Assembly (NCBI GenBank): GCA_003345595.1
Contig: PRDI01000129.1
Coordinates: 1 to 64,000 of the forward strand
Origin: Candidatus Thorarchaeota archaeon
GTDB lineage: Archaea; Asgardarchaeota; Thorarchaeia; Thorarchaeales; Thorarchaeaceae
Direction: 5' to 3'
DNA: 64,000 nucleotides
The position numbers and the translations under genes are program-made. The notes beneath the pieces are model-generated. The model did not search any database. It was given only the letters and a program-made list of their open reading frames with translations, and was not told the origin of the DNA. Below are positions 1-64,000 of the stretch, piece after piece. Each line of letters opens with the position of its first letter. The stretch's first letter is position 1.

Positions 1-861
1 GACCAAGGAATAATGAACCTGAGGAGTCTTGGCTTTCGGATCAAGGAGGGCAAGACAGTCAAGCTTCAGCACGAAGGCTACATGGCCGGCACGGACCAGC
101 AAAGAGCCGAAGACATAAACGGTATGTTTGCAGACGAGGAAGTGAAAGCGATAATTTGTGCCCTCGGGGGACAAGTGGGGATTCGAACTCTGCGCTACTT
201 GGACTTTAGTCTGATAAAGAGAAACCCCAAGATCTTCTCGGGAATGAGTGACATAACGACTTACCACATTGCCTTGCTGGCGAAGACTGGTCTTAGTGGT
301 CTCCATCAGAGCGATGTGACTTTCGCATTTGGGGGAGAAGTGCACAGCAATAATACTTACGAAAGAGACCTCTTTCTGAGAATAACCGAGAACGCACAAC
401 CACTAGGCGTTCTGCCAGCACTCACGGGATGGGATGTCTGGCGCGAGGGCTCCACGAAGGGCAGGCTGTTCGGTGGAAATATGAACAGCATTCAGTGCCT
501 GCTCGGGACCCACTATACTCCGAAACTGACCGAGGATGTCATCTTCTTCTGGGAATCGATGACTCAGCCTCTTAGCCACATCGATCAGAAGCTAGCTCAC
601 TTCAGAGAAGCCGGCCTCTTCGACAGGACTGTTGGAATGCTCATAGGCAAGATCAGAGGAGATGAGGGAGGTTCTCAGAGGGACATGACAGCTGAAGTGA
701 AGCCGGTCGCCGTTGATATAGCTGAAGAGTTCGACTTCCCCGTGATAGCGGGCATGGACTTCGGCCACTACACACCCAACCTTCCATTGCCCATGTGGCT
801 CAAGGCTAGTATGGACACTCAGAACCTTGCGATAAGCATTGAGGAACCATATGTTGTATGA
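1..861 (+). CDS. S66 family LD-carboxypeptidase / MccF-like serine peptidase (5' truncated by window edge)
   Basis: Open frame continues to base 1 (D-Q-G-I before first Met); 'AIICALGGQVGIRTLRYLDF' and nucleophile motif 'FSGMSDIT', typical of S66 peptidases; 'GMDFGHYTPNLPLPMWLKA' C-terminus. Confidence 0.85.
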   Translation, partial: DQGIMNLRSLGFRIKEGKTVKLQHEGYMAGTDQQRAEDINGMFADEEVKAIICALGGQVGIRTLRYLDFSLIKRNPKIFSGMSDITTYHIALLAKTGLSGLHQSDVTFAFGGEVHSNNTYERDLFLRITENAQPLGVLPALTGWDVWREGSTKGRLFGGNMNSIQCLLGTHYTPKLTEDVIFFWESMTQPLSHIDQKLAHFREAGLFDRTVGMLIGKIRGDEGGSQRDMTAEVKPVAVDIAEEFDFPVIAGMDFGHYTPNLPLPMWLKASMDTQNLAISIEEPYVV

Positions 862-906
862 GAGACCGTCCCTGAAGTCTACAAGATTCAGCAAGCCCCG
901 TGTATA

Positions 907-1650
907 TCAACTAGGGCCATGTTTAGTTCTTCGAAATTCCTCGAGGTTCTCTGGAGGCCAGCCTCGCGGGGTTTCATAGTTCTTCACAAATCGAAAGTCA
1001 CACATGGAATGACCTAGCGACAGAATCTGAGTACGCTTGAATCCAACACCTATTCCGCGCATCTTTGCGTAGTCCGCCAGACAGGCATAGGGGGCAAACT
1101 CCTCCGCTCCGAACTTGCGGAGAAGCTTGAGCCACCCACACTCAGTGAAGTTCAGTCCATATTCGAAGGTCTTGCCATCGCCCTCAACGTAGTCTCCTAA
1201 CCAGTTATCAGGATAATCACCATTGTGAGTTTCTGCCATCCATTTCGTCCAGCGTCGCTTCGAGAACCGGGAAAACAGCATCATACTGGCAAGCCTCTTC
1301 TTTATCGACGGTATCGAGCCGACGTATCCCTCCATGATCTCGTACATCCACTGTCCAATCTCTCTGTTTTCCATTCGATGCTCTTTGCAGGCCTTATACA
1401 TCGCCAAGGTTACTCCAGAGTCAACCATGAAACTGGTAAAGGGGCTCTTTGCTCCTCCCACATCAGGAAGCTGAGGAAGGAGATTCTCGAACTCCTCGCG
1501 AGCCTTCTCTGTCAGGACCTCAATCGTCTTCTCATCGAAACGTGATTTCGCGACGATTCGAGCGACCCGGACCAAATCGTCGAATCGCTTCATTATGGTC
1601 CTCTTCTGAGATACGTAGTAGTTCTCTTGTTGCATCTTGTTCGTCTTCAA
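907..1650 (-). CDS. L-2-amino-thiazoline-4-carboxylic acid hydrolase-like protein
   Basis: 247 aa; 'SLGHSMCDFRFVKNYETPRGWPP' C-terminal Cys motif and overall layout resemble the ATC hydrolase family. Confidence 0.6.
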   Translation of the reverse strand: MKTNKMQQENYYVSQKRTIMKRFDDLVRVARIVAKSRFDEKTIEVLTEKAREEFENLLPQLPDVGGAKSPFTSFMVDSGVTLAMYKACKEHRMENREIGQWMYEIMEGYVGSIPSIKKRLASMMLFSRFSKRRWTKWMAETHNGDYPDNWLGDYVEGDGKTFEYGLNFTECGWLKLLRKFGAEEFAPYACLADYAKMRGIGVGFKRTQILSLGHSMCDFRFVKNYETPRGWPPENLEEFRRTKHGPS

Positions 1651-2006
1651 TCATCGAGTTGCCATACCGATAAGGGTATGCAACAGCTGCGCAGAAGTTA
1701 GACAACCTTGGACATTCTCGAGTAGGGGCTTGAATAGCTCGAATCACACATCTCATTGAGGCGGACTCGACACAATCCAGCCTCAAGGAGTACGACCCCA
1801 GTGCCGTTTCTGGGAGGATAAGGACTCCTGTGTCCAACTTTGTCCAACTTACAATGAACAGTTGGGGCAGGCCTTGCTCTGAATGGACTGACAGCACGAT
1901 GCCGCTCGATGGAGCGGTTACTCTACCTCTCCCTGGAGATCATCCTTCTCCCACGCTTTTCAAGTCATAGGAATCCCTATGCAAGCCGCAAAGCAACTTC
2001 CTCACC

Positions 2007-2780
2007 TCACGGCGGAAATGGTTGAAGGTCTTGCATGACCATCTGAAGCAACTGATCATAGGTCATTCCTATCAACCAAGGTGTCAGAAACAGCAGGGCG
2101 ACACAGATTACGCCGAAGAAGATGGAGGCATAGCCACTCCGCGTCCACTTCACTTCCAGATCTTGGCTCGAACCGGTCGTTTCTGGCAAGACTGGCTGTT
2201 CCACTGATTCCGGTGTCACAGACGTGCTAGCCTGTTTCTCTACAACGCCGCTGTCCTCCGGAGCAGTGCCGCTCTCTTCGTTCTTCATGTCTCCCCTGAA
2301 ACCAATTGCCGCGCTTGTGGTTCGCGCTATATCGTCGGCAGAGAGCACGACTCCTCGTATCGCTTTATCATATCCTCCGAATCTTGCTCCAGTACGTATC
2401 CCGACTTGACCCACTCGTCCTATACCAGAAACACCTTCAAGTCCGGCAATGCCGAGCAAGACACCCGTGTATGCGTCCACAACGAAAGAGAATGCAATAA
2501 ACGACAAATCGAGTTTCAGGTGCCAAAACGACCTGCCCATAATCTTCCGCACACATCCTGAGCAATGGTGATGCTGGCGCACCAGTTCGAACACAAGATG
2601 AACAGTGACGATGACCACGAGCCAGAAGAGACTCACGAATATGCTGAGGACTACAGCAAGAACGATGTAGAGCACCTTGAAGGTTCTGCTCTCATCGTGG
2701 TTTACTATCCATATGTAAGTAGAGCGCAGGCGTTCATTGTCCAGCTTGAGCACCAGTCCTGAACATGGCTGCTCGTGCAT
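2007..2780 (-). CDS. hypothetical multi-pass membrane protein
   Basis: 257 aa with several hydrophobic segments and a Ser/Thr/Glu-rich linker; no family recognised. Confidence 0.5.
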   Translation of the reverse strand: MHEQPCSGLVLKLDNERLRSTYIWIVNHDESRTFKVLYIVLAVVLSIFVSLFWLVVIVTVHLVFELVRQHHHCSGCVRKIMGRSFWHLKLDLSFIAFSFVVDAYTGVLLGIAGLEGVSGIGRVGQVGIRTGARFGGYDKAIRGVVLSADDIARTTSAAIGFRGDMKNEESGTAPEDSGVVEKQASTSVTPESVEQPVLPETTGSSQDLEVKWTRSGYASIFFGVICVALLFLTPWLIGMTYDQLLQMVMQDLQPFPP

Positions 2781-2894
2781 TTAGACTATGCGGGCGCGAA
2801 GTGGAACAGGAACCCACGATACTCCCTGACGGCTACACTCCGAGTTTCCTCCTCTTGGCCACAGTGAGTTCTTCCACAAATCAGAAGAACCGCT

Positions 2895-3983
2895 TTGACC
2901 AAGACATTGCGGGTTCGTGATTGTTTGAGCAGTGAAATCTTGCATGTGCGGTTTGACCCTAGAGTAGTCCGTGATGGCCTTCTTCAAAGGCGGGATGATG
3001 AGGGCGCAAGATGTCTGACGTGCAACCACCGTTGCCTTATCCCAGACGGCGCAAGGGGCTTTTGCGGCACAAGAACGAGTGTCAATGGTAGAGTGACCAC
3101 ATTATGTTTTGGCAACATATCCTCGATCAGCAATAACCCCATCGAGAAGAAGCCATTCTTCCACTTTGCCCCGGGAACGATGGCATTCACCGTTGGAAGC
3201 TGGGGCTGTAATGCCACATGCGGATTCTGTCAGAACTACGAGATATCAAAAAGACACCCGAGTCCTCGGATCTCAAGGTACATGAGTCCAGAGGAGTTCG
3301 TTGAGAGGGCAACGGCAGAGGGAAGTGAGGGTATATCGATTTCCCTGAATGAGGCCGCTACACTCATGCTTGAGTGGAACTTGGAAGTCTTCAGGTTGGC
3401 CCACAGCAAGGGTCTGTACAACACGATCGTCACAAACGGATACATGACGATAGAAGCTCTCAATCTCATGATTGACGCGGGTCTTGATGCTGCTAACGTT
3501 GACCTGAAGGGTTGTGCGGAAGGTGTCAAGAGAGTCTGCGGCCTGACAGTAGGCCATGTCTGGGATACCATCGCCCATATGAGTAAAAGAGGAGTGCACG
3601 TTGAGCTAACAACGCTAGTCGTACCAGGACTCAGTGATGACACAGAGTGTCTTCAAGAGATCGCATCTTGCATAGTCAGCGACGTAGGTGCGGACACACC
3701 TTGGCACGTGAACAGGTACTTCCCTCATTATCGCTTCCGAGAACCACAGACGCCCGTTGAAACGCTCCTTCGTGCGAGAGAGATAGGTAAGCATCAGGGT
3801 CTAAGATACGTGTACGTAGGCAACTTGTGGGAGCAAGGATTGGAGGACACCACGTGCCCAGTCTGCGGCCAAGTCTGCTACACGAGGATGGGATTCCAGT
3901 CAAGAAACACAGGCACCGATTCTCAAGGAAAGTGCAGTCAGTGCGGGCACAACCTGGGCATACGATACTGGCCTAGTAACTGA
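2895..3983 (+). CDS. radical SAM protein, AmrS/PflA-activase-like
   Basis: 'CNATCGFCQNYEIS' (CxxxCxxC), 'CLTCNHRCLIPDGARGFCGTR', C-terminal Zn-type Cys pairs. Track start is a TTG, so the N-terminus is uncertain. Confidence 0.85.
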   Translation: MTKTLRVRDCLSSEILHVRFDPRVVRDGLLQRRDDEGARCLTCNHRCLIPDGARGFCGTRTSVNGRVTTLCFGNISSISNNPIEKKPFFHFAPGTMAFTVGSWGCNATCGFCQNYEISKRHPSPRISRYMSPEEFVERATAEGSEGISISLNEAATLMLEWNLEVFRLAHSKGLYNTIVTNGYMTIEALNLMIDAGLDAANVDLKGCAEGVKRVCGLTVGHVWDTIAHMSKRGVHVELTTLVVPGLSDDTECLQEIASCIVSDVGADTPWHVNRYFPHYRFREPQTPVETLLRAREIGKHQGLRYVYVGNLWEQGLEDTTCPVCGQVCYTRMGFQSRNTGTDSQGKCSQCGHNLGIRYWPSN

Positions 3984-4111
3984 CTCGTGAAGGTCGTCCA
4001 TGGAAACTGCGTCAGTGGCAGCCCTCGAAGGTCTGGACACGACAGACGGCACGAGCGAGGTTAGCATCAGCACGGAGGGTTTCACGAGCAGGCGGCCCAT
4101 GCGCCTTCGCT

Positions 4112-5977
4112 TCATTTCATATCTGCGGATAGCCGGGCAGGAAGAAGACGCTTCACCAAGAGTGTCAATGTTATGGTCAAAGTGAATACTAGGAATGACA
4201 GGACGAAGAAGAAGTACATCAGCGACCTGTCAGCATTGCTCAAGAACCAGAGCAGTCCAGGTCCACTGTCGACAATGAAGTATGCAGTGATAGAAAGATA
4301 GATTCCTGTTATGATGAGGACGAATAGTGCTAACCACACCATTACATCCGTCGGAGCCGCCGATTTCTTGTCAGATATCCTGAGAAGCAAGAAAAGAACA
4401 ATCAGACTAGGCAACAGTGCAAACAACGTGGGGCCGAACAATCGGATTAGGAAGTCTTCGACAGAAGTGAAGAAGTAGCTGGCCGAAAACCTCCAACCGA
4501 ATAGAATCAATCCGACATACAGCAGCACGAAGTACATGACTATGACGACCATAGTAGTCGCCACCCGTTGTCTGTCTGCAAGCGCAGTCTTTACACCGTC
4601 AAAAGATCTTCTGAGCAAGACACCTGCGACCAAGATTCCTGCGAATATGCAGACCATTACGACCAGCAGCCTCGCGGTCCGTTCTTCAGTGACCTTTGCG
4701 TCCCATGACGTTCGGAGGATACTCTCAGAAACCTCGATAGATGTGATTGCAGCGCCGATGGCAGAGCTGTTGTTTCCGCTTGTGAAGTTCCCATGGGCAT
4801 ACGTGATGAGCTGTTCAGCAACTGATACTTGGGACTGATATTGGGCCAGATAGCCCATTTTGCTGATTCTGCGCGTTGCCTGTGCTACGCGTATCTCTGA
4901 TAGATTGATTCTGTAAATGGCCTCCTGTTGGAGAGTGAGGTTCAGACATTGGAACAGGACCGTTCCTGAGCAATCGGAGGGCACAGCCCAACCCATCACT
5001 GCTGCAACGGTGGGAGCAATCGAGTTCTGATGCACAGGATCGTCATATGTCCCCGGCGTTACACCAGGACCTCTAATCAACAAGGGTATGTGAAGCACCT
5101 CTTCCTCAATCCCGCCATGTTCGCCCTTGCCAGAAAGAACATCGACTTGTCCATGATCGGAAACCACGACCACAAGTGTCGTATTGAGCAGACCCATTGC
5201 ATCGAAAGCGTCCAGCACTTCTCCTACGTATGTATCCTCGTTCTTCAGCGCTGTCACATATGACTCGCTTGCAGTACCGTTCTGATGACCTGCCTCGTCT
5301 GTTTCCCCGAAGTGAACTACCATGAACGTCGGGGAGTGGCGTTCTAGGACAAGCCGCGCATACTGTGACACAAGACTATCACGATAGTCAGGTAGGGTGA
5401 CCTCCGTGACCGGCATGCCGCTTGTGGCGTTTATCAAAACAGACTCTCCATTGGGCATTTGGCTTGTGAACGTGAGAGAGTAGTTCAGCCAAGGACTGAA
5501 CAGGTCGTACCAAGAATCACTTCCAATCATGGCGGTAGTACCCGAGTTCGTGACGGTTGTGTTCCAAAGCGAGTCCGCCGGAAACACGCCTTTGTACTCA
5601 TTGCCTATTACCTGACTCTCAGACGAGTTGACACCGGATGAGATCACGCAGTAGCCGGTCTTGCTCACACTGAGAAGAGTAGAACACTGTGCTGCAGTGA
5701 AATTGGCCCAGTCATCATAGCTCTCAATCTCTGGCCTTGATGTTTCATAGAAAGTGTCGGCGCGCACACCGTCCAATACGAACACGACAGCCCGATTGGC
5801 CAATGGAGTCATCCCCATGCCTTCGATTGACGAAACAGGTCCGGTCGGCACGTAACTGTAAGGGTTCACAAAGGCCACATAGGTGGAGAGGCCGGATACT
5901 AAGAGTTGCAGAAAGCCAAGTGAAACAAGCAACATCAGTGCCACTGCATACCTGAGACTGCGATTGCGTGACGCCAT
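4112..5977 (-). CDS. type I phosphodiesterase/nucleotide pyrophosphatase (alkaline phosphatase superfamily) with C-terminal multi-TM domain
   Basis: 621 aa; 'VVFVLDGVRADTFYE', 'HFGETDEAGHQNG', 'VVVSDHGQ', 'GEHGG' metal-site motifs; N-terminal TM and several C-terminal TMs. Confidence 0.8.
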   Translation of the reverse strand: MASRNRSLRYAVALMLLVSLGFLQLLVSGLSTYVAFVNPYSYVPTGPVSSIEGMGMTPLANRAVVFVLDGVRADTFYETSRPEIESYDDWANFTAAQCSTLLSVSKTGYCVISSGVNSSESQVIGNEYKGVFPADSLWNTTVTNSGTTAMIGSDSWYDLFSPWLNYSLTFTSQMPNGESVLINATSGMPVTEVTLPDYRDSLVSQYARLVLERHSPTFMVVHFGETDEAGHQNGTASESYVTALKNEDTYVGEVLDAFDAMGLLNTTLVVVVSDHGQVDVLSGKGEHGGIEEEVLHIPLLIRGPGVTPGTYDDPVHQNSIAPTVAAVMGWAVPSDCSGTVLFQCLNLTLQQEAIYRINLSEIRVAQATRRISKMGYLAQYQSQVSVAEQLITYAHGNFTSGNNSSAIGAAITSIEVSESILRTSWDAKVTEERTARLLVVMVCIFAGILVAGVLLRRSFDGVKTALADRQRVATTMVVIVMYFVLLYVGLILFGWRFSASYFFTSVEDFLIRLFGPTLFALLPSLIVLFLLLRISDKKSAAPTDVMVWLALFVLIITGIYLSITAYFIVDSGPGLLWFLSNADRSLMYFFFVLSFLVFTLTITLTLLVKRLLPARLSADMK

Positions 5978-6096
5978 CTAGTGTTCGCCCCGACTAGTAT
6001 TAGATGAGTAGTGGCTGAACCGGCAATGTGGGCTATATCAGTTGCTCCTCATGACCCTCAGCCCTGATCTTGCTGCAGCGTGTCCCCTAGTCGGAT

Positions 6097-6390
6097 TCAC
6101 GTCGGCTTGATCTCGCCCGCGCGCCTCAGCTCATACACGACAACATTACCTGGGTCCGGACATGCAACAGAAACGCGATCTGGGTCCTTTCCCCACGGAA
6201 AAGCACCACCGAACTCGAGGACAGTGATGAATGGGAGCATGGAGTTGTAAGCCCAGCGGCAAACCTTTGCCCTCTCACTGTCTTTCGACAGGTCAAACTC
6301 GTCGCCCACCTTGTAGAGCTTGCACGGGCTCTCTCCAGGCTGGGAACGAAGCTCTGCGACACGCGCAATTATCCGGTATCTCTTTGTCAT
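6097..6390 (-). CDS. TIGR04076-like small protein
   Basis: 'MTKRYRIIARVAE...CKLYKVGDEFDL...C.WAYNSMLPFITVLEFGG..PW..DPDRV.VACPDPGNVVVYEL'; start moved to internal ATG at 6390. Confidence 0.65.
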   Translation of the reverse strand: MTKRYRIIARVAELRSQPGESPCKLYKVGDEFDLSKDSERAKVCRWAYNSMLPFITVLEFGGAFPWGKDPDRVSVACPDPGNVVVYELRRAGEIKPT

Positions 6391-6412
6391 TCTTGTACCA
6401 CCATCCGAAACA

Positions 6413-8071
6413 TCATTTTGCATCGCGAAGCTCACGCCGCAGTATCTTTCCCACTGCACTCTTCGGCAGTGAGGAAACAAAAGAGATGATGCGAGGATAC
6501 TTGTAGGCGGCCATGTGCTCCTTGGCCCACTCTTTGATCTCGTCCTCAGTAATCTTTCCTTCGTACTCAGGCTTCAGTCTGATGAATGCCTTGATGGTTT
6601 CACCTGCCGCCGGGTCCGGAATTCCGATGACTCCAACTTCAGCGACTGCGGGATGTCTGTAGAGGAGATCCTCCACCTCTGCAGGGAATACCGAGTACGC
6701 CTTGTACTTGATGAGGTCCTTCTTCCGGTCGCCGATATACACGTAGCCGTCTGTGTCGAAACGGCCAATGTCACCGGTGTGCATCCAACCTCCTTTCAGC
6801 GTTTCGTCGGACTCCTTCTGCTTCCGCCAATAGCCAGCCATGACCTGGGGGCCTCGAATCAGGATTTCTCCCCATTCACCAATCGCCATTTCCTTGGAAT
6901 CGTCCGTTGTGTCGACTATCTTGATGTGAGTGTTGAAGATTGGAAGACCTACACTGCCTGGTTTCAGAACTCCCTCGGGAATCAGAGTCTGAATTGGCGA
7001 GGTTTCTGTCATTCCGTATCCTTCGACTATGTATATTCCAGTGAGCCGCTGAAATTGCTCCAGAATCTCGACAGGGAGCGGCGCGGCGCCGGAGAAGGCA
7101 TGCTTCAGGGACTGCAGCGCTTCCTTCTTGAGGTCAGGGCGCCCGAGCATTGAAACATACAATGTTGGCACTCCAACCAGTACCGTTGCCCCATACTTCG
7201 GAATTACATGAAGAACCTCCTTTAGGTCCGGCCTTGGAATCATTATGATGCTGGCCGCTATGTACGAGGCCAGTACGAGTACACAAGACAGGCCAAACGC
7301 ATGAAAGAATGGAAGGACGCCGACGAAACACTCCTTGCCCTCATTGACCTTGAACCACCTACGACCCGCTTCTGCGTTGAACATCAGGTTGCGGTGTGTC
7401 AGCATAGCGCCCTTGGGCATACCAGTGGTCCCTCCCGTGTACAACAGAGTGGCAACATCGTCTGCACCAAGACTGTTCTCAGGGGGTGTCATCGGCTGGT
7501 CAGACATCAAATCCCGAAAAAGACGAATCCCAGGCCCTACTGGTAGTGTTGGGTGTGCAATCTTGCCTGCAAGCTTGCCCAGGACAGCCTTGGCTTTAGG
7601 CAAGTATTCACCTGTCCTCGTATAGACTACTGCTTGAACCTCTGTGTCCTTTCTCCCTTTCTCAGCAACCTCATGGAACATGTCCAAGGCGACAAGGATC
7701 TTGGCGCCAGTATTCTCAAGTTGGTGGTGAAGCTCAAGTTCCTTGAGTAGTGGATTGACGGGTGAAACCATTGCCCCTGCTTTGAAAGCGCCGTAGAATG
7801 CAATAGGAAACTGCGGCAAGTTGGGAACCATGATCGCTACTCTATCACCCTTCTCGATGCCCAAGCCCAACAGAGCATGGGCAAACTGGTTACTCATCTC
7901 ATCGATCTGCCTGTAGTTTATCGTCTTGCCCATGATGTAGAAAGCGGGATGACTGGGAAACCGCTTGGCAGTACTCATGAGAGTTTCATGAATCGTTATC
8001 TTCGGAACCTCGATATCATATGGCAAGCCCTTTGGCCAGCTGTTCTGCCAGAACCTCTCCATTTTGCACAC
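6413..8071 (-). CDS. fadD: long-chain acyl-CoA synthetase (AMP-binding)
   Basis: 552 aa; 'LLYTGGTTGMPKGAMLTHRNL', 'GYGMTETSP', 'GWMHTGDIGRFDTDGYVYIGDRKKDLIKYKAYSVFPAEVE', 'PKSAVGKILRRELRD'. Confidence 0.93.
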   Translation of the reverse strand: MCKMERFWQNSWPKGLPYDIEVPKITIHETLMSTAKRFPSHPAFYIMGKTINYRQIDEMSNQFAHALLGLGIEKGDRVAIMVPNLPQFPIAFYGAFKAGAMVSPVNPLLKELELHHQLENTGAKILVALDMFHEVAEKGRKDTEVQAVVYTRTGEYLPKAKAVLGKLAGKIAHPTLPVGPGIRLFRDLMSDQPMTPPENSLGADDVATLLYTGGTTGMPKGAMLTHRNLMFNAEAGRRWFKVNEGKECFVGVLPFFHAFGLSCVLVLASYIAASIIMIPRPDLKEVLHVIPKYGATVLVGVPTLYVSMLGRPDLKKEALQSLKHAFSGAAPLPVEILEQFQRLTGIYIVEGYGMTETSPIQTLIPEGVLKPGSVGLPIFNTHIKIVDTTDDSKEMAIGEWGEILIRGPQVMAGYWRKQKESDETLKGGWMHTGDIGRFDTDGYVYIGDRKKDLIKYKAYSVFPAEVEDLLYRHPAVAEVGVIGIPDPAAGETIKAFIRLKPEYEGKITEDEIKEWAKEHMAAYKYPRIISFVSSLPKSAVGKILRRELRDAK

Positions 8072-8231
8072 GTCCGGAATTAGCTAGATGAAACTATACT
8101 AATCTACAGACCGGGCATATAACAGCATTGCCCATTCAAGTGGAACAAAGGCAAGTTGGCCACCAGACAAAAACGATTTGTGCCAGCAATACCATGCACC
8201 TGATTGCTGAAACGCGCTTGGAGAGGACTAC

Positions 8232-10217
8232 ATGAAGACAATCACCGTGATTGGCGCAGGCACGATGGGGCACGGAATAGCCCAGCTGGCAGCCAAGGCA
8301 GGTTATCAGGTATACCTGAATGATGTGAAGAAGGAGTTCATTGACAAGGGTCTTGAACGAATAAAGTGGAGCCTCGGGAAGTTCGCGAAGAAGAAGGATA
8401 TCACTGAGGAGCAGGCCAAAGAGATCTTCGGAAGGATAACACCGGAGCTGGATCTTGCCAAGGCTGTGAGAGCAGCTGATATCATAATTGAGGCAATCAT
8501 CGAGGACATGAGTGTGAAACAGGAACTTGGCCGCAGACTGGACAAGATCATGAAGAAGGGGGCCATATTCGCCACGAACACAAGCACACTGCCCATCACA
8601 GAGATAGCCTCTGCTTTCTCGCATCCTGAGAATGTAATCGGGATGCACTTCTTCAACCCACCACAGCTAATGCCACTGGTGGAGATAATCCGCGGCGAAA
8701 AGACTTCAGAGAGCACGCTGACGGTGATAGTCGAACTGTCACGCGAGATGGGAAAAGACATTGTCACTTGTAAGAAGGATGTCCCTGGCTTCATTGTGAA
8801 CCGCATGCTCGGGCCTCTGCTCAACGAAGCCGCATGGATGGTCGAACGAGGTGAAGCAAGCATCACGGCCGTAGACTCGGCAGCGAAGTACAGGCTTTCT
8901 CTGCCCATGGGTCTGTTCGAACTCGCGGACTACAGTGGTGTCGACGTGATCCACAATGCACAGAAGTACTTCGTCAGGAGAGGATTGGTTTCAAACCAGC
9001 CGCCCATTTGGGAGGAGAAGGTCAAGGCCCAAGAGTTCGGGATGAAGGTTGGAAAGGGCTTTTACACGTACAAGCAGGGTGCCCTCGGATGGGAGAGACC
9101 GGATATCCCGAGAGATGCAGGAAACAACGTAGACCTCGTCCGACTCTTCGCCCCGGCAATCAACTCAGGAGCAGAAGTGGTGCGACTGGAGATTGCCACC
9201 AGAGAGGATGTCGACAAGTCGGTGAAGATGGGACTAGGATTTCCGAAGGGCATTCTCGAGATGGCAGATGAGTTTGGCATAGACAAAGTGATGGATGCTC
9301 TGAAAGACCTTCGTAGCAAGCATGGTGAGTTCTACAAGCCAGACCCTCTGTTAGAACAGATGATGAGCGAGGGACGCACAGGGAAGGAGGCCGGGAAGGG
9401 ATTCTATGACTATGAGCAGAAGGCAACTGAGCTTGAAACACTCATCTTGAAGAAAGAACCCGAGAACAAGATTGCGTGGTTGGTCTTGAACAGGCCACAC
9501 AGACTGAACACATTCACTCTTGAGTCCATAGCGGACTTCCGACGCGCATTTCTTGATGTTGCTGCTGACAAGAACATCAGAGTACTCATAATCACCGGTG
9601 CAGGAGACAAGGCATTCTGCACAGGGGCAGACCTGACAGCGTTCTCAGGTGATATCAACCCCTCGGCAGCACGGGACCTTTCCGCGCAAGGTCATGATCT
9701 CTTCGCAATGATTGAGAAGCTGCCACAACCCGTCATCGCGGCCATAAACGGGTACGCCTATGGAGGTGGATGCGAACTGGCGTTGGCTTGTGATTTTCGG
9801 ATTGCGGCCGAGCGTGCCAAGATCGGTCTCACAGAAATGCGATTGTCGTTGATTCCGGGTTGGGGCGGTACACAGAGACTGCCCAGAATCATAGGGCTTG
9901 CAAGGGCCAAGGAGGCCATCATGCTTGCACGGAGGTACACTGCCGAAGAGGCACTGACGATAGGTCTTGTTAACAAGGTCGTTTCGAACGATAACTTCGA
10001 GAACGAAGTGAGGGCATTTGCACACGAGCTCGCCAAGCAGTCACCCATCGCAATCAAACTCGCCAAGCAATGCTTGAACCATGGCACTCAAGTGCCATTG
10101 GACGTGGGATTGGAGCTCGAGGCACAGGCATTCGGGGTCCTCTTCTCGACAGAGGATCTCTTCGAGGGGATTGCGGCATTCATGGAAAAGAGAGAGCCCG
10201 ACTTCAAGGGCAAATAG
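8232..10217 (+). CDS. 3-hydroxyacyl-CoA dehydrogenase / enoyl-CoA hydratase fusion
   Basis: N-terminal 'ITVIGAGTMGHGIAQLAAKAGY', 'PGFIVNRML', 'GKGFYTY'; C-terminal crotonase 'GAGDKAFCTGADL', 'AINGYAYGGGCELALACDFRIA', 'SLIPGWGGTQRLPRIIG'. Confidence 0.95.
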   Translation: MKTITVIGAGTMGHGIAQLAAKAGYQVYLNDVKKEFIDKGLERIKWSLGKFAKKKDITEEQAKEIFGRITPELDLAKAVRAADIIIEAIIEDMSVKQELGRRLDKIMKKGAIFATNTSTLPITEIASAFSHPENVIGMHFFNPPQLMPLVEIIRGEKTSESTLTVIVELSREMGKDIVTCKKDVPGFIVNRMLGPLLNEAAWMVERGEASITAVDSAAKYRLSLPMGLFELADYSGVDVIHNAQKYFVRRGLVSNQPPIWEEKVKAQEFGMKVGKGFYTYKQGALGWERPDIPRDAGNNVDLVRLFAPAINSGAEVVRLEIATREDVDKSVKMGLGFPKGILEMADEFGIDKVMDALKDLRSKHGEFYKPDPLLEQMMSEGRTGKEAGKGFYDYEQKATELETLILKKEPENKIAWLVLNRPHRLNTFTLESIADFRRAFLDVAADKNIRVLIITGAGDKAFCTGADLTAFSGDINPSAARDLSAQGHDLFAMIEKLPQPVIAAINGYAYGGGCELALACDFRIAAERAKIGLTEMRLSLIPGWGGTQRLPRIIGLARAKEAIMLARRYTAEEALTIGLVNKVVSNDNFENEVRAFAHELAKQSPIAIKLAKQCLNHGTQVPLDVGLELEAQAFGVLFSTEDLFEGIAAFMEKREPDFKGK

Positions 10218-10231
10218 AGGGAAGTATCAAT

Positions 10232-11407
10232 ATGCCAACGAAAAAAACCAGAGAAGCAGTCATAGTGGAAGCAGTCCGAACACCGATAGGCAAGAAGAAT
10301 GGGAGCTTCGCCAATGTCAGGCCTGACGAACTTGCTTCCCATGTTCTTAGAGAAGTTGTCAAGCGCACCAAGATTGATCCGGCAATTGTGGATGATGTCA
10401 TCATGGGCTGCAACACGCAGACAGCACAACAAGCCGCCAACATAGGACGATTGTCTGTCCTGGGTGCCGGTTTCCCATACACTGTGCCGGCATGTACGCT
10501 CAACCGAGCATGTGGATCTTCACAACAGGCAGTCAATTTCGGTGCCCAATCGATAATCACTCAGAATGCTGATGTCGTGATTGGAGCAGGTGTTGAACAC
10601 ATGACACTCCTGCCCATCGGCGCTGACTTCGGTGAGGGGTATGCTTCTTTCAATCCGAAACTGGTCGAGAAGTATCCACTAGTACCAATGACTATGAGCT
10701 CAGACATGATGGCTGAGAAGTACAGAATACCGAGGGAGGAACTTGACAAGTTCGCTCTCTGGAGCCACAAGAAGGCTGTTGCAGCGTGGGACGCGGGGAA
10801 GTTCGAGAAGGAAGTGGCACCGATGGAGGCGCCTCAGGCAGATGGCAGCACTGTGGTTGTAAAGAAGGACGACAGTCCCCGTCGTGAAACATCTCTTGAG
10901 AAGTTGGCCTCGCTACCAACACTTCACGGTGGGACCACGACAGCTGGTAATGCGTGTCCCATAAACGACGGAGCCGCAGCAGTCATGATGATGTCCAGAG
11001 AGAAAGCAGACGAACTTGGTCTCAGAGCCCGTGCTGTAATCCAGACCCAGGCTGTCCTTGGGGTTGAACCAGTAATATGCCTTGAAGGGCCAATCTTTGT
11101 CATACCCAAATGCCTCAAACGCGCAGGACTGACGCTGAGTGATATTGACCTCATGGAGATCAACGAGGCATTTGCGTCGGTAGTCATAGCTACAGGCAAA
11201 ACGCTTGGTTTTGATCCCCTGACTGACAGGCGCCTTGCTGTTCACGGAGGCTCGATTGCCTTGGGACATCCTCTCGGTGCTACCGGCGCCAGGCTGGTGA
11301 CAACCTTGCTCCACGCCTTAGAAGACCGAAAGCTAAGATATGGATTGGTTTCCATGTGCATTGGACTCGGACTAGGAACTGCGACAATCATCGAACGTGT
11401 GAAATAG
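10232..11407 (+). CDS. thiolase (acetyl-CoA C-acyltransferase)
   Basis: 'LNRACGSSQQAV' (nucleophilic Cys), 'EINEAFA', 'GGSIALGHPLGATGAR', 'CIGLGLGTATIIE'. Start set to ATG 10232, 14 nt after the upstream stop. Confidence 0.93.
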   Translation: MPTKKTREAVIVEAVRTPIGKKNGSFANVRPDELASHVLREVVKRTKIDPAIVDDVIMGCNTQTAQQAANIGRLSVLGAGFPYTVPACTLNRACGSSQQAVNFGAQSIITQNADVVIGAGVEHMTLLPIGADFGEGYASFNPKLVEKYPLVPMTMSSDMMAEKYRIPREELDKFALWSHKKAVAAWDAGKFEKEVAPMEAPQADGSTVVVKKDDSPRRETSLEKLASLPTLHGGTTTAGNACPINDGAAAVMMMSREKADELGLRARAVIQTQAVLGVEPVICLEGPIFVIPKCLKRAGLTLSDIDLMEINEAFASVVIATGKTLGFDPLTDRRLAVHGGSIALGHPLGATGARLVTTLLHALEDRKLRYGLVSMCIGLGLGTATIIERVK

Positions 11408-11472
11408 CAGAGTGTTCATGTGCGTATGTCCTCTATACGACATGCAAGTCGTAGTCGATAGGCGGCAATGGC

Positions 11473-12279
11473 ATGAACATCGAGAAAGCTGTTGCTTTCG
11501 TGACGGCCAGAGGCAATCCAATCGAGATTGCTCGAATGTCATCCATACTATGGAATCAGAAGAGCAGCCGTTCAGCGATGACTAGACTTTCCAGGATGCA
11601 GAATGAAGATGGAGGATACTCTCTGGAGCAAGGCGGCCCCAGCACAGTCTATGACACGATAAGTGTGATTCCGTGGCTGGACGACCTGCAACTACGCAGT
11701 GGCCCTCTTGTCGATATGGCATTCAGGTTTCTGCTGAAGTATAGACAGACGGACGGAGGTTGGGATGAGGTGGATGATCTCAAGGGGACAAACGCTCCGC
11801 CGTTTCTGATTCTTGGAGAAACAGAAACTAGACCATGGCTGACCGCATGCTGTGCCCACTGGTTTGTTCGCTTTGGTCGTGCCCAGCCGCTTGATGCCAA
11901 TGGACGCCCAATGGACTTCCTGCTCAAATCTTGGGAAACACCGGGAAGACTGAAAGGGCATCTTCGGGCAACTTGGCATGCTCTAGTCCTATTCGGATAC
12001 CACCCGGGGCAGGATTCTGGCGAGTACAAGGAAACCTTGACCGCGATCGAAAGAGAGCTTGCCCCCGACATTTGGGAAGGGTCTAGCCTAGCATGCTTAC
12101 TGTGTTGCTTCAGAGATGCGGGACTACTAGGGGACCACCCACTCGTGAAGAGAGCACTGGACGAACTAGCCAGAAAGCAGCGTCCCGACGGGAGCTGGTC
12201 TTCTGAAGGCGGCGAGAAGTTCGCTGTGAGCGCCACGATTGAAGCGCTACGCGTGCTCAAGCACTATGGCAGAGTCTAG
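11473..12279 (+). CDS. prenyltransferase/squalene-cyclase-like (alpha/alpha toroid) repeat protein
   Basis: 268 aa; 'RLSRMQNEDGGYSLEQGGPSTVYDT', 'YRQTDGGWDE', 'KQRPDGSWSSEGGEKFAVSATIEALRVL' QW-like repeats. Confidence 0.65.
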   Translation: MNIEKAVAFVTARGNPIEIARMSSILWNQKSSRSAMTRLSRMQNEDGGYSLEQGGPSTVYDTISVIPWLDDLQLRSGPLVDMAFRFLLKYRQTDGGWDEVDDLKGTNAPPFLILGETETRPWLTACCAHWFVRFGRAQPLDANGRPMDFLLKSWETPGRLKGHLRATWHALVLFGYHPGQDSGEYKETLTAIERELAPDIWEGSSLACLLCCFRDAGLLGDHPLVKRALDELARKQRPDGSWSSEGGEKFAVSATIEALRVLKHYGRV

Positions 12280-12280
12280 A

Positions 12281-12844
12281 ATGCCGGCATTCGGCTTGAC
12301 CGAGCCACAACTGACAAGTGCTAGTCATGTGCGGCAGAAACAGGGTGCTGACACGAGAGAACTCCGCAGAAAGGAGAAAGCAATTACAGATCGGAATGAA
12401 ATGCTGTGGATTTTGGAGCACACACAGTACATCACGCTTGCAATGTGTGCTGACAACGAACCATACCTTGCGACCCTGAGCCACGGCTATGACAGAGAGA
12501 GGAACTGCATCTACTTTCATTGTGCGAGGGAGGGCAAGAAGATCGACGTCCTGTCAGTCAACAATGTCGTCTGGGGTCAAGCTCTAATCGACAAGGGCTA
12601 TGTTCAAGGCGCTTGTGACCATTTATACGCCACCGTGCATTTCAGAGGCAGGGTCACGTTTGTGGAGGATACGGAGGAGAAAGAACATGCACTCAGAATC
12701 ATGATACGTGCATTGGATGACGACCCATCAACAGTCATCAAGAAACAGCTCACTCCCCAGTCAGTTACCCGCGTCAACATAGGCCGAATCGATATCGATT
12801 ATATGACCGGAAAGAAGGCAGAGAAGGTAGTGATCTCACTATAG
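12281..12844 (+). CDS. pyridoxamine 5'-phosphate oxidase-like FMN-binding protein
   Basis: 'QYITLAMCADNEPYLATLSHGYDRERNCIYFHCAREGKKIDVL...FRGRVTFVED' fold pattern; ATG at 12281 follows the upstream stop. Confidence 0.75.
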   Translation: MPAFGLTEPQLTSASHVRQKQGADTRELRRKEKAITDRNEMLWILEHTQYITLAMCADNEPYLATLSHGYDRERNCIYFHCAREGKKIDVLSVNNVVWGQALIDKGYVQGACDHLYATVHFRGRVTFVEDTEEKEHALRIMIRALDDDPSTVIKKQLTPQSVTRVNIGRIDIDYMTGKKAEKVVISL

Positions 12845-12952
12845 AGGACTGCTGTGAGTCTGTATCCACGGTCAGTCTTGTTCTGACATCGAGGTTCATG
12901 AACAGACCAAACAGGAGGGTCATGTTCATCTAGGTAAAGCAACTGACTTTGC

Positions 12953-13582
12953 TTGACTATGTTGTTTCTTGTTTCTGTCCTAGGGATGATGGCCGCGGTC
13001 CCAATTCACTTCTTGTCGGTCGAACACTCGAAACTGGAGGAAAGGTACGGGCAAGAGAAGGGAAGAACGGCTGGGAACATACTGGGCATGATATCGGGAT
13101 GGAGTTTCTTCAGTTTCTGGGTGGGAATATGGATATCCTCACAGCCGAGGTTTAGCATCCCGGTTCTTCCTGAATTCGTTGTGATTATCTCGATTAGTGG
13201 CCTGGCAATCCCCGTGGTCCACATCGTCCTTGGGCTTCCTCTCCTCTTCGTTGGAGCTTGGTTCGGGATTGCAGGCGTCAAGGAGATCACGCTCAAAGCC
13301 TCCGAAACTCATAGATCCGAGATAATCATAAAGACAGGGGTCTACTCGAATGTCAGACACCCGCAATATCTAGGCGGCATTGTTTCTCACTTGGGAGTCA
13401 CGCTCCTCCTGTGTGCTTGGTATGCTCTTCTTGTGACGCCACTGATTGTTTCACTGAACTATGCAGTTTCTTGGAAAGAAGAGAGGGAGCTTGCGAGGGA
13501 GTACGGCAACGAATACAGAGAGTACCAGAGGAGCGTGCCGATGATGGTGCCCCGAATCCGTGGTCACAAAGCAGGTCGCTGA
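12953..13582 (+). CDS. isoprenylcysteine carboxyl methyltransferase / PEMT-like integral membrane methyltransferase
   Basis: 'IIKTGVYSNVRHPQYLGGIVSHLG...SWKEERELAREYGNEYREYQRSVPMMVPR' characteristic C-terminal motif. Confidence 0.8.
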   Translation: MTMLFLVSVLGMMAAVPIHFLSVEHSKLEERYGQEKGRTAGNILGMISGWSFFSFWVGIWISSQPRFSIPVLPEFVVIISISGLAIPVVHIVLGLPLLFVGAWFGIAGVKEITLKASETHRSEIIIKTGVYSNVRHPQYLGGIVSHLGVTLLLCAWYALLVTPLIVSLNYAVSWKEERELAREYGNEYREYQRSVPMMVPRIRGHKAGR

Positions 13583-13753
13583 CACATCAAAGCCACGGGT
13601 GAGTGCAGTCGGAATCGTTGGTTTCCCGAACCGCACCAACCTGTCTGATGCAGTGCTAGATTACATCATCCTAAAACCTTCTGGATGCCAAGACCGACCA
13701 AAGCGATTCTTGGGGGACTCCTGTCATCCCGATTCCAGTAGGATGTGCAGTGC

Positions 13754-14179
13754 CTACTGGATTCCAAACTTCGTTGTAAGCTTGACGATAAGGAATATGA
13801 CAAATGCAATGATTATGAACGTGACAAGTTGGCCGAAGAAGTGACCTACGAGGAAAGGTCCAAAGGCTATATCCTCCCATTTCAAGCCCGGGGTGGCTAT
13901 CGTGATTATCGGCATAACAAGGTCAGCAACCAGTGCCTGTACAAGAGCACCCAGATAGATGGCGAGTATGAATGCTGTGGCCAATCCCATGACCTTGTAC
14001 GTCTTCAGGAAGTCTCTGAACTCTTCGAGAAGGTTCTTCTTCACTGGTGAGGGAGCAGGGGCTGCAGGTATGAACTGTCGCTCAAGCAACGCGTGTATGC
14101 TCTTTAGCTCACCAAGAACGGTCTTATCGTCCATCATTTCATCGCCGGAAGCACTCTTGTGACTCATCTTAAACCACAA
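13754..14179 (-). CDS. large-conductance mechanosensitive channel (MscL) family protein with N-terminal extension
   Basis: 'LLEEFRDFLKTYKVMGLATAFILAIYLGALVQALVADLVMPIITI...FGQLVTFIIIAFVIFLIVKL' two-TM MscL pattern; about 50-aa N-terminal extension. Confidence 0.75.
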   Translation of the reverse strand: MWFKMSHKSASGDEMMDDKTVLGELKSIHALLERQFIPAAPAPSPVKKNLLEEFRDFLKTYKVMGLATAFILAIYLGALVQALVADLVMPIITIATPGLKWEDIAFGPFLVGHFFGQLVTFIIIAFVIFLIVKLTTKFGIQ

Positions 14180-14217
14180 AAGGGGACCTGAATGAGCTTC
14201 AATATCAATCTAGCCGT

Positions 14218-15042
14218 ATGTATCAATGGCTAGTTGAGGATAGAGAACCCGTCATGACATTGCCTGTAGACCCTTGGTATCAGTCGATCTTTGTACGTCA
14301 TTCAGAACGACTCTACTCGAGCAGACCTGTTGCGGAGAAGGATCTGTCCGAGCTGGACAAGCTGTGCGAAGAGTTCCGACCATTCGCGGGTTCGCGAGCG
14401 AAGCTCGTCAGAAACCCGCTAGATGATGTCTTCAAAGGGATTGTTGGCTCCTATGGCAAGGTCAGGAATGCCCCACACTATGTCGCGTTCATTGGTGACA
14501 CCAACTCGCCAACCGTGGAGGAGGCTCTCGGCTACATGGGTGAAGGCATTATCCTTGAGGCAACGGCCCTAGGTCTCAACACATGTTGGGTGGCTGGCTT
14601 CTTCCGTCCTGAAAGAGTGATGGAGGAGATCGACGTTTCTAAGGATGAAGTAGTAATGGCAGTCACTCCAATCGGCTACGCAGAGGAGGAACATGACCGC
14701 ATTGAGTCGCTAAGATCTGGCCGTGAGAAGCCTCATAGACGTCATGAACTCGAAAGTCTGATCATGGAGAGTGGTCTTGCTCCGAAAGATTGGATGAGAA
14801 CGGGGCTCGAGGCCGCGAGATTGGCGCCATCTGCAGCGAACAGGCAGCCGTGGCGGTTCCGCCTCGGAGAAGATTCCGTGCTGATTGAGCATCTGAGGAC
14901 CAAGAACTACTTTCGTGTACCTTACCGCCTAGACTGTGGCATCGCAATGCTTCATTTCGAACTAGGGGCACTTGTCGCTGGTGCATCAGGCAACTGGACA
15001 GTGCTACAATCGCCAAGTGTTGCAGAGTACAGAATCGCTTAG
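14218..15042 (+). CDS. nitroreductase family protein
   Basis: 'SSRPV...', 'GIVGSYGKVRNAPHYVAFIG', 'GEGIILEATALGLNTCWVAGFF', 'AARLAPSAANRQPWRF' FMN-site motifs. Confidence 0.85.
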   Translation: MYQWLVEDREPVMTLPVDPWYQSIFVRHSERLYSSRPVAEKDLSELDKLCEEFRPFAGSRAKLVRNPLDDVFKGIVGSYGKVRNAPHYVAFIGDTNSPTVEEALGYMGEGIILEATALGLNTCWVAGFFRPERVMEEIDVSKDEVVMAVTPIGYAEEEHDRIESLRSGREKPHRRHELESLIMESGLAPKDWMRTGLEAARLAPSAANRQPWRFRLGEDSVLIEHLRTKNYFRVPYRLDCGIAMLHFELGALVAGASGNWTVLQSPSVAEYRIA

Positions 15043-15112
15043 TCAACGGGGTTCATATCAATTTTCTTATAAGCAATCGCAAGACGGCGATGGTTGTGGG
15101 GTGACTCAAGTC

Positions 15113-15394
15113 ATGTCACATGAGGTCGAGATGGAAACTAGTGCGAGAATCCTGTCCATTGCTTCTCGATATATCATAGTCAGTGTGCTGGTGATTGCTA
15201 TCGGCGCTATCTGCATAGTCTACGCAGCGCTCATCTTCCTAGTTTCGGGCTCGGCGGGCTTGATATTCGAGGTAGCCGCAGGCATCTTCATGGGTGTAGC
15301 GTTCATCGCAATTGGACTATTCATAGGGGCATGGGGACTCTTCTGGATGCGGACTGAAGGAAGGAGACTCCGCAAGATGCTTGAAGCTAAGTAA
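15113..15394 (+). CDS. small two-TM membrane protein
   Basis: 'ARILSIASRYIIVSVLVIAIGAICIVYAALIFL...' Start at ATG 15113 (in-frame GTG 15101 possible). Resembles the downstream ORF in layout. Confidence 0.45.
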   Translation: MSHEVEMETSARILSIASRYIIVSVLVIAIGAICIVYAALIFLVSGSAGLIFEVAAGIFMGVAFIAIGLFIGAWGLFWMRTEGRRLRKMLEAK

Positions 15395-15409
15395 CGGGAG
15401 GTTGCGATA

Positions 15410-15748
15410 ATGGCGAAAGATGATCGAGTGACACCGAGTGACGACAAGAAGACAGGACATGTGCCGAAACGCGATATTCCCACTTGGGAGCAGATAACCC
15501 AGAACGTATATGACCGAATCGAATGGTATGCCACCCGGTTCATAGTGATCTCGACTGTGGGTGTAGTGATTGGGTTCATTGCTCTCGTCTATGGAGCATT
15601 GGCGGTCGTATACTTTGAGCAGAACTTACAGGTGGCCAGCGTCTTTCTGGCAGCATTCGTGGGAATCGGAGCGCTCGTCGCGTCGGCCGTCCTGCTTGTT
15701 TGGGGCGTGTTCTGGCGCAAGAAGGTCGAAACGAGAAGCATCTTCTAG
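15410..15748 (+). CDS. small two-TM membrane protein
   Basis: 112 aa; charged N-terminus then 'TRFIVISTVGVVIGFIALVYGALAVVYFEQN...'; same orientation, 15 nt downstream of previous ORF. Confidence 0.5.
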   Translation: MAKDDRVTPSDDKKTGHVPKRDIPTWEQITQNVYDRIEWYATRFIVISTVGVVIGFIALVYGALAVVYFEQNLQVASVFLAAFVGIGALVASAVLLVWGVFWRKKVETRSIF

Positions 15749-15763
15749 TCTAACTCCATTTCA

Positions 15764-15788
15764 GTCAGGCATTGCTGAAGTGCCTGAT
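15764..15788. terminator. hairpin in the gap between convergent genes
   Basis: TCAGGCA(15765-15771)-ttgctgaag-TGCCTGA(15781-15787), a perfect 7-bp inverted repeat after the + gene stop. Confidence 0.35.
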
Positions 15789-15846
15789 TCCGACAAATGG
15801 GTGGTGGGGGCTACATAGCTCCCCGGTTTCTCTGTTTCGAATTCGT

Positions 15847-16638
15847 CTATGTCTTGGCTGCCCTGCGCCTACGAAGAAGAATCAGGGCGAAGAGAGAAAC
15901 GACTACGGCTAGCGCGGCCGTAACAGCAGTCGTCAGTATCACCAGACTGGCCATCTGTTTGACCGCTACGCCGACCACGGCCCAGACAAACACGAGGCCG
16001 AATGCGATGTCACTTCTCTTCATTATCATGAGGAGACTGATCACCAGAGCTACAACTATCACGACGGCGGTCCAGACCTCTTGAGTGGGCAATGGTATTC
16101 CAGGCACGAGTACGTTCAGCGCTGATGCAATATTGGCTATGATAGCCACCGAGATCCAGCCCAGATAGACGCTCACAGGCAGATGCACTGCGAGCCTTTG
16201 CTTCAAGGGAACCTCCCTGATTCCTACCCCAAGTCGTACGTACATCATGAGCAATGACAATAAGAGTACCGTCATTGGCAGAATAGAAAGGAGGAAGAGT
16301 GATGGTACACCGTAGGAGTAGTGGAACAGGACCAGCCAAGTGATGTTGGCGATTGCAGCCAGAAGATGCAGGAAGCCTATCTGTGCAAGGTAGCCCTGAC
16401 CACGCTGGTTGGCCCTTGCCTGATAAATCATGAATGTCACTAGGAGCACATAGATGACGCCCCATATTGTAAACACATAGCCCGACGGCGTGAACAGGTT
16501 AGGATAGGAGTCGGAAACCTTACCAGTGAACACCCCATTCAAGGGAAGAATGTTTGCGAGCAGGTTGACAAGGATTGTGGCGAATATCGCTAGCACGTTT
16601 GCAGCCTGCAAAACTACCGGACTTGTTCTGGATGCCAT
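15847..16638 (-). CDS. TspO/MBR-related (tryptophan-rich sensory protein-like) membrane protein
   Basis: 'NLFTPSGYVFTIWGVIYVLLVTFMIYQ', 'ANITWLVLFHYSYG', 'PVSVYLGWISVAIIANIASAL'; start set at Met 16638. Confidence 0.75.
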   Translation of the reverse strand: MASRTSPVVLQAANVLAIFATILVNLLANILPLNGVFTGKVSDSYPNLFTPSGYVFTIWGVIYVLLVTFMIYQARANQRGQGYLAQIGFLHLLAAIANITWLVLFHYSYGVPSLFLLSILPMTVLLLSLLMMYVRLGVGIREVPLKQRLAVHLPVSVYLGWISVAIIANIASALNVLVPGIPLPTQEVWTAVVIVVALVISLLMIMKRSDIAFGLVFVWAVVGVAVKQMASLVILTTAVTAALAVVVSLFALILLRRRRAAKT

Positions 16639-16838
16639 GATGTTAACAATTGTGAACAGTGTTATAAATCTTCCGCAATTCCTCTGTATTGGTGAACCCG
16701 ATTCACACTGCACTCGTAGAATCTGACGTATTCACTAGACTGCCTTGATTGGCGCCCCACTGTCATCATCTTCATCTTTGTATTCTCTGAAGCCGTGACG
16801 ATGCCTTAGGATGTCTGTTCCTCCTCTGTTGTATCCGA

Positions 16839-17831
16839 TTACGACCTGTGGTACTTGAATGCAACAGCGGCAATCAGCACTACTGTCAGCGCCAAACCAG
16901 TAGTCAGCAAGAAGCTAGTATCAAGAATACTGCCATCTGGTGTCGTGGTGGTTGTCGAGGAAGTGGTGCCGTCCGTGTTTTGTGGGACCCATCCACTCAG
17001 TGCCGCAACCATCCACCAGAATGCGCGGCCTTTCTGCTCGCAGCTGGTATACGTTGTGTGACCTGCTTGGTCGCCATGGAAGTCCTCATGCTCGACTGGG
17101 ATGTAGTAGTCCCCGTAGACATAGGTACTCTGTTCACCGTCGCTCCAGGCATCGAGATCTTCGAAGTCAAACAGGACCTTGTCATTTGTCATGCAATACT
17201 GACGAATCTGCTCGTTCCTCAGCCACCTGTTGTAACCTTCATCTCCAGTGGACTGAGCGTTGCAGGTCATGTACACGAAAATCACATTGGGATTTGCCGT
17301 TTCCAGTGAAGACATCGCATCAAGATAGCTCTGGGTCTCAGCCTCACCATACCAGTACAGCTGAGTGCACCATGACCATATGGAAACGGTTAGTGTGGGG
17401 TTCTCATCAAGTGTGTTCTGAGTGGTGGCAAGACCATCAGATGTTTCCCAGTACAGGTCTGGGGTGATGTAAGACTCAGGGGGATTGCCGTCAAGCATGG
17501 ACAGAGCACCGGACTCTATTGGCAAGTATCGATCGCCTTGAACCTGACTGAAAGTGGAGTTGGAATCCTCGATCAGATCAAGACCTGTGGTGATCTGACC
17601 GCCATGGCTTGTGTGCGCGTAGTGAACTTTCACATCTGACTTAGCAGCCTCTATCCACTCTGCAGGAATCGCATTCAAGTCTGTGCAGGTGTGGTCTATG
17701 ATGAGCCCACCCGACCAGTGAGCAGGAACCCTTCCCGACGTTGCACAGGGCACTTCAGAAGACACCGGGCAAACCTGCAGAAGCAGAAGAAAGATGGAGA
17801 ACAGTATGGCTAGATCAGCTTGGCGCGGCAT
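16839..17831 (-). CDS. secreted, C-terminally membrane-anchored protein of an SGNH-like 'DHTCTDL...HTSHG' family
   Basis: Signal peptide; 'IIDHTCTDLNAIPAEWIEAAKSDVKVHYAHTSHGGQITTGL'; Ser/Thr-rich linker 'TTSSTTTTTPDGS' then TM and 'KYHRS'. Confidence 0.55.
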   Translation of the reverse strand: MPRQADLAILFSIFLLLLQVCPVSSEVPCATSGRVPAHWSGGLIIDHTCTDLNAIPAEWIEAAKSDVKVHYAHTSHGGQITTGLDLIEDSNSTFSQVQGDRYLPIESGALSMLDGNPPESYITPDLYWETSDGLATTQNTLDENPTLTVSIWSWCTQLYWYGEAETQSYLDAMSSLETANPNVIFVYMTCNAQSTGDEGYNRWLRNEQIRQYCMTNDKVLFDFEDLDAWSDGEQSTYVYGDYYIPVEHEDFHGDQAGHTTYTSCEQKGRAFWWMVAALSGWVPQNTDGTTSSTTTTTPDGSILDTSFLLTTGLALTVVLIAAVAFKYHRS

Positions 17832-17948
17832 GTTTCATCCTCCAAGATTGCCGGCAATCTCTTTGGTCGAGAGTAAAAGCCTTTTCTCGCGCCAAGCTGC
17901 GACCCACACCGCTATAACGACAATCACATCATCCGTGTTCAAGAAGTC

Positions 17949-18767
17949 ATGGGTGAGCGGACTGAAACTGTGTTCGTATCATGCTCGACTATTGGCGGCA
18001 TAAGATCAGGAGCAGTGCCAGAGCTGTTCCTCGTAGACCAAATCCGCACGCTGCTGAGAGTCCATGATGCCGGCTATCGTTACGTCGAAATGATCTATAA
18101 CGACCAACCAGAATGGGTTGGCAAGACAATAGTGGAAGCGTTGAGTGAGCTCTCGCTTGAACCATATTCAATACACTTGCCGAAGTTCATCTTCTCCTAC
18201 AGTGACGACGAGTTCACGGCGTTCAATGTCGCAGCCTACCCCTTTATCGAGAAGCTGGGAATCAAGGTCGCCGTCCTGCACCCGCCCGACCCATCACAGA
18301 TCATGAACACAGACTGGTCGAAGAGATTCGACATGCTCCTAGAGCTTTCGGAGAAGGCTCACTGCAGACTGACACTCGAGAACATGCCGTATCTTCCCAA
18401 TGTGAATCAGTTCATCTTGGATCGCATATCGGAGAACAGCTCCACCTCCCTTGGTGTCACAGTTGACCTGGAGTACATGAGATACAATCGGTCTGACATT
18501 GGCGAACTAATCAAGATGTTTGGAGAACGTCTGCTGAATGTTCACTTCCGTGACGGCGATGGTAATCTCGTGGACGGTGAGGGCCACAGGAGATACCTGC
18601 TTCCGGGCTCAGGAGACATCGACCTGCTTGGTGTGCTCCGAATGCTCCATCGTTCTGGATATAATGGAGTACTGACCATCGAGGTTTCCCACAGACAGAG
18701 GGACAACATCGTCAAGGCCAAGGCGTTTCTTGAAGACAGTCTCAGAGGCATTGGGGTCCAGTTGTAA
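17949..18767 (+). CDS. sugar phosphate isomerase/epimerase-like TIM barrel (xylose isomerase-like)
   Basis: 'IKVAVLHPPDPS', 'CRLTLENMPYLPN', 'GVTVDLEYM', 'LLNVHFRDGDG.LVDGEGHRRYLLPGSGDIDLLGVLRMLHRSGYNGVLTIEV'. Confidence 0.85.
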   Translation: MGERTETVFVSCSTIGGIRSGAVPELFLVDQIRTLLRVHDAGYRYVEMIYNDQPEWVGKTIVEALSELSLEPYSIHLPKFIFSYSDDEFTAFNVAAYPFIEKLGIKVAVLHPPDPSQIMNTDWSKRFDMLLELSEKAHCRLTLENMPYLPNVNQFILDRISENSSTSLGVTVDLEYMRYNRSDIGELIKMFGERLLNVHFRDGDGNLVDGEGHRRYLLPGSGDIDLLGVLRMLHRSGYNGVLTIEVSHRQRDNIVKAKAFLEDSLRGIGVQL

Positions 18768-19080
18768 GGAAGCAATTAGAAGTCCAATCCCTCTCAGGCG
18801 GACTGCCCCATGCGGTTGATTCGATTGAATACTGCAAGCAGGACAACGGCCGCACTGCCGCCTAGGAGCAGCGAATTATACAGTATTGCCAGGATTCGGC
18901 AGCCGCCATCGCCAGAAGCCACGTCAGTGTTGATGAAGTTGATGCAGACCGGTATTCATCATACAAGACCCAAAGTAGGACGTCGGTCCGAAATCTCAGA
19001 TCATGTGATAAGCAGCGAAAGCGATGCAAAAAGGGTAAATCACCGAACTCACAGGACCTTACTGGACAGAGACGATTGAT

Positions 19081-19446
19081 GTGACAGAGGAAGTAACCGG
19101 GCAGCTATCCAAGGACGAACTTCGGCAGCTAAGAAGACTGAAAATGGTTAAGGAGTTCCTTGATGAGTTGAAGAGGAGGGGAATCTCTGCGGACTTGCCC
19201 GTGTGCCCTGTGTGCAAGAGCCCTCGTATTGTCGATATGACCTCGTTTCAAGACCTAGGGTACATTGGGAGCTTTCAGCCCGCCTATTATTGCCTTGATT
19301 GTGGTTGGTATGGAAGAACCTTGGCTGTCATGAGCAACCGGCCTGAGAATGATGCTGTATCCGAGGACCTCAGAGAGGCATTCCCGTCACTCCGAGAGGA
19401 AACTCCTGAAGAAGAATATCCCGAGGACGACGAGGAGCCTTCTTAG
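19081..19446 (+). CDS. small zinc-ribbon protein
   Basis: 'CPVCKSPRIVDMTSF...AYYCLDCGWYGR' CxxC...CxxC; acidic C-terminus; GTG start. Confidence 0.6.
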   Translation: MTEEVTGQLSKDELRQLRRLKMVKEFLDELKRRGISADLPVCPVCKSPRIVDMTSFQDLGYIGSFQPAYYCLDCGWYGRTLAVMSNRPENDAVSEDLREAFPSLREETPEEEYPEDDEEPS

Positions 19447-19514
19447 AAACTCCAGCAGCCTGTAGACCCAGACGACGCCCATAGCAAGTTGGTGCTGTCA
19501 GGTATTCCATGATT

Positions 19515-20189
19515 CTACTTCCACGTTCCGCTTGCGTACCAATCACATAGAGTAGACAGGAAACACTCTGAGCACAGAGGATTGCGGGCCCGACAGACTC
19601 GCCTCCCATGGAGAACTAGATTGTGGTTTAGGGAGCAGAGGCAATGCGCGGGTATGATGCTTTCAAGCATAGGCTGTGCATTCTCCCGCGAAACCTTGAG
19701 GGGGACCAGACCGAGTCGTCGTGTCACACGCCAGACGTGAGTGTCGACGGGCAGCGTGGGCCGTCCGAATGAGAAGAGTAGCACAATCGCTGCGGTCTTG
19801 GGTCCAACCCCGTGCAGTGATGTGAGCCATTGAGCCGCATCGTCAGTCGCCATATCACTCAACAACGAGAGATCCAGATCCCCCACTCTTCGCTGTATCT
19901 CTGAGAGAGCGGCCTTGATGCGTTTTGCCTTCAGCTTGTAGTACCCTGACGACCTTATCACCCGTGCCATTTCATCCTCTGGTGCCGACATCACTTCTTC
20001 CCAAGTCGGGTAGGTCGTCCTTAGGTTGTCATACGCTCTCTGAGAATTCACGTCAGTCGTGTTTTGGCTCAAGATTGTCATAACGAGCTCATCGATTGGC
20101 GGACTGGCCTGCTCTACAACTGTGTCGCCGTAGTTCTGCTGTAGCAGTCTGCATATGTGAGTAGCCTTCTTGCGGGCAGCATCATCCAA
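19515..20189 (-). CDS. nth: endonuclease III (HhH-GPD, [4Fe-4S])
   Basis: 'LHGVGPKTAAIVLLFSFGRPTLPVDTHVWRVTRRLGL' (catalytic Lys/Asp) and C-terminal CX6CX2CX5C 'CRARNPLCSECFLSTLC'. Confidence 0.92.
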   Translation of the reverse strand: MDDAARKKATHICRLLQQNYGDTVVEQASPPIDELVMTILSQNTTDVNSQRAYDNLRTTYPTWEEVMSAPEDEMARVIRSSGYYKLKAKRIKAALSEIQRRVGDLDLSLLSDMATDDAAQWLTSLHGVGPKTAAIVLLFSFGRPTLPVDTHVWRVTRRLGLVPLKVSRENAQPMLESIIPAHCLCSLNHNLVLHGRRVCRARNPLCSECFLSTLCDWYASGTWK

Positions 20190-20267
20190 GGCTCGTGAAC
20201 CACCTGTTCCTTGGTTTGCGACTTGTTTGAGAACACTTTTCTGTTGGTTGGTCTAGCACTCCTGCAG

Positions 20268-20693
20268 ATGAATATGCGCGTGGTTGTGATCTACGAGAGC
20301 ACCATGGGACGGACAAGGGCCATGGCCCAAGCCATTGGTGAAGGCGCTCGTCTGGAAGGGGCGCAGTGTGACGTCATAGAAGCGGCTCAATTCGAGGAAC
20401 TGGGTGAAGCATGTGCAATCGCCGTAGGCAGTTCCACACGCATGACCAGACCACTACCTAGAATCCGCCAGATTCTCTCCGAACTAAACAGCCTGAATGG
20501 TATCAGCGCTGCGAGCTTCGGCTCATACGGCTGGAGCGGTGAGGCTCCTGACGTGATTGCGAATCTTCTCAGTGGGCTGGGTGCCAAGCTCATAGATGGA
20601 CAACCTCTGAAGGTGAAAGACTTCCCGAGCATTGAACAGCTTGAGAAATGCAGGGAACTCGGACGGAATCTCGCAAGGGCATGCACAAGATAG
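20268..20693 (+). CDS. flavodoxin-like protein
   Basis: 'VVVIYESTMGRTRAMAQAIGEGARLEGAQCDVIEAAQF' P-loop and 'AASFGSYGWSGEAPDVI'. Confidence 0.85.
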   Translation: MNMRVVVIYESTMGRTRAMAQAIGEGARLEGAQCDVIEAAQFEELGEACAIAVGSSTRMTRPLPRIRQILSELNSLNGISAASFGSYGWSGEAPDVIANLLSGLGAKLIDGQPLKVKDFPSIEQLEKCRELGRNLARACTR

Positions 20694-20764
20694 TGTCGTG
20701 ATCAAATAGGTAGCCTCCACAAGTCTTATCATATGAACCGCCGAGCCGCGTTCCGGCGCCAAGT

Positions 20765-22690
20765 GTGGGTTACATGCTAAGACTCACAGGTTATGTCTTC
20801 AAACACCCAGGCCTCTTCATAGGTGCCATGGCTGCGGCCGGGACCGGTGTCGTGTTCAACACACTGTCACCTCTGGTCCTGGTGGTGATTATCGACTCAG
20901 TCATACCCACTGCCCAGTATGACCTTGTGTTGCCCTATGCGCTAGTATTCCTCACTCTTGGTGCATTGTATGCAGTATTCGACGTGGTCGGTCGATATGC
21001 GGCTGCCCTAGTGGGGCAACATGTTGTCTTTGACCTGAGGTCTGAGCTCTATGAGAGCCTGTTAGAGAAGGACTTGGCCTTCTATGATGAGAATGAAACT
21101 GGCCAACTGCTTGCCAGAGTCACCACAGATGTCACGACGATGAGAGAGTTTCTCGTCTGGGGCTATCGTGTCATATTCATAGGTGTGACTTCCCTGTTCG
21201 GGACATACTACGTGATGTGGTTGCTTAGCCCTCTGCTGACTACATACATGCTGTCTGCAGTTCCATTTCTTATCCTCTTTGTCTACCTCTATGCGAAGCG
21301 AGTGCGTCCTCTGTTCTTCTCATCTCGCACACAGTTCGGCGCACTCAGCAGTGTGTTGCAGGAGAACATTGTGGGGATGAGAGTCATCCGTTCGTACGCA
21401 TCGGAAGACAGAGAACTTGAGAGAGTGAACAGAGAAAACAAGCGTTTCTTGGATATTGTTGTCCGTGCGTTCAGGCTTGATGCGCTGTACTCGCCTCTCA
21501 TGACTGCGGTCTTGGGGGTTTCAACTGGAATCCTGATCTACGCAGGCGGCATGTTCTACACACTCCACAACCTCACATATGGTGAGTTCGCAGGGTTCGT
21601 CAGTCTGGTTGGCATGCTAGCCCTCCCGGCTCGGTTCTTCAGTTGGGGACTCGGTATGTACCAGAGAGCCTCGGCAGCGGCTGAGAGAACTTTCTACATT
21701 CTTGACCAGCGTGACATAATGCTGGAGCCAGAGAACCCTGTACATGTGGAGCGGCTCAAGGGCACGGTGGAGTTCGACAGGGCCGATTTCAGCTACCACG
21801 GTGGAAGATGGGTACTTAGAGATGTGAGCCTCAAAGTTGACCCGGGACAGGTCGTTGCGCTTCTTGGTGGGACGGGTTCTGGAAAGACCAGCCTTGTGAA
21901 CCTGATTCCAAGGTTCTATGATGTCGACTCAAGTCTTAGCGTTACATACAAGGGGCAGACGTTCAGAATCGATGAGAGAGGCAGGACGAGGATAGATGGC
22001 AAGGACTATGCCGTGTCTGATGGAGCGATAGTAGTCGACGGCGAGAAGATTCTAGTGAAGCAGCCCGGCGCAGTCCGCATTGATGGCGTCGATGTCCGTC
22101 AGTACTCCCTGACCGATCTGAGAAGGCAGATAGGCATGGTTCATCAGGACCCCTTTCTGTTTTCGGCTTCACTGCGTGAGAACATCGCTTTCGCACGACC
22201 GGACGCCACACAGGACGAGGTCGAAAGGGCCGCAAAAGCCGCGATGATACACGATTTCATTGTGACTCTCGAACAGGGATATGATACTGTGATTGGGGAG
22301 AGAGGCGTGACACTCAGTGGCGGCCAGAAACAGAGAGTCGCAATCGCAAGAGCGATTCTTGCAGACCCCCGCATCCTCATCTTAGATGATTCGACCAGCT
22401 CGGTCGACGCTAAGACAGAGGAACTCATCAAGCAAGCGCTCGAGAATCTGAAGGCGGGCCGGACCACCTTCATAATAACACACCGTCTATCTACAATTCG
22501 CAATGCAGACCTCATCGTTATTATGGAAAGAGGGCGGATTGTTGAAACTGGTACACACGACCAGCTGCTCGCTCGAGGAGGTGTGTATGCTGGAATCCAC
22601 ACGACGCTGAGTCAGATGGGCTCAATCTCCTTGGAGTGGGGAGAGATGGCGGCGACTGCAGAAACAGGAGGAGGTGGCAGAGGCGGCTAG
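20765..22690 (+). CDS. ABC exporter half-transporter, subunit 1 (non-catalytic-type Walker B, NBD insertion)
   Basis: 6-TM ABC domain; Walker A 'LLGGTGSGKTSL', signature 'LSGGQKQR', Walker B 'ILILDDST', H-loop 'THRLST'. Confidence 0.93.
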   Translation: MGYMLRLTGYVFKHPGLFIGAMAAAGTGVVFNTLSPLVLVVIIDSVIPTAQYDLVLPYALVFLTLGALYAVFDVVGRYAAALVGQHVVFDLRSELYESLLEKDLAFYDENETGQLLARVTTDVTTMREFLVWGYRVIFIGVTSLFGTYYVMWLLSPLLTTYMLSAVPFLILFVYLYAKRVRPLFFSSRTQFGALSSVLQENIVGMRVIRSYASEDRELERVNRENKRFLDIVVRAFRLDALYSPLMTAVLGVSTGILIYAGGMFYTLHNLTYGEFAGFVSLVGMLALPARFFSWGLGMYQRASAAAERTFYILDQRDIMLEPENPVHVERLKGTVEFDRADFSYHGGRWVLRDVSLKVDPGQVVALLGGTGSGKTSLVNLIPRFYDVDSSLSVTYKGQTFRIDERGRTRIDGKDYAVSDGAIVVDGEKILVKQPGAVRIDGVDVRQYSLTDLRRQIGMVHQDPFLFSASLRENIAFARPDATQDEVERAAKAAMIHDFIVTLEQGYDTVIGERGVTLSGGQKQRVAIARAILADPRILILDDSTSSVDAKTEELIKQALENLKAGRTTFIITHRLSTIRNADLIVIMERGRIVETGTHDQLLARGGVYAGIHTTLSQMGSISLEWGEMAATAETGGGGRGG

Positions 22691-24485
22691 TCCAATCATT
22701 GAAGACGAGGAGGAGCGAACCCATGAGTATACGGACTCTTCGCTCCTGAAACGCCTAGTAGGCTACCTGCTTGCTTACAGGAAGCTCTTTGCCATAGATG
22801 TCATCCTAGTGGCGTCAGACATTGCTCTTGCGATAGCGGCGCCTTTTGTTCTCAGACAGGCCATAGATGTAGACTTCCCGAGCGGCGACCTTCAAGCTCT
22901 TGGAGTCACTTCTTTGATCTATGCTGCCCTCCAGATACTCACCTGGCTCTCTGCCTATGGTTCGGGCTATGTCATGAGCATGATGGGGCAGAGCGCGGTC
23001 TATAAGATGCGACAGGAGCTGTATCAGCATCTCCAGAGGATGTCACAGGACTTCTACGACCGAACTGCTAGCGGCAGGATTCTGTCCAGGCTGACCAACG
23101 ACATTGACAAGATAAGCGAGTTCCTGGCTGGCGGCCTAGTAGATACATTTGCACAGTTGTTTGTGGTTGTAGCTGTAGGCATCGTGATTTTCACCGTTGA
23201 TGTACAGCTAGCTTTTGTTTCACTGGCAGTGGTACCGATTCTTGCTGTCACAACTGTCCTCATCAGAATCAGAATGAGAGCTGCCTACAGGCGGACCAGG
23301 AAGACTATCTCTAGTGTGACAGCAAATCTGGCGGAGAGCATTTCTGGCGCAAAAGTCACAAAGAGCTTCGCTAGGGAGGATGTGAGCGGTGAGAGGTTTG
23401 CAGAGCTGAACAAGGCAGACTACCAGTCGAATGTTGATGCCTCCAGACCGTCGTCCCTGTTCTTTCCTGTGGTGCGCTTCATTGGTGGTCTGGGCGTGTT
23501 CCTGATAATCTGGTTCGGGGGAGTGCGGCTGATTGGAGAAACCCTCACCATCGGAACACTCATCCTATTCATACAGTTCAACGATCAGTTCTTCCGGCCT
23601 ATGCTGATAATCACTAACTTCTACAACACAGTACAGAGCGCCTTTGCCGCGTCAGAGCGTGTGTTCAGCATAATGGATACAGAACCAACGATAACAGATG
23701 CGACTGATGCAGTTGACATAGGAAACATCAAGGGTCACATCTCGTTCGATGACGTCACCTTCCAATACGTAGAGAACAGACCAGTACTTGTCAACTTCAG
23801 TCTTGACATAAGACCCGGAGAAACCGTTGCGATTGTAGGGGACACGGGTGCAGGGAAGACGACGATAGTGAATCTCCTCAACAGGTTCTACGACATCAAC
23901 TCAGGCTCAATCAAGATTGACGATGTAGACATCCGCAGGGTCAGTCAGAAGTCGCTACACTCAGCGATTGGACTGGTACTGCAGGACCCATTTCTGTTTC
24001 AGGGCACTATCAAGGACAATATCAGGTACGGCCGATCAAATGCGACCGAGGAGGAGATAATCAGGGCCACTGAGGCCATTGGTGCACGAACTGTGTTCGA
24101 GAACCTAGAGCACGGCTTCGATACCCAGGTGGGTGAGCGAGGGCTAAGACTGTCTGAGGGAGAACGTCAGCTGGTGAGCTTCTCTAGGGCTCTGCTGGCC
24201 AACCCCAAGATACTCGTACTGGATGAGGCCACCAGTTCGATAGACATCTTCACCGAGCATATCATTCAGAGAGGTATGAAAGCGCTGATAAGAGGTAGGA
24301 CATCGATTGTGGTTGCCCACAGACTATCTACCATACTGAGCGCAGACCGGATACTCGTGCTTGACAAAGGACGAATCGTCGAGTCGGGCACACACCCGGA
24401 ACTGATGGCAAAGGGCGGCGTCTATTACTCACTCTATGAACTGCAGATGAGGCCGAGAGTGGCCCACTCACCGACAGCCGGGTAG
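22674..24485 (+). CDS. ABC exporter half-transporter, subunit 2 (catalytic Walker B)
   Basis: GTG start overlapping previous gene by 17 nt; Walker A 'VGDTGAGKTTI', degenerate signature 'LSEGERQ', Walker B 'ILVLDEAT', 'AHRLST'. Confidence 0.93.
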   Translation: MAEAASPIIEDEEERTHEYTDSSLLKRLVGYLLAYRKLFAIDVILVASDIALAIAAPFVLRQAIDVDFPSGDLQALGVTSLIYAALQILTWLSAYGSGYVMSMMGQSAVYKMRQELYQHLQRMSQDFYDRTASGRILSRLTNDIDKISEFLAGGLVDTFAQLFVVVAVGIVIFTVDVQLAFVSLAVVPILAVTTVLIRIRMRAAYRRTRKTISSVTANLAESISGAKVTKSFAREDVSGERFAELNKADYQSNVDASRPSSLFFPVVRFIGGLGVFLIIWFGGVRLIGETLTIGTLILFIQFNDQFFRPMLIITNFYNTVQSAFAASERVFSIMDTEPTITDATDAVDIGNIKGHISFDDVTFQYVENRPVLVNFSLDIRPGETVAIVGDTGAGKTTIVNLLNRFYDINSGSIKIDDVDIRRVSQKSLHSAIGLVLQDPFLFQGTIKDNIRYGRSNATEEEIIRATEAIGARTVFENLEHGFDTQVGERGLRLSEGERQLVSFSRALLANPKILVLDEATSSIDIFTEHIIQRGMKALIRGRTSIVVAHRLSTILSADRILVLDKGRIVESGTHPELMAKGGVYYSLYELQMRPRVAHSPTAG

Positions 24486-24551
24486 TACTGCCCAAGGTCG
24501 ACAGACTAGTCTGCGACAAGTGAAAGCGCGCTCGTACCTAGAGCCACTCTA

Positions 24552-25307
24552 TTACAGCTCATCAGACTCGTCATCATCGCAAGAACAGTGCGAGTGTTCT
24601 GCTGATGGCTCCCAATCATAGAAACCTCTGATATGACCTAATCCTCGCATGGCTCTTGACACTTTGTCGCTGACCATGGGACCAATTTCTCGAAGCCATT
24701 CAAGATCCGGAATCTTATCACGCCCGAGCACAATTGCTCGGCCGTCCTGACGTCTGATAACTATCCCAGACTTGCTGACTGAAACAGAGCGACCTTCGCC
24801 GTCGATAAAGACTCTCTTGTCTTGCACGAAAGCAAGACTCTCTGGCTTAGTGGCGATGACCACAGACCTGTCGTCTTCTGTGGTTCCGAGAAGAACGGAA
24901 CTGCTTCGGCCCTTGACCACAATCTTGTGACCGTCTTCGAGATGCTTCTCGACAACTGAACGCACTTCGTTCAGGAAAGCGGCTGCATCATTGTACCCAA
25001 ACCTTCCAAGGAAGTCTGCGGTCGACGGCTGAGAAGCCTTCTCTACTTCCGTCTTTCCGAGATAGATCTGGACACCCTTGAGGGCAGATGACTTGGTTTG
25101 TCCTACGGCTCCCTTTGAGGTCTCAACTATTGCATCAACGATGTAACGGGATGGACCTGCGAACGCAACTCCGACCCGTTCGCCATTGTCTGTCAGATAG
25201 ACCCACGCACAGCCTGCATCAAGCCTGACAACCGCTTTCTCATGGGAGAGAATGTCAAATGGTGCATTTGTGGTCATTACAGTTTCTTCAGGCTTTATGT
25301 TTCTCAC
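24552..25307 (-). CDS. hypothetical protein co-transcribed with wHTH regulator
   Basis: 251 aa; 4-nt overlap with upstream regulator gene; beta-rich pattern, C-terminal His/Cys/Asp tail 'EHSHCSCDDDESDEL'. Confidence 0.6.
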   Translation of the reverse strand: MRNIKPEETVMTTNAPFDILSHEKAVVRLDAGCAWVYLTDNGERVGVAFAGPSRYIVDAIVETSKGAVGQTKSSALKGVQIYLGKTEVEKASQPSTADFLGRFGYNDAAAFLNEVRSVVEKHLEDGHKIVVKGRSSSVLLGTTEDDRSVVIATKPESLAFVQDKRVFIDGEGRSVSVSKSGIVIRRQDGRAIVLGRDKIPDLEWLREIGPMVSDKVSRAMRGLGHIRGFYDWEPSAEHSHCSCDDDESDEL

Positions 25308-26020
25308 TGTACATCAGCTCCTTCCTTGTTCTTGTCTGCTTCCTCATCAAAGGACACACTAACCTGGCCCTCTCCACTACTGCCAGTCCGAGACCGTTGC
25401 CACTCCACTCTGCTTGTCAACCACTGGGCAAGACGGTATGCTAGGCGACCTGCGACAGTGATATAGTATGTGCCTCTGACCTCACCCTTAATCACATATC
25501 CGGCATCCATCAATGGTGTCAGATGGTGGGTCAATGAGCTGCCAGTCTTCCCTGTGAGCGTTTCGAGCTCATTGAACGACTTGCCGCCGTCTTTCAGAAT
25601 GTCAAGTATTCTGAGACGTTCTTCGCTGCCCAAAGGACTCACCGCTTGTGCAACGCGCTCGGCTGGGATGTTCTCGATTCTTCCCCGGCCATGCTTGCCC
25701 ATTCTTCTGATCATGAATCGCGGTGACTCCAGACTGACTCCGATATCGCCTACCTCTCGGACAGCTTTGCGTATCTGCTCTCCCAGTCCCTCCATCATCT
25801 CATCAAGACCATCAGTGATACTGCTCAAATCAACGAAGTGCGAATCTGGCGGAATGCAAGGCTCGGGAGGCCCGTGCGCTCTGTGACCTCCTCTGAAACG
25901 GCCTTCTTCGGCATAGGCTTCTCTTTCCTTGCGAAGACGTTCGACGTCTTCCTTCAGACTCTCTTTGAGCTTGCGCACTTCTTCGAGTTCTTTGCGAATA
26001 TCGTCTAGGTTCTCGGTCAT
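25304..26020 (-). CDS. ArsR-like winged-HTH transcriptional regulator with N-terminal coiled coil
   Basis: 'LGSEERLRILDILKDGGKSFNELETLTGKTGSSLTHHLTPLMDAGYVIKGEVRGTYYITVAGR' wHTH; N-terminus 'DDIRKELEEVRKLKESLKEDVERLRKERE'. Confidence 0.85.
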   Translation of the reverse strand: MTENLDDIRKELEEVRKLKESLKEDVERLRKEREAYAEEGRFRGGHRAHGPPEPCIPPDSHFVDLSSITDGLDEMMEGLGEQIRKAVREVGDIGVSLESPRFMIRRMGKHGRGRIENIPAERVAQAVSPLGSEERLRILDILKDGGKSFNELETLTGKTGSSLTHHLTPLMDAGYVIKGEVRGTYYITVAGRLAYRLAQWLTSRVEWQRSRTGSSGEGQVSVSFDEEADKNKEGADVQ

Positions 26021-26034
26021 TATTCCTCACCATT

Positions 26035-26045
26035 TGTACAGTACA
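26035..26045. promoter_or_regulatory. candidate operator TGTACAGTACA upstream of the wHTH gene
   Basis: 11-bp palindrome 15 nt upstream of the ATG; its core TACTGTACA (minus strand) recurs on the plus strand at 26263-26271, upstream of the 48-aa ORF. Confidence 0.35.
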
Positions 26046-26100
26046 GTCATGCACCCGTAAGTCGTAGGTTTCGCTGGAGTTGTAAGAAATGGAGCCTCTC

Positions 26101-26247
26101 TCAGACTACAAGAGAGCCTCTGAATCGGCGCTCTTCTCCAGAGGTTTCTCTTTCCCTGTGGAGGCGTCTAATCTCCTCTCTCAGGGTTTGATTGAGTCTG
26201 CGCACTTCTTCCAGCTCTTTGCGAATGTCGTCTGAACTCGCGGTCAT
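26101..26247 (-). CDS. 48-aa coiled-coil microprotein, paralogous to the N-terminus of the 25304-26020 regulator (not in ORF track)
   Basis: Manual translation: MTASSDDIRKELEEVRRLNQTLREEIRRLHRERETSGEERRFRGSLVV*; co-linear with MTENLDDIRKELEEVRKLKESLKEDVERLRKEREAYAEEGRFRGG. TATA-like TTTATAAG at 26280-26287. Confidence 0.6.
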   Translation of the reverse strand: MTASSDDIRKELEEVRRLNQTLREEIRRLHRERETSGEERRFRGSLVV

Positions 26248-26449
26248 TCTGGACACTGAGCCTACTGTACATTTCTACACTTATAAATCTTCGGTTCTAT
26301 TACAGTCGGCAGAGGCAATCCTCACTCGTACCGAGAATGGCTACAAGAGACTCCCGACCTAATCCTAGTGTTTCGACCGGAATTGCGGTAAAGACGACGC
26401 TTATTATTCTCCATGGGGTGTACCTAATACTGGAAGTGAGCGTGCAAGC

Positions 26450-26722
26450 TTGTTCGAGGAGGACAGAGGCCCGGGGTACTGCTTGTGTTTTGTAATGAGC
26501 ATGCTTCCGATACTCGGCTTGTTCCTGCTTGCTCTTCCTCAACTGCCAGTCAGTGAACTGCCCTCTGTTGCCGTGCTGCTATTCCTAGTCTTCGCGCCGC
26601 TCTATGGTTGTGGAGATCTATTCAAGGGGCGGCCAATGTTCCAGTGGCACTATCACGGTGTCGAAACCGAGGTCATGGAAGAACTGGCCAAGGAAGTGGA
26701 CAGCCGTTCCTCAGCCATTTGA
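26450..26722 (+). CDS. hypothetical small membrane protein
   Basis: 90 aa with two hydrophobic segments; no family recognised; track start is not ATG. Confidence 0.35.
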   Translation: MFEEDRGPGYCLCFVMSMLPILGLFLLALPQLPVSELPSVAVLLFLVFAPLYGCGDLFKGRPMFQWHYHGVETEVMEELAKEVDSRSSAI

Positions 26723-26781
26723 CGGTATATTGAATGTCTGCCTGCTCTTCGGAACTGATGCTGCACAGCAGGCCTGCAGTT

Positions 26782-27375
26782 TCAGTGTAGCTGTTTCAGG
26801 CAACTGGGACAGAAAGTGCTTGGTTTTCGGTCTGTGTCATCCAAGCAGTTTGAGAAACGCATGACACAATGCTGTTTACAGTGGGAAAGACCAAACACAT
26901 GGCCAACCTCATGTAGCGCCTCCTTCGCCACCCGCTCGAAGTGCAGTGCCTCATTCTCCGGCAGGCCATAGAACACGGGGCTGAGCCGGGGCAGAGCAAC
27001 AAGAGCGTGCCCACCGTACTGCGCAAGACCGAATATGAAGTTCAGACTTGGAACAAAGAGGTCTAGGCTAACTAGACCAAGTCCGTGCTTGCCCGACGGA
27101 ACGCGATGGCCAACTGTATCCAAGAAGGGGTCTGCGGAGTACTGCCGACGCGCCGGCACGTACGCGTTCACGGGCACTGGCAGCTCGACCGGGTCCACAG
27201 ACACCTCCGCGAGATTACTGGGCAGCCCAGTGCTGAGCGCATCAGGAAGTCGATTCACTATGCTCTGTGGCGTTTTGGGAAAGACAAGGACGCGCAACAT
27301 TGTCAATCGTGACACCCGATTTGGGATTGTGTTGACTACTATATGTATTCGTTCATGGACCTGATTGGCGTGCAA
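26782..27375 (-). CDS. amzA: archaemetzincin-like zinc metalloprotease
   Basis: 'EALHEVGHVFGLSHCKQHCVMRFSNCLDDTDRKPSTFCPSCLKQL' HExxHxxGxxHC plus downstream CxxC. Confidence 0.92.
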   Translation of the reverse strand: MHANQVHERIHIVVNTIPNRVSRLTMLRVLVFPKTPQSIVNRLPDALSTGLPSNLAEVSVDPVELPVPVNAYVPARRQYSADPFLDTVGHRVPSGKHGLGLVSLDLFVPSLNFIFGLAQYGGHALVALPRLSPVFYGLPENEALHFERVAKEALHEVGHVFGLSHCKQHCVMRFSNCLDDTDRKPSTFCPSCLKQLH

Positions 27376-27591
27376 CAGCTGACTCAGTTGTCAATCAAGA
27401 TCACGCTTGCAAGGGTCAATGACAATGTCACTCTGACGCTTTGGTGGTATTCTGGAACATGGATTAACGCATGCGGCCCCAACTGGCTCCTGTTGTCACC
27501 ATTTGTGGTTCTGCCCGCTGTTGTAGGCCTCATACTGGTTGTTAACGGGCTGACTCGGGCCAAGGGAATTGACTCTGATGACCTTTCCTGA
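27343..27591 (+). CDS. possible small membrane protein
   Basis: 82 aa; one clear hydrophobic helix 'LLLSPFVVLPAVVGLILVVNG'. Not otherwise supported. Confidence 0.3.
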   Translation: MYSFMDLIGVQQLTQLSIKITLARVNDNVTLTLWWYSGTWINACGPNWLLLSPFVVLPAVVGLILVVNGLTRAKGIDSDDLS

Positions 27592-27595
27592 CCCA

Positions 27596-27720
27596 AGGGC
27601 CCATCTCTCGGACTGCAGCTTCTTGCGCTCCTCTATGACTGCAGGCACGACCTCGAAGATACCTCCGACGACACGGGAGTCTGGGATCCCAAAGATTGCA
27701 CTCTCGCGTTCCAATTGGAA
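27596..27720 (-). pseudogene. remnant duplicate of the etfA 3' end
   Basis: Inside ORF 27496-27744(-): '[34 protein letters not shown]' aligns with the EtfA C-terminus '[34 protein letters not shown]' (30273-31472). The rest of EtfA is absent. Confidence 0.75.
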
Positions 27721-27806
27721 GTGACGATTGCCTAAGAGGGTCATCGAGCTCAGGAATCCAACACCTCAGGCAACGTGGGTCTCAACCTAGACACGGATGT
27801 TTGAGT

Positions 27807-30119
27807 TCAAAGTTCATGCATCTGTCTGGGTTCTCCATGAGGCCTTCTTCGAACCAGTAAGGCTTCTGGTCCCCTGTTGGCCGACCTTCGTATCAATGTT
27901 ACGAGGACAGCCATCAAGGCTGCCATCCCCAGTCCGACTCCTGTCGCCACAATCAATAGTGAGAAGGCACCATCTTGGGTCGTAATGGTGGTGGTCGTAG
28001 TGGCATTCGTGAGCTTGAATACGAAACAGTCGCTCGGTCCACTCAGAGTGCCGTCGTAGGCTTTCACAGTGGGGAAGTCCCAGGAAACAGTGTACCCCGT
28101 GACGTAGGCATCACCTGTATTGACCACTGCTACGCCGTAGCCACCTTCTTCATCGCTTCCGCCCACAAAGGTTGAAAAGAGCAAGGTGTTGCCAGCAGAC
28201 GAAAGCTTGAACACAAATGCATCCTTGTATCCACCAAAGGTGCTGTTATAGGCATTCACAGTGGGGAAGTCACTCGAAAAGGTTTCACCGGTAACATATG
28301 CATTACCATTACTGTCAACCGCTATCGCGCAGCCATACTCGTGATGCCCACCGCCCACAAAAGTCGAGTAGAGCAGAGTGTTGCCAGCGGATGAAATCTT
28401 GAACACGAAGACGTCTCCAGAACCTCCATAGGCATTGCCATGGTTGCTGTCGTATTCGTTCACAGTGGGGAAGTCACTCGAAAGGGTTTCACCGGTAATG
28501 TATGCATTGCCTGTGCTGTCAACTGCTATCGCACAGCCAGCATCGGTATCACTCCCGCCTACGAAAGTGGAGTAGAGCATACTGCCAGCGGATGAAAGTC
28601 TGAACACGAAAACATCGTCGGTTTCACTGGCGGTGCTGTTGTAGGCGTTGACAGTAGGAAAATCAGTGGAATCCGTGTATCCGGTGACAAAGGCACTACC
28701 CGTACTGTTAACTGCTATCGCACTACCACCATCTTGGCCATTCCCACCCACATAGGTGGAGTAGAGCAGGGCGTTCCCGCCAGACGAAAGCTTGAACACA
28801 AAGCAGTCAGCATACCCACCAAGGGCGCTGTCGTATGCGTTCAAGGCGGGAAAATCACTTGAAAGGGTTTCACCGGTAATGTATGCATTGCCTGTGCTGT
28901 CAACTGCTATCCCATAGCTACGATCCCAACTACTGCCACCTACATACGTTGAATAGAGCAGACTGTTGCCGGCCGAAGAGAGTTTGAACACGAAACAGTC
29001 GTAGACTGCACCATTGAACATGCTGTCGTAGGCGTTGACGGTGGGAAAATCAGTGGATTCAGTGTATCCGGTGACATATGCATTGCCTGAATTGTCGACT
29101 GCTATCCCCCGAGCCCAATCGTTACCGCTTCCGCCCACGTACGTGGAATAGAGCAGAGTGTTGCCGGCGGATGAAACCTTGAACACAAATGCATCCTTGT
29201 ATCCACCAAAGGTGCTGTTGTAAGCGTTCAGAGTTGGAAAATCCAGAGAATCAGTTACCCCGGTGATGTAGGCATTACCTGCCCCGTCAACTGCGATTCC
29301 ATAGCCATGTTCGCTGCCAGTTCCGCCCATATACGTGGAGTAGAGCAATGGGTCTAGCACCAGCGGCCTTGATTTATCGTAATCGCCTACTCTGAATCCA
29401 AATACATGGTAACCAAGCGAGATGAACTCACTCTCAACGGCATTCGTTCCTTGAAATGATCTCAAACCCTCATCTGTTAGCGTTCTACCGTCCTTCTCCA
29501 GACTCAAGGACGTACTTCCAATCACCACCGAATCAGTGCCATTACATCGGACTCTGATGTCTGTCGGGTCACCACCGGGAGCCACGCGGAACTCATACTT
29601 TGCCCCATCTACCGTAGCCTCATAGAAGAGGCTGATTCCTAACCAGAGGTCATTGTATACGACACGAGCGAACCCCCTGATTCCAGTGAATGTCCCACGG
29701 TTTCCGAGAAGGTAGCTAATATTATGACTTACTCGATTGATTCCTTGCGGGATTACAGAACGCGCCGCATCAAATGACATGACTATACCATTCTCGACCC
29801 CATCTATCCATACATAGACCTTGCTGTCTGCAAAACCAATTACCCCGCCTGGGATTCTCCCATAGAATCTCACATCAGCGCAATCAACTTGACCGAGATT
29901 CTCGTAGAAGAAACTTCTGGACTCGGTCTGAACCGTTTCGACCAAAGCTTGCTGGTCGACTCCGTTCGTTTTCAAACGGGATGTCTCATCGCCTTCAACG
30001 AACTTCCAATCATTCAAACAGGGTGCCATGAATGCCACGGTTATCAGGATAATTATCAGCTCGGGCACAAAAAGCAAGTCTATCTTCGATGCACCCACGT
30101 ATCGCCTCTCCTTAGCCAA
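27807..30119 (-). CDS. SBBP-repeat surface protein, seven repeats (predicted beta-propeller), C-terminal TM anchor
   Basis: Seven units 'LLYSTYVGG...GIAVDSTGNAYITGxTxSxDFPTxNAYxS...DxFVFKLSSAGN'; N-terminal 'SFFYENLGQVD..VRFYGR'; C-terminal 'TTTTTITTQDG' + TM. Confidence 0.9.
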   Translation of the reverse strand: MAKERRYVGASKIDLLFVPELIIILITVAFMAPCLNDWKFVEGDETSRLKTNGVDQQALVETVQTESRSFFYENLGQVDCADVRFYGRIPGGVIGFADSKVYVWIDGVENGIVMSFDAARSVIPQGINRVSHNISYLLGNRGTFTGIRGFARVVYNDLWLGISLFYEATVDGAKYEFRVAPGGDPTDIRVRCNGTDSVVIGSTSLSLEKDGRTLTDEGLRSFQGTNAVESEFISLGYHVFGFRVGDYDKSRPLVLDPLLYSTYMGGTGSEHGYGIAVDGAGNAYITGVTDSLDFPTLNAYNSTFGGYKDAFVFKVSSAGNTLLYSTYVGGSGNDWARGIAVDNSGNAYVTGYTESTDFPTVNAYDSMFNGAVYDCFVFKLSSAGNSLLYSTYVGGSSWDRSYGIAVDSTGNAYITGETLSSDFPALNAYDSALGGYADCFVFKLSSGGNALLYSTYVGGNGQDGGSAIAVNSTGSAFVTGYTDSTDFPTVNAYNSTASETDDVFVFRLSSAGSMLYSTFVGGSDTDAGCAIAVDSTGNAYITGETLSSDFPTVNEYDSNHGNAYGGSGDVFVFKISSAGNTLLYSTFVGGGHHEYGCAIAVDSNGNAYVTGETFSSDFPTVNAYNSTFGGYKDAFVFKLSSAGNTLLFSTFVGGSDEEGGYGVAVVNTGDAYVTGYTVSWDFPTVKAYDGTLSGPSDCFVFKLTNATTTTTITTQDGAFSLLIVATGVGLGMAALMAVLVTLIRRSANRGPEALLVRRRPHGEPRQMHEL
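27990..29360 (-). repeat. seven tandem SBBP units, roughly 150-165 bp each
   Basis: Near-identical blocks visible in DNA, e.g. 'ttgaacacaaatgcatccttgtatccaccaaaggtgctgtt' at about 28210 and about 29181. Confidence 0.85.
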
Positions 30120-30272
30120 GGTAATATTGCTAAGCTTAGAAACGCATGGTATTAAACCTGCTCAGTTTCCCTTTGCTTTTGCCGAAGCCATTCCATGGGA
30201 CATAGACACGGACTTGACAAGGCAATCACCGACCTGGGAAGGGGTCATCAGGCACCTCCCAAGTTGTCCGAA

Positions 30273-31472
30273 TCATCTCTCAGATTGTAGGTTCTTGAGT
30301 TCCTCTATGACTGCCGGCACAACCTCAAACAGGTCGCCGACTATTCCGAAGTCTGCAATCTCGAATATCGGCGCCTCGGGGTCCTTGTTTACTGCAACTA
30401 TAACGTCACTTGAGCTCATGCCGATCCTATGCTGGATCGCCCCAGATATACCCAAGGCAAAGTAGAGCTTGGGGCATACCGTGCGTCCAGACTGCCCGAC
30501 CTGTTGCGATGGGGGTAGCCAACCAGCGTCCACAACCGGCCTAGAGCCACCGACTGCCGCGTCGAGCAGCTTGGCCAATTCTGTGGGAAGTGTAAGGTTG
30601 GCCGGGTCTTTTATTCCCCGTCCGCTGCAGACAATGACATCGGCTGTGTCAATCGGCTTCATGCCTTCGGCAAGCTCTTTCACTCTATTCACGACCCTAG
30701 TCCGTATCTGAACTGGGTTGATCTTCACCTCAACCTTCTCAATGGTACCCTTCCGAGAAACGTCCCGCTCCCTCGGTTTGAAGACATTCGGCCGGACAGT
30801 TGACATCTGAGGTCTCGTGTATGGGCAGAGGATCTCGGCCATGATGTTCCCTCCGAATGCAGGGCGAATCTGCACAAGCTGTCGCTTGTCATCGATTTCA
30901 AGACCAGTACAGTCCGCGGTGAGCCCAAGGCCAAGCCGAGCCGCCACGCGAGGAGCAAGGTCTCTTCCGTTGCCTGTCGCACCGAACAGTACGATTGCCG
31001 GCTTGCGAGGAGCAATCAAAGACGTGACTGCAATAGTGTACGCATCTGTCGTGTAATCAGCAAAGGCCTTGTCATCCACTACGAGAACCTTGTCAGCTCC
31101 TTGCTGAATCAACGACTCCGCGTAACTGGATGTGTCTGATCCAATGAGCACAGCTACGACCTTCTCGCGGAGATTGTCGGCAAGGACACGCGCCTTGGTC
31201 ACTAGCTCATAGGCGACGCTCCGGACTCTTCCCTCAGCAGTCTCGCATACAACCCAGACGTCCTTGTACTGAGCAATCTTGTCCTTGTCCACAGCCTTCC
31301 TCTCGATCTTTATGGCATTCACAGGGCACACTTCTTGGCAGGAGCCACAGAGAACACACTTGTCAAAGTCGAAACGTACCTTATTGCCGTCCTTGGTAAT
31401 GGCCCCGAAGTTGCAGACCTTTGGGCACAGCATACAGCCAGTGCATTTCTCTTTGTCATAGATCAGTACCAT
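30273..31472 (-). CDS. etfA: electron transfer flavoprotein alpha subunit with N-terminal 2x[4Fe-4S] ferredoxin domain
   Basis: N-terminal 'CTGCMLCPKVC' and 'CVLCGSCQEVCPVNAI'; C-terminal FAD domain 'CSGRGIKDPANL', 'VGQSGRTVCPKLYFALGISGAIQHRIGM', 'VAVNKDPEAPIFEIADFGIVGDLFEVVP'. Confidence 0.95.
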   Translation of the reverse strand: MVLIYDKEKCTGCMLCPKVCNFGAITKDGNKVRFDFDKCVLCGSCQEVCPVNAIKIERKAVDKDKIAQYKDVWVVCETAEGRVRSVAYELVTKARVLADNLREKVVAVLIGSDTSSYAESLIQQGADKVLVVDDKAFADYTTDAYTIAVTSLIAPRKPAIVLFGATGNGRDLAPRVAARLGLGLTADCTGLEIDDKRQLVQIRPAFGGNIMAEILCPYTRPQMSTVRPNVFKPRERDVSRKGTIEKVEVKINPVQIRTRVVNRVKELAEGMKPIDTADVIVCSGRGIKDPANLTLPTELAKLLDAAVGGSRPVVDAGWLPPSQQVGQSGRTVCPKLYFALGISGAIQHRIGMSSSDVIVAVNKDPEAPIFEIADFGIVGDLFEVVPAVIEELKNLQSER

Positions 31473-31475
31473 TCT

Positions 31476-32264
31476 CTAGATCGCCCCCTTTGATGCAAGG
31501 AACTCAACAAGTTTCTTTGCTGCGGCCTTCGGGTCGGTTCCCTCTATCTTGATGCCGCCTTTCCTCCTCTCAGGTGCGAACACTTTCCTGACTGTCGTTG
31601 GTGACCCCTTGAGTCCAATTGAGTCTGGACTAATGCCCAGCGTCGTTACGGTCACTTCTTCGAGAGGCTTCTTCTTTGCCTTCATGATGCCCATGATGTT
31701 GGGGAGTCTGGGCTCGTTCAGACCCTTTGTGGCGGTCAGCAGTGCAGGCAGCTTCACTCTCACCACTTCATAGCCCTCATCAGTCCCGCGATGCACGACC
31801 ACGAACTTACCGTCCTCCTCGACCTCAAGGTGGCGTACATAACAGACCTGAGGAATACCAAGGAGCTCAGCAATCTCCGGACCCACCTGTGCGGTATCAC
31901 CATCTATGGCTTGCTTTCCACATATGACCAAGTCATACTCCATCTTCTTGATCTGTTCAGATAGAGTGCGAGCGGTCGCCCAGGTGTCCGCACCTGCGAA
32001 CGCTCTATCAGTGAGGAGAATCGCCTTGTCTGCGCCCATGGCCAGCGCCTTCAGCAGTACTTCCTTGGCTTGCGGGGGTCCCATCGTTACGACCGTGACC
32101 TCACCGCCGAGCTTCTCCTTAAGCTGAATCGCCGCCTCAACTGCGTACTCGTCGAATGGATTCAGAATGCTGGGCACTCCTTCTCGGATGAGCGTGCCGG
32201 TTTCAGGGTTGATACGAACCTCAGCAACCTCAGGAACTTGCTTGACAGGGACTATGACCTTCAT
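31476..32264 (-). CDS. etfB: electron transfer flavoprotein beta subunit
   Basis: 'MKVIVPVKQVPEVAEVRINPETGTLIREGVPSILNPFDEYAVEAAIQLKE...VTMGPPQAKEVLLKALAMGADKAILLTDRAFAGADTWATA'; start set to ATG 32264. Confidence 0.95.
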   Translation of the reverse strand: MKVIVPVKQVPEVAEVRINPETGTLIREGVPSILNPFDEYAVEAAIQLKEKLGGEVTVVTMGPPQAKEVLLKALAMGADKAILLTDRAFAGADTWATARTLSEQIKKMEYDLVICGKQAIDGDTAQVGPEIAELLGIPQVCYVRHLEVEEDGKFVVVHRGTDEGYEVVRVKLPALLTATKGLNEPRLPNIMGIMKAKKKPLEEVTVTTLGISPDSIGLKGSPTTVRKVFAPERRKGGIKIEGTDPKAAAKKLVEFLASKGAI

Positions 32265-32477
32265 GAACGTACACCCCGAGGTGTCCACGTTGTTCGGCTC
32301 GCACGGGTAGTTCGTATCATTATAAGCAATGCGTACGAGGAACTGTCAGCCGGCCAGTAGTGTCCCTTACGTAGGCGGACCCTTTCAAGGAGGTGCGAGA
32401 GCAGGCCTTACGTAATCCTTTTATGAGAGCTTCGGCGGATAACCAGCCAATTGCTACTAAGAAGGTAGTGGACACTA

Positions 32478-32855
32478 ATGGGCAAAGAGAAAGGTATTGG
32501 CATACTCATATTCATCCTCGCATTCCTCGTGTTGATTTACTACACGTGGGGTCTTGTAATCCTGCAGAACCCATGGTTTGGACCAGCTGTTCAGAACTGG
32601 GTAGTTGCCACTTTTGGACCAGGGATATGGAGAGACATCTTCCTCCCGGACCCGATGTTCCTCATCATCCTTCCCGTCTGGCTTGCCGCCGTGCTGATTG
32701 CAGTCATCGCTATGTGGATTGGTTGGACTATGATCACCACACCAGCTCCTGAGCCACTCGAAGACTTCGATTTCGAAGAGGAGAAGGTGGCCGAGGGTAA
32801 GAAGGCTGAGGAGAAGAAGCCTGAAGAGAAGAAACCCGAGGAAAAGAAGAAGTAG
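32478..32855 (+). CDS. small membrane protein with Lys/Glu-rich repeat tail
   Basis: 125 aa; two TM segments then 'EEEKVAEGKKAEEKKPEEKKPEEKKK'. Confidence 0.6.
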   Translation: MGKEKGIGILIFILAFLVLIYYTWGLVILQNPWFGPAVQNWVVATFGPGIWRDIFLPDPMFLIILPVWLAAVLIAVIAMWIGWTMITTPAPEPLEDFDFEEEKVAEGKKAEEKKPEEKKPEEKKK

Positions 32856-32891
32856 AACGCTTCAAGAGAATAACCCAAGTCACTACCACAG

Positions 32892-32926
32892 GAGAGCGGA
32901 CCGCGTGGTCCCTCTCACCTTATTTT
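32892..32926. terminator. hairpin with T-rich tail between convergent genes
   Basis: GAGAGcGGACC(32892-32902)-gcgt-GGTCCCTCTC(32907-32916), then 'accttattttct'. Confidence 0.5.
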
Positions 32927-33022
32927 CTGTTGCACAACAAGAAACTGCGATATCGCAGCCGCTCTATCTTGCTCGGATACAGCGTAAATCGCGCTTTGTA
33001 TGGAACCTGTATGTCTACTGAC

Positions 33023-34381
33023 TCACACCTTGTCTACCGCTTCTAGAATCAACTTGACACCCATCTGGGATAGCTTGTCTGCCGTGTCTTGAGACCGCCC
33101 TTCTGCAAAACACCGCCACAGGGGCTCAGTACCTGATGGCCTCATGAGCACCCAACCTTCGTCATAGAGGAGCTTCACCCCGTCTAGTGTGACTCTGTTC
33201 TGCCCCTCGGTAAGGCGGAGCAGCGCATCAAGGATCTGATTCCTCTTCTCTGGAGGAACAGGGACCTTCGTCTTCGTGCTTGCATAGTGCGGGAGTTGTG
33301 AAACTAGCTCAGACAGCGTTTTGCCCTCCAAGGCCAGCATCTCAACGGTCTGTGCCGCGGTCATTGCTCCATCGCGAACAGGTTGATGTGGAGGATAGAA
33401 GACGCCCCCGTTCTCCTCACCCCCGAGTTCGCCACCTATCTCCTTCAGTTTGTGCGAAACCACGACGCTTCCCACTTCAGTCCACACAATGCGGGCTCCA
33501 GCCTCTCGGGCAACATCCTCAATCAGCCTTCCACTGCTGACAGGCGTCACAAGTGTGGATCCTCTCTTCTTGGGCAGCACACGGGCGGCTATTAGTGCAA
33601 ACGACTGGTCGCCCCAAAGAACCTGACCTTTCTCATCGACAAATGTTGCCCTGTCAGCATCGCCGTCATGTGCAATCCCAACATCCGCTCCTATGGCGAC
33701 CACTGCACGACGGAGAGATTCGAGATTCTCGGGGAGAGGCTCCGGGTTGCGACCAGGAAAAGCGCCATCCAGCTGCGCGTTGAGCGATATCACCTTGCAT
33801 CCAAGCTCCCTCATGAGACGCGGTGTGACCAAGGAACCTACACTGTTCGCCCCGTCAACGACAACTGTAAGCTTCCTCTTCTGTATCGCTTCGACACCAA
33901 CATGGGACTTCACTGCGTCTATGAACTGGTCTATTGCGGAGTCGTATGTTCTGACAGTCCCTATTCTATCCCATCCAACATTCGTAAAGCGCCTTCCGAA
34001 GTAGACATCCTCTATGCGTAATTCGGTTTCTCTCGAAACCTCAATACCGTCTGGCCCCACGACCTTTATTCCGTTGAACTCCGGGGGATTATGCGAAGCT
34101 GTAACGACGACGCCAGCCGCGCATCCTAGTTTCGGCACGACGAACTGAAGAGTTGGAGTCGGTGCCATGCCCACATCAACCACTGAACAACCAGTGGCCA
34201 AAAGGGCAGAAGTCACGGCCCTCGTGAACATCTCGCCACCCATCCGGGAGTCTCGAGCAGTGGCAACCAGACCCGGCCCCGAGATTGTCCCGACAGCCTT
34301 GCCAAGATTGAGTGCCATGTCAACGGTCAGACTTTGGTTGATGAGACCCCGGATGCCATTGGTCCCGAAGAGACGCCCCAT
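33023..34381 (-). CDS. phosphoglucosamine mutase / phosphomannomutase family
   Basis: 'GRLFGTNGIRG', 'VVVTASHNPPEFNGIKV', 'GIAHDGDADRATFVDEKG', 'GGEENGGVFYP', 'RPSGTEPLWRCFAEG'. Confidence 0.92.
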   Translation of the reverse strand: MGRLFGTNGIRGLINQSLTVDMALNLGKAVGTISGPGLVATARDSRMGGEMFTRAVTSALLATGCSVVDVGMAPTPTLQFVVPKLGCAAGVVVTASHNPPEFNGIKVVGPDGIEVSRETELRIEDVYFGRRFTNVGWDRIGTVRTYDSAIDQFIDAVKSHVGVEAIQKRKLTVVVDGANSVGSLVTPRLMRELGCKVISLNAQLDGAFPGRNPEPLPENLESLRRAVVAIGADVGIAHDGDADRATFVDEKGQVLWGDQSFALIAARVLPKKRGSTLVTPVSSGRLIEDVAREAGARIVWTEVGSVVVSHKLKEIGGELGGEENGGVFYPPHQPVRDGAMTAAQTVEMLALEGKTLSELVSQLPHYASTKTKVPVPPEKRNQILDALLRLTEGQNRVTLDGVKLLYDEGWVLMRPSGTEPLWRCFAEGRSQDTADKLSQMGVKLILEAVDKV

Positions 34382-34458
34382 CTGTGTTCACCAAATCAGA
34401 TGTCCCCATAGGCGATGACTTAAGAGTATCGTCAGTTCCGTGTCGAGCTGAAGTCAAT

Positions 34459-34974
34459 ATGCCACTCTTTAGACGTAAAGCAGACACTGAATATGAGCAG
34501 GCTGCAAAGCTGTTGATTGATGGAAATTCCCGCGAAGCCATTGACATGCTACGGCAGCTCATCTTGAAACACCCTAGGCATACTAACGCAATGGTGTCCC
34601 TGGCTGTTGCACTCATTGAACAGCAGGAAAGACCGGAAAAGGATAGCCCACTCACGAGGGAAGCCTTGGGTCTGCTCGATAAGGCCGCGACTCTAGCTCC
34701 TAAGGACGCTGTGCCACTTTTCAACAAGGGGGTATGTCTAAGAGATCTTGGCATGCTTGAGGATGCGTTAGTCTGCTTTCAAGCGGCGCTCGGTATTGAA
34801 AAGAAACTCCCATTGGCCATTCTCCACATGGCGGAAGTCAACTACGAACTCGGTAGATGGGAGAAATCAATCGAACTCGCTAGGCTTGCGCTGATGAGAG
34901 ACCCCGGTCTGGAAGGTTCCATGGAATGGGTGCGCGATGCAGTGAGCAAAGCCGCTGGTCAGAGCAGACCCTGA
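34459..34974 (+). CDS. TPR-repeat protein
   Basis: 'AAKLLIDGNSREAIDMLRQLILKHPRHTNAMVSLAVALIEQQ', 'PLFNKGVCLRDLGMLEDALVCFQAALGI', 'ALMRDPGL'. Confidence 0.75.
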   Translation: MPLFRRKADTEYEQAAKLLIDGNSREAIDMLRQLILKHPRHTNAMVSLAVALIEQQERPEKDSPLTREALGLLDKAATLAPKDAVPLFNKGVCLRDLGMLEDALVCFQAALGIEKKLPLAILHMAEVNYELGRWEKSIELARLALMRDPGLEGSMEWVRDAVSKAAGQSRP

Positions 34975-35077
34975 AACGCATCTGTCACACGACCGTGACG
35001 AAACGTTTAAGTTAACACTCTAGTGGGTCACCCCAATCCGAGTGGTCACGGCCATCTCAACCTATTACGGTGATTAC

Positions 35078-35488
35078 ATGTCACAGAAAGGAGTTCCGAC
35101 ATATCGCGGACACGAGCTCGAGGCCCTTGCCAAGATGAGCATGGACGAGCTGATAGAGCTTCTTCCATCACGCAGGAGAAGGACCCTGAAGCGAGGGCTG
35201 CCTCCCAGACAAAAGAAACTCTTGATCAAGCTCAGGAATGCACGAAAGGCTCAGAAGAAGGGCAAAGAACTCATCGTGAAGACCCATTGCCGTGACATGG
35301 TTATACTTCCCGAGATGGTCGACCTGACAGTAGCCGTGCATAATGGTAAGGATTTCGCTAGGATCAAGATAATCCCGCAGATGATTGGACACGTCCTTGG
35401 AGAGTTTGCCCCTCCAACCAAGAAGGTTTCCCATGGCAACCCAGGCATTGGTGCAACCAAGTCATCATCATTCGTACCGCTGAAGTAA
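35078..35488 (+). CDS. rps19: ribosomal protein uS19 (archaeal type)
   Basis: 'TYRGHELEALAKMSMDELIELLPSRRRRTLKRGL' archaeal/eukaryal N-terminus; 'IVKTHCRDMVILPEMVDLTVAVHNGKDF..IKIIPQMIGHVLGEFAPPTKKVSHGNPGIGATKSSSFVPLK'. Confidence 0.97.
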   Translation: MSQKGVPTYRGHELEALAKMSMDELIELLPSRRRRTLKRGLPPRQKKLLIKLRNARKAQKKGKELIVKTHCRDMVILPEMVDLTVAVHNGKDFARIKIIPQMIGHVLGEFAPPTKKVSHGNPGIGATKSSSFVPLK

Positions 35489-35634
35489 GTGCGCTTCTTT
35501 CCGAACATGCATACTCGTGACGCCTGCGTCAATCACAGTGCGTCCTTGTCCTGTTCTCTGTAGAGAAATCTTGTGTCAATTGTGGGAATGGTTCTTAGGA
35601 AAGACACCAACCAAGGACGGAACGGAGAGAGCAA

Positions 35635-36102
35635 GTGAAGACAGCTCTGATTGTATACGAAAACAAATATGGCAACACGAAACGCTTGGCAGGTGCAATT
35701 GCTGAAGGCATTCGCCAGGCAGGAAACATCGAATGCAAGGTTGCGGCAGTTGGAGAGGTACAACCTGATGAGCTCCCCGAGTACGACACAGTTCTGTTTG
35801 GTTGTCCAAACCACATGCAGGGGCCTAGCCGCGGAATCATGAGTTTCATCGATCGCGCAGCTATTGTTGACCTGAGCGGCAAGACCGGAGCAGCTTTTGA
35901 CACATACATGGGCGGCAACAAGGGAATAGCAGTGACTAAACTGGAGCAGAAGATACGGCAGAAACTTCCCGGCATGCGGCTAGTTATCCCGGGCCTATCA
36001 GCAGAGGTCAGGAGCAGAACCGGGCCTTTGGTTGAAGAAGAGATCCCGAGGGCTAGTCAGTTTGGCAAGATCATCGGCGAAGCACTGCTCAGACGAGCAT
36101 AA
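35635..36102 (+). CDS. flavodoxin
   Basis: GTG start; 'ALIVYENKYGNTKRLAGAIAEGI', 'DTVLFGCPNHMQGPSRGIMSFIDRA', 'GAAFDTYMGGNKG'. Confidence 0.88.
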   Translation: MKTALIVYENKYGNTKRLAGAIAEGIRQAGNIECKVAAVGEVQPDELPEYDTVLFGCPNHMQGPSRGIMSFIDRAAIVDLSGKTGAAFDTYMGGNKGIAVTKLEQKIRQKLPGMRLVIPGLSAEVRSRTGPLVEEEIPRASQFGKIIGEALLRRA

Positions 36103-36197
36103 CCGTTCGTGAAATCCTCCGTCATTATACTCATGCGGTTTGCACAGAGATAGCGTTCTGTTCGCAGGCACTGTGAGGCCCGTTTCGTCAGCGAAGT

Positions 36198-37382
36198 CTA
36201 TATCTCGTAGCGGTCGGGTGCACGCGATAGTCGACTACAGCCTGCTTCTGTGACGGCAAAAGTGTCTTCAATGCCTAGTATCTTCTTACCCAAGAAGACG
36301 AGCTTTGGCTCGCATGCCACTACATTTCCTGGCTCGAGATCCGGCCCTCCTGAGTAGAACACAGGCAGATCATCTAGTTCCAGTCCGACACCGTGTCCGA
36401 CAAATGACACCTTATCAGACCCATCCCCCATGAAGTGTTCTTCAATGCCGAGTTCTCTGCTCAGTGCAAGCACTCTGCCGTAAAGAGTCCCCAAGTTCAT
36501 CCCTGGTTGAAGCCCTTTCTGGATGAGCAGGCGGATTTGATCCAGCGAGTCAAGCTGACTACGGGTTTCCGGGTCGAATCTGCCAAGCACGAAGGTTCGT
36601 GTAGTGTCGGATATGTAGCCTTGACAGTTGCCGCAGGTGTCCACCAAGAAGGGAGAGTCGCGTCCTATCTTCTGATGAGATGGTCCGAATGGATATTTCA
36701 GAGACAGGCCTCCGCTTGAAACAGGAGTGAATTGGCTGTTCAGAGCTGACGCAGTGCTTGAAACAACGTAGGAGTATTGGGGCATGAGAAAGCCATAGGC
36801 CCGCGTTGTTATGAAACCCCCATGGCCATTCTCAAGCAACCAACAATCCAGTTGTGCCGCCAGCTCCACTTCGGTCATGTTCGGCTTTGCTATGCCCGTG
36901 CAGAAATCGAAAGAGCGATCTACGATGTTTGCGGCTTTCTCGATCAACTCAATCTCAGACTCGGACTTCACAGAGCGTTGATGCCGGAATATGAAACTGC
37001 CATCGACAAGCTGAGTCCGGCCTGCCTTGGACTGGAGAAACGACACAAGGGAAAATGGCAAAAGATCTGCTTCTACGGCGATTCGTGTTTCTGATTTGAT
37101 TCCTAGTGTTTCGAAGAGCTTTGACTGTTTCCCAAAGCTCTGAACTATCGGAATCGCTGAATGTAGGCGGGCGAGCGCGACGTTACGCTTTACGAGATGA
37201 ACGGGCGCGCCGTCCACGGGAATGTATACCGCCCCTTCAAGTCCAATTCCTGAGTAGTAATAGAGTTCTGTTGCTGAAAGAAGCAGAGCGCCATCGATGC
37301 CTTGTTCATTCAACCTGCGACGCAGACTGCCTATTCTTGCTTCAATCTCTGATCGAGAGAAACTGCTGCTGCAACTAGACAT
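36198..37382 (-). CDS. M24 family Xaa-Pro peptidase
   Basis: N-terminal creatinase-like domain 'RLNEQGIDGALLLSATELYYYSGIG'; C-terminal 'DTCGNCQGYISDTTRTFVLG', 'FVGHGVGLELDDLP', 'GNVVACEPKLVF', 'GIEDTFAVTEAG'. Confidence 0.88.
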   Translation of the reverse strand: MSSCSSSFSRSEIEARIGSLRRRLNEQGIDGALLLSATELYYYSGIGLEGAVYIPVDGAPVHLVKRNVALARLHSAIPIVQSFGKQSKLFETLGIKSETRIAVEADLLPFSLVSFLQSKAGRTQLVDGSFIFRHQRSVKSESEIELIEKAANIVDRSFDFCTGIAKPNMTEVELAAQLDCWLLENGHGGFITTRAYGFLMPQYSYVVSSTASALNSQFTPVSSGGLSLKYPFGPSHQKIGRDSPFLVDTCGNCQGYISDTTRTFVLGRFDPETRSQLDSLDQIRLLIQKGLQPGMNLGTLYGRVLALSRELGIEEHFMGDGSDKVSFVGHGVGLELDDLPVFYSGGPDLEPGNVVACEPKLVFLGKKILGIEDTFAVTEAGCSRLSRAPDRYEI

Positions 37383-37596
37383 GAATTAGTGACCAATTCT
37401 GATAATGAACGTGCATGTGAAAAACGTGACGAACTGAAACCAGCTCTGTCTGCTTCGCCTGCCCCCCCAGCACTTCTGAAACGAGGGAGTAGACGAGCCC
37501 GTCGTGTCGTCTGCGCCTTTGTTTGGAGAATGCACATTATCCTTATTAATCAGCACTAATATGATATAATATATACTACGGGAGGATAGTCTGAAC

Positions 37597-38004
37597 ATGG
37601 ACTGCCTGCATTCGGCCTACAACTCTTCTATCATATCATGCGGCAGATCCAGCTGTATAATCCTCTACAGAGGGGAGGATTGCTTCTTTTGTGATGTTGC
37701 TAGCGAGATGCTGAACAGCATCATATCTCAGTATGGCGTGTCAAACGAAGTCATCCGTGAGATCGACATTGACTCATCAGAAGAGATTGACCCTGAAACT
37801 GCCATCGTAGCACTCCCCACCATAAGGATATGTGACTCCGTGATGTCGGGTCTTCCTGAAGAGGACCTCATAAGCGACGCCATCATCCGTGTGCTGATGA
37901 AAGACTGTTTCTCGGAGCATATTGTGAGTCACAATGTAGTATCTCAACCTCAAGCGCTAGAGAGTGTGCCTGGTTCTCTCGGCCAGCGGACAGAACAGGC
38001 CTAG
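37597..38004 (+). CDS. thioredoxin/glutaredoxin-like fold protein with CFFC motif
   Basis: 'SCIILYRGEDCFFCDVASEMLNSII...VREIDIDSS...ALPTIRICDSVMSGLPEEDL'-type pattern with CxxC after strand 1 and a 'LPTI' cis-Pro-like site. Confidence 0.5.
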   Translation: MDCLHSAYNSSIISCGRSSCIILYRGEDCFFCDVASEMLNSIISQYGVSNEVIREIDIDSSEEIDPETAIVALPTIRICDSVMSGLPEEDLISDAIIRVLMKDCFSEHIVSHNVVSQPQALESVPGSLGQRTEQA

Positions 38005-38124
38005 TCAGCAACAAAGCCTTTGACAGCAGTAGCAGACTGCGAACTTCTGCGCAAGTGGCAGCAAGTCCAGGATGGTCGTGCGGCCCCGACTCTTGCGTCC
38101 TTTCACACATAGATTTCGGACGAG

Positions 38125-38580
38125 TTAGGAATCCATCTCTATTGTTTCCCAGCGGACTCTTCCCGCTTGAACGGCCTCCTTTATCTTCCGTTCAGTACGG
38201 TTGAGCTGAGCCTCCCCGGTCTTTATGTCTGCGATAACGACCTCGATTGAACCTTCTGACTTCCCGTCCTTGATTGCTGTGTAGCCGTCAAAGATCACAT
38301 AGTCGATTGGTGATCCTATGAAGCGGGCGTCCGAGAGCACATGCCTGAACTTCTCTTGGAGTAGAGGAACTATGTGTTCCCCAATTTTGCCCTTAATGAC
38401 ATAGCGGCTGCGCTCCGTCGCGTCCTTCCTTATGCCTGCCTCCTGCTCCGCCCATGTTCTTCTGAACTCTGCCTCCACCTTGGATATGCGGTATCTCAGC
38501 TTCATGTTGAGGACAAGATACACTGCAAACGCAATCAGAAGTCCTAGCGCAAGCCCGACAAGTGTGTCCTCCAGAGGCAT
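38125..38580 (-). CDS. membrane-anchored Holliday-junction-resolvase-related endonuclease (COG4741-like)
   Basis: N-terminal TM, then 'RYVIKGKIGEHIVPLLQEKFRHVLSDARFIGSPIDYVIFDGYTA...SIEVVIADIKTGEAQLNRTERKIKEAVQAGRVRWETI' restriction-fold motif. Confidence 0.75.
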   Translation of the reverse strand: MPLEDTLVGLALGLLIAFAVYLVLNMKLRYRISKVEAEFRRTWAEQEAGIRKDATERSRYVIKGKIGEHIVPLLQEKFRHVLSDARFIGSPIDYVIFDGYTAIKDGKSEGSIEVVIADIKTGEAQLNRTERKIKEAVQAGRVRWETIEMDS

Positions 38581-38727
38581 GTTGCCTGTTTCCCCTCCAT
38601 CCAATATATACTCGGGTAATCGGTAGGGCATACAGCTGTGACCGATGGGTCTTGTGGTCATACGGCATCTGCCGATGGAGTGTTCGGGGAAAGACTGATT
38701 AGTACCTAGAGAGCCCAAGCTCAGAAA

Positions 38728-39162
38728 TTGCCCGAACCGGGGCTGAAACCGCCCATGAGAATGCAGACTAAGATTGCGGCATTCGGCGCACTCGTCTTGG
38801 TCGCTCTATCGACAGTGACCATCATGGCGCTATTCGACGACGTGGAAGGGCCGTTCATCTATGAGGTGGATATCTTACCTGTTACACCCAAGAGCGGCGA
38901 CATGATAACCGTCAGCGCCTACTGCATTGACACCTCTGGAGTGTCCTCTGCGAGCATGTCATGGTCGGTTAACGAAACGGGGTGGGTCGAGCAGGACATG
39001 GTATTCTATGCGTGCCTGTGCCTAGCAGGAGGAAGATGGATTGCCAGCTTTGGTCCCGTCAACGCAGGTGACATAGTGCACATGTATGTGACAGCGTTTG
39101 ACAACACACCCGGTCACAACTCTGCAAACACCCAGACCTTTCAACTCCAGATAGCGACGTGA
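38728..39162 (+). CDS. exported single-TM Ig-like domain protein with Cys pairs
   Basis: 'IAAFGALVLVALSTVTIMAL' then 'GPFIYEVDILPVTPKSGDMITVSAYCIDTSGVSSASMSWSVNETGWVEQDMVFYACLCLAGGRWIASF'. Confidence 0.55.
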   Translation: MPEPGLKPPMRMQTKIAAFGALVLVALSTVTIMALFDDVEGPFIYEVDILPVTPKSGDMITVSAYCIDTSGVSSASMSWSVNETGWVEQDMVFYACLCLAGGRWIASFGPVNAGDIVHMYVTAFDNTPGHNSANTQTFQLQIAT

Positions 39163-39176
39163 AGTTGGTGACAAAC

Positions 39177-39371
39177 ATGAGAATCGAAGCAATCATCAAC
39201 CTAGTGATACTTGTAGTCGGAGTGATTGTTGCTATTGCACCCTGGACCTTCGCACCAGTCTGTGTGAGCCAGATGAGATGCTGGAATACTCGCGATGTGG
39301 AGACAGTCTTGGGTGCTTCTATTGCACTTCTTGCTCTTGTCAGCACGTACAGGCTTCTCGCTCACGGGTGA
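39177..39371 (+). CDS. DUF4418-like small membrane protein
   Basis: 'INLVILVVGVIVAIAPWTFAPVCVSQMRCWNTRDVETVLGASIALLALVSTYRLL' matches the remembered DUF4418 layout (PxxxFPVC...MxCxW, then TM). Confidence 0.55.
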   Translation: MRIEAIINLVILVVGVIVAIAPWTFAPVCVSQMRCWNTRDVETVLGASIALLALVSTYRLLAHG

Positions 39372-39399
39372 AGAGAAACGGTTTCTCGGGGGTCTGATA

Positions 39400-39870
39400 G
39401 TGAACCGGGAACAACGCAGGATGTTTGAAGTGGCCTTCGTCATTGTGGGATGCCTCGGTATCTACGCCTTCACAAGCACCCTCCAAGTTGTTCATTACTG
39501 CAGCTGGACCGGACTGCAGATCCGTGAACGCATTGGCCATGAGATCACATTCTACTTCGCAAACGGCACCCAGAAGTATTACTGCTGCGTGAGCGTATCG
39601 CTTTTGGCGTTTGATTATCTCATTAGCATCGGACAAGCCGATAACATCGTCAACATACGAGTTAGATGCCCGATGTGCGGGATGTCAATGGATTGGGATG
39701 ACCAGATGATTGTGTGGATTACTCAGCCTAGCTATCTATGCCCTACGACAGGCACGCCCACGATTGTCAGTGTGTGTCAGGACCTCCCGAATTCGGAGCT
39801 GTGCGAGAGCCACTTCTTACAGCTACACGGTGGCAACCTCACCACAAACCCCTACGTCTGGCCCCCATAG
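39400..39870 (+). CDS. NosL-like exported CPMCGM protein
   Basis: GTG start; TM anchor then 'FYFANGTQKYYCCVSVSLLAFDYLISIGQADNIVNIRVRCPMCGMSMDWDDQMIVWITQ'. The CPMCGM motif is reminiscent of NosL, but the order of elements differs. Confidence 0.45.
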   Translation: MNREQRRMFEVAFVIVGCLGIYAFTSTLQVVHYCSWTGLQIRERIGHEITFYFANGTQKYYCCVSVSLLAFDYLISIGQADNIVNIRVRCPMCGMSMDWDDQMIVWITQPSYLCPTTGTPTIVSVCQDLPNSELCESHFLQLHGGNLTTNPYVWPP

Positions 39871-39881
39871 AGGTGGTATCC

Positions 39882-40289
39882 GTGCGGAAGCGAATAATAC
39901 TCATTACTCTGGTAATATCAGTTTCATTCAACGTACTGGCGGCATTCGCCGTTAATGCATTTCCAAGAACTTCACAAGCATGGCTGTTCCCGGATCTGGG
40001 GCCAGGAGTCTTGCAGGACTCATACTACAGCAGAGCGCCTGCACTTGAGAGCCTTTTTGGTGCAATCGGTGATGTGCCCGGGGGGTACTCACTCTATGCA
40101 GGAAGTCCGCTTCAAGGGGGTTTCAGCAACAATCTCAGTACTTGGATGGCGGGGTCGCTCCCTTGGAGCCTGTCCACGCTCAATCCACACGCAAGTGTGC
40201 CGCTCGCGGCCATCGTACTGGCTTTTGTTCCTCTCCTAGCAGCCTTCATCATCGGGAGGAGATCATACGGGTCTACGAAGACACGCTAA
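39882..40289 (+). CDS. hypothetical exported/membrane protein
   Basis: GTG start 12 nt after the previous stop; N- and C-terminal TMs with a central extracellular segment; no family recognised. Confidence 0.45.
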   Translation: MRKRIILITLVISVSFNVLAAFAVNAFPRTSQAWLFPDLGPGVLQDSYYSRAPALESLFGAIGDVPGGYSLYAGSPLQGGFSNNLSTWMAGSLPWSLSTLNPHASVPLAAIVLAFVPLLAAFIIGRRSYGSTKTR

Positions 40290-40314
40290 TCTTGCTAGCT
40301 ACTCTCTAGGCAAT

Positions 40315-41481
40315 GTGTTCAAGTATCGAACTAGGAGCGTCGCGATATTACTTGCTCTCACATTCTCAACAGCTCTGCTCTGTTCTGTCGAGTTCATCAG
40401 AGAAGGAGTCGTGTTGGATGTTGAGGCCTCACTTGGGGAGGGCCCGGACCTTATTGTTCAGAAGCTGATCGGAGGACGTCAAGTGCTCGTGCCACTGGAC
40501 TGGGTCAACAATGTGTCTGAAACGTCAGGAATCAGACTGGTCACTCCTCGCGTTTGGGGATACTCTGATGCAGGCGACGGCAGACTGCTCACTATCATGG
40601 GTGTGAACGCAACAGAGTATGGCACCATATTCGGGGCAGTTGGTACTGACGTCTTGGCCGGCGGCAGATTCATCATGGAGAACGACACAAGGAGAATGGT
40701 AGTGGGACAGGGTATCGTTGAGATGATGGCTGCGTCCGGTGCAGCAGTGACAATCAGTGTAGGCTCGGTGTTATCACTCATAACATACAATGGCAGTCTG
40801 ATTGAGTTTGTAATAGTCGGTGTCTTCAGTGCAGACTCGAAGATACAAAGCTACGACCTGATTATGACTGACATCAGCAGTGCTCGCATGGTTCTAGGCG
40901 TTGACAATTCGTCATGCACGGACGTCGCTGTGTGGATCAACTACGGAAGTGACCTGAACGGTGTAGCATTCCAGCTCGACAGCTCGTTATCACAAGCACG
41001 TATTCTAACACGTGATGCGATGAAGAACACCATGCTGAGGACTTATGGAGGCCGCGCAGGTGTCGCTGCACTGCTTTGGGCCTGCGTGTTGGTCACAGTC
41101 CTGTTGCTTGTCTTCACTGCCTCATCTGCGGGCTCAGAAGAAGCTAGGAGAGAGGTTGGTCTCTTGAAGGCCCTCGGCTTCGACACAGTCGACATTCTGG
41201 AGATTAGGACGGTAGAAAGTGTGACCTTGGGAGCACTTGGTGCCAACTTCGGCATTTCGCTGGCGATAGTCTTTGACTTCATCTTGGGGGCACCGCTTCT
41301 GGCCGGATATCTCCTAGGGTGGAATCTTGTCCTTCTGAACGGGGGAATCCCCTTAGCTGTTTCTTCAGCCACCATTCTCACGGTACTTGCAGCAGCCATT
41401 GTCCCCGTTATGGTTGCGACGGTCGTGCCTTCGTGGCGAAATGCCATCACCGAGCCAGACACGGTTCTGAGAGGTGTGTAG
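40315..41481 (+). CDS. FtsX/MacB-like ABC permease
   Basis: GTG start; N-terminal TM, large extracytoplasmic domain, C-terminal 3 TMs with 'EEARREVGLLKALGFDTVDILEIRTVES' typical of FtsX-like permeases. Confidence 0.9.
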   Translation: MFKYRTRSVAILLALTFSTALLCSVEFIREGVVLDVEASLGEGPDLIVQKLIGGRQVLVPLDWVNNVSETSGIRLVTPRVWGYSDAGDGRLLTIMGVNATEYGTIFGAVGTDVLAGGRFIMENDTRRMVVGQGIVEMMAASGAAVTISVGSVLSLITYNGSLIEFVIVGVFSADSKIQSYDLIMTDISSARMVLGVDNSSCTDVAVWINYGSDLNGVAFQLDSSLSQARILTRDAMKNTMLRTYGGRAGVAALLWACVLVTVLLLVFTASSAGSEEARREVGLLKALGFDTVDILEIRTVESVTLGALGANFGISLAIVFDFILGAPLLAGYLLGWNLVLLNGGIPLAVSSATILTVLAAAIVPVMVATVVPSWRNAITEPDTVLRGV

Positions 41482-42160
41482 TATGACGGTCACAGTCAGA
41501 ACGGAAAACCTGTGGAAGACATACGGCGGAGGTGGACCACATCAAGTTGATGCCGTGAGAGATGTCACGATAGAGATTGAAAGAGGAGAGATCACAGCCA
41601 TTGGAGGCCCTAGTGGTTCTGGGAAGACCACGCTCTTGAGTCTAGTTGGTCTACTCACAAGACCGACCAAAGGAAAGGTCCTGTACGGTGACCAAGACTT
41701 CTCAGGGCTCTCGGAAGTGTTTAGGACAAGAGCACGACGTCAACGGATTGGGTTCATCTTCCAAGCTCAATACCTTATCCCACAGCTCACTGCTGTGGAG
41801 AACGTTGCACTCCCAATGCTCTGCTTAGATGTTCCCCGTTCTGAGGCAGAGAAGCTGGCAGCTATCAGGCTGTCAAGCCTCGGTATGAATCATCGGCTAG
41901 ACTTCAGAGTCGCCGAATTGAGCGGCGGCGAACAACAACGTGTTTCCATAGCAAGGTCGCTGATGAACGCACCAGAGATACTGATAGCAGATGAGCCCAA
42001 TGCATCAATCGACGAAAAGTCTGCTGAGGAGCTGCATTTTGTCCTAAGGGAAATGGTTGAGAGAAACAAACTGACCGTCCTATTGGCATCACACGATGCG
42101 CAGGTCTTGAATTGGGCAGATAGACGACTCAACATGCGCGATGGCAAGATTGTAGACTAA
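41474..42160 (+). CDS. ABC transporter ATPase (LolD/MacB type)
   Basis: 'GGPSGSGKTTLLSLVGLLTRPTKGKV', 'RIGFIFQAQYLIPQLTAVENVALPM', 'ELSGGEQQRVSIARSLMNAPEILIADEPNASID'; 8-nt overlap with the permease. Confidence 0.95.
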   Translation: MCSMTVTVRTENLWKTYGGGGPHQVDAVRDVTIEIERGEITAIGGPSGSGKTTLLSLVGLLTRPTKGKVLYGDQDFSGLSEVFRTRARRQRIGFIFQAQYLIPQLTAVENVALPMLCLDVPRSEAEKLAAIRLSSLGMNHRLDFRVAELSGGEQQRVSIARSLMNAPEILIADEPNASIDEKSAEELHFVLREMVERNKLTVLLASHDAQVLNWADRRLNMRDGKIVD

Positions 42161-42198
42161 CACCATCGAGTCCCGCATAGCTCAGGCTACTGGCAGAT

Positions 42199-43194
42199 CT
42201 ACAGAACGAGCAAGAGATGGGATACCAGAGATGCCATGCTGAAGAGAATCGCTACAGAGGACACCTTTCTCAATATGCTTGTCGACGGGCGGATATCATC
42301 CAAGGCGAGCTGCCTCGCCTTCCACGTCGCCTGCAAAGCAATACGCCAACCGACGGTGGCAATTCCTAGCCAAAAGAGCCCTGAGAAGAAGGCGGTGTCC
42401 GGGAACTCCTGAAAGAGGCAATAGGGACAATGATGGGTCGGAATGCCCAGTAGCAGAGGAGCATAACTGTCATGCAACATGATTACGTAGAAGATAGCAG
42501 CCAGACCACACGTGACCGCAGTCAGAATGTCCATCAGGTCACTGGCGCGAGGTACCCACTGTATCAGGACGAGTATGATTGAAACAGCAACCGTCAATGC
42601 CGTTAGAGCAGCACCGAACCCCGATCCGAAGATGTATGAAGGTGAGAAGGGAGGATTCACGTCATAGATGCTGGAGCAGCACGGAACATACACTGGCTTG
42701 ATAGAAGCGACGAACAGGATGTCCATCGCACTGTCTAGAATCACCAACGGCAGCAATACGAATAGGAAAGACCTAGCTAGCTGGCGCGCAAAGGGCAGCC
42801 GCGCCTGACTGCGGTTGGCGAACTCCATAACGAGCCACATGCCATAGGCGAAAGGAAGAAGCAGTTTCAGTACAACGTCAATAACAGAATACGGCGCAGC
42901 TGCATTGACCACGCCATATGCACACATGGCGCCAGGGCAATAAGGAACAAGCGATTGCAGCATCCAGAAGAAGAGAGGCACATCGAACAGACGCGCGATC
43001 AAGACAACCATGCCAATCATGCCGAGGAGATAGTATCTCTGTTCGGAAGTGTGTCGTGATTCTTCGTCACCCTTGAACCCCTCAACAATCGCTGAGGAAA
43101 CGTATCCACCATATAGGGCGAGACCAAGCGAAAGTAGTCCAATGACCAGTACAACAACCGTGGTCACAGTGACAATCATTTCGCAGCGCTCCAA
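42199..43194 (-). CDS. multi-pass membrane protein with CPYC motif
   Basis: 331 aa; about 8 hydrophobic segments; 'LLGIPTHHCPYCLFQEFPDTAFFSGLFWLG' and 'YVPCCSSIYDVNPPFSPSYIFG'. Confidence 0.6.
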   Translation of the reverse strand: MERCEMIVTVTTVVVLVIGLLSLGLALYGGYVSSAIVEGFKGDEESRHTSEQRYYLLGMIGMVVLIARLFDVPLFFWMLQSLVPYCPGAMCAYGVVNAAAPYSVIDVVLKLLLPFAYGMWLVMEFANRSQARLPFARQLARSFLFVLLPLVILDSAMDILFVASIKPVYVPCCSSIYDVNPPFSPSYIFGSGFGAALTALTVAVSIILVLIQWVPRASDLMDILTAVTCGLAAIFYVIMLHDSYAPLLLGIPTHHCPYCLFQEFPDTAFFSGLFWLGIATVGWRIALQATWKARQLALDDIRPSTSILRKVSSVAILFSMASLVSHLLLVL

Positions 43195-43336
43195 GTTGCA
43201 CTAGATTGTACTGTCCATCACTAAAGCGTTTGGTAGGACATTCGGCCTTCCAGGCATGCGCCCCGAACATGCATTACATACAGCCAAATGAAGCAGTGAT
43301 GATTGCAGTGACTGGAAGCCAGACAGACCCCTGCGC

Positions 43337-43732
43337 TCAAGACTCCAAGGGGCTCACTACCACTCTCAGACTATCTCGCGACAGAATTCGTACTTGAGCA
43401 CCTGGAAGAATCTGGCCATCGCCACAGCGTGCGTCCCATATCTCACCACCCACTCGAATCTTGCCTGACTTGGGGGTCACGGTCTCTGTTACCACGCCAG
43501 TCATACCCTTGAGATCATAGAGGCCATACGAGCCAGTGTCAACAAGCGAGGGGTAGACCAGATAATACTTCACTATGACGAATATAGCAGTGCCAGGAAT
43601 CGCTACAATCAGGGTGAGCAAGAGATACTCTGGAGCCCAGAAGTAGACTACCACTATTACGAAAAGCACAATGAAGATCTCGTCAATCGTAATTGCTACG
43701 AACTTGACCATAGGCGAGAAAGTACGTGTCAT
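43337..43732 (-). CDS. NfeD-like OB-fold membrane protein
   Basis: TM helices then 'GSYGLYDLKGMTGVVTETVTPKSGKIRVGGEIWDARCGDGQILPGAQVRILSRDSLRVVV'. Confidence 0.8.
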   Translation of the reverse strand: MTRTFSPMVKFVAITIDEIFIVLFVIVVVYFWAPEYLLLTLIVAIPGTAIFVIVKYYLVYPSLVDTGSYGLYDLKGMTGVVTETVTPKSGKIRVGGEIWDARCGDGQILPGAQVRILSRDSLRVVVSPLES

Positions 43733-43841
43733 CTAATGCTCATCCGTGCACCAATAGTGAACCTGCAGAGAAATACTTTCGCAATGGCTCGATAGCACGA
43801 TTCAAAAGGAGCATGACTCGCGCGACTTATGTGACTCACAA

Positions 43842-44987
43842 TTGAAGACCGCGATGATACAGATCATGGCCGGCGCAGCCATGCTCTCCTCTTCCACATA
43901 CGTCCCCATACTTGCCCGTGACACTCTGGGAGCGGATGATCTGTATATCTCTCTGATTGTTGCACTGTTTGCGATCACTTCCTTTGTGGCGACTTATGTC
44001 TTCGGAAGGGCGGGCGACATCTATGGACGCAGGCTGATACTACGCGCTGGACTTCTCGCGGCCCTTGTGAGCTTCTCGCTCCTGATTGTCGTTGACACCC
44101 TTGAGGGGCTGCTCATTGTACGCTTGATCAATGGCTTTTGCATCGGCATATACCCAGGCGCGCTCACGGCCTATGCCTACGAAACAAAGATGCCTATGGG
44201 CAAGTTCGCCGCATTTGGTGCGCTCGGCTGGGGCGGCGGTACCCTACTCTCGGGTTTCGCAGCCACGTTCGAGATTCATCAAGCATTCCTTGTGTCCACC
44301 TTGTTCTTGGTGGGCGCGCTCGCAAGCGCCATCACTCTTCCGCCACTCCCAGGGCTTCACATGAGAATACCTCTGTTCCCGGTCGAAACCATAAAACAGA
44401 ACATGCCGATTTTTCTGGCGATGCTGATTCGACAAGGCAGTGCCTCGGCAGTCTGGACCCTTTGGCCGCTGTTCCTAGCCGACTTAGGAGGGGACGACTT
44501 GGCAATAGGGGCCATTCAGGCACTCAACTCTGTGGTTCAGGTTCTATTCATGGCAGGCCTCACAGACCGTTTCACGTATAGACCCCTAATCGTAGCTGGC
44601 CTTGTCGGCTCTGCTGTGACATTTGGGTGGCTTATGTTAGTAAGCAACATTATTGAAGTCCTGCCCACTCAGATAGTCTTGGGCTTTGCTTGGTCGTGTT
44701 TCTACGTCGGCTCACTCAAGTATGTCACCGACAAGAATGTAGAGAAATCTACTGCCTCCGGTCTGCTCCAGTCCGTGATTGCCATATCTGGCATCATTGG
44801 CCCTGTTATTGCTGCAGTTCTCTACACCCTCTGGCCCGGCTACCACCCGATTCTCTTTACTGCCTTCGCGATGTCAATCGTTGCCCTTGTCGCGTTTAGA
44901 GCGTCCGACGCAAGAAACCAGAAACAAGAGCAATCTCCTGATGTGGTTGCAGTGCAGGACTTCCTGTCTCGACCTGTGGCCAAGTAG
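43842..44987 (+). CDS. MFS transporter
   Basis: 12 TM-like pattern; 'FGRAGDIYGRRLILRAGLL' loop motif, 'GLTDRFTYRPLI'. Confidence 0.88.
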   Translation: MKTAMIQIMAGAAMLSSSTYVPILARDTLGADDLYISLIVALFAITSFVATYVFGRAGDIYGRRLILRAGLLAALVSFSLLIVVDTLEGLLIVRLINGFCIGIYPGALTAYAYETKMPMGKFAAFGALGWGGGTLLSGFAATFEIHQAFLVSTLFLVGALASAITLPPLPGLHMRIPLFPVETIKQNMPIFLAMLIRQGSASAVWTLWPLFLADLGGDDLAIGAIQALNSVVQVLFMAGLTDRFTYRPLIVAGLVGSAVTFGWLMLVSNIIEVLPTQIVLGFAWSCFYVGSLKYVTDKNVEKSTASGLLQSVIAISGIIGPVIAAVLYTLWPGYHPILFTAFAMSIVALVAFRASDARNQKQEQSPDVVAVQDFLSRPVAK

Positions 44988-45091
44988 ACTATGGCATAGA
45001 CTAGCCACAATTGCTACCTCGTAGGAGAGCCTGGAAGGGCAATGATCAAACATTGGTGTCGGGCCTAATTGTAGTCCCTCGGGGAAAGGGT

Positions 45092-45116
45092 ACGAGAGGG
45101 AGAAACTCCCTCCCGT
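45092..45116. terminator. GC-rich hairpin between convergent MFS genes
   Basis: ACGAGAGGGAG(45092-45102)-aaa-CTCCCTCCCGT(45106-45116), one mismatch in an 11-bp stem. Confidence 0.5.
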
Positions 45117-45121
45117 GTCAT

Positions 45122-46456
45122 CTATTGGGCAACCTCAGACTTTGCCTCGTCACCCACTTCGCCGGATTTCACCAAGAGCATGAGAATGAGTGCAATGACG
45201 AAGAACACAATTGAAACCGGAAAGAGGACCTTGATGGAAGTCAAGTCAAAGATCATTCCGGTCAGAAGCGGCCCGAGAATTGCTGCAGTCATACTGAAAG
45301 CATAGTATAGCCCAGTCCCAGCTCCAAGACGAGCCTTACCAAGCTGTTCCCACACCATGACTATGCTGTTTACATTCACGAGAGCCCACCCGAACCCTGC
45401 GACTGCGAGGATGCCCAGAATCATCGTAGGATTCGTCAGATAGAACAGGACAACCAGCGACGCAATCATCACAAGTAGGCCGATCAAGATGGTGTTGCGC
45501 CGACCTATCTTACCTGCTATGAAGCCTGCGGGTATCGCGAATACGACAAAGGACAACGCGATTCCGTTCAGGAGGAAGGACGCATCGGCAGTTTCGAAGA
45601 GGAGGACTTCTTTGCCATACTTCGTGAACCATGTTTCGATTGCATTGTATCCAAAGAACCAGAACAGTATCGCGCCAAGCAACGCTATGGCGGACTTGTC
45701 CTTTGCGAAGGAAACCTCCCTGAAAGCTCCTACAATGCCAATCTCCTTTGGTTTTGCCGTATCTACAGGCGGTAGTGGTGGCTCTCTGACAATCAGATAA
45801 AGGAATGTGAGCGCAATGATCATGATCACTGATGTGGTCAGAAATGCCAAAATGGGACCAATCTTGTTGAGCGGCACCCCAAACAAGGCCGCTATGCCCG
45901 GGTCCTGAATCTTGTATATTCGCGATGCAATGAGGAATGCATAGATGGCTCCAATGCCGCCCATAAGATTGATGACACCATTCGCATTGCTCCTGTGCTT
46001 TGATGGCACTAAGTCGGGCATGAGTGCTACCACTGGCGCGCGATAGTATGCCATTGACACATTGAAGAGAGTCAGGAATGCGAACATCATCCAGAAATTG
46101 AAGGACGCCCAACCATATGCTGTCAGCATAAAGAATATGGCTGCAGCAGGAGTACCCATCAAGATGAACGGCATTCTGCGCCCGAGTCTGGACCGTACTT
46201 TGTCTGACCTTGCACCGATATACGGTTGCATGAACAGAGCAAGCACATTGTCAAGGACCATTATAGCCCCAATTATCGTGTTCTCCAGACTCCCTGAGAT
46301 GAATGTTGGGAGGAAGTCTGCAGGTAGGTAGCTGTTGTAGACGCTCCAAGAAACCCCGGTCGTGAAGAAGCCAAGGCCTATGGCGAATACATACAGCCAA
46401 CGCATCTTCTCCGGTGCTGCCTGCGCGCCGCTAGCAGCCTCTGTGTCTGTTGCCAT
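45122..46456 (-). CDS. MFS/GPH-SLC45-like transporter
   Basis: 'MVLDNVLALFMQPYIGARSDKVRSRLGRRMPFILMGTPAAAIFFML' (GPH/SLC45-type loop), 12 hydrophobic segments. Confidence 0.85.
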   Translation of the reverse strand: MATDTEAASGAQAAPEKMRWLYVFAIGLGFFTTGVSWSVYNSYLPADFLPTFISGSLENTIIGAIMVLDNVLALFMQPYIGARSDKVRSRLGRRMPFILMGTPAAAIFFMLTAYGWASFNFWMMFAFLTLFNVSMAYYRAPVVALMPDLVPSKHRSNANGVINLMGGIGAIYAFLIASRIYKIQDPGIAALFGVPLNKIGPILAFLTTSVIMIIALTFLYLIVREPPLPPVDTAKPKEIGIVGAFREVSFAKDKSAIALLGAILFWFFGYNAIETWFTKYGKEVLLFETADASFLLNGIALSFVVFAIPAGFIAGKIGRRNTILIGLLVMIASLVVLFYLTNPTMILGILAVAGFGWALVNVNSIVMVWEQLGKARLGAGTGLYYAFSMTAAILGPLLTGMIFDLTSIKVLFPVSIVFFVIALILMLLVKSGEVGDEAKSEVAQ

Positions 46457-46562
46457 TCTTCTCTCTCACTCCGCGCAACTGTCAAAGCTCGTTTCCTTAC
46501 AAAATGCAGAACCGATATAATAGACTGCTGCATTCACTTCTGTGCGGACTCCTGTGGGTACT

Positions 46563-48542
46563 CTAGTGCTTTCTGAAGAGCAAGCCATCAAGGAGCTGTT
46601 CGATCGAGCATGCGCAGTCAGTGAAGACCAGATTGCGGATGGAGTCGTCGAATGTTTCAAGATAGATGACCTTCACCACATGGCGAATCTGTGGCTCATC
46701 GCGACTCCGCACAGGTCGTCCATCTTTCCACTGGCCGGTGAATACGACCTTCTTGATACGCGGGAGCAGGACTTCTTCGAACGAACTGTCCTTCTCAACG
46801 AGAATGTACTTCCTCCGCCCCCCGTCTCTTCTGTTCTGCTCAATCGTTGCGTGAGCAGTTGTGCCCGATCCCGCAAAGAAGTCCAGGACAAGGTCGTTCA
46901 TTGAGGTCGAGAGAAGGAGGATTCTCTCGACAAGGCCAACGGGCTTTGGATTGGTATAAACCAACTGTCCAAAGAGCGCTTTCAGAGTTCGAGTACCATC
47001 CGTCGTTGTCCCAACATCATCCCACCAAGTACTGACTGCGCGGCCTCTGGCATCTTTGAGGTAGTGCTTCCGTTGAATGTTTCCGCCAGTGACCTTGAGC
47101 TCTCCTTTGTCATGGAGTTTCTGCATAGTTTCCTTGGAATATCGGAAGTGACCGGCCGCGCCCATGAACTCATAGTAGGGATTTCCTTTGCGCGCGCCGC
47201 CGGGACCGTCTGTAGGAACCCACTTGTAGGGGCCTCTGCCATCGCCATCGTCATTCTTGAACTCGGCCGCTGCAATGTCATCGATAGGCACCCTGAAAGA
47301 GAATCGCTTCTCAAAGACTGATTGTTTGTTCTTTGCATAGAGGAGTATCGCATTGTGGTTGGCTGAGATGATGAGGTCATTCGAAACAGACTTCCGATGC
47401 TGGTGACATATCATCGAAACGCTGTTCTCGGGTCCAAACACCATATCCATCAGCAACTTCAGATGAAAGAGCTGGTTGTCATCGATACTCACGAAGACAA
47501 GACCGTCTTCTGTCAACCACTCTCGGGCCAAGCGCAACCTATCCGCCATCATTGACAACCAGTGAGAAGGTTTGTATCTGTCCTTGTAGACGAAGCTCTT
47601 GCTCCGAGTATTGTAGGGGGGATCGATGTAGATGCATTTCACGCGCCCATGGTATATCTCTAAGAGAGCATTTAGCGCTTGTAGGTTGTCGCTCTTGACT
47701 ACAACGCCATCGATGTGTTTATCCAAGTCATCAAGCGAGTTCAGTAGCCTATTCTTGAAGTCCTCTGGAAAATGCCTCGTGTCAACGACGAGGGAGCCAT
47801 TGTGACGCAGAAAGTCATGATTAAGAATGGTCCCCTCACTCGAAGAATCCTGAAGCATGTACAGGCGACGCCACTCCTTAATCTGAGAAGCGTTACCAAC
47901 GACCTCGTCCCACATTTCCTCGGGAATCCAGTTTATGGTGAGGCAATATTCTGTTCTGAGTACGAGTTTCTTCTTCTCAAAGAGAGTCTTGTACAGTTCT
48001 TCGACTTGGGCCACACGGTCGATTAATCTTGAGCATATATCCCGAGTAATCCCACAGCGAGTGATAGCATCCACGAGAGGAAAAGAGGAGTCCGTTCGGC
48101 TTCCGAAACTTGATAGATTCTTTCCAATGAAGACGTCTAGCTCCTGAAGAAGAGCCGCCTTCAAGCATTTGTGAATCATTGACTCTGTCGCATCGTCAAC
48201 GTAATACTGGTCCCTGTCACGCCAGGTGAATCTGACACCTTCGCTGTCTGCATGCGTGCTGATTGATTCCAGTTCCATTGGAGGAACAAGAACGCCATCA
48301 TGATAGAAGAGTGAGAAGAACCTGAGGACATCATTGAGAATCGCGTCGCTGAGCTCAGTGGAGAGAGATGGACACGTAGCAAACGCATTGGACAGTATAC
48401 TTGGCAAATCCTCTGCAAGAAGTCTGTCAAGCAGACCGTATCTTGACTCATCAAGGCAAGATACATCAGCAGTGGAACCAGTCCTGTCACGCTGGAACAG
48501 GCGCATGAATGACTGCTGAAAACGTGTGGTTGATTTGTCCAC
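46563..48542 (-). CDS. Type III Mod-like site-specific DNA methyltransferase (N6-adenine/N4-cytosine type)
   Basis: 'CIYIDPPYNTRSKSFVYKDRY' (DPPY), 'DGLVFVSIDDNQLFHLKLLMDMVFG', 'VLDFFAGSGTTAHATIEQNRRDGGRRKYILVE' (SAM motif). Confidence 0.92.
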   Translation of the reverse strand: MDKSTTRFQQSFMRLFQRDRTGSTADVSCLDESRYGLLDRLLAEDLPSILSNAFATCPSLSTELSDAILNDVLRFFSLFYHDGVLVPPMELESISTHADSEGVRFTWRDRDQYYVDDATESMIHKCLKAALLQELDVFIGKNLSSFGSRTDSSFPLVDAITRCGITRDICSRLIDRVAQVEELYKTLFEKKKLVLRTEYCLTINWIPEEMWDEVVGNASQIKEWRRLYMLQDSSSEGTILNHDFLRHNGSLVVDTRHFPEDFKNRLLNSLDDLDKHIDGVVVKSDNLQALNALLEIYHGRVKCIYIDPPYNTRSKSFVYKDRYKPSHWLSMMADRLRLAREWLTEDGLVFVSIDDNQLFHLKLLMDMVFGPENSVSMICHQHRKSVSNDLIISANHNAILLYAKNKQSVFEKRFSFRVPIDDIAAAEFKNDDGDGRGPYKWVPTDGPGGARKGNPYYEFMGAAGHFRYSKETMQKLHDKGELKVTGGNIQRKHYLKDARGRAVSTWWDDVGTTTDGTRTLKALFGQLVYTNPKPVGLVERILLLSTSMNDLVLDFFAGSGTTAHATIEQNRRDGGRRKYILVEKDSSFEEVLLPRIKKVVFTGQWKDGRPVRSRDEPQIRHVVKVIYLETFDDSIRNLVFTDCACSIEQLLDGLLFRKH

Positions 48543-48647
48543 TACTTTGTCACCAGCAACGTAATGACCGAGAGTCTACTAAGTTCGACAGCCGCTATTA
48601 ACACTGCGGGTAAACCCTGATTGCACTAACAGCTGGGGTTGGCAGCA

Positions 48648-49487
48648 ATGATTGTCAGGAAAATGAGCATTGACGACACCGACTTCGCCCTAAGCCTGAC
48701 CTCAGGAGAAGGATGGTCCGACATCAAGAGTGATTTCGAGAGCTTGATTTCATACTCGCCAGCTGCAGCGTTTGTGGGCGAAGAAGATGGCAGAAGAATC
48801 GGGATGATCAGCGCGGTTTCCTATGGCAATCTCGGTTTCATCGGCTCGCTCATTGTTGTCAGGGACTGTAGGAACAAGGGCCATGGCACAAATCTCATGA
48901 AGCACGCAATTGAACACCTCTCAGGGCTGGGAGTCAAGACACTGATGCTGGATGCCGTCGAAGCAGCTATTCCAGTGTATAGGAAACTTGGTTTCAGTAC
49001 CGTGTGCCGTTCTCTCAGGATGAAGGGCGTGGTTGAAGCAAGGAGGACAGATAATGTGCGGCCGATGACGAGAAGAGATCTGCCTACTGTCTTGACAATC
49101 GATCAAGCACACTTTGGTGCGGATCGATCACACTTCCTGAAGCGGACATGGAGCCTATTCCCGGAGTTCTGCAAGACGCTTGACATCGGCAAGAGTGTCC
49201 AAGGATATGTGATGGGCAGCCCGGGGAACGACTTCATCAGAATCGCACCGTGGATTGTGAACGGAGGTGTCCATCGAGGAGAGGATCTTCTGCGAGAGCT
49301 GGCAGCTCAATCGGGTGGAAAGGCCCTCAGAATGGGAGTCCTTGAGCGGGACACAACGACGGTTGAGTTGCTGAAGACACTCGGCTTTGAGGAAGTGTCT
49401 TCTTCATACCGCATGATTCATGGAGATTCATCGATTGTCGGGCTTTCGCAGGGGATTCATGCCATAGGCTCTCCTGCGAAAGGGTAG
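48648..49487 (+). CDS. GNAT family N-acetyltransferase (possibly two GNAT domains)
   Basis: 'GFIGSLIVVRDCRNKGHGTNLMKHAIEHLSGLGVKTLMLDAVEAAIPVYRKLGF' GNAT motif A; second half 'LRMGVLERDTTTVELLKTLGFEEVSSSYRM'. Confidence 0.88.
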   Translation: MIVRKMSIDDTDFALSLTSGEGWSDIKSDFESLISYSPAAAFVGEEDGRRIGMISAVSYGNLGFIGSLIVVRDCRNKGHGTNLMKHAIEHLSGLGVKTLMLDAVEAAIPVYRKLGFSTVCRSLRMKGVVEARRTDNVRPMTRRDLPTVLTIDQAHFGADRSHFLKRTWSLFPEFCKTLDIGKSVQGYVMGSPGNDFIRIAPWIVNGGVHRGEDLLRELAAQSGGKALRMGVLERDTTTVELLKTLGFEEVSSSYRMIHGDSSIVGLSQGIHAIGSPAKG

Positions 49488-49542
49488 CTTTGTGCTTTTC
49501 CGCGCTGAACCATGTTTTCCCACATTGGCATCCAGTACAATA

Positions 49543-51027
49543 TCATTTCTCTGGGCGACGAGCCACAGTCAGCCCGAGCCCCAAGATAGCGAATAGCGTC
49601 AAAACCACGATTGGAATCGCTATGTCGATGAGTGTTGCGCCAAAGAACACCACAGCCTTGACTGCCATCACGTAGTATGTCAGTGGAAACAGATACGGCA
49701 GGAAGCTAAGATAGGAAGGCAGTAGAGAAGCCGGGAAAAAGATCCCACAGAGAAATATCTGAGGAATGACGTAGATTGGTATCATCTGTATGACTTGGAG
49801 CTCAGTCCTCATCCTATAAGATGCTGCGATTGCCAATGTCACGGACCCCATGACCAACAAGAGCACCAATGGAATTAGGAGCCCCATCGCAGACAACATG
49901 CTTGGCGAGAAGTAGACTATGACGACGCTGATGATTGTTGTTTGAACGAAGGAAACGGCAATAAACGCGATGACATAGCCTATCACTATCTCTGTTTCAT
50001 TGAGAGGTGAAGCACGCATTCTCTCAAGAGTGCCCTGTTGCCTTTCTCGCAAGAAGAAGACTCCAGAGATGATGAAGCCAAAGAAGAGGGCGAAGAAGCC
50101 AATAACCGACGGCCCCGCCAGCTCAATCATGGACATTCCGGCACTGCCATAGACATAGGTGACGGTGACTTCAGTGCCCTTGCCAACCGCAGACTTGGTG
50201 GCATCTGCAAGAGCCTTTTGAATAGCCGACAGAGCGATGCTTGCGTCTGTGCTCTCAATCCCGTTTACAAAGAGCTCAATGGTCGGCTCTCCACCAGTGA
50301 GTATCATGGTGGTAAAGTCCCCAGCAACGTAAACACCTGCAATGCTTCTTTCTTGACGAATGGATTCGATTACTGCTTCACGGCTTGCGCAGGAAATCAA
50401 AGACACGTTCCCATCAGCGGCTAGGTTCTCTTCGACCAGTGACCCAATCACGGTGCTGAAACCTTCGTCTTCATTCACGAGTGAAATATTGAAGGAGAGA
50501 TCTCCACCAATGGGTGGTGAAGGAAACTGGACAGTGACATTACGATTAATCGCGAGACCGCTTCTGCCGAGGAGTTGGGACAGTCCGTCACTAGTTGCGT
50601 TGGCCACCACCCCCATTATGAAAGTGGCCCGAGGCTGGACAGTGACATTGATATGTAGACCTAGACTGACATTCTCGCCTCTGATGATGGCTGATGTGAG
50701 AGTAGGCGGCATTATCAAGACGGCCTGCACGTCATTGCCAAAGCCATCGAAAGCATTGGCCCTAGATCTCTGGATGACCGACACGTTCTGATTCTCATCT
50801 AGCTGTGCATTGATAGCGTCCCCCAGTGTTATCCCCCACGGCTGGTCCAGTATGCATGCTGCTGTGGGCACATTTGTCACTTCGCCAGTGAACATGAGTG
50901 CAAAGATGAAAGTGACAATGAGTGGGGCAACTATCATCAGCCCTAGAGTACGCCGGTCTCGCCGTATCTGGCGAGCAATTCGTTGCACCATAGTGCGAAT
51001 CCTGTGCGCGTCGAAACTTCTACTCAT
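49543..51027 (-). CDS. ABC-2 type permease
   Basis: N-terminal TM, large ectodomain, C-terminal 5-TM block 'FLRERQQGTLERMRASPLNETEIVIGYVIAF'. Confidence 0.9.
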   Translation of the reverse strand: MSRSFDAHRIRTMVQRIARQIRRDRRTLGLMIVAPLIVTFIFALMFTGEVTNVPTAACILDQPWGITLGDAINAQLDENQNVSVIQRSRANAFDGFGNDVQAVLIMPPTLTSAIIRGENVSLGLHINVTVQPRATFIMGVVANATSDGLSQLLGRSGLAINRNVTVQFPSPPIGGDLSFNISLVNEDEGFSTVIGSLVEENLAADGNVSLISCASREAVIESIRQERSIAGVYVAGDFTTMILTGGEPTIELFVNGIESTDASIALSAIQKALADATKSAVGKGTEVTVTYVYGSAGMSMIELAGPSVIGFFALFFGFIISGVFFLRERQQGTLERMRASPLNETEIVIGYVIAFIAVSFVQTTIISVVIVYFSPSMLSAMGLLIPLVLLLVMGSVTLAIAASYRMRTELQVIQMIPIYVIPQIFLCGIFFPASLLPSYLSFLPYLFPLTYYVMAVKAVVFFGATLIDIAIPIVVLTLFAILGLGLTVARRPEK

Positions 51028-51941
51028 TGACCCGCCCTCCTTGCAAGGTACGAGAACGCCTCTTCGAGACCCGGCTGCTGAACCATTATCTTTCGGGCAT
51101 GCACCCCTGACGCAGATATGGCTCCAAAGGCACGGAGAAGCATTTCATCGCTCTGCGTTCTGATTCTGAAGTGGCTCCCAGTGAATTCATTTTCTGCAAT
51201 CCCATCTAGAGCTTGCTTGAGGCGAGGCGAGTCTTCAGGGCTCACCTCACCGGAGATGGTGCGCTCAAGCGGCATAGAAGAGGTGAGTTCATTTGGAGAC
51301 CCAAGTCCTATCAATCGGCCTTGAAGTATCATGGCCACGGTGTCACAACGAGAGGCCTCCTCAAGGTAGTGAGTTGTCATGATAATCGTCCGTCCCTGGC
51401 GGGCGAGCCCTTGGAAGTAGTCCCAGAACTCAGCACGCAGGTGGGGACTGATACCAACTGTGGGCTCGTCGAGGAAGATTAGCTCGGGATCATGGACAAT
51501 CGTGCAGGCTAGGCTGAGTCTTTGCACAGTGCCCCCACTCAAGACCTCAACGGGACGATCAAGGTAGTCTGTGATGCGAGTGAGCTCTGCCACTCTGGTG
51601 ACGGCTTCGCCTCTCTTGTGCAAGTCTGACACACCATATGTATCAGCAAAGAACTCAAGGTTCTCCCTTGCAGTCAGGTCAGGATAGAGAGCCTTCTGTT
51701 GGGTCATGTACCCGAGCTTGGCCCTTTCTTCAGGAGACAGCAAGTCCGACCTTCGGTCCCCAATGTAGCACGCACCTGAGGTGGGCTTCAGTATGCCAAC
51801 CATCATTCGCACCAGTGTCGTCTTGCCTGCCCCATTCGGACCAATCATACCAAGGATGGTCCCGGGTGGAATCTCAAGACTGACATTGTCCACAGCCAAG
51901 ACATCCCCGAAACGCTTGGAAACATTCGCGGCTCTAATCAA
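51024..51941 (-). CDS. ABC transporter ATPase (drug/daunorubicin-type)
   Basis: 'GPNGAGKTTLVRMMVGILKPTSG', 'LSGGTVQRLSLACTIVHDPELIFLDEPTVGISP', 'MTTHYLEEASRCD'; 4-nt overlap with the permease. Confidence 0.95.
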   Translation of the reverse strand: MIRAANVSKRFGDVLAVDNVSLEIPPGTILGMIGPNGAGKTTLVRMMVGILKPTSGACYIGDRRSDLLSPEERAKLGYMTQQKALYPDLTARENLEFFADTYGVSDLHKRGEAVTRVAELTRITDYLDRPVEVLSGGTVQRLSLACTIVHDPELIFLDEPTVGISPHLRAEFWDYFQGLARQGRTIIMTTHYLEEASRCDTVAMILQGRLIGLGSPNELTSSMPLERTISGEVSPEDSPRLKQALDGIAENEFTGSHFRIRTQSDEMLLRAFGAISASGVHARKIMVQQPGLEEAFSYLARRAGQ

Positions 51942-52127
51942 TGGTCATGTCACCACCAAATCCTGCCTCTTCCTCGTCCAGAGGGCGTCTGGACCAGTGC
52001 TGCTCTCTATGGCCCATCCAAATGATAAAGGAGTGGTGTTACTCTAGAGGTTACAGGGAAGGTTGACGATGGATTCGGAGAACCTCAACGACTGTCATAA
52101 TGATGTGGTTTGCGGGAACAGTGCATC

Positions 52128-52141
52128 GTGACCATGGTCAC
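52128..52141. promoter_or_regulatory. perfect 14-bp palindrome in the divergent promoter region
   Basis: GTGACCATGGTCAC; lies between ABC ATPase (51941, -) and TrmB-like regulator (52247, +). Confidence 0.45.
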
Positions 52142-52246
52142 GTTTAGCCTTCAGAACCGCGAGGGCTGACAGATTCCTGTTACCCCAAAAGTGACAAGAA
52201 CTTGAAGAGTTTCTACGTATGCTGTCAGTCGGCCCGAAGTGATCAC

Positions 52247-53074
52247 ATGAGTAGCGATGACGTTGTGTCCGAGCTGATGCACCTAGGTCTGAACAGGAGC
52301 GAAGCAAGGGCCTACAAGGTGCTGGCTTCTGTTGGCCAATCTACGGCGCGTGCAGTCGCAGATTCTTCAGGAGTGCCGAGGAGCAAGGTCTACGAAGTCC
52401 TCTATTCCCTTGAACAGAGAGGCCTTGTCAGGAGAGCAGTTGGCACGAGTCCCACGGAGTTCAGAGCATACGAACCGCGCAACGCGATACCGTATCTGAT
52501 AGAGAAACTGCAGAACTCGGGCAAGTCCGTACTAGCCGAGCTTGAGAGTCTCGCCATGCAAAAGAAGGCTGCATCAGAAGAGTTCGTGTGGACTGAGGCG
52601 GGCAGTGACCAAATCAAACTGGGCACGAGAGAGGCAATCGCAAGGGCAACAAAGGAAGTCTTCATTGCAACAAGGGACCCGGGCCTTCTGAGTTCGCTGA
52701 GGCCTGCGTTGGCTGACGCGAAGAAAAGAGGAGTCGAGATAAAGCTGGTATCAGGGGGACTCAGCGATCAGAATCTGGAGGAGTTCAAACATTACGCAAC
52801 CATCGTCGATGTGACAGAATTGAGCTCTCGAGTTCTCATTGACCAGCTGCAGAAGGTCCTTGCTGATGAAACGATTGAAACTGCCGGTTGGGACCCGAAT
52901 CAGATCTCTATGGTTCTGATTGACAACTCAGAGAGTGTTGCTGTCTTCAAGCCATTGCAGGATTCGGCACGGCCGTGGTGCTTACACGTTAGAAGTCCAC
53001 TCATAGCCATCTTCCAGCGACAAGTGATTGTTGCCCTTCTTGGAGCAGTCGAACGTCTGCTTTCAGGAAAGTAA
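52247..53074 (+). CDS. TrmB family transcriptional regulator
   Basis: 'LMHLGLNRSEARAYKVLASVGQSTARAVADSSGVPRSKVYEVLYSLEQRGLVRRAVGTSPTEFRAYEP' TrmB wHTH plus C-terminal domain. Confidence 0.9.
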   Translation: MSSDDVVSELMHLGLNRSEARAYKVLASVGQSTARAVADSSGVPRSKVYEVLYSLEQRGLVRRAVGTSPTEFRAYEPRNAIPYLIEKLQNSGKSVLAELESLAMQKKAASEEFVWTEAGSDQIKLGTREAIARATKEVFIATRDPGLLSSLRPALADAKKRGVEIKLVSGGLSDQNLEEFKHYATIVDVTELSSRVLIDQLQKVLADETIETAGWDPNQISMVLIDNSESVAVFKPLQDSARPWCLHVRSPLIAIFQRQVIVALLGAVERLLSGK

Positions 53075-53184
53075 TCAGAATCCCGCCAAGGTCTGAAATG
53101 ATTGGCGGACTCGAGTATCCTACCCACCAACTCACGGGGACAGATTGATATTCAGGCTCAGGAATCGGCTGGTCAAGGGAGCCT

Positions 53185-54024
53185 GTGAATAAGCTCTCAG
53201 GAGCGAAGTCGGGTTTGAAGGAGTCCCATTTGAAAGCCATGAGATGCCCTTCATGTCACAAGGCACTTCGCCTTTCCGAGAGATATCCGGAAGGTGATGA
53301 GATTGAGAGTGGAAAAATCGTGTGTGAGAAAGGGCACAGATGGGCTATAGACGAAGGCATCCCAACGATGATCTACCCCAAGGTGAACGAGAAAGACGAG
53401 GCTTGGATCAGACAGTACGACGACTTGGCCGAGAACTATGACGAATTCCTGAAAACATATGATAAATGGCTTGGTGTCGACATGATGAAGGAGAGGGAGA
53501 GAGCAGGACTTTATGTTACAATGGAGGGTCCTGTCAAGGTACTTGATATCAGCGTAGGGACAGGCGCGAACTTCGTTGCCCTGTTCAATGCGTTCAGGAA
53601 CGAGATGGGCAGGTTCAATCTCCATGGTCTCGATCTATCACGTGGAATGCTGAGAGTTGCGAAAAGGAAGTTCAAGGAACTGGATATCACTGTGGGCCTT
53701 GTCAACGCAAGTGTCTTCAACACACCATTCCAAGACAACTACTTCAGCCTAGTGCTCCACAGCGGCGGCATCAATACGTTCTCGGACAAAGGCCGCGCAC
53801 TCGAAGAGATGTGGCGTGTGGCGAAACCTGGTGGTGTCGTCTTGGTCAGTGACGAAGGGCTGTCTCCGGAGGTGAGAGGCTCGGAGAGAGGAAGAGAGAT
53901 ACTCAAGACCAACGCGTTATTTGGATCAAAACCGCCGCTGCAGTATGTCCCGCAAGGAGCACGGAACCTCGAAGTCACCTACGTCATGAATGGGACTTTC
54001 TATCAGATGGCCTTCGGCAAATGA
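53185..54024 (+). CDS. SAM-dependent methyltransferase with N-terminal Trm112-like zinc domain
   Basis: 'MRCPSCHKALRLSE...GKIVCEKGHRWAIDEGIPTMIYP', 'VLDISVGTGANFVAL', 'GLDLSRGMLRVAKRKF', 'LHSGGINTFSDKGRALEEMWRVAKPGGVVLVSDEG'. Confidence 0.9.
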   Translation: MNKLSGAKSGLKESHLKAMRCPSCHKALRLSERYPEGDEIESGKIVCEKGHRWAIDEGIPTMIYPKVNEKDEAWIRQYDDLAENYDEFLKTYDKWLGVDMMKERERAGLYVTMEGPVKVLDISVGTGANFVALFNAFRNEMGRFNLHGLDLSRGMLRVAKRKFKELDITVGLVNASVFNTPFQDNYFSLVLHSGGINTFSDKGRALEEMWRVAKPGGVVLVSDEGLSPEVRGSERGREILKTNALFGSKPPLQYVPQGARNLEVTYVMNGTFYQMAFGK

Positions 54025-54117
54025 TCCGGGTTTCCGAATTGAAGTTATACTCAAGAATTAGGAGAAAGCAGTAGGGACAGCTCGTCCTCTCCAACCAGTC
54101 CTAGGAAAAATAGAACG

Positions 54118-54145
54118 GTGCTTACGTGGCTTCCCACATAAGCAC
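54118..54145. other. strong isolated hairpin (12-bp stem with 1 mismatch, 4-nt loop)
   Basis: GTGCTTACGTGG(54118-54129)-cttc-CCACATAAGCAC(54134-54145). Confidence 0.6.
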
Positions 54146-54391
54146 ATCTTCAAGCGTCAAGGAGCGACACGTGTTATTCTGATTGCCCTTGTCAGCGCTC
54201 TTTGCGGTATGTAGAAATGCTCTTGTCCTGCGAGCAACTTGGCGGATTCCCTGGTCTTGCATTGCTAGCTCTTCCCTATCTCCTGTAAACATAGGCGTAG
54301 TAGAGAGCGCTAGTGCTCATCACAGTTCGAGGGTGCTTGCTAGCAGTCGTGTTCGGCTTCTGAGAATCGGTTTCGTGTGCCATAGTCTTTC

Positions 54392-54501
54392 ACCATTGGT
54401 TTGTGTTGGAAACTATTCGATGGTTTTGGTGTGTACTCGAAAGTATATAAAGGTTTGGTCACCCAACCATTATGATGGACATTATGTCAGTGACCAATGG
54501 T
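54392..54501. promoter_or_regulatory. promoter with two concentric inverted repeats centred on a TATA box
   Basis: Outer arms ACCATTGGT(54392-54400)/ACCAATGGT(54493-54501); inner arms ATGGTTTTGGTG(54420-54431)/CACCCAACCAT(54460-54470); TATATAA at 54444-54450. Confidence 0.55.
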
Positions 54502-54543
54502 TCATAGAACAAAACTTTAATACGCAAACTTTCAAAGAGGCCC

Positions 54544-55326
54544 ATGAACATGGAAAATGCCTCTAAGGTAGGACTTGGTGATACGGAAATGTCCGAGGAA
54601 CTGACTGACACACTGACCGGGATTGTAGTGACGCAGGAAGGCAAGAAACCTCAGAGGGAACTGGAATTCGTGACAGACGAAAAGAAAGCCAGCGTTCTTC
54701 TTGAACCCGTCCGGCGTCATATTGTCAACGTTCTCAGAAAAGGCATCGATGACGAAGTGACTTCGGAGGAGTTCAACAAGGAAACCAGTGAGAGAATCAT
54801 CCGCAAGAGAGCAGTGAAGCGCTATACGATGTCAGTAGTTGAGATTGTAAAGGCATCGACCTGTGACAAGAGTGCCCAGGGATTCACAAAGAACCAAGTC
54901 TACCATCACCTGCCGACATTGATTGAGGCAGGGTTTGTTATCAAGTATGGCACAGTCACTACTGGCAAGCGCACTACAGACTACTACCGAAGGACAGCAA
55001 GGGGATTCGTAATAGCGGTCAAGCCGGCTGCAAAGGATGAGAAGGTCGTTCGAAAAGAGGTTTCTGAAAAGATTGGGAGGATATTGAGCACGTTCCAACT
55101 GGACGTGCAAGACGACCGCAAGCAAGAACTTGTGGATCTTGCGACCCGTCTGTCAGTGATGGAAACATCTTGGCGGGCAAAGATAGGCAAGCTAGTCAGA
55201 GACGACATCGCTGATCCTGACATAATCGACATCTTTGCGTCGCTGGTGGACATATATGGCGAAGGTTCGGAAGAGTACAGAAACCTGAAACTGAGAATGC
55301 GTGAGATACTGTTCCCCTCGGGCTGA
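54544..55326 (+). CDS. winged-helix transcriptional regulator (ArsR-like)
   Basis: 'VLLEPVRRHIVNVLRKG...GFTKNQVYHHLPTLIEAGFVIKYGTVTTGKRTTDYYRRTARGFVI'. Confidence 0.8.
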   Translation: MNMENASKVGLGDTEMSEELTDTLTGIVVTQEGKKPQRELEFVTDEKKASVLLEPVRRHIVNVLRKGIDDEVTSEEFNKETSERIIRKRAVKRYTMSVVEIVKASTCDKSAQGFTKNQVYHHLPTLIEAGFVIKYGTVTTGKRTTDYYRRTARGFVIAVKPAAKDEKVVRKEVSEKIGRILSTFQLDVQDDRKQELVDLATRLSVMETSWRAKIGKLVRDDIADPDIIDIFASLVDIYGEGSEEYRNLKLRMREILFPSG

Positions 55327-56004
55327 TCGTACATCATTCGAAGTGAGTCTACACCTCAAGACCTCAGAACGCTTGCAGTAAGCACAAGTCCGGACCTTAC
55401 TGGGACGCCCAAGACCAGCGACAGATCTTAAGCTACAGGCAGTTACGTCACGGCTGCTCAGTACACGAAAAAGCGCTTCATCCTTCTGTTGGTCGCTCAA
55501 CAGTCCTTGTTCTGGGTAAAGGTGATGGTGGGTCAGGAATTGGACTGAACACGATGGCCAAGCTAGTTGCACGAGGCGCGTAAGGGCTCGACATAGGTCC
55601 TCTGTCTTGTATCATCACAGCTTCAATCGCGGCCACGTCAGTCGATAACACATTGACCGTTTTGCTCGTCTTCGTCCTTCATGATCGTTTCTATGCCGCA
55701 GCGCTCTGGTGCTGACGAGCTGGCTTGATCACAGGTTTCATCTGAAGAGCAAGGACTTGATCCTGGTCACCTTGGTATTCATTTGTGCCCACCCAGTCTT
55801 CAGGATCGCCATCCTTGTTGACAATAGTGTCCTTCCCTTGCCCTTTCTGCTACTGGCCCTGCAAGAGGAAACTCAGCGGCGCCGGCCGCAGATGACTGGC
55901 TTCCTACTCTGATTGGCGTCATGCTTTCACATACAGCCTATCTTCCTTATCGCCAAGTGCTCCTGTGAGTTCGGCCACGCCGGAGTAGAGGACTGTTTCC
56001 ATGC

Positions 56005-56376
56005 TCAGAGTCGGCCGATGAGTTTGAGCGCGGTCCTGGAAACGTCAATGGCGGCTAGCTCGGGAACAGAATCGGCAGTAGCCCACGCCATCAACCATGT
56101 CTTCCCCTCAACTAGCGCCATGAGAAAGTGCCCATTGTTCTGTGACGTCGCTACATAAGACCCGGGACTAGACGCAATCCTGCTGTACTTCACACCATTG
56201 GCAAGGATAGAGGCTGCAGCGGTTTCGGCCGCAGTCGTGAGCTCACGTCCATCCTCAACCAGTGACCAGTTGCTCGTCTGCCACAATATGGTACCGTCTC
56301 TGCACACTGCAAACGCCTGAATCTTTGGGTTGTTCTGGAACAGGTTCTTCCACTCTTCATCAATGACCGTTGACAT
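56005..56376 (-). CDS. profilin/roadblock-like protein, paralog B
   Basis: 123 aa; 'IQAFAVCRDGTILWQTSNWSLVEDGRELTTAAETAAASILANGVKYSRIASSPGSYVATSQNNGHFLMALVEGKTWLMAWATAD'. Clear paralog of the next ORF; profilin-like assignment by eye. Confidence 0.5.
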   Translation of the reverse strand: MSTVIDEEWKNLFQNNPKIQAFAVCRDGTILWQTSNWSLVEDGRELTTAAETAAASILANGVKYSRIASSPGSYVATSQNNGHFLMALVEGKTWLMAWATADSVPELAAIDVSRTALKLIGRL

Positions 56377-56430
56377 GGGTGAGGCCGCCTAAGAGCTAGC
56401 CAGTCAGACGTAACGCCGCCTGCCGCTCAA

Positions 56431-56823
56431 TCACGCTCGAATCTTACCCTTCAGGAACTTCGCCGAGCGGTCTACGTCGACGTATATCCCGTCAGGAGTA
56501 GCACTTGCGTTCGCCCAAGCAACGACCCACTTATCGCCTTCAATCCTGACGAGCACAAGAGTGCCGTTGCCTGCGGCACTTCGCGCAACAAGACTGTCAG
56601 GGTTCGATCTCATGGTGCTGTACTTTACTTGGTTCTGGATCACGCTCGCCGCCTTCTGGGCCACAGCCGAAACGAGAGCCTTAGCATCCTTAGACAGGTC
56701 CCAGTTGTTGGTCTGCCAGAGGACCTGTCCATTAGCATTGACCACACCAAAGGCCTGAATCATGTGTCCTGAGTCATTATAGGCCCGGGTGTAAGCTTCC
56801 ATCACGACTTGATTGTATGACAC
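56431..56823 (-). CDS. profilin/roadblock-like protein, paralog A
   Basis: 130 aa; 'IQAFGVVNANGQVLWQTNNWDLSKDAKALVSAVAQKAASVIQNQVKYSTMRSNPDSLVARSAAGNGTLVLVRIEGDKWVVAWANASATPDGIYVDVDRSAKFLKGKI'. Confidence 0.5.
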   Translation of the reverse strand: MSYNQVVMEAYTRAYNDSGHMIQAFGVVNANGQVLWQTNNWDLSKDAKALVSAVAQKAASVIQNQVKYSTMRSNPDSLVARSAAGNGTLVLVRIEGDKWVVAWANASATPDGIYVDVDRSAKFLKGKIRA

Positions 56824-56952
56824 TCTGCATTCACCCCGTTGGACTCTGTGTTCTGTGAAGCAGTTAGCAGGATACCTGATTTAAGATAATCTTGATGGTC
56901 CTCCACAGAGCCTTGGAGCATGCTCTTATGCAGGGACATACACGCCCTCATT

Positions 56953-57264
56953 GTGACTGACAAGGCAATCTGGGAAACGAGTGAGGGCATCATGATTAGA
57001 GTGCTTGTCAAGCCCAGAAGCAGAACGATTAGACTCATTGAAGAGATAAGCGAAGCAGGGGTGCTCGTTAACCTGAAAGAACCCGCGAGGGAGGGCAAGG
57101 CCAATTCTGAGCTTGTCAAACGGCTCGCAAAGGCGCTGAGTGTTTCGTCCAGTGATGTAGCCATCGTTGCTGGATACGGAACAAGAGAGAAAATTGTGCG
57201 TATTAGAGGGCAAAGTCAGGCAGAGGTGCAAGAGCTTCTTCTCAAGGCCACGAGGAGTCAATGA
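56953..57264 (+). CDS. DUF167/YggU family protein
   Basis: 'IMIRVLVKPRSRTIRLIEEISEAGVLVNLKEPAREGKANSELVKRLAKALSVSSSDVAIVAGYGTREKIVRI'; probable GTG start at 56953. Confidence 0.88.
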   Translation: MTDKAIWETSEGIMIRVLVKPRSRTIRLIEEISEAGVLVNLKEPAREGKANSELVKRLAKALSVSSSDVAIVAGYGTREKIVRIRGQSQAEVQELLLKATRSQ

Positions 57265-57362
57265 ACCATGAAATATGGTGCCTGCCGCCCCGATTATTCC
57301 AACATCTATATCACACTGCTTTTTGTGCCCGATGTTGTTGGAATGACCTCGGAGGCCAAGCC

Positions 57363-59621
57363 TTGATCGCTGACCACAAAACTACGAGAATACTTCTCAC
57401 GGCCCTATTCTCTGCAGGGCTGTTCTACTGTGGGCTAGTCATTTCCAGCAGTCGTTTCGATATATGGATTGGCGCCTCGATAGTCGTGGGACTGCTACTT
57501 GTTTGCCTGTCCCTCTTCATGGGGCCTCCGACCAACAAGGGACTCATCTCGCTGGCTGTTGTGGGACTTGCCCTTTTCCTTGCTGCATTCATCCTTGGGC
57601 CTCCATCAGAGGTGCCCCTGATAACGACAGCAGAGATTGCCGTCTATATCATGGCAATGACAGAGTCGAAGTTTCCCCTCACTAAGCGGGCATTGGTCAC
57701 GGGGATTGTCGTTGGAGTGATCATGACCTTTCTTGGTGTGTACCTGATGCTCAAGCTTGGCGTGGTCTATTTCATAGGTGCAGAGATGATGGGGGCAATC
57801 ATTCTCAGCACTCGGGGTAAATACACCAAGGAAGAGAACACGATCGTCGTCGCAATCGCTAATGGTTCCTCAATGATATGCGCAGGGATTCTCATCACGC
57901 TGCCCGCGTTAGTCATCTACGAAACCCAGTACAAGCCCCCACTTGAACCCTCTATTGCTCCCGCTCTCCTCACACTTCCGTTTATCGCCTTTCTCATAGG
58001 CACAAGTGCACTCTTCGGCATCATGCTTCTTGTGCCATTCAGGAGTCACTTCGAGAAGCAACCTTGGCCTCAGCTCAGACCACAGGCAGAAATCATAATC
58101 TCAATGGGAGCTGATAAGACTGCGAAGAAGGACGTATTGGTTGGTCTAGGGGGTTCTGCTTCGTATGTAGGGGCGACAAAGATTGTAGAGCAGGCCACAG
58201 GAGCAGCTCTGGGATCTGTCCCAACTGCGTTCAGGACCCTCGTCCCGGCCACGGGGTTAATCCCTGATTGGATTGGCTTGAGTAACTCACCTCTTATCGC
58301 TGCCATTGGATTCTTTGTCGGATGGAAACGAGCACTTGTCCTCCTTCTAGGTAGCACAATCTCGCTCACAGTCTGGCTAATCTTAGAATTCGCCCCCCTT
58401 GAAGGCATCGGCGCACACCTGCAGCGCCCTGAGATTCTCTACCTAGTCTTTGGCGTGTTCGCGGCAGTCATCGTTTCCGGAATCACATCAGCTAGGCAGA
58501 AGAAGACAGCTATTCAGGAACCAAGATCAACCGTCAGAGATGAAGAAACACGCGAAACAGGAGCCGAATCAGAGGAGCCATCGAAAGAGATGCCATCAAA
58601 GCGCGTTGAGGTGCCGAAGCTCATGCGTCTGAAAGAAGAACTCATGTCTGTTGACACGATTCTGCATGACATTAGAGAGATAGCCGCAGATCCGCAGGGG
58701 TTCTTGAAGAGCAGACGAGGACAAGTACCTCCATGGATTGCACTGGTTTCGATGCTCATGTACATGGCAATCGGCATCGTATTCTTCTGGGTCATCACTC
58801 CCTTCGCAGGACTTCAGATCCAGTGGGCTCTCACCATGCTTGGTCCGCCAGTGGCCCTACTCTCCGTCTATTTCACGGCAAGGGCCATCAGTGAAACCGG
58901 AATGTTGGCAGGCTACATATCTGACGTGATGGCAATACCTGCGATTCTCTTGTTTCGAGTGTCATTCGCAGCTATCACGACCTTCATGACAATGATAGGT
59001 GCGTTTCAGGACGCGGCCATAGCGTTTCTCGTTCATCTCAGGTTAGGAACTTTCACCGGCGTGAGGGGTAGGGACATATTCAAGGCCATATCTGTGGCAG
59101 CCATACTTGGGACATCCGTCGGTTCCTTCATCATCTTTGGAGTCTACAAGATCTATGGTTTCGGCGGTACTGAGTTCCCTTGTCCTATAGCGCAATTGTT
59201 CGTCATACTTGTGACAAGCTTGATGGGTCTAGGCAACCTTCAACTCCCTTACGTTGACAGGCTTGTGCAATTGCACCCCGCCTTGGCAAATCCCGAACTG
59301 GCCCTCATCTACGTGTTGGCCTTCACCATGTTTGGATACCTTCTGAGCAGGCAGCTCTTAAGGGTCGGACTAAGCCCCATTACTCTGGCAGTGGGTCTTC
59401 TGATTCCCCCCGCGACAACTGCAACGATGATGATTGGTGCTTTGATAGACTACAAAGCCAAGAAGCGTCAACAGCAACCAGAGAAAGTAGACATGATGCA
59501 GATAACAACTCAGAGCCCTGAGTACAACAAGACGTCTCGCCTACTGAGCGGTGTTGTGTCTGGCGAGGCGATAGTGATAGCACTCTGGGCGCTGAGCAGC
59601 GCCATGCTCTTGTTCATCTAG
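57363..59621 (+). CDS. OPT (oligopeptide transporter)-like multi-pass membrane protein
   Basis: 'FPLTKRALVTGIVVGVIMTFLGVYLMLKLGVVYFIGAEMMGAIILSTRGKYTKEENTIVVAIANGSSMICAGILITLPALVIYE' matches OPT TM1-2 layout. TTG 57363 preceded by GGAGG (57351-57355). Confidence 0.75.
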   Translation: MIADHKTTRILLTALFSAGLFYCGLVISSSRFDIWIGASIVVGLLLVCLSLFMGPPTNKGLISLAVVGLALFLAAFILGPPSEVPLITTAEIAVYIMAMTESKFPLTKRALVTGIVVGVIMTFLGVYLMLKLGVVYFIGAEMMGAIILSTRGKYTKEENTIVVAIANGSSMICAGILITLPALVIYETQYKPPLEPSIAPALLTLPFIAFLIGTSALFGIMLLVPFRSHFEKQPWPQLRPQAEIIISMGADKTAKKDVLVGLGGSASYVGATKIVEQATGAALGSVPTAFRTLVPATGLIPDWIGLSNSPLIAAIGFFVGWKRALVLLLGSTISLTVWLILEFAPLEGIGAHLQRPEILYLVFGVFAAVIVSGITSARQKKTAIQEPRSTVRDEETRETGAESEEPSKEMPSKRVEVPKLMRLKEELMSVDTILHDIREIAADPQGFLKSRRGQVPPWIALVSMLMYMAIGIVFFWVITPFAGLQIQWALTMLGPPVALLSVYFTARAISETGMLAGYISDVMAIPAILLFRVSFAAITTFMTMIGAFQDAAIAFLVHLRLGTFTGVRGRDIFKAISVAAILGTSVGSFIIFGVYKIYGFGGTEFPCPIAQLFVILVTSLMGLGNLQLPYVDRLVQLHPALANPELALIYVLAFTMFGYLLSRQLLRVGLSPITLAVGLLIPPATTATMMIGALIDYKAKKRQQQPEKVDMMQITTQSPEYNKTSRLLSGVVSGEAIVIALWALSSAMLLFI

Positions 59622-59713
59622 TTTGCCTGTCCAATACACTGTGCCAGTTTCCACAGGAACTAGGAGTCCATGCCAACCGCCCATTCGGGTGAACGGACAG
59701 TCTGTTGGGTTTG

Positions 59714-61096
59714 TCACTCCCGGGCCACGTCTTCAATGGCCCGATCCCATTCGTCTTTTTCTTCGGACTCTCCGCGACGCTTCCTACGAACATGCGTCCG
59801 TTCCCTTCTCGCTTTCTCTGCTTTCTTCTTCTTCTGCTTCATCTCTCGCTTTTCCCGTTTCAGCTCCTGTTTCTGCTCCTTGGTCAGATTCCCTTCTATT
59901 TCGACTTCTCTCTTGACAATACTTCCAATCAGCATCGCAGCGAAAGGAAACAAGGCCACTACGGGAACCAAGAACAGAAGCATGAACTCCGGCTGCAAGA
60001 GCTCCACACTATTGGCTATCCCCGTAGGAAGGTTAAGTAATGCCACAAAGACCCACGGGTTCATCAACAGAAAGGAAACACCGACTACTGCCATGAGACG
60101 GATTGCCGAACCAGTTACAGCCGATCTGATGACATAGCTCTCTGACGGCGCAGCCGCCTTGGCTGTCAGTTCATCCTTGGCTGCAGGGTCATTACGAAGC
60201 AGTTCGTCAACAAAATGCTGCAGGCGTCGCACATCTGCTACAGCATCCATATTCTCAAGAGCATCTTTGGTGCCGACGACCTTCCTTTCAATCGCTTCAC
60301 GGAGAAACGAAAAGGCCGTCGCTCCAGAGGACCGACTCATGGCGGTTGTGCTGACTTTCTCGCCCCTCTCCATCCTGTCTTGCTTTCGAGTGGCCATGCG
60401 CAGCGCCAAGAGCTGCTTCTTCAGAGTCTCTTCCCTTTCCTCTATGGGCTTGCCAACGGAGTGACTGTATATCATCTGGTAGCTCGATTCCAGATAGGCG
60501 AATGATACAAGTGCAAGTATCTGTGCCTTGCTGACTAGGAACTCGTAGAAGTCGGTTGGAAAAACCTCGTAGTTGGGAATAGCTACGTCCCTGAAAGCAG
60601 CTATGACCAGTATCAACTGAATAGATATGAAAGCGCCAATCACGAACTTGTGGTCCATCCGGACAAGCGACTGTAGGAACAAGGCAATACCTACTGCGGC
60701 ACATAGGAAATAGAGAAACGTGAAGGTCTGGTTCCAGAGGGTCATTAGTATCCCAATGAAGTCATTCATGAATGATGTGAACACCTCATTCACATTCATC
60801 ATGGGGCCTGAAACACCGTAGGGCTGCATGTACCAGAAACGAAGAATGAGTGTGTTGTACAGGCCCCCCACAAGGTTGTTCAGAACCTGACCACCGAGAA
60901 GAGGGGACGCGACACCATTCACAATCATGATTGCTAGAAAGAACATGATCAGCGAAAGGAGTCTGAATACGGTCACTATGTATTCATAGGGTATGCCCCA
61001 GTCCCACCTCCCAGACATTATGCTATAGACTGTGTACGACAGGTAAACGAAGGTCGCCACAGAAACAACACGCAGAATCCAAGTGACGACTCTCAA
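59714..61096 (-). CDS. multi-pass membrane protein with charged C-terminal tail, downstream of DUF58 gene
   Basis: Hydrophobic segments from 'VVTWILRVVSVATFVYLSYTVYSIMSG'; C-terminal 'KEQKQELKREKREMKQKKKKAEKARRERTHVRRKRRGES'. Probable TTG start overlapping the DUF58 stop. Confidence 0.65.
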   Translation of the reverse strand: MRVVTWILRVVSVATFVYLSYTVYSIMSGRWDWGIPYEYIVTVFRLLSLIMFFLAIMIVNGVASPLLGGQVLNNLVGGLYNTLILRFWYMQPYGVSGPMMNVNEVFTSFMNDFIGILMTLWNQTFTFLYFLCAAVGIALFLQSLVRMDHKFVIGAFISIQLILVIAAFRDVAIPNYEVFPTDFYEFLVSKAQILALVSFAYLESSYQMIYSHSVGKPIEEREETLKKQLLALRMATRKQDRMERGEKVSTTAMSRSSGATAFSFLREAIERKVVGTKDALENMDAVADVRRLQHFVDELLRNDPAAKDELTAKAAAPSESYVIRSAVTGSAIRLMAVVGVSFLLMNPWVFVALLNLPTGIANSVELLQPEFMLLFLVPVVALFPFAAMLIGSIVKREVEIEGNLTKEQKQELKREKREMKQKKKKAEKARRERTHVRRKRRGESEEKDEWDRAIEDVARE

Positions 61097-62415
61097 TGAA
61101 GTGCCACACCCCTCTGCTTTGCAGCATTGTACTGATGGATGATTGCTGGGAGGAAGTCTTCTGGACCCACATTGACAACTTCGATGCCAAACCGTGAAAG
61201 TGCTCGAGAAATCTTGACGCGCCGCTCCCACAGCTCCTCTGAAACGGCCTCCGAGAGGACTCTCTCAACCGGTCCAAACTGTCCTACTGGTGCTTCAAAC
61301 CAGGGACCGAACGGACTGATGACCACGGCCCTGTGTCCGTTTGCCACGACTGCCTTCATTGCATTCAGCAATGGACCGGGCGATTCTTCTAAGTCTGTAA
61401 GAAAGAAGAAGAGGGATCGTTTCCTAGTCTGACTAGTCACGTGTGACACGGCCGTTTCGTAGTCGCTCCAACCCATTGGCTCGGCCATCGCTAGAGCATC
61501 AAGCACCTCGTACATGTGGTCAGGCTTTGTGTTTGGTGGGACGTAGTTGTGAACAACGTCTGAGAACACACACACCCCCACTAGGTCCTTCCTCTCAAGC
61601 CCCATGTATGTGAGTAAGACCGCTGCTCTGATGCCGTATTCAAGCTTGGTGTTTTCTGGGTAGCCATTGCCCATGCTCCCAGATGAGTCAACCATGCAGA
61701 TGAACTGAACATTCTTCTCTTCCTCATACTGCTTGACCATCATCTCTCCTCGCTTTGCAGTCGTCTTCCAGTCAATGAGCTTGAACGGATCACCGGGCAC
61801 GTACTCTCTGAACCCAGCGAACTCAGTGCCCATTCCGACAACCTTAGTCTTGTGAGAGCCGAACATGAGCCCGAGCTGACGTTGTTTGCCTATGGTTTCC
61901 AAGCGGCGCACATCTTTCCAGGTCGGATAGACTAAGATCTCGGTCCTAGCCTTCACGGTTCGCTTGTAGTAGTGGAGTCCAAGCCGGTCACGCATGATGA
62001 CCTCTGTGGGACCGAGATAGTAGCGACCTCGCATCCTGGCCTGCAAGATGTAAGAGAATGCGATACTGCTGCCGGCTTCAATGCGGGAGGCCATGAAGTT
62101 CTCGCCTATAGCCAGTATCCATGTTTCGGGGTATTGATCCCAGACTTCGATGAAGTCGAAGTTGCGGCGCGAGGTATTACGGATAGTCACACGCACCCGG
62201 AGGAAATCACCAGAGAAGACCTTGGTCTTGTCAATCTTCCGATCAACCTCGATGCCAGAGAGGTTGGCAGTCACTGCAAACAGGGGAAGTGTGACCACTA
62301 GACCTACTATCAGATATACGCCAAGAAGAATGAGATAGAAGTTGAAAAAGGAAAAACCACTTGTCAGAAACAGTATTCCCGCGAACAGGACAGTAAATCC
62401 TCTCTGAGTTATCAA
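61093..62415 (-). CDS. DUF58 domain protein
   Basis: 'VVGMGTEFAGFREYVPGDPFKLIDWKTTAKRGEMMVKQYEEEKNVQFICMVDSSGSMG' signature. Confidence 0.93.
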   Translation of the reverse strand: MITQRGFTVLFAGILFLTSGFSFFNFYLILLGVYLIVGLVVTLPLFAVTANLSGIEVDRKIDKTKVFSGDFLRVRVTIRNTSRRNFDFIEVWDQYPETWILAIGENFMASRIEAGSSIAFSYILQARMRGRYYLGPTEVIMRDRLGLHYYKRTVKARTEILVYPTWKDVRRLETIGKQRQLGLMFGSHKTKVVGMGTEFAGFREYVPGDPFKLIDWKTTAKRGEMMVKQYEEEKNVQFICMVDSSGSMGNGYPENTKLEYGIRAAVLLTYMGLERKDLVGVCVFSDVVHNYVPPNTKPDHMYEVLDALAMAEPMGWSDYETAVSHVTSQTRKRSLFFFLTDLEESPGPLLNAMKAVVANGHRAVVISPFGPWFEAPVGQFGPVERVLSEAVSEELWERRVKISRALSRFGIEVVNVGPEDFLPAIIHQYNAAKQRGVALH

Positions 62416-62452
62416 TCTCAGTCTTCTCCAGTGTTGTTCCTTTCAGATCTGT

Positions 62453-63469
62453 CTATTTCGGACAATCCACTTCTCCGAGTATCTTCGAGACAATACGATC
62501 TACGCTCAGTCCCTCGAGCTCGGCCTCCGGTTTCATGACGAGTCTGTGATTCAGGGCTTGAACACAGAGCTTCCGTACGTCCTCTGGGATCACATAATCA
62601 CGCCCCAACATTGCCGCTCTCGTCTTTGATGCACCCATAAGAACGAGAGAAGCACGAGGAGAGCCACCAAGGAGTATCTGAGGGTCATTACGGGTACGAA
62701 CTACGATGTCCCGGATGTAGTTGATTACATCCTCATCCAGGTACACCGTTTTACATGCATTCTGCATCCGGACGATGACTGAGGGGTCAGCAAGCACTCT
62801 CAGATCTGTCGCCTCACCTTGATGCTTCCTCCGAATCACCTCAGCCTCTTCACTGGGCGTTGGATAGTCCAGTACCAGTCGGAACATGAAACGGTCAAGC
62901 TGTGCTTCTGGCAGAGGATAGGTACCCTCTTGCTCGACCGGGTTTTGAGTGGCAATTATGAGAAACGGCAGGGGGAGTTTCCTTGTCACGCCCTCAGTCG
63001 AAACCTGTCGTTCCTCCATAACCTCCAACAATGCACTCTGAGACTTCGGGGGACACCGGTTGATTTCATCTGCGAGCACGAGGTTGGCAAAGACAGGACC
63101 CTTGCGGAACCAGAACTCTCCGCTCTTCTGATTGAAGACGTTGCTTCCGAGAATGTCACTCGGGAGAGTATCGACGGTCAACTGAATCCGCTTAAAGGCA
63201 CAACCCAGAATCGATGCGAAAGTACGGGCCATGTAGGTCTTCGCAAGGCCGGGGACTCCCTCCAACACGACATGTCCATTGGAGAGGAATGCAACCATCG
63301 TGTCTCGTAGGATTTCAATCTTGCCAACGATCACTCTTTGACACTCGCGTATTATCTCTGAAGTCAGGTCATGAACCTCTGCTATGCTCATGGCCTGTGA
63401 AGTGTCGACTTGACTCACTTCCGTTGTTTCTTCTACAGTCATTACTTCTATCTCACCTTCTTGATTCAA
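62453..63469 (-). CDS. MoxR family AAA+ ATPase
   Basis: 'GHVVLEGVPGLAKTYMARTFASILG', 'RIQLTVDTLPSDILGSNVFNQ', 'LADEINRCPPKSQSALLEVMEERQVS', 'ATQNPVEQEGTYPLPEAQLDRFMF'. Confidence 0.95.
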   Translation of the reverse strand: MNQEGEIEVMTVEETTEVSQVDTSQAMSIAEVHDLTSEIIRECQRVIVGKIEILRDTMVAFLSNGHVVLEGVPGLAKTYMARTFASILGCAFKRIQLTVDTLPSDILGSNVFNQKSGEFWFRKGPVFANLVLADEINRCPPKSQSALLEVMEERQVSTEGVTRKLPLPFLIIATQNPVEQEGTYPLPEAQLDRFMFRLVLDYPTPSEEAEVIRRKHQGEATDLRVLADPSVIVRMQNACKTVYLDEDVINYIRDIVVRTRNDPQILLGGSPRASLVLMGASKTRAAMLGRDYVIPEDVRKLCVQALNHRLVMKPEAELEGLSVDRIVSKILGEVDCPK

Positions 63470-64000
63470 CTAAGAGCGATGATATATTGTGCATCCAGAA
63501 GAAGAGAGTCATCAGCTCGCTCTCTCTGATCTTCATCTTGGGTCTCGAGGATATCTCCTCTATCCTCTCAATCGTCTTGAAGAACTTGGTTTCATCTAGG
63601 CTCGGGTCCTTGTAGCGCATGAGTTCCCACAGCTTCCTTGCATCGTATTCTGACCACATGTGTTTGCGTTTCAGATCGCGCTTGAGCTTCCTGTACAGCA
63701 TCTTCACCACACGTGCATAGTTGCCCTCTGTCCGATAGTAAGTCATGCGCTCGCTGAAGTATGTCTGTCCGCGCCTTAGGAATACGTCAGACACACTCCT
63801 GACCTCTGGCTTCTTCATGTCTGGCAGATACTTCTTGAGACCTATAACAGTCAGTAAGGGATACAACGGAGCAAAGAAGGGCATCGTACTAAGCCATAGA
63901 GCGCGCCCTAGATAGAACCCATAGAAGAACTCTGGTGACTGCCAAGGCACGGCAAGCAGGTTCTCGCAGAAGACAACGGGCCATGATGCGTTATATTGAG
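63453..64000 (-). CDS. DUF4350-like membrane protein, C-terminal part (truncated by window edge)
   Basis: Frame stays open through base 64000: '...QYNASWPVVFCENLLAVPWQSPEFFYGFYLGRALW'; directly upstream of the MoxR gene. Confidence 0.55.
   Translation of the reverse strand, partial: QYNASWPVVFCENLLAVPWQSPEFFYGFYLGRALWLSTMPFFAPLYPLLTVIGLKKYLPDMKKPEVRSVSDVFLRRGQTYFSERMTYYRTEGNYARVVKMLYRKLKRDLKRKHMWSEYDARKLWELMRYKDPSLDETKFFKTIERIEEISSRPKMKIRESELMTLFFWMHNISSLLVESRR

Follow-up and report, generated by a model that had tools for sequence, protein, structure and literature searches.

A tandem pair of predicted profilin genes in a probable operon conserved across the archaeal class Thorarchaeia

Profilin is one actin regulator common to Asgard archaea and eukaryotes. 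In Thorarchaeota, the described representative, thorProfilin, is reported to bind polyproline at 0.25–0.5 mM and to slow the elongation of rabbit actin (PMC8410842). Multiple profilin duplications have been mentioned in general terms (PMC8410842), and the genome of Ca. L. ossiferum contains three profilins (PMC9834061). The Asgard profilin family, thorProfilin, and the occurrence of several profilins in one genome are therefore already known. In the open literature searched, we found no report of a tandem pair, and a prior mention elsewhere is possible; the class-wide tandem pair of Thorarchaeia described here, with its divergent second member, is apparently undescribed.

The pair lies on the minus strand of the window (the whole stretch of DNA that was analyzed, 64,000 nucleotides of a Thorarchaeota contig), with gene A upstream and gene B downstream (Table 1). 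A reading made from the sequence alone had pointed out two adjacent paralogous ORFs, giving neither their strand nor their order. These ORFs are real, as judged by their mutual identity, their conservation throughout the class, and the purifying selection on both. The A and B proteins are 43% identical over 107 amino acids (E = 8e-29), which indicates that the motif common to both reflects homology rather than chance, and a protein search of the own genome with A matched this pair alone. The window A protein begins with VSYNQVVM (window positions 56800–56823), its GTG start lying two codons before the start position of its relatives, nearly all of which begin with M(S/A/G)DPVM. Taken jointly, the identity of A and B as profilins, their tandem pairing, and their organization as an operon have, in our estimate, a probability of about 80%.

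Table 1. Coordinates of the features at the profilin locus (window positions)
Feature	Position	Strand	Description
Gene B, divergent paralogous profilin (predicted)	56005..56376	-	123 aa; ATG start
A–B intergenic spacer	56377..56430	-	54 nt; class promoter copy not detected
Gene A, Thorarchaeial profilin (predicted), thorProfilin 7PBH ortholog	56431..56823	-	130 aa; GTG start; stop codon 56431-56433
Shine-Dalgarno-like GGTGA	56831..56835	-	12 nt upstream of the gene A GTG
BRE/TATA-like promoter element AAGATTATCTTAAAT	56878..56894	-	68 nt upstream of the class-conserved A start position
DUF167/YggU gene	56920..57264	+	divergent from gene A; PF02594 E = 2e-18

Sequence and predicted fold of the two proteins

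In phmmer searches, the gene A protein matched the Thorarchaeota profilin structure 7PBH with E = 9e-53, followed by the profilins of Odin (5ZZA), Loki (5ZZB and 5YED), and Heimdall (6YRR) archaea, and the gene B protein matched 7PBH with E = 1e-24 and 5ZZA with E = 4e-7. A profile of the B family likewise matched 7PBH (2e-29), 5ZZA (9e-13), 5ZZB (2e-11), and 5YED (1e-10). The Pfam Profilin model scored the window A protein at 20.3 bits, under the cut-off of 25, and had no match to the window B protein; at E ≤ 1, its matches comprised 30 of the 33 proteins in the A family and 5 of the 43 in the B family. A search of the own genome with the same model (PF00235) found nothing, probably owing to its tuning toward the eukaryotic members of the family; direct searches with proteins and alignments were successful. 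With B as the query, a search of genome contigs for related loci yielded no confirmed relatives.

The AlphaFold2 models of A and B had pLDDT values of 93.7 and 94.9, respectively, and in both the order of elements was profilin-like, with an N-terminal helix followed by two strands, a helix, five strands, and a C-terminal helix. When the models were compared with known structures using Foldseek, Asgard profilins ranked at the top for both, and eukaryotic profilins and roadblocks ranked lower. The best match of the A model was 7PBH (3.8e-13), followed by 5ZZA (2.8e-11), with 5ZZB and 5YED also found, and that of the B model was 5ZZA (8e-10; TM 0.86), followed by 7PBH, 5ZZB, and 5YED. The E values were 1e-9 to 1e-13 for Asgard profilins, whereas they were about 1e-4 to 1e-5 for roadblocks; the crystal and NMR structures of Asgard profilins gave TM values of 0.80–0.92 with an rmsd of approximately 2 Å, and the rmsd of roadblocks was at least 3.4 Å.

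An identity of A and B as small-GTPase regulators of the roadblock/LC7 (MglB-like) kind instead of profilins is extremely improbable: although the folds are similar, roadblocks appear further down the Foldseek lists, and Pfam Robl_LC7 had a single weak match to A only (E = 0.064, below the cut-off), profilins lead by many orders of magnitude in sequence, the predicted folds are closer to Asgard profilins, and the order of the secondary structure elements is that of profilin. The E values and the Foldseek ranking thus settle, within sequence and predicted structure, the choice that the sequence-only reading had left open: its profilin suggestion was borne out for both genes, and the roadblock alternative came lower in every test. 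We treat A and B as archaeal profilins on these grounds, and the roadblock/LC7 identity was discarded as a candidate on sequence and predicted fold ranking.

Distribution, expression signals, and history of the pair

The family was present in 44 of the 47 genomes of the window's class, and the three genomes with no match were 52%, 60%, and 85% complete. Among the class loci examined (L063–L107, with two pairs contributed by genome G033), A was followed by B on the same strand wherever the sequence ran on past A, with the exception of G031; in G041, the contig ends directly after A, and in G008, it stops within B. The A–B spacer is 54–105 nt long across the class (54 nt in the window and 67–105 nt in the others), and 187 nt in one case. 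Most loci also have the same neighborhood, with genes for DUF58, a membrane protein, an OPT transporter, and DUF167 on one side and HTH, methyltransferase, and ABC genes on the other; the DUF167 and OPT neighbors were found at 42 of the 44 other class loci. Profilins were widespread across 228 Asgard genomes, of which 185 had a match to the A profile, and the copy number was mostly one profilin per genome outside the window's class and a set of families to which we give the inferred label of Lokiarchaea-like.

Several individual genomes deserve mention. In G031, A and B are located on separate contigs (L091, G031:C218, and L092, G031:C34), and on each of them the conserved order breaks off precisely within the A–B spacer; the two overlap by approximately 21 bp. 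The DNA adjoining A contains a 1422-aa ORF with no Pfam match, and the DNA adjoining B contains a TnpB-like gene (PF07282, E = 5.6e-13; Cas12f1-like TNB), which suggests that the split was caused by the insertion of a mobile element; a misassembly is the possible alternative. In G033, two A–B pairs occur in one bin (L094, G033:C177, and L095, G033:C153), and one of them groups with genus g8, not g9, suggesting that the bin is contaminated. The genome of L170 (G207:C115) is filed in family f21, and its profilin is of the f14 type, unlike those of its f21 relatives; contamination or misplacement is possible. The own genome also encodes one actin-family protein (E = 1e-133; G000:C26:2064-3170) and several gelsolin-domain stretches (G000:C118:1063-1581, C123:16322-16525, and C64:18949-19110).

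A BRE/TATA-like consensus, AAGAATTTCTTTATAT, lies 48–69 nt upstream of the A start. With leave-one-out scoring at p ≤ 0.01, 35 of 42 genomes had this motif upstream of A, as against 1 of 42 with the motif in the A–B spacer. Of the 44 A genes, 36 have a GGTGA Shine-Dalgarno sequence 10–13 nt ahead of the start; for B, an SD-like site was present ahead of the gene in 38 of 44. Given a promoter element before A and almost none in the spacer, one two-gene message is the simplest reading, and A and B probably constitute a bicistronic operon with a single promoter. RNA stem-loops were predicted between the genes in some genomes, with z-scores from +0.6 to −3.0, and no RNA structure common to the A–B intergenic regions was seen.

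The position of the promoter also bears on the N-terminus of thorProfilin. When the 7PBH chain was compared with the DNA of G037 (L099:5543–5974), the profilin core was identical, and the chain had an extension of 18 residues, M(C/A)GYNLGTEWISLRSKLE, before MSDPVM, with one difference, C to A; the stretch MCGYNLGTEWISLR belongs to this extension. At L099, the conserved start has the TATA-like element 66 nt ahead of it, and the DNA separating the two encodes the extension. The ATG of the extension, 54 nt ahead of the conserved start, follows the TATA-like element by just a few bases, so it is probably located before the start of transcription. In 25 of the 44 A genes, an in-frame stop is found no more than 15 codons from the conserved start, and the distance from the element to the start is not kept in multiples of three. 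The location of the extension between promoter and conserved start, the upstream in-frame stops, and the absence of a three-nucleotide phase together indicate that the published 18-residue extension is probably an annotation artifact, a possibility raised by PMC8410842 itself. The published thorProfilin construct, on which the structure and the polyproline work are based, carries residues encoded upstream of the conserved start codon; if the extension is not made in cells, the conclusions that rest on it will need revision.

In a phylogenetic tree of 126 Asgard profilins, the A proteins, the B proteins, and A and B together each fell on one side of a branch with bootstrap values of 99–100 (100/100 for the A+B clade), and the several profilins of the Lokiarchaea-like families were placed in other clades. 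In three genomes of family f14 (L166, L167, and L168), a single profilin gene is arranged head-to-head with DUF167, exactly like A, which fits a single ancestral gene that later underwent tandem duplication on the class stem. A duplication on the stem lineage of Thorarchaeia is our preferred scenario, not a proven one: in the AU test, trees joining A or B with the f13/f14 profilins were not rejected (p = 0.14 and 0.15), so an older duplication followed by losses is also possible. The head-to-head pairing of DUF167/YggU and profilin in the class and f14 represents an old gene neighborhood. The suggestion in the sequence-only reading that a duplicated pair would bear on cytoskeleton evolution stands insofar as the pair is class-wide, but the duplication is apparently specific to Thorarchaeia and not shared with eukaryotes.

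Residue differences and a possible division of labor

We aligned A and B with 39 other Asgard profilins and three eukaryotic profilins and defined a column as pan-Asgard conserved when 65% or more of the other Asgards shared its residue, which gave 30 columns. The human residues that we take, from general knowledge, to contact actin were transferred to A and B via this distant alignment. Six of the 30 columns align to these contacts (K69, S71, E82, R88, N99, and N124), and A keeps five of the six and B only one, in a small sample that depends on a distant mapping. The single contact column retained in B is the GH histidine, one of the pan-Asgard residues that were kept in B and lost in A, and A has R72 at the position of human R74. 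Over the full set of 16 usable contact columns, the higher variability of B was suggestive at most and not significant (permutation p = 0.096). At the level of the alignment, B appears to have lost most pan-Asgard residues mapping to the actin face, which A appears to keep.

On the N-terminal helix, an aromatic pair is found in both families (invariant Y11/Y15 in A; invariant W9 with Y13 or F in B), and both have an invariant tryptophan in strand 2 at the position of human W31. The other Asgards sampled have mostly aliphatic residues on the N-terminal helix. In light of the reported polyproline binding of thorProfilin and its effect on actin elongation, we read the aromatic side of A and B as a putative shared ligand face.

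We propose that the locus is a two-gene profilin operon of an Asgard archaeon of the class Thorarchaeia, in which the product of gene A would bind and regulate actin monomers, as its solved and assayed ortholog thorProfilin suggests. Gene B, most likely a tandem duplicate from the class stem, would supply a second profilin-fold protein off the same message. The B protein keeps the core, the Thor-specific aromatics of the N-terminal helix, and the strand-2 tryptophan and lacks most of the conserved residues that the alignment places on the actin face. Such a protein could be a specialized accessory profilin that still reads a ligand-side signal, from a proline-rich or other partner; its binding of actin would be weak, different, or absent, and it would thereby tune A or serve another partner. 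From sequence, it is likely that A is the actin-binding profilin and B its specialized partner; the accessory-profilin reading of B's own partner and function, taken by itself, is a conjecture with the odds somewhat against it. The combined proposal, in which B is non-canonical on actin as the dedicated regulator in a division of labor unique to Thorarchaeia and the thorProfilin extension is not made, is tentative and, as a whole, unlikely. As a dedicated regulator, B may be a competitor for ligand, or a partner of A or of a different form of actin.

The main rival is functional equivalence of A and B, both being actin-binding profilins, with B as a second dose whose sequence is drifting. The two proteins have the same fold, both genes are under purifying selection, and B still has its core, the QT.NW motif, and the GH histidine of the pan-Asgard set. 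However, B lacks columns kept by A and the other Asgards (K, S, E, N, and Y), has gained a conserved set of its own (W9, L12, R66, L107, and D111), and takes the place of A in none of the genomes sampled, and we regard equivalence as a serious but rather unlikely explanation. An A–B heterodimer, or the inhibition of A by B through direct contact, would suit the fixed adjacency and likely co-transcription of the genes throughout the class, and dimers are common among roadblock-like folds, but profilins are usually monomers, and in G031 both genes are still intact despite their apparent split, which makes such a complex improbable.

B evolves approximately 3.3 times as fast as A, and the median dN/dS in 26 close pairs was about 0.05 for A and 0.10 for B. 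These medians argue that B is a gene maintained by purifying selection, not a relic. A decaying, functionless duplicate, with which the faster evolution and the frequent TTG starts of B would agree, is hardly credible considering this dN/dS, the intact B wherever the locus was sequenced through, and the ten invariant columns in B. That nearly all of the class's sampled species keep the pair in fixed tandem order suggests a need for two different profilins in this lineage, and A and B provide a matched pair for telling apart the surface used for actin and the one used for other ligands.

Comparison with known profilins

Among the known proteins, thorProfilin (PDB 7PBH; TFG12995.1) is 68% identical to A in the Foldseek alignment and has the same predicted fold, and its core is found unchanged in G037 (L099), a member of the same class. 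The A family differs from it in starting with M(S/A/G)DPVM, without the 18-residue extension of 7PBH, and B shows 38% identity to 7PBH and has an actin face that appears altered. The Odin and Loki profilins (5ZZA, 5ZZB, and 5YED/5YEE) share the fold, and their homology to A and B is detectable in sequence, at approximately 20–30% identity; the aromatic pairs of A (Y11/Y15) and B (W9/Y13) lack conservation among the other Asgards sampled. The roadblock/LC7 proteins (MglB; Asgard 7F8M and 9JUE) have an overall related alpha/beta fold but are clearly farther from A and B in both sequence and structure. In the eukaryotic profilins (human PFN1, yeast, and Acanthamoeba), which are 10–19% identical to A and B, the human polyproline-site residues W3, Y6, H133, and Y139 are not conserved at the aligned A and B positions, whereas the strand-2 tryptophan (human W31) is shared with both, as is the fold (Foldseek E between about 1e-4 and 5e-6).
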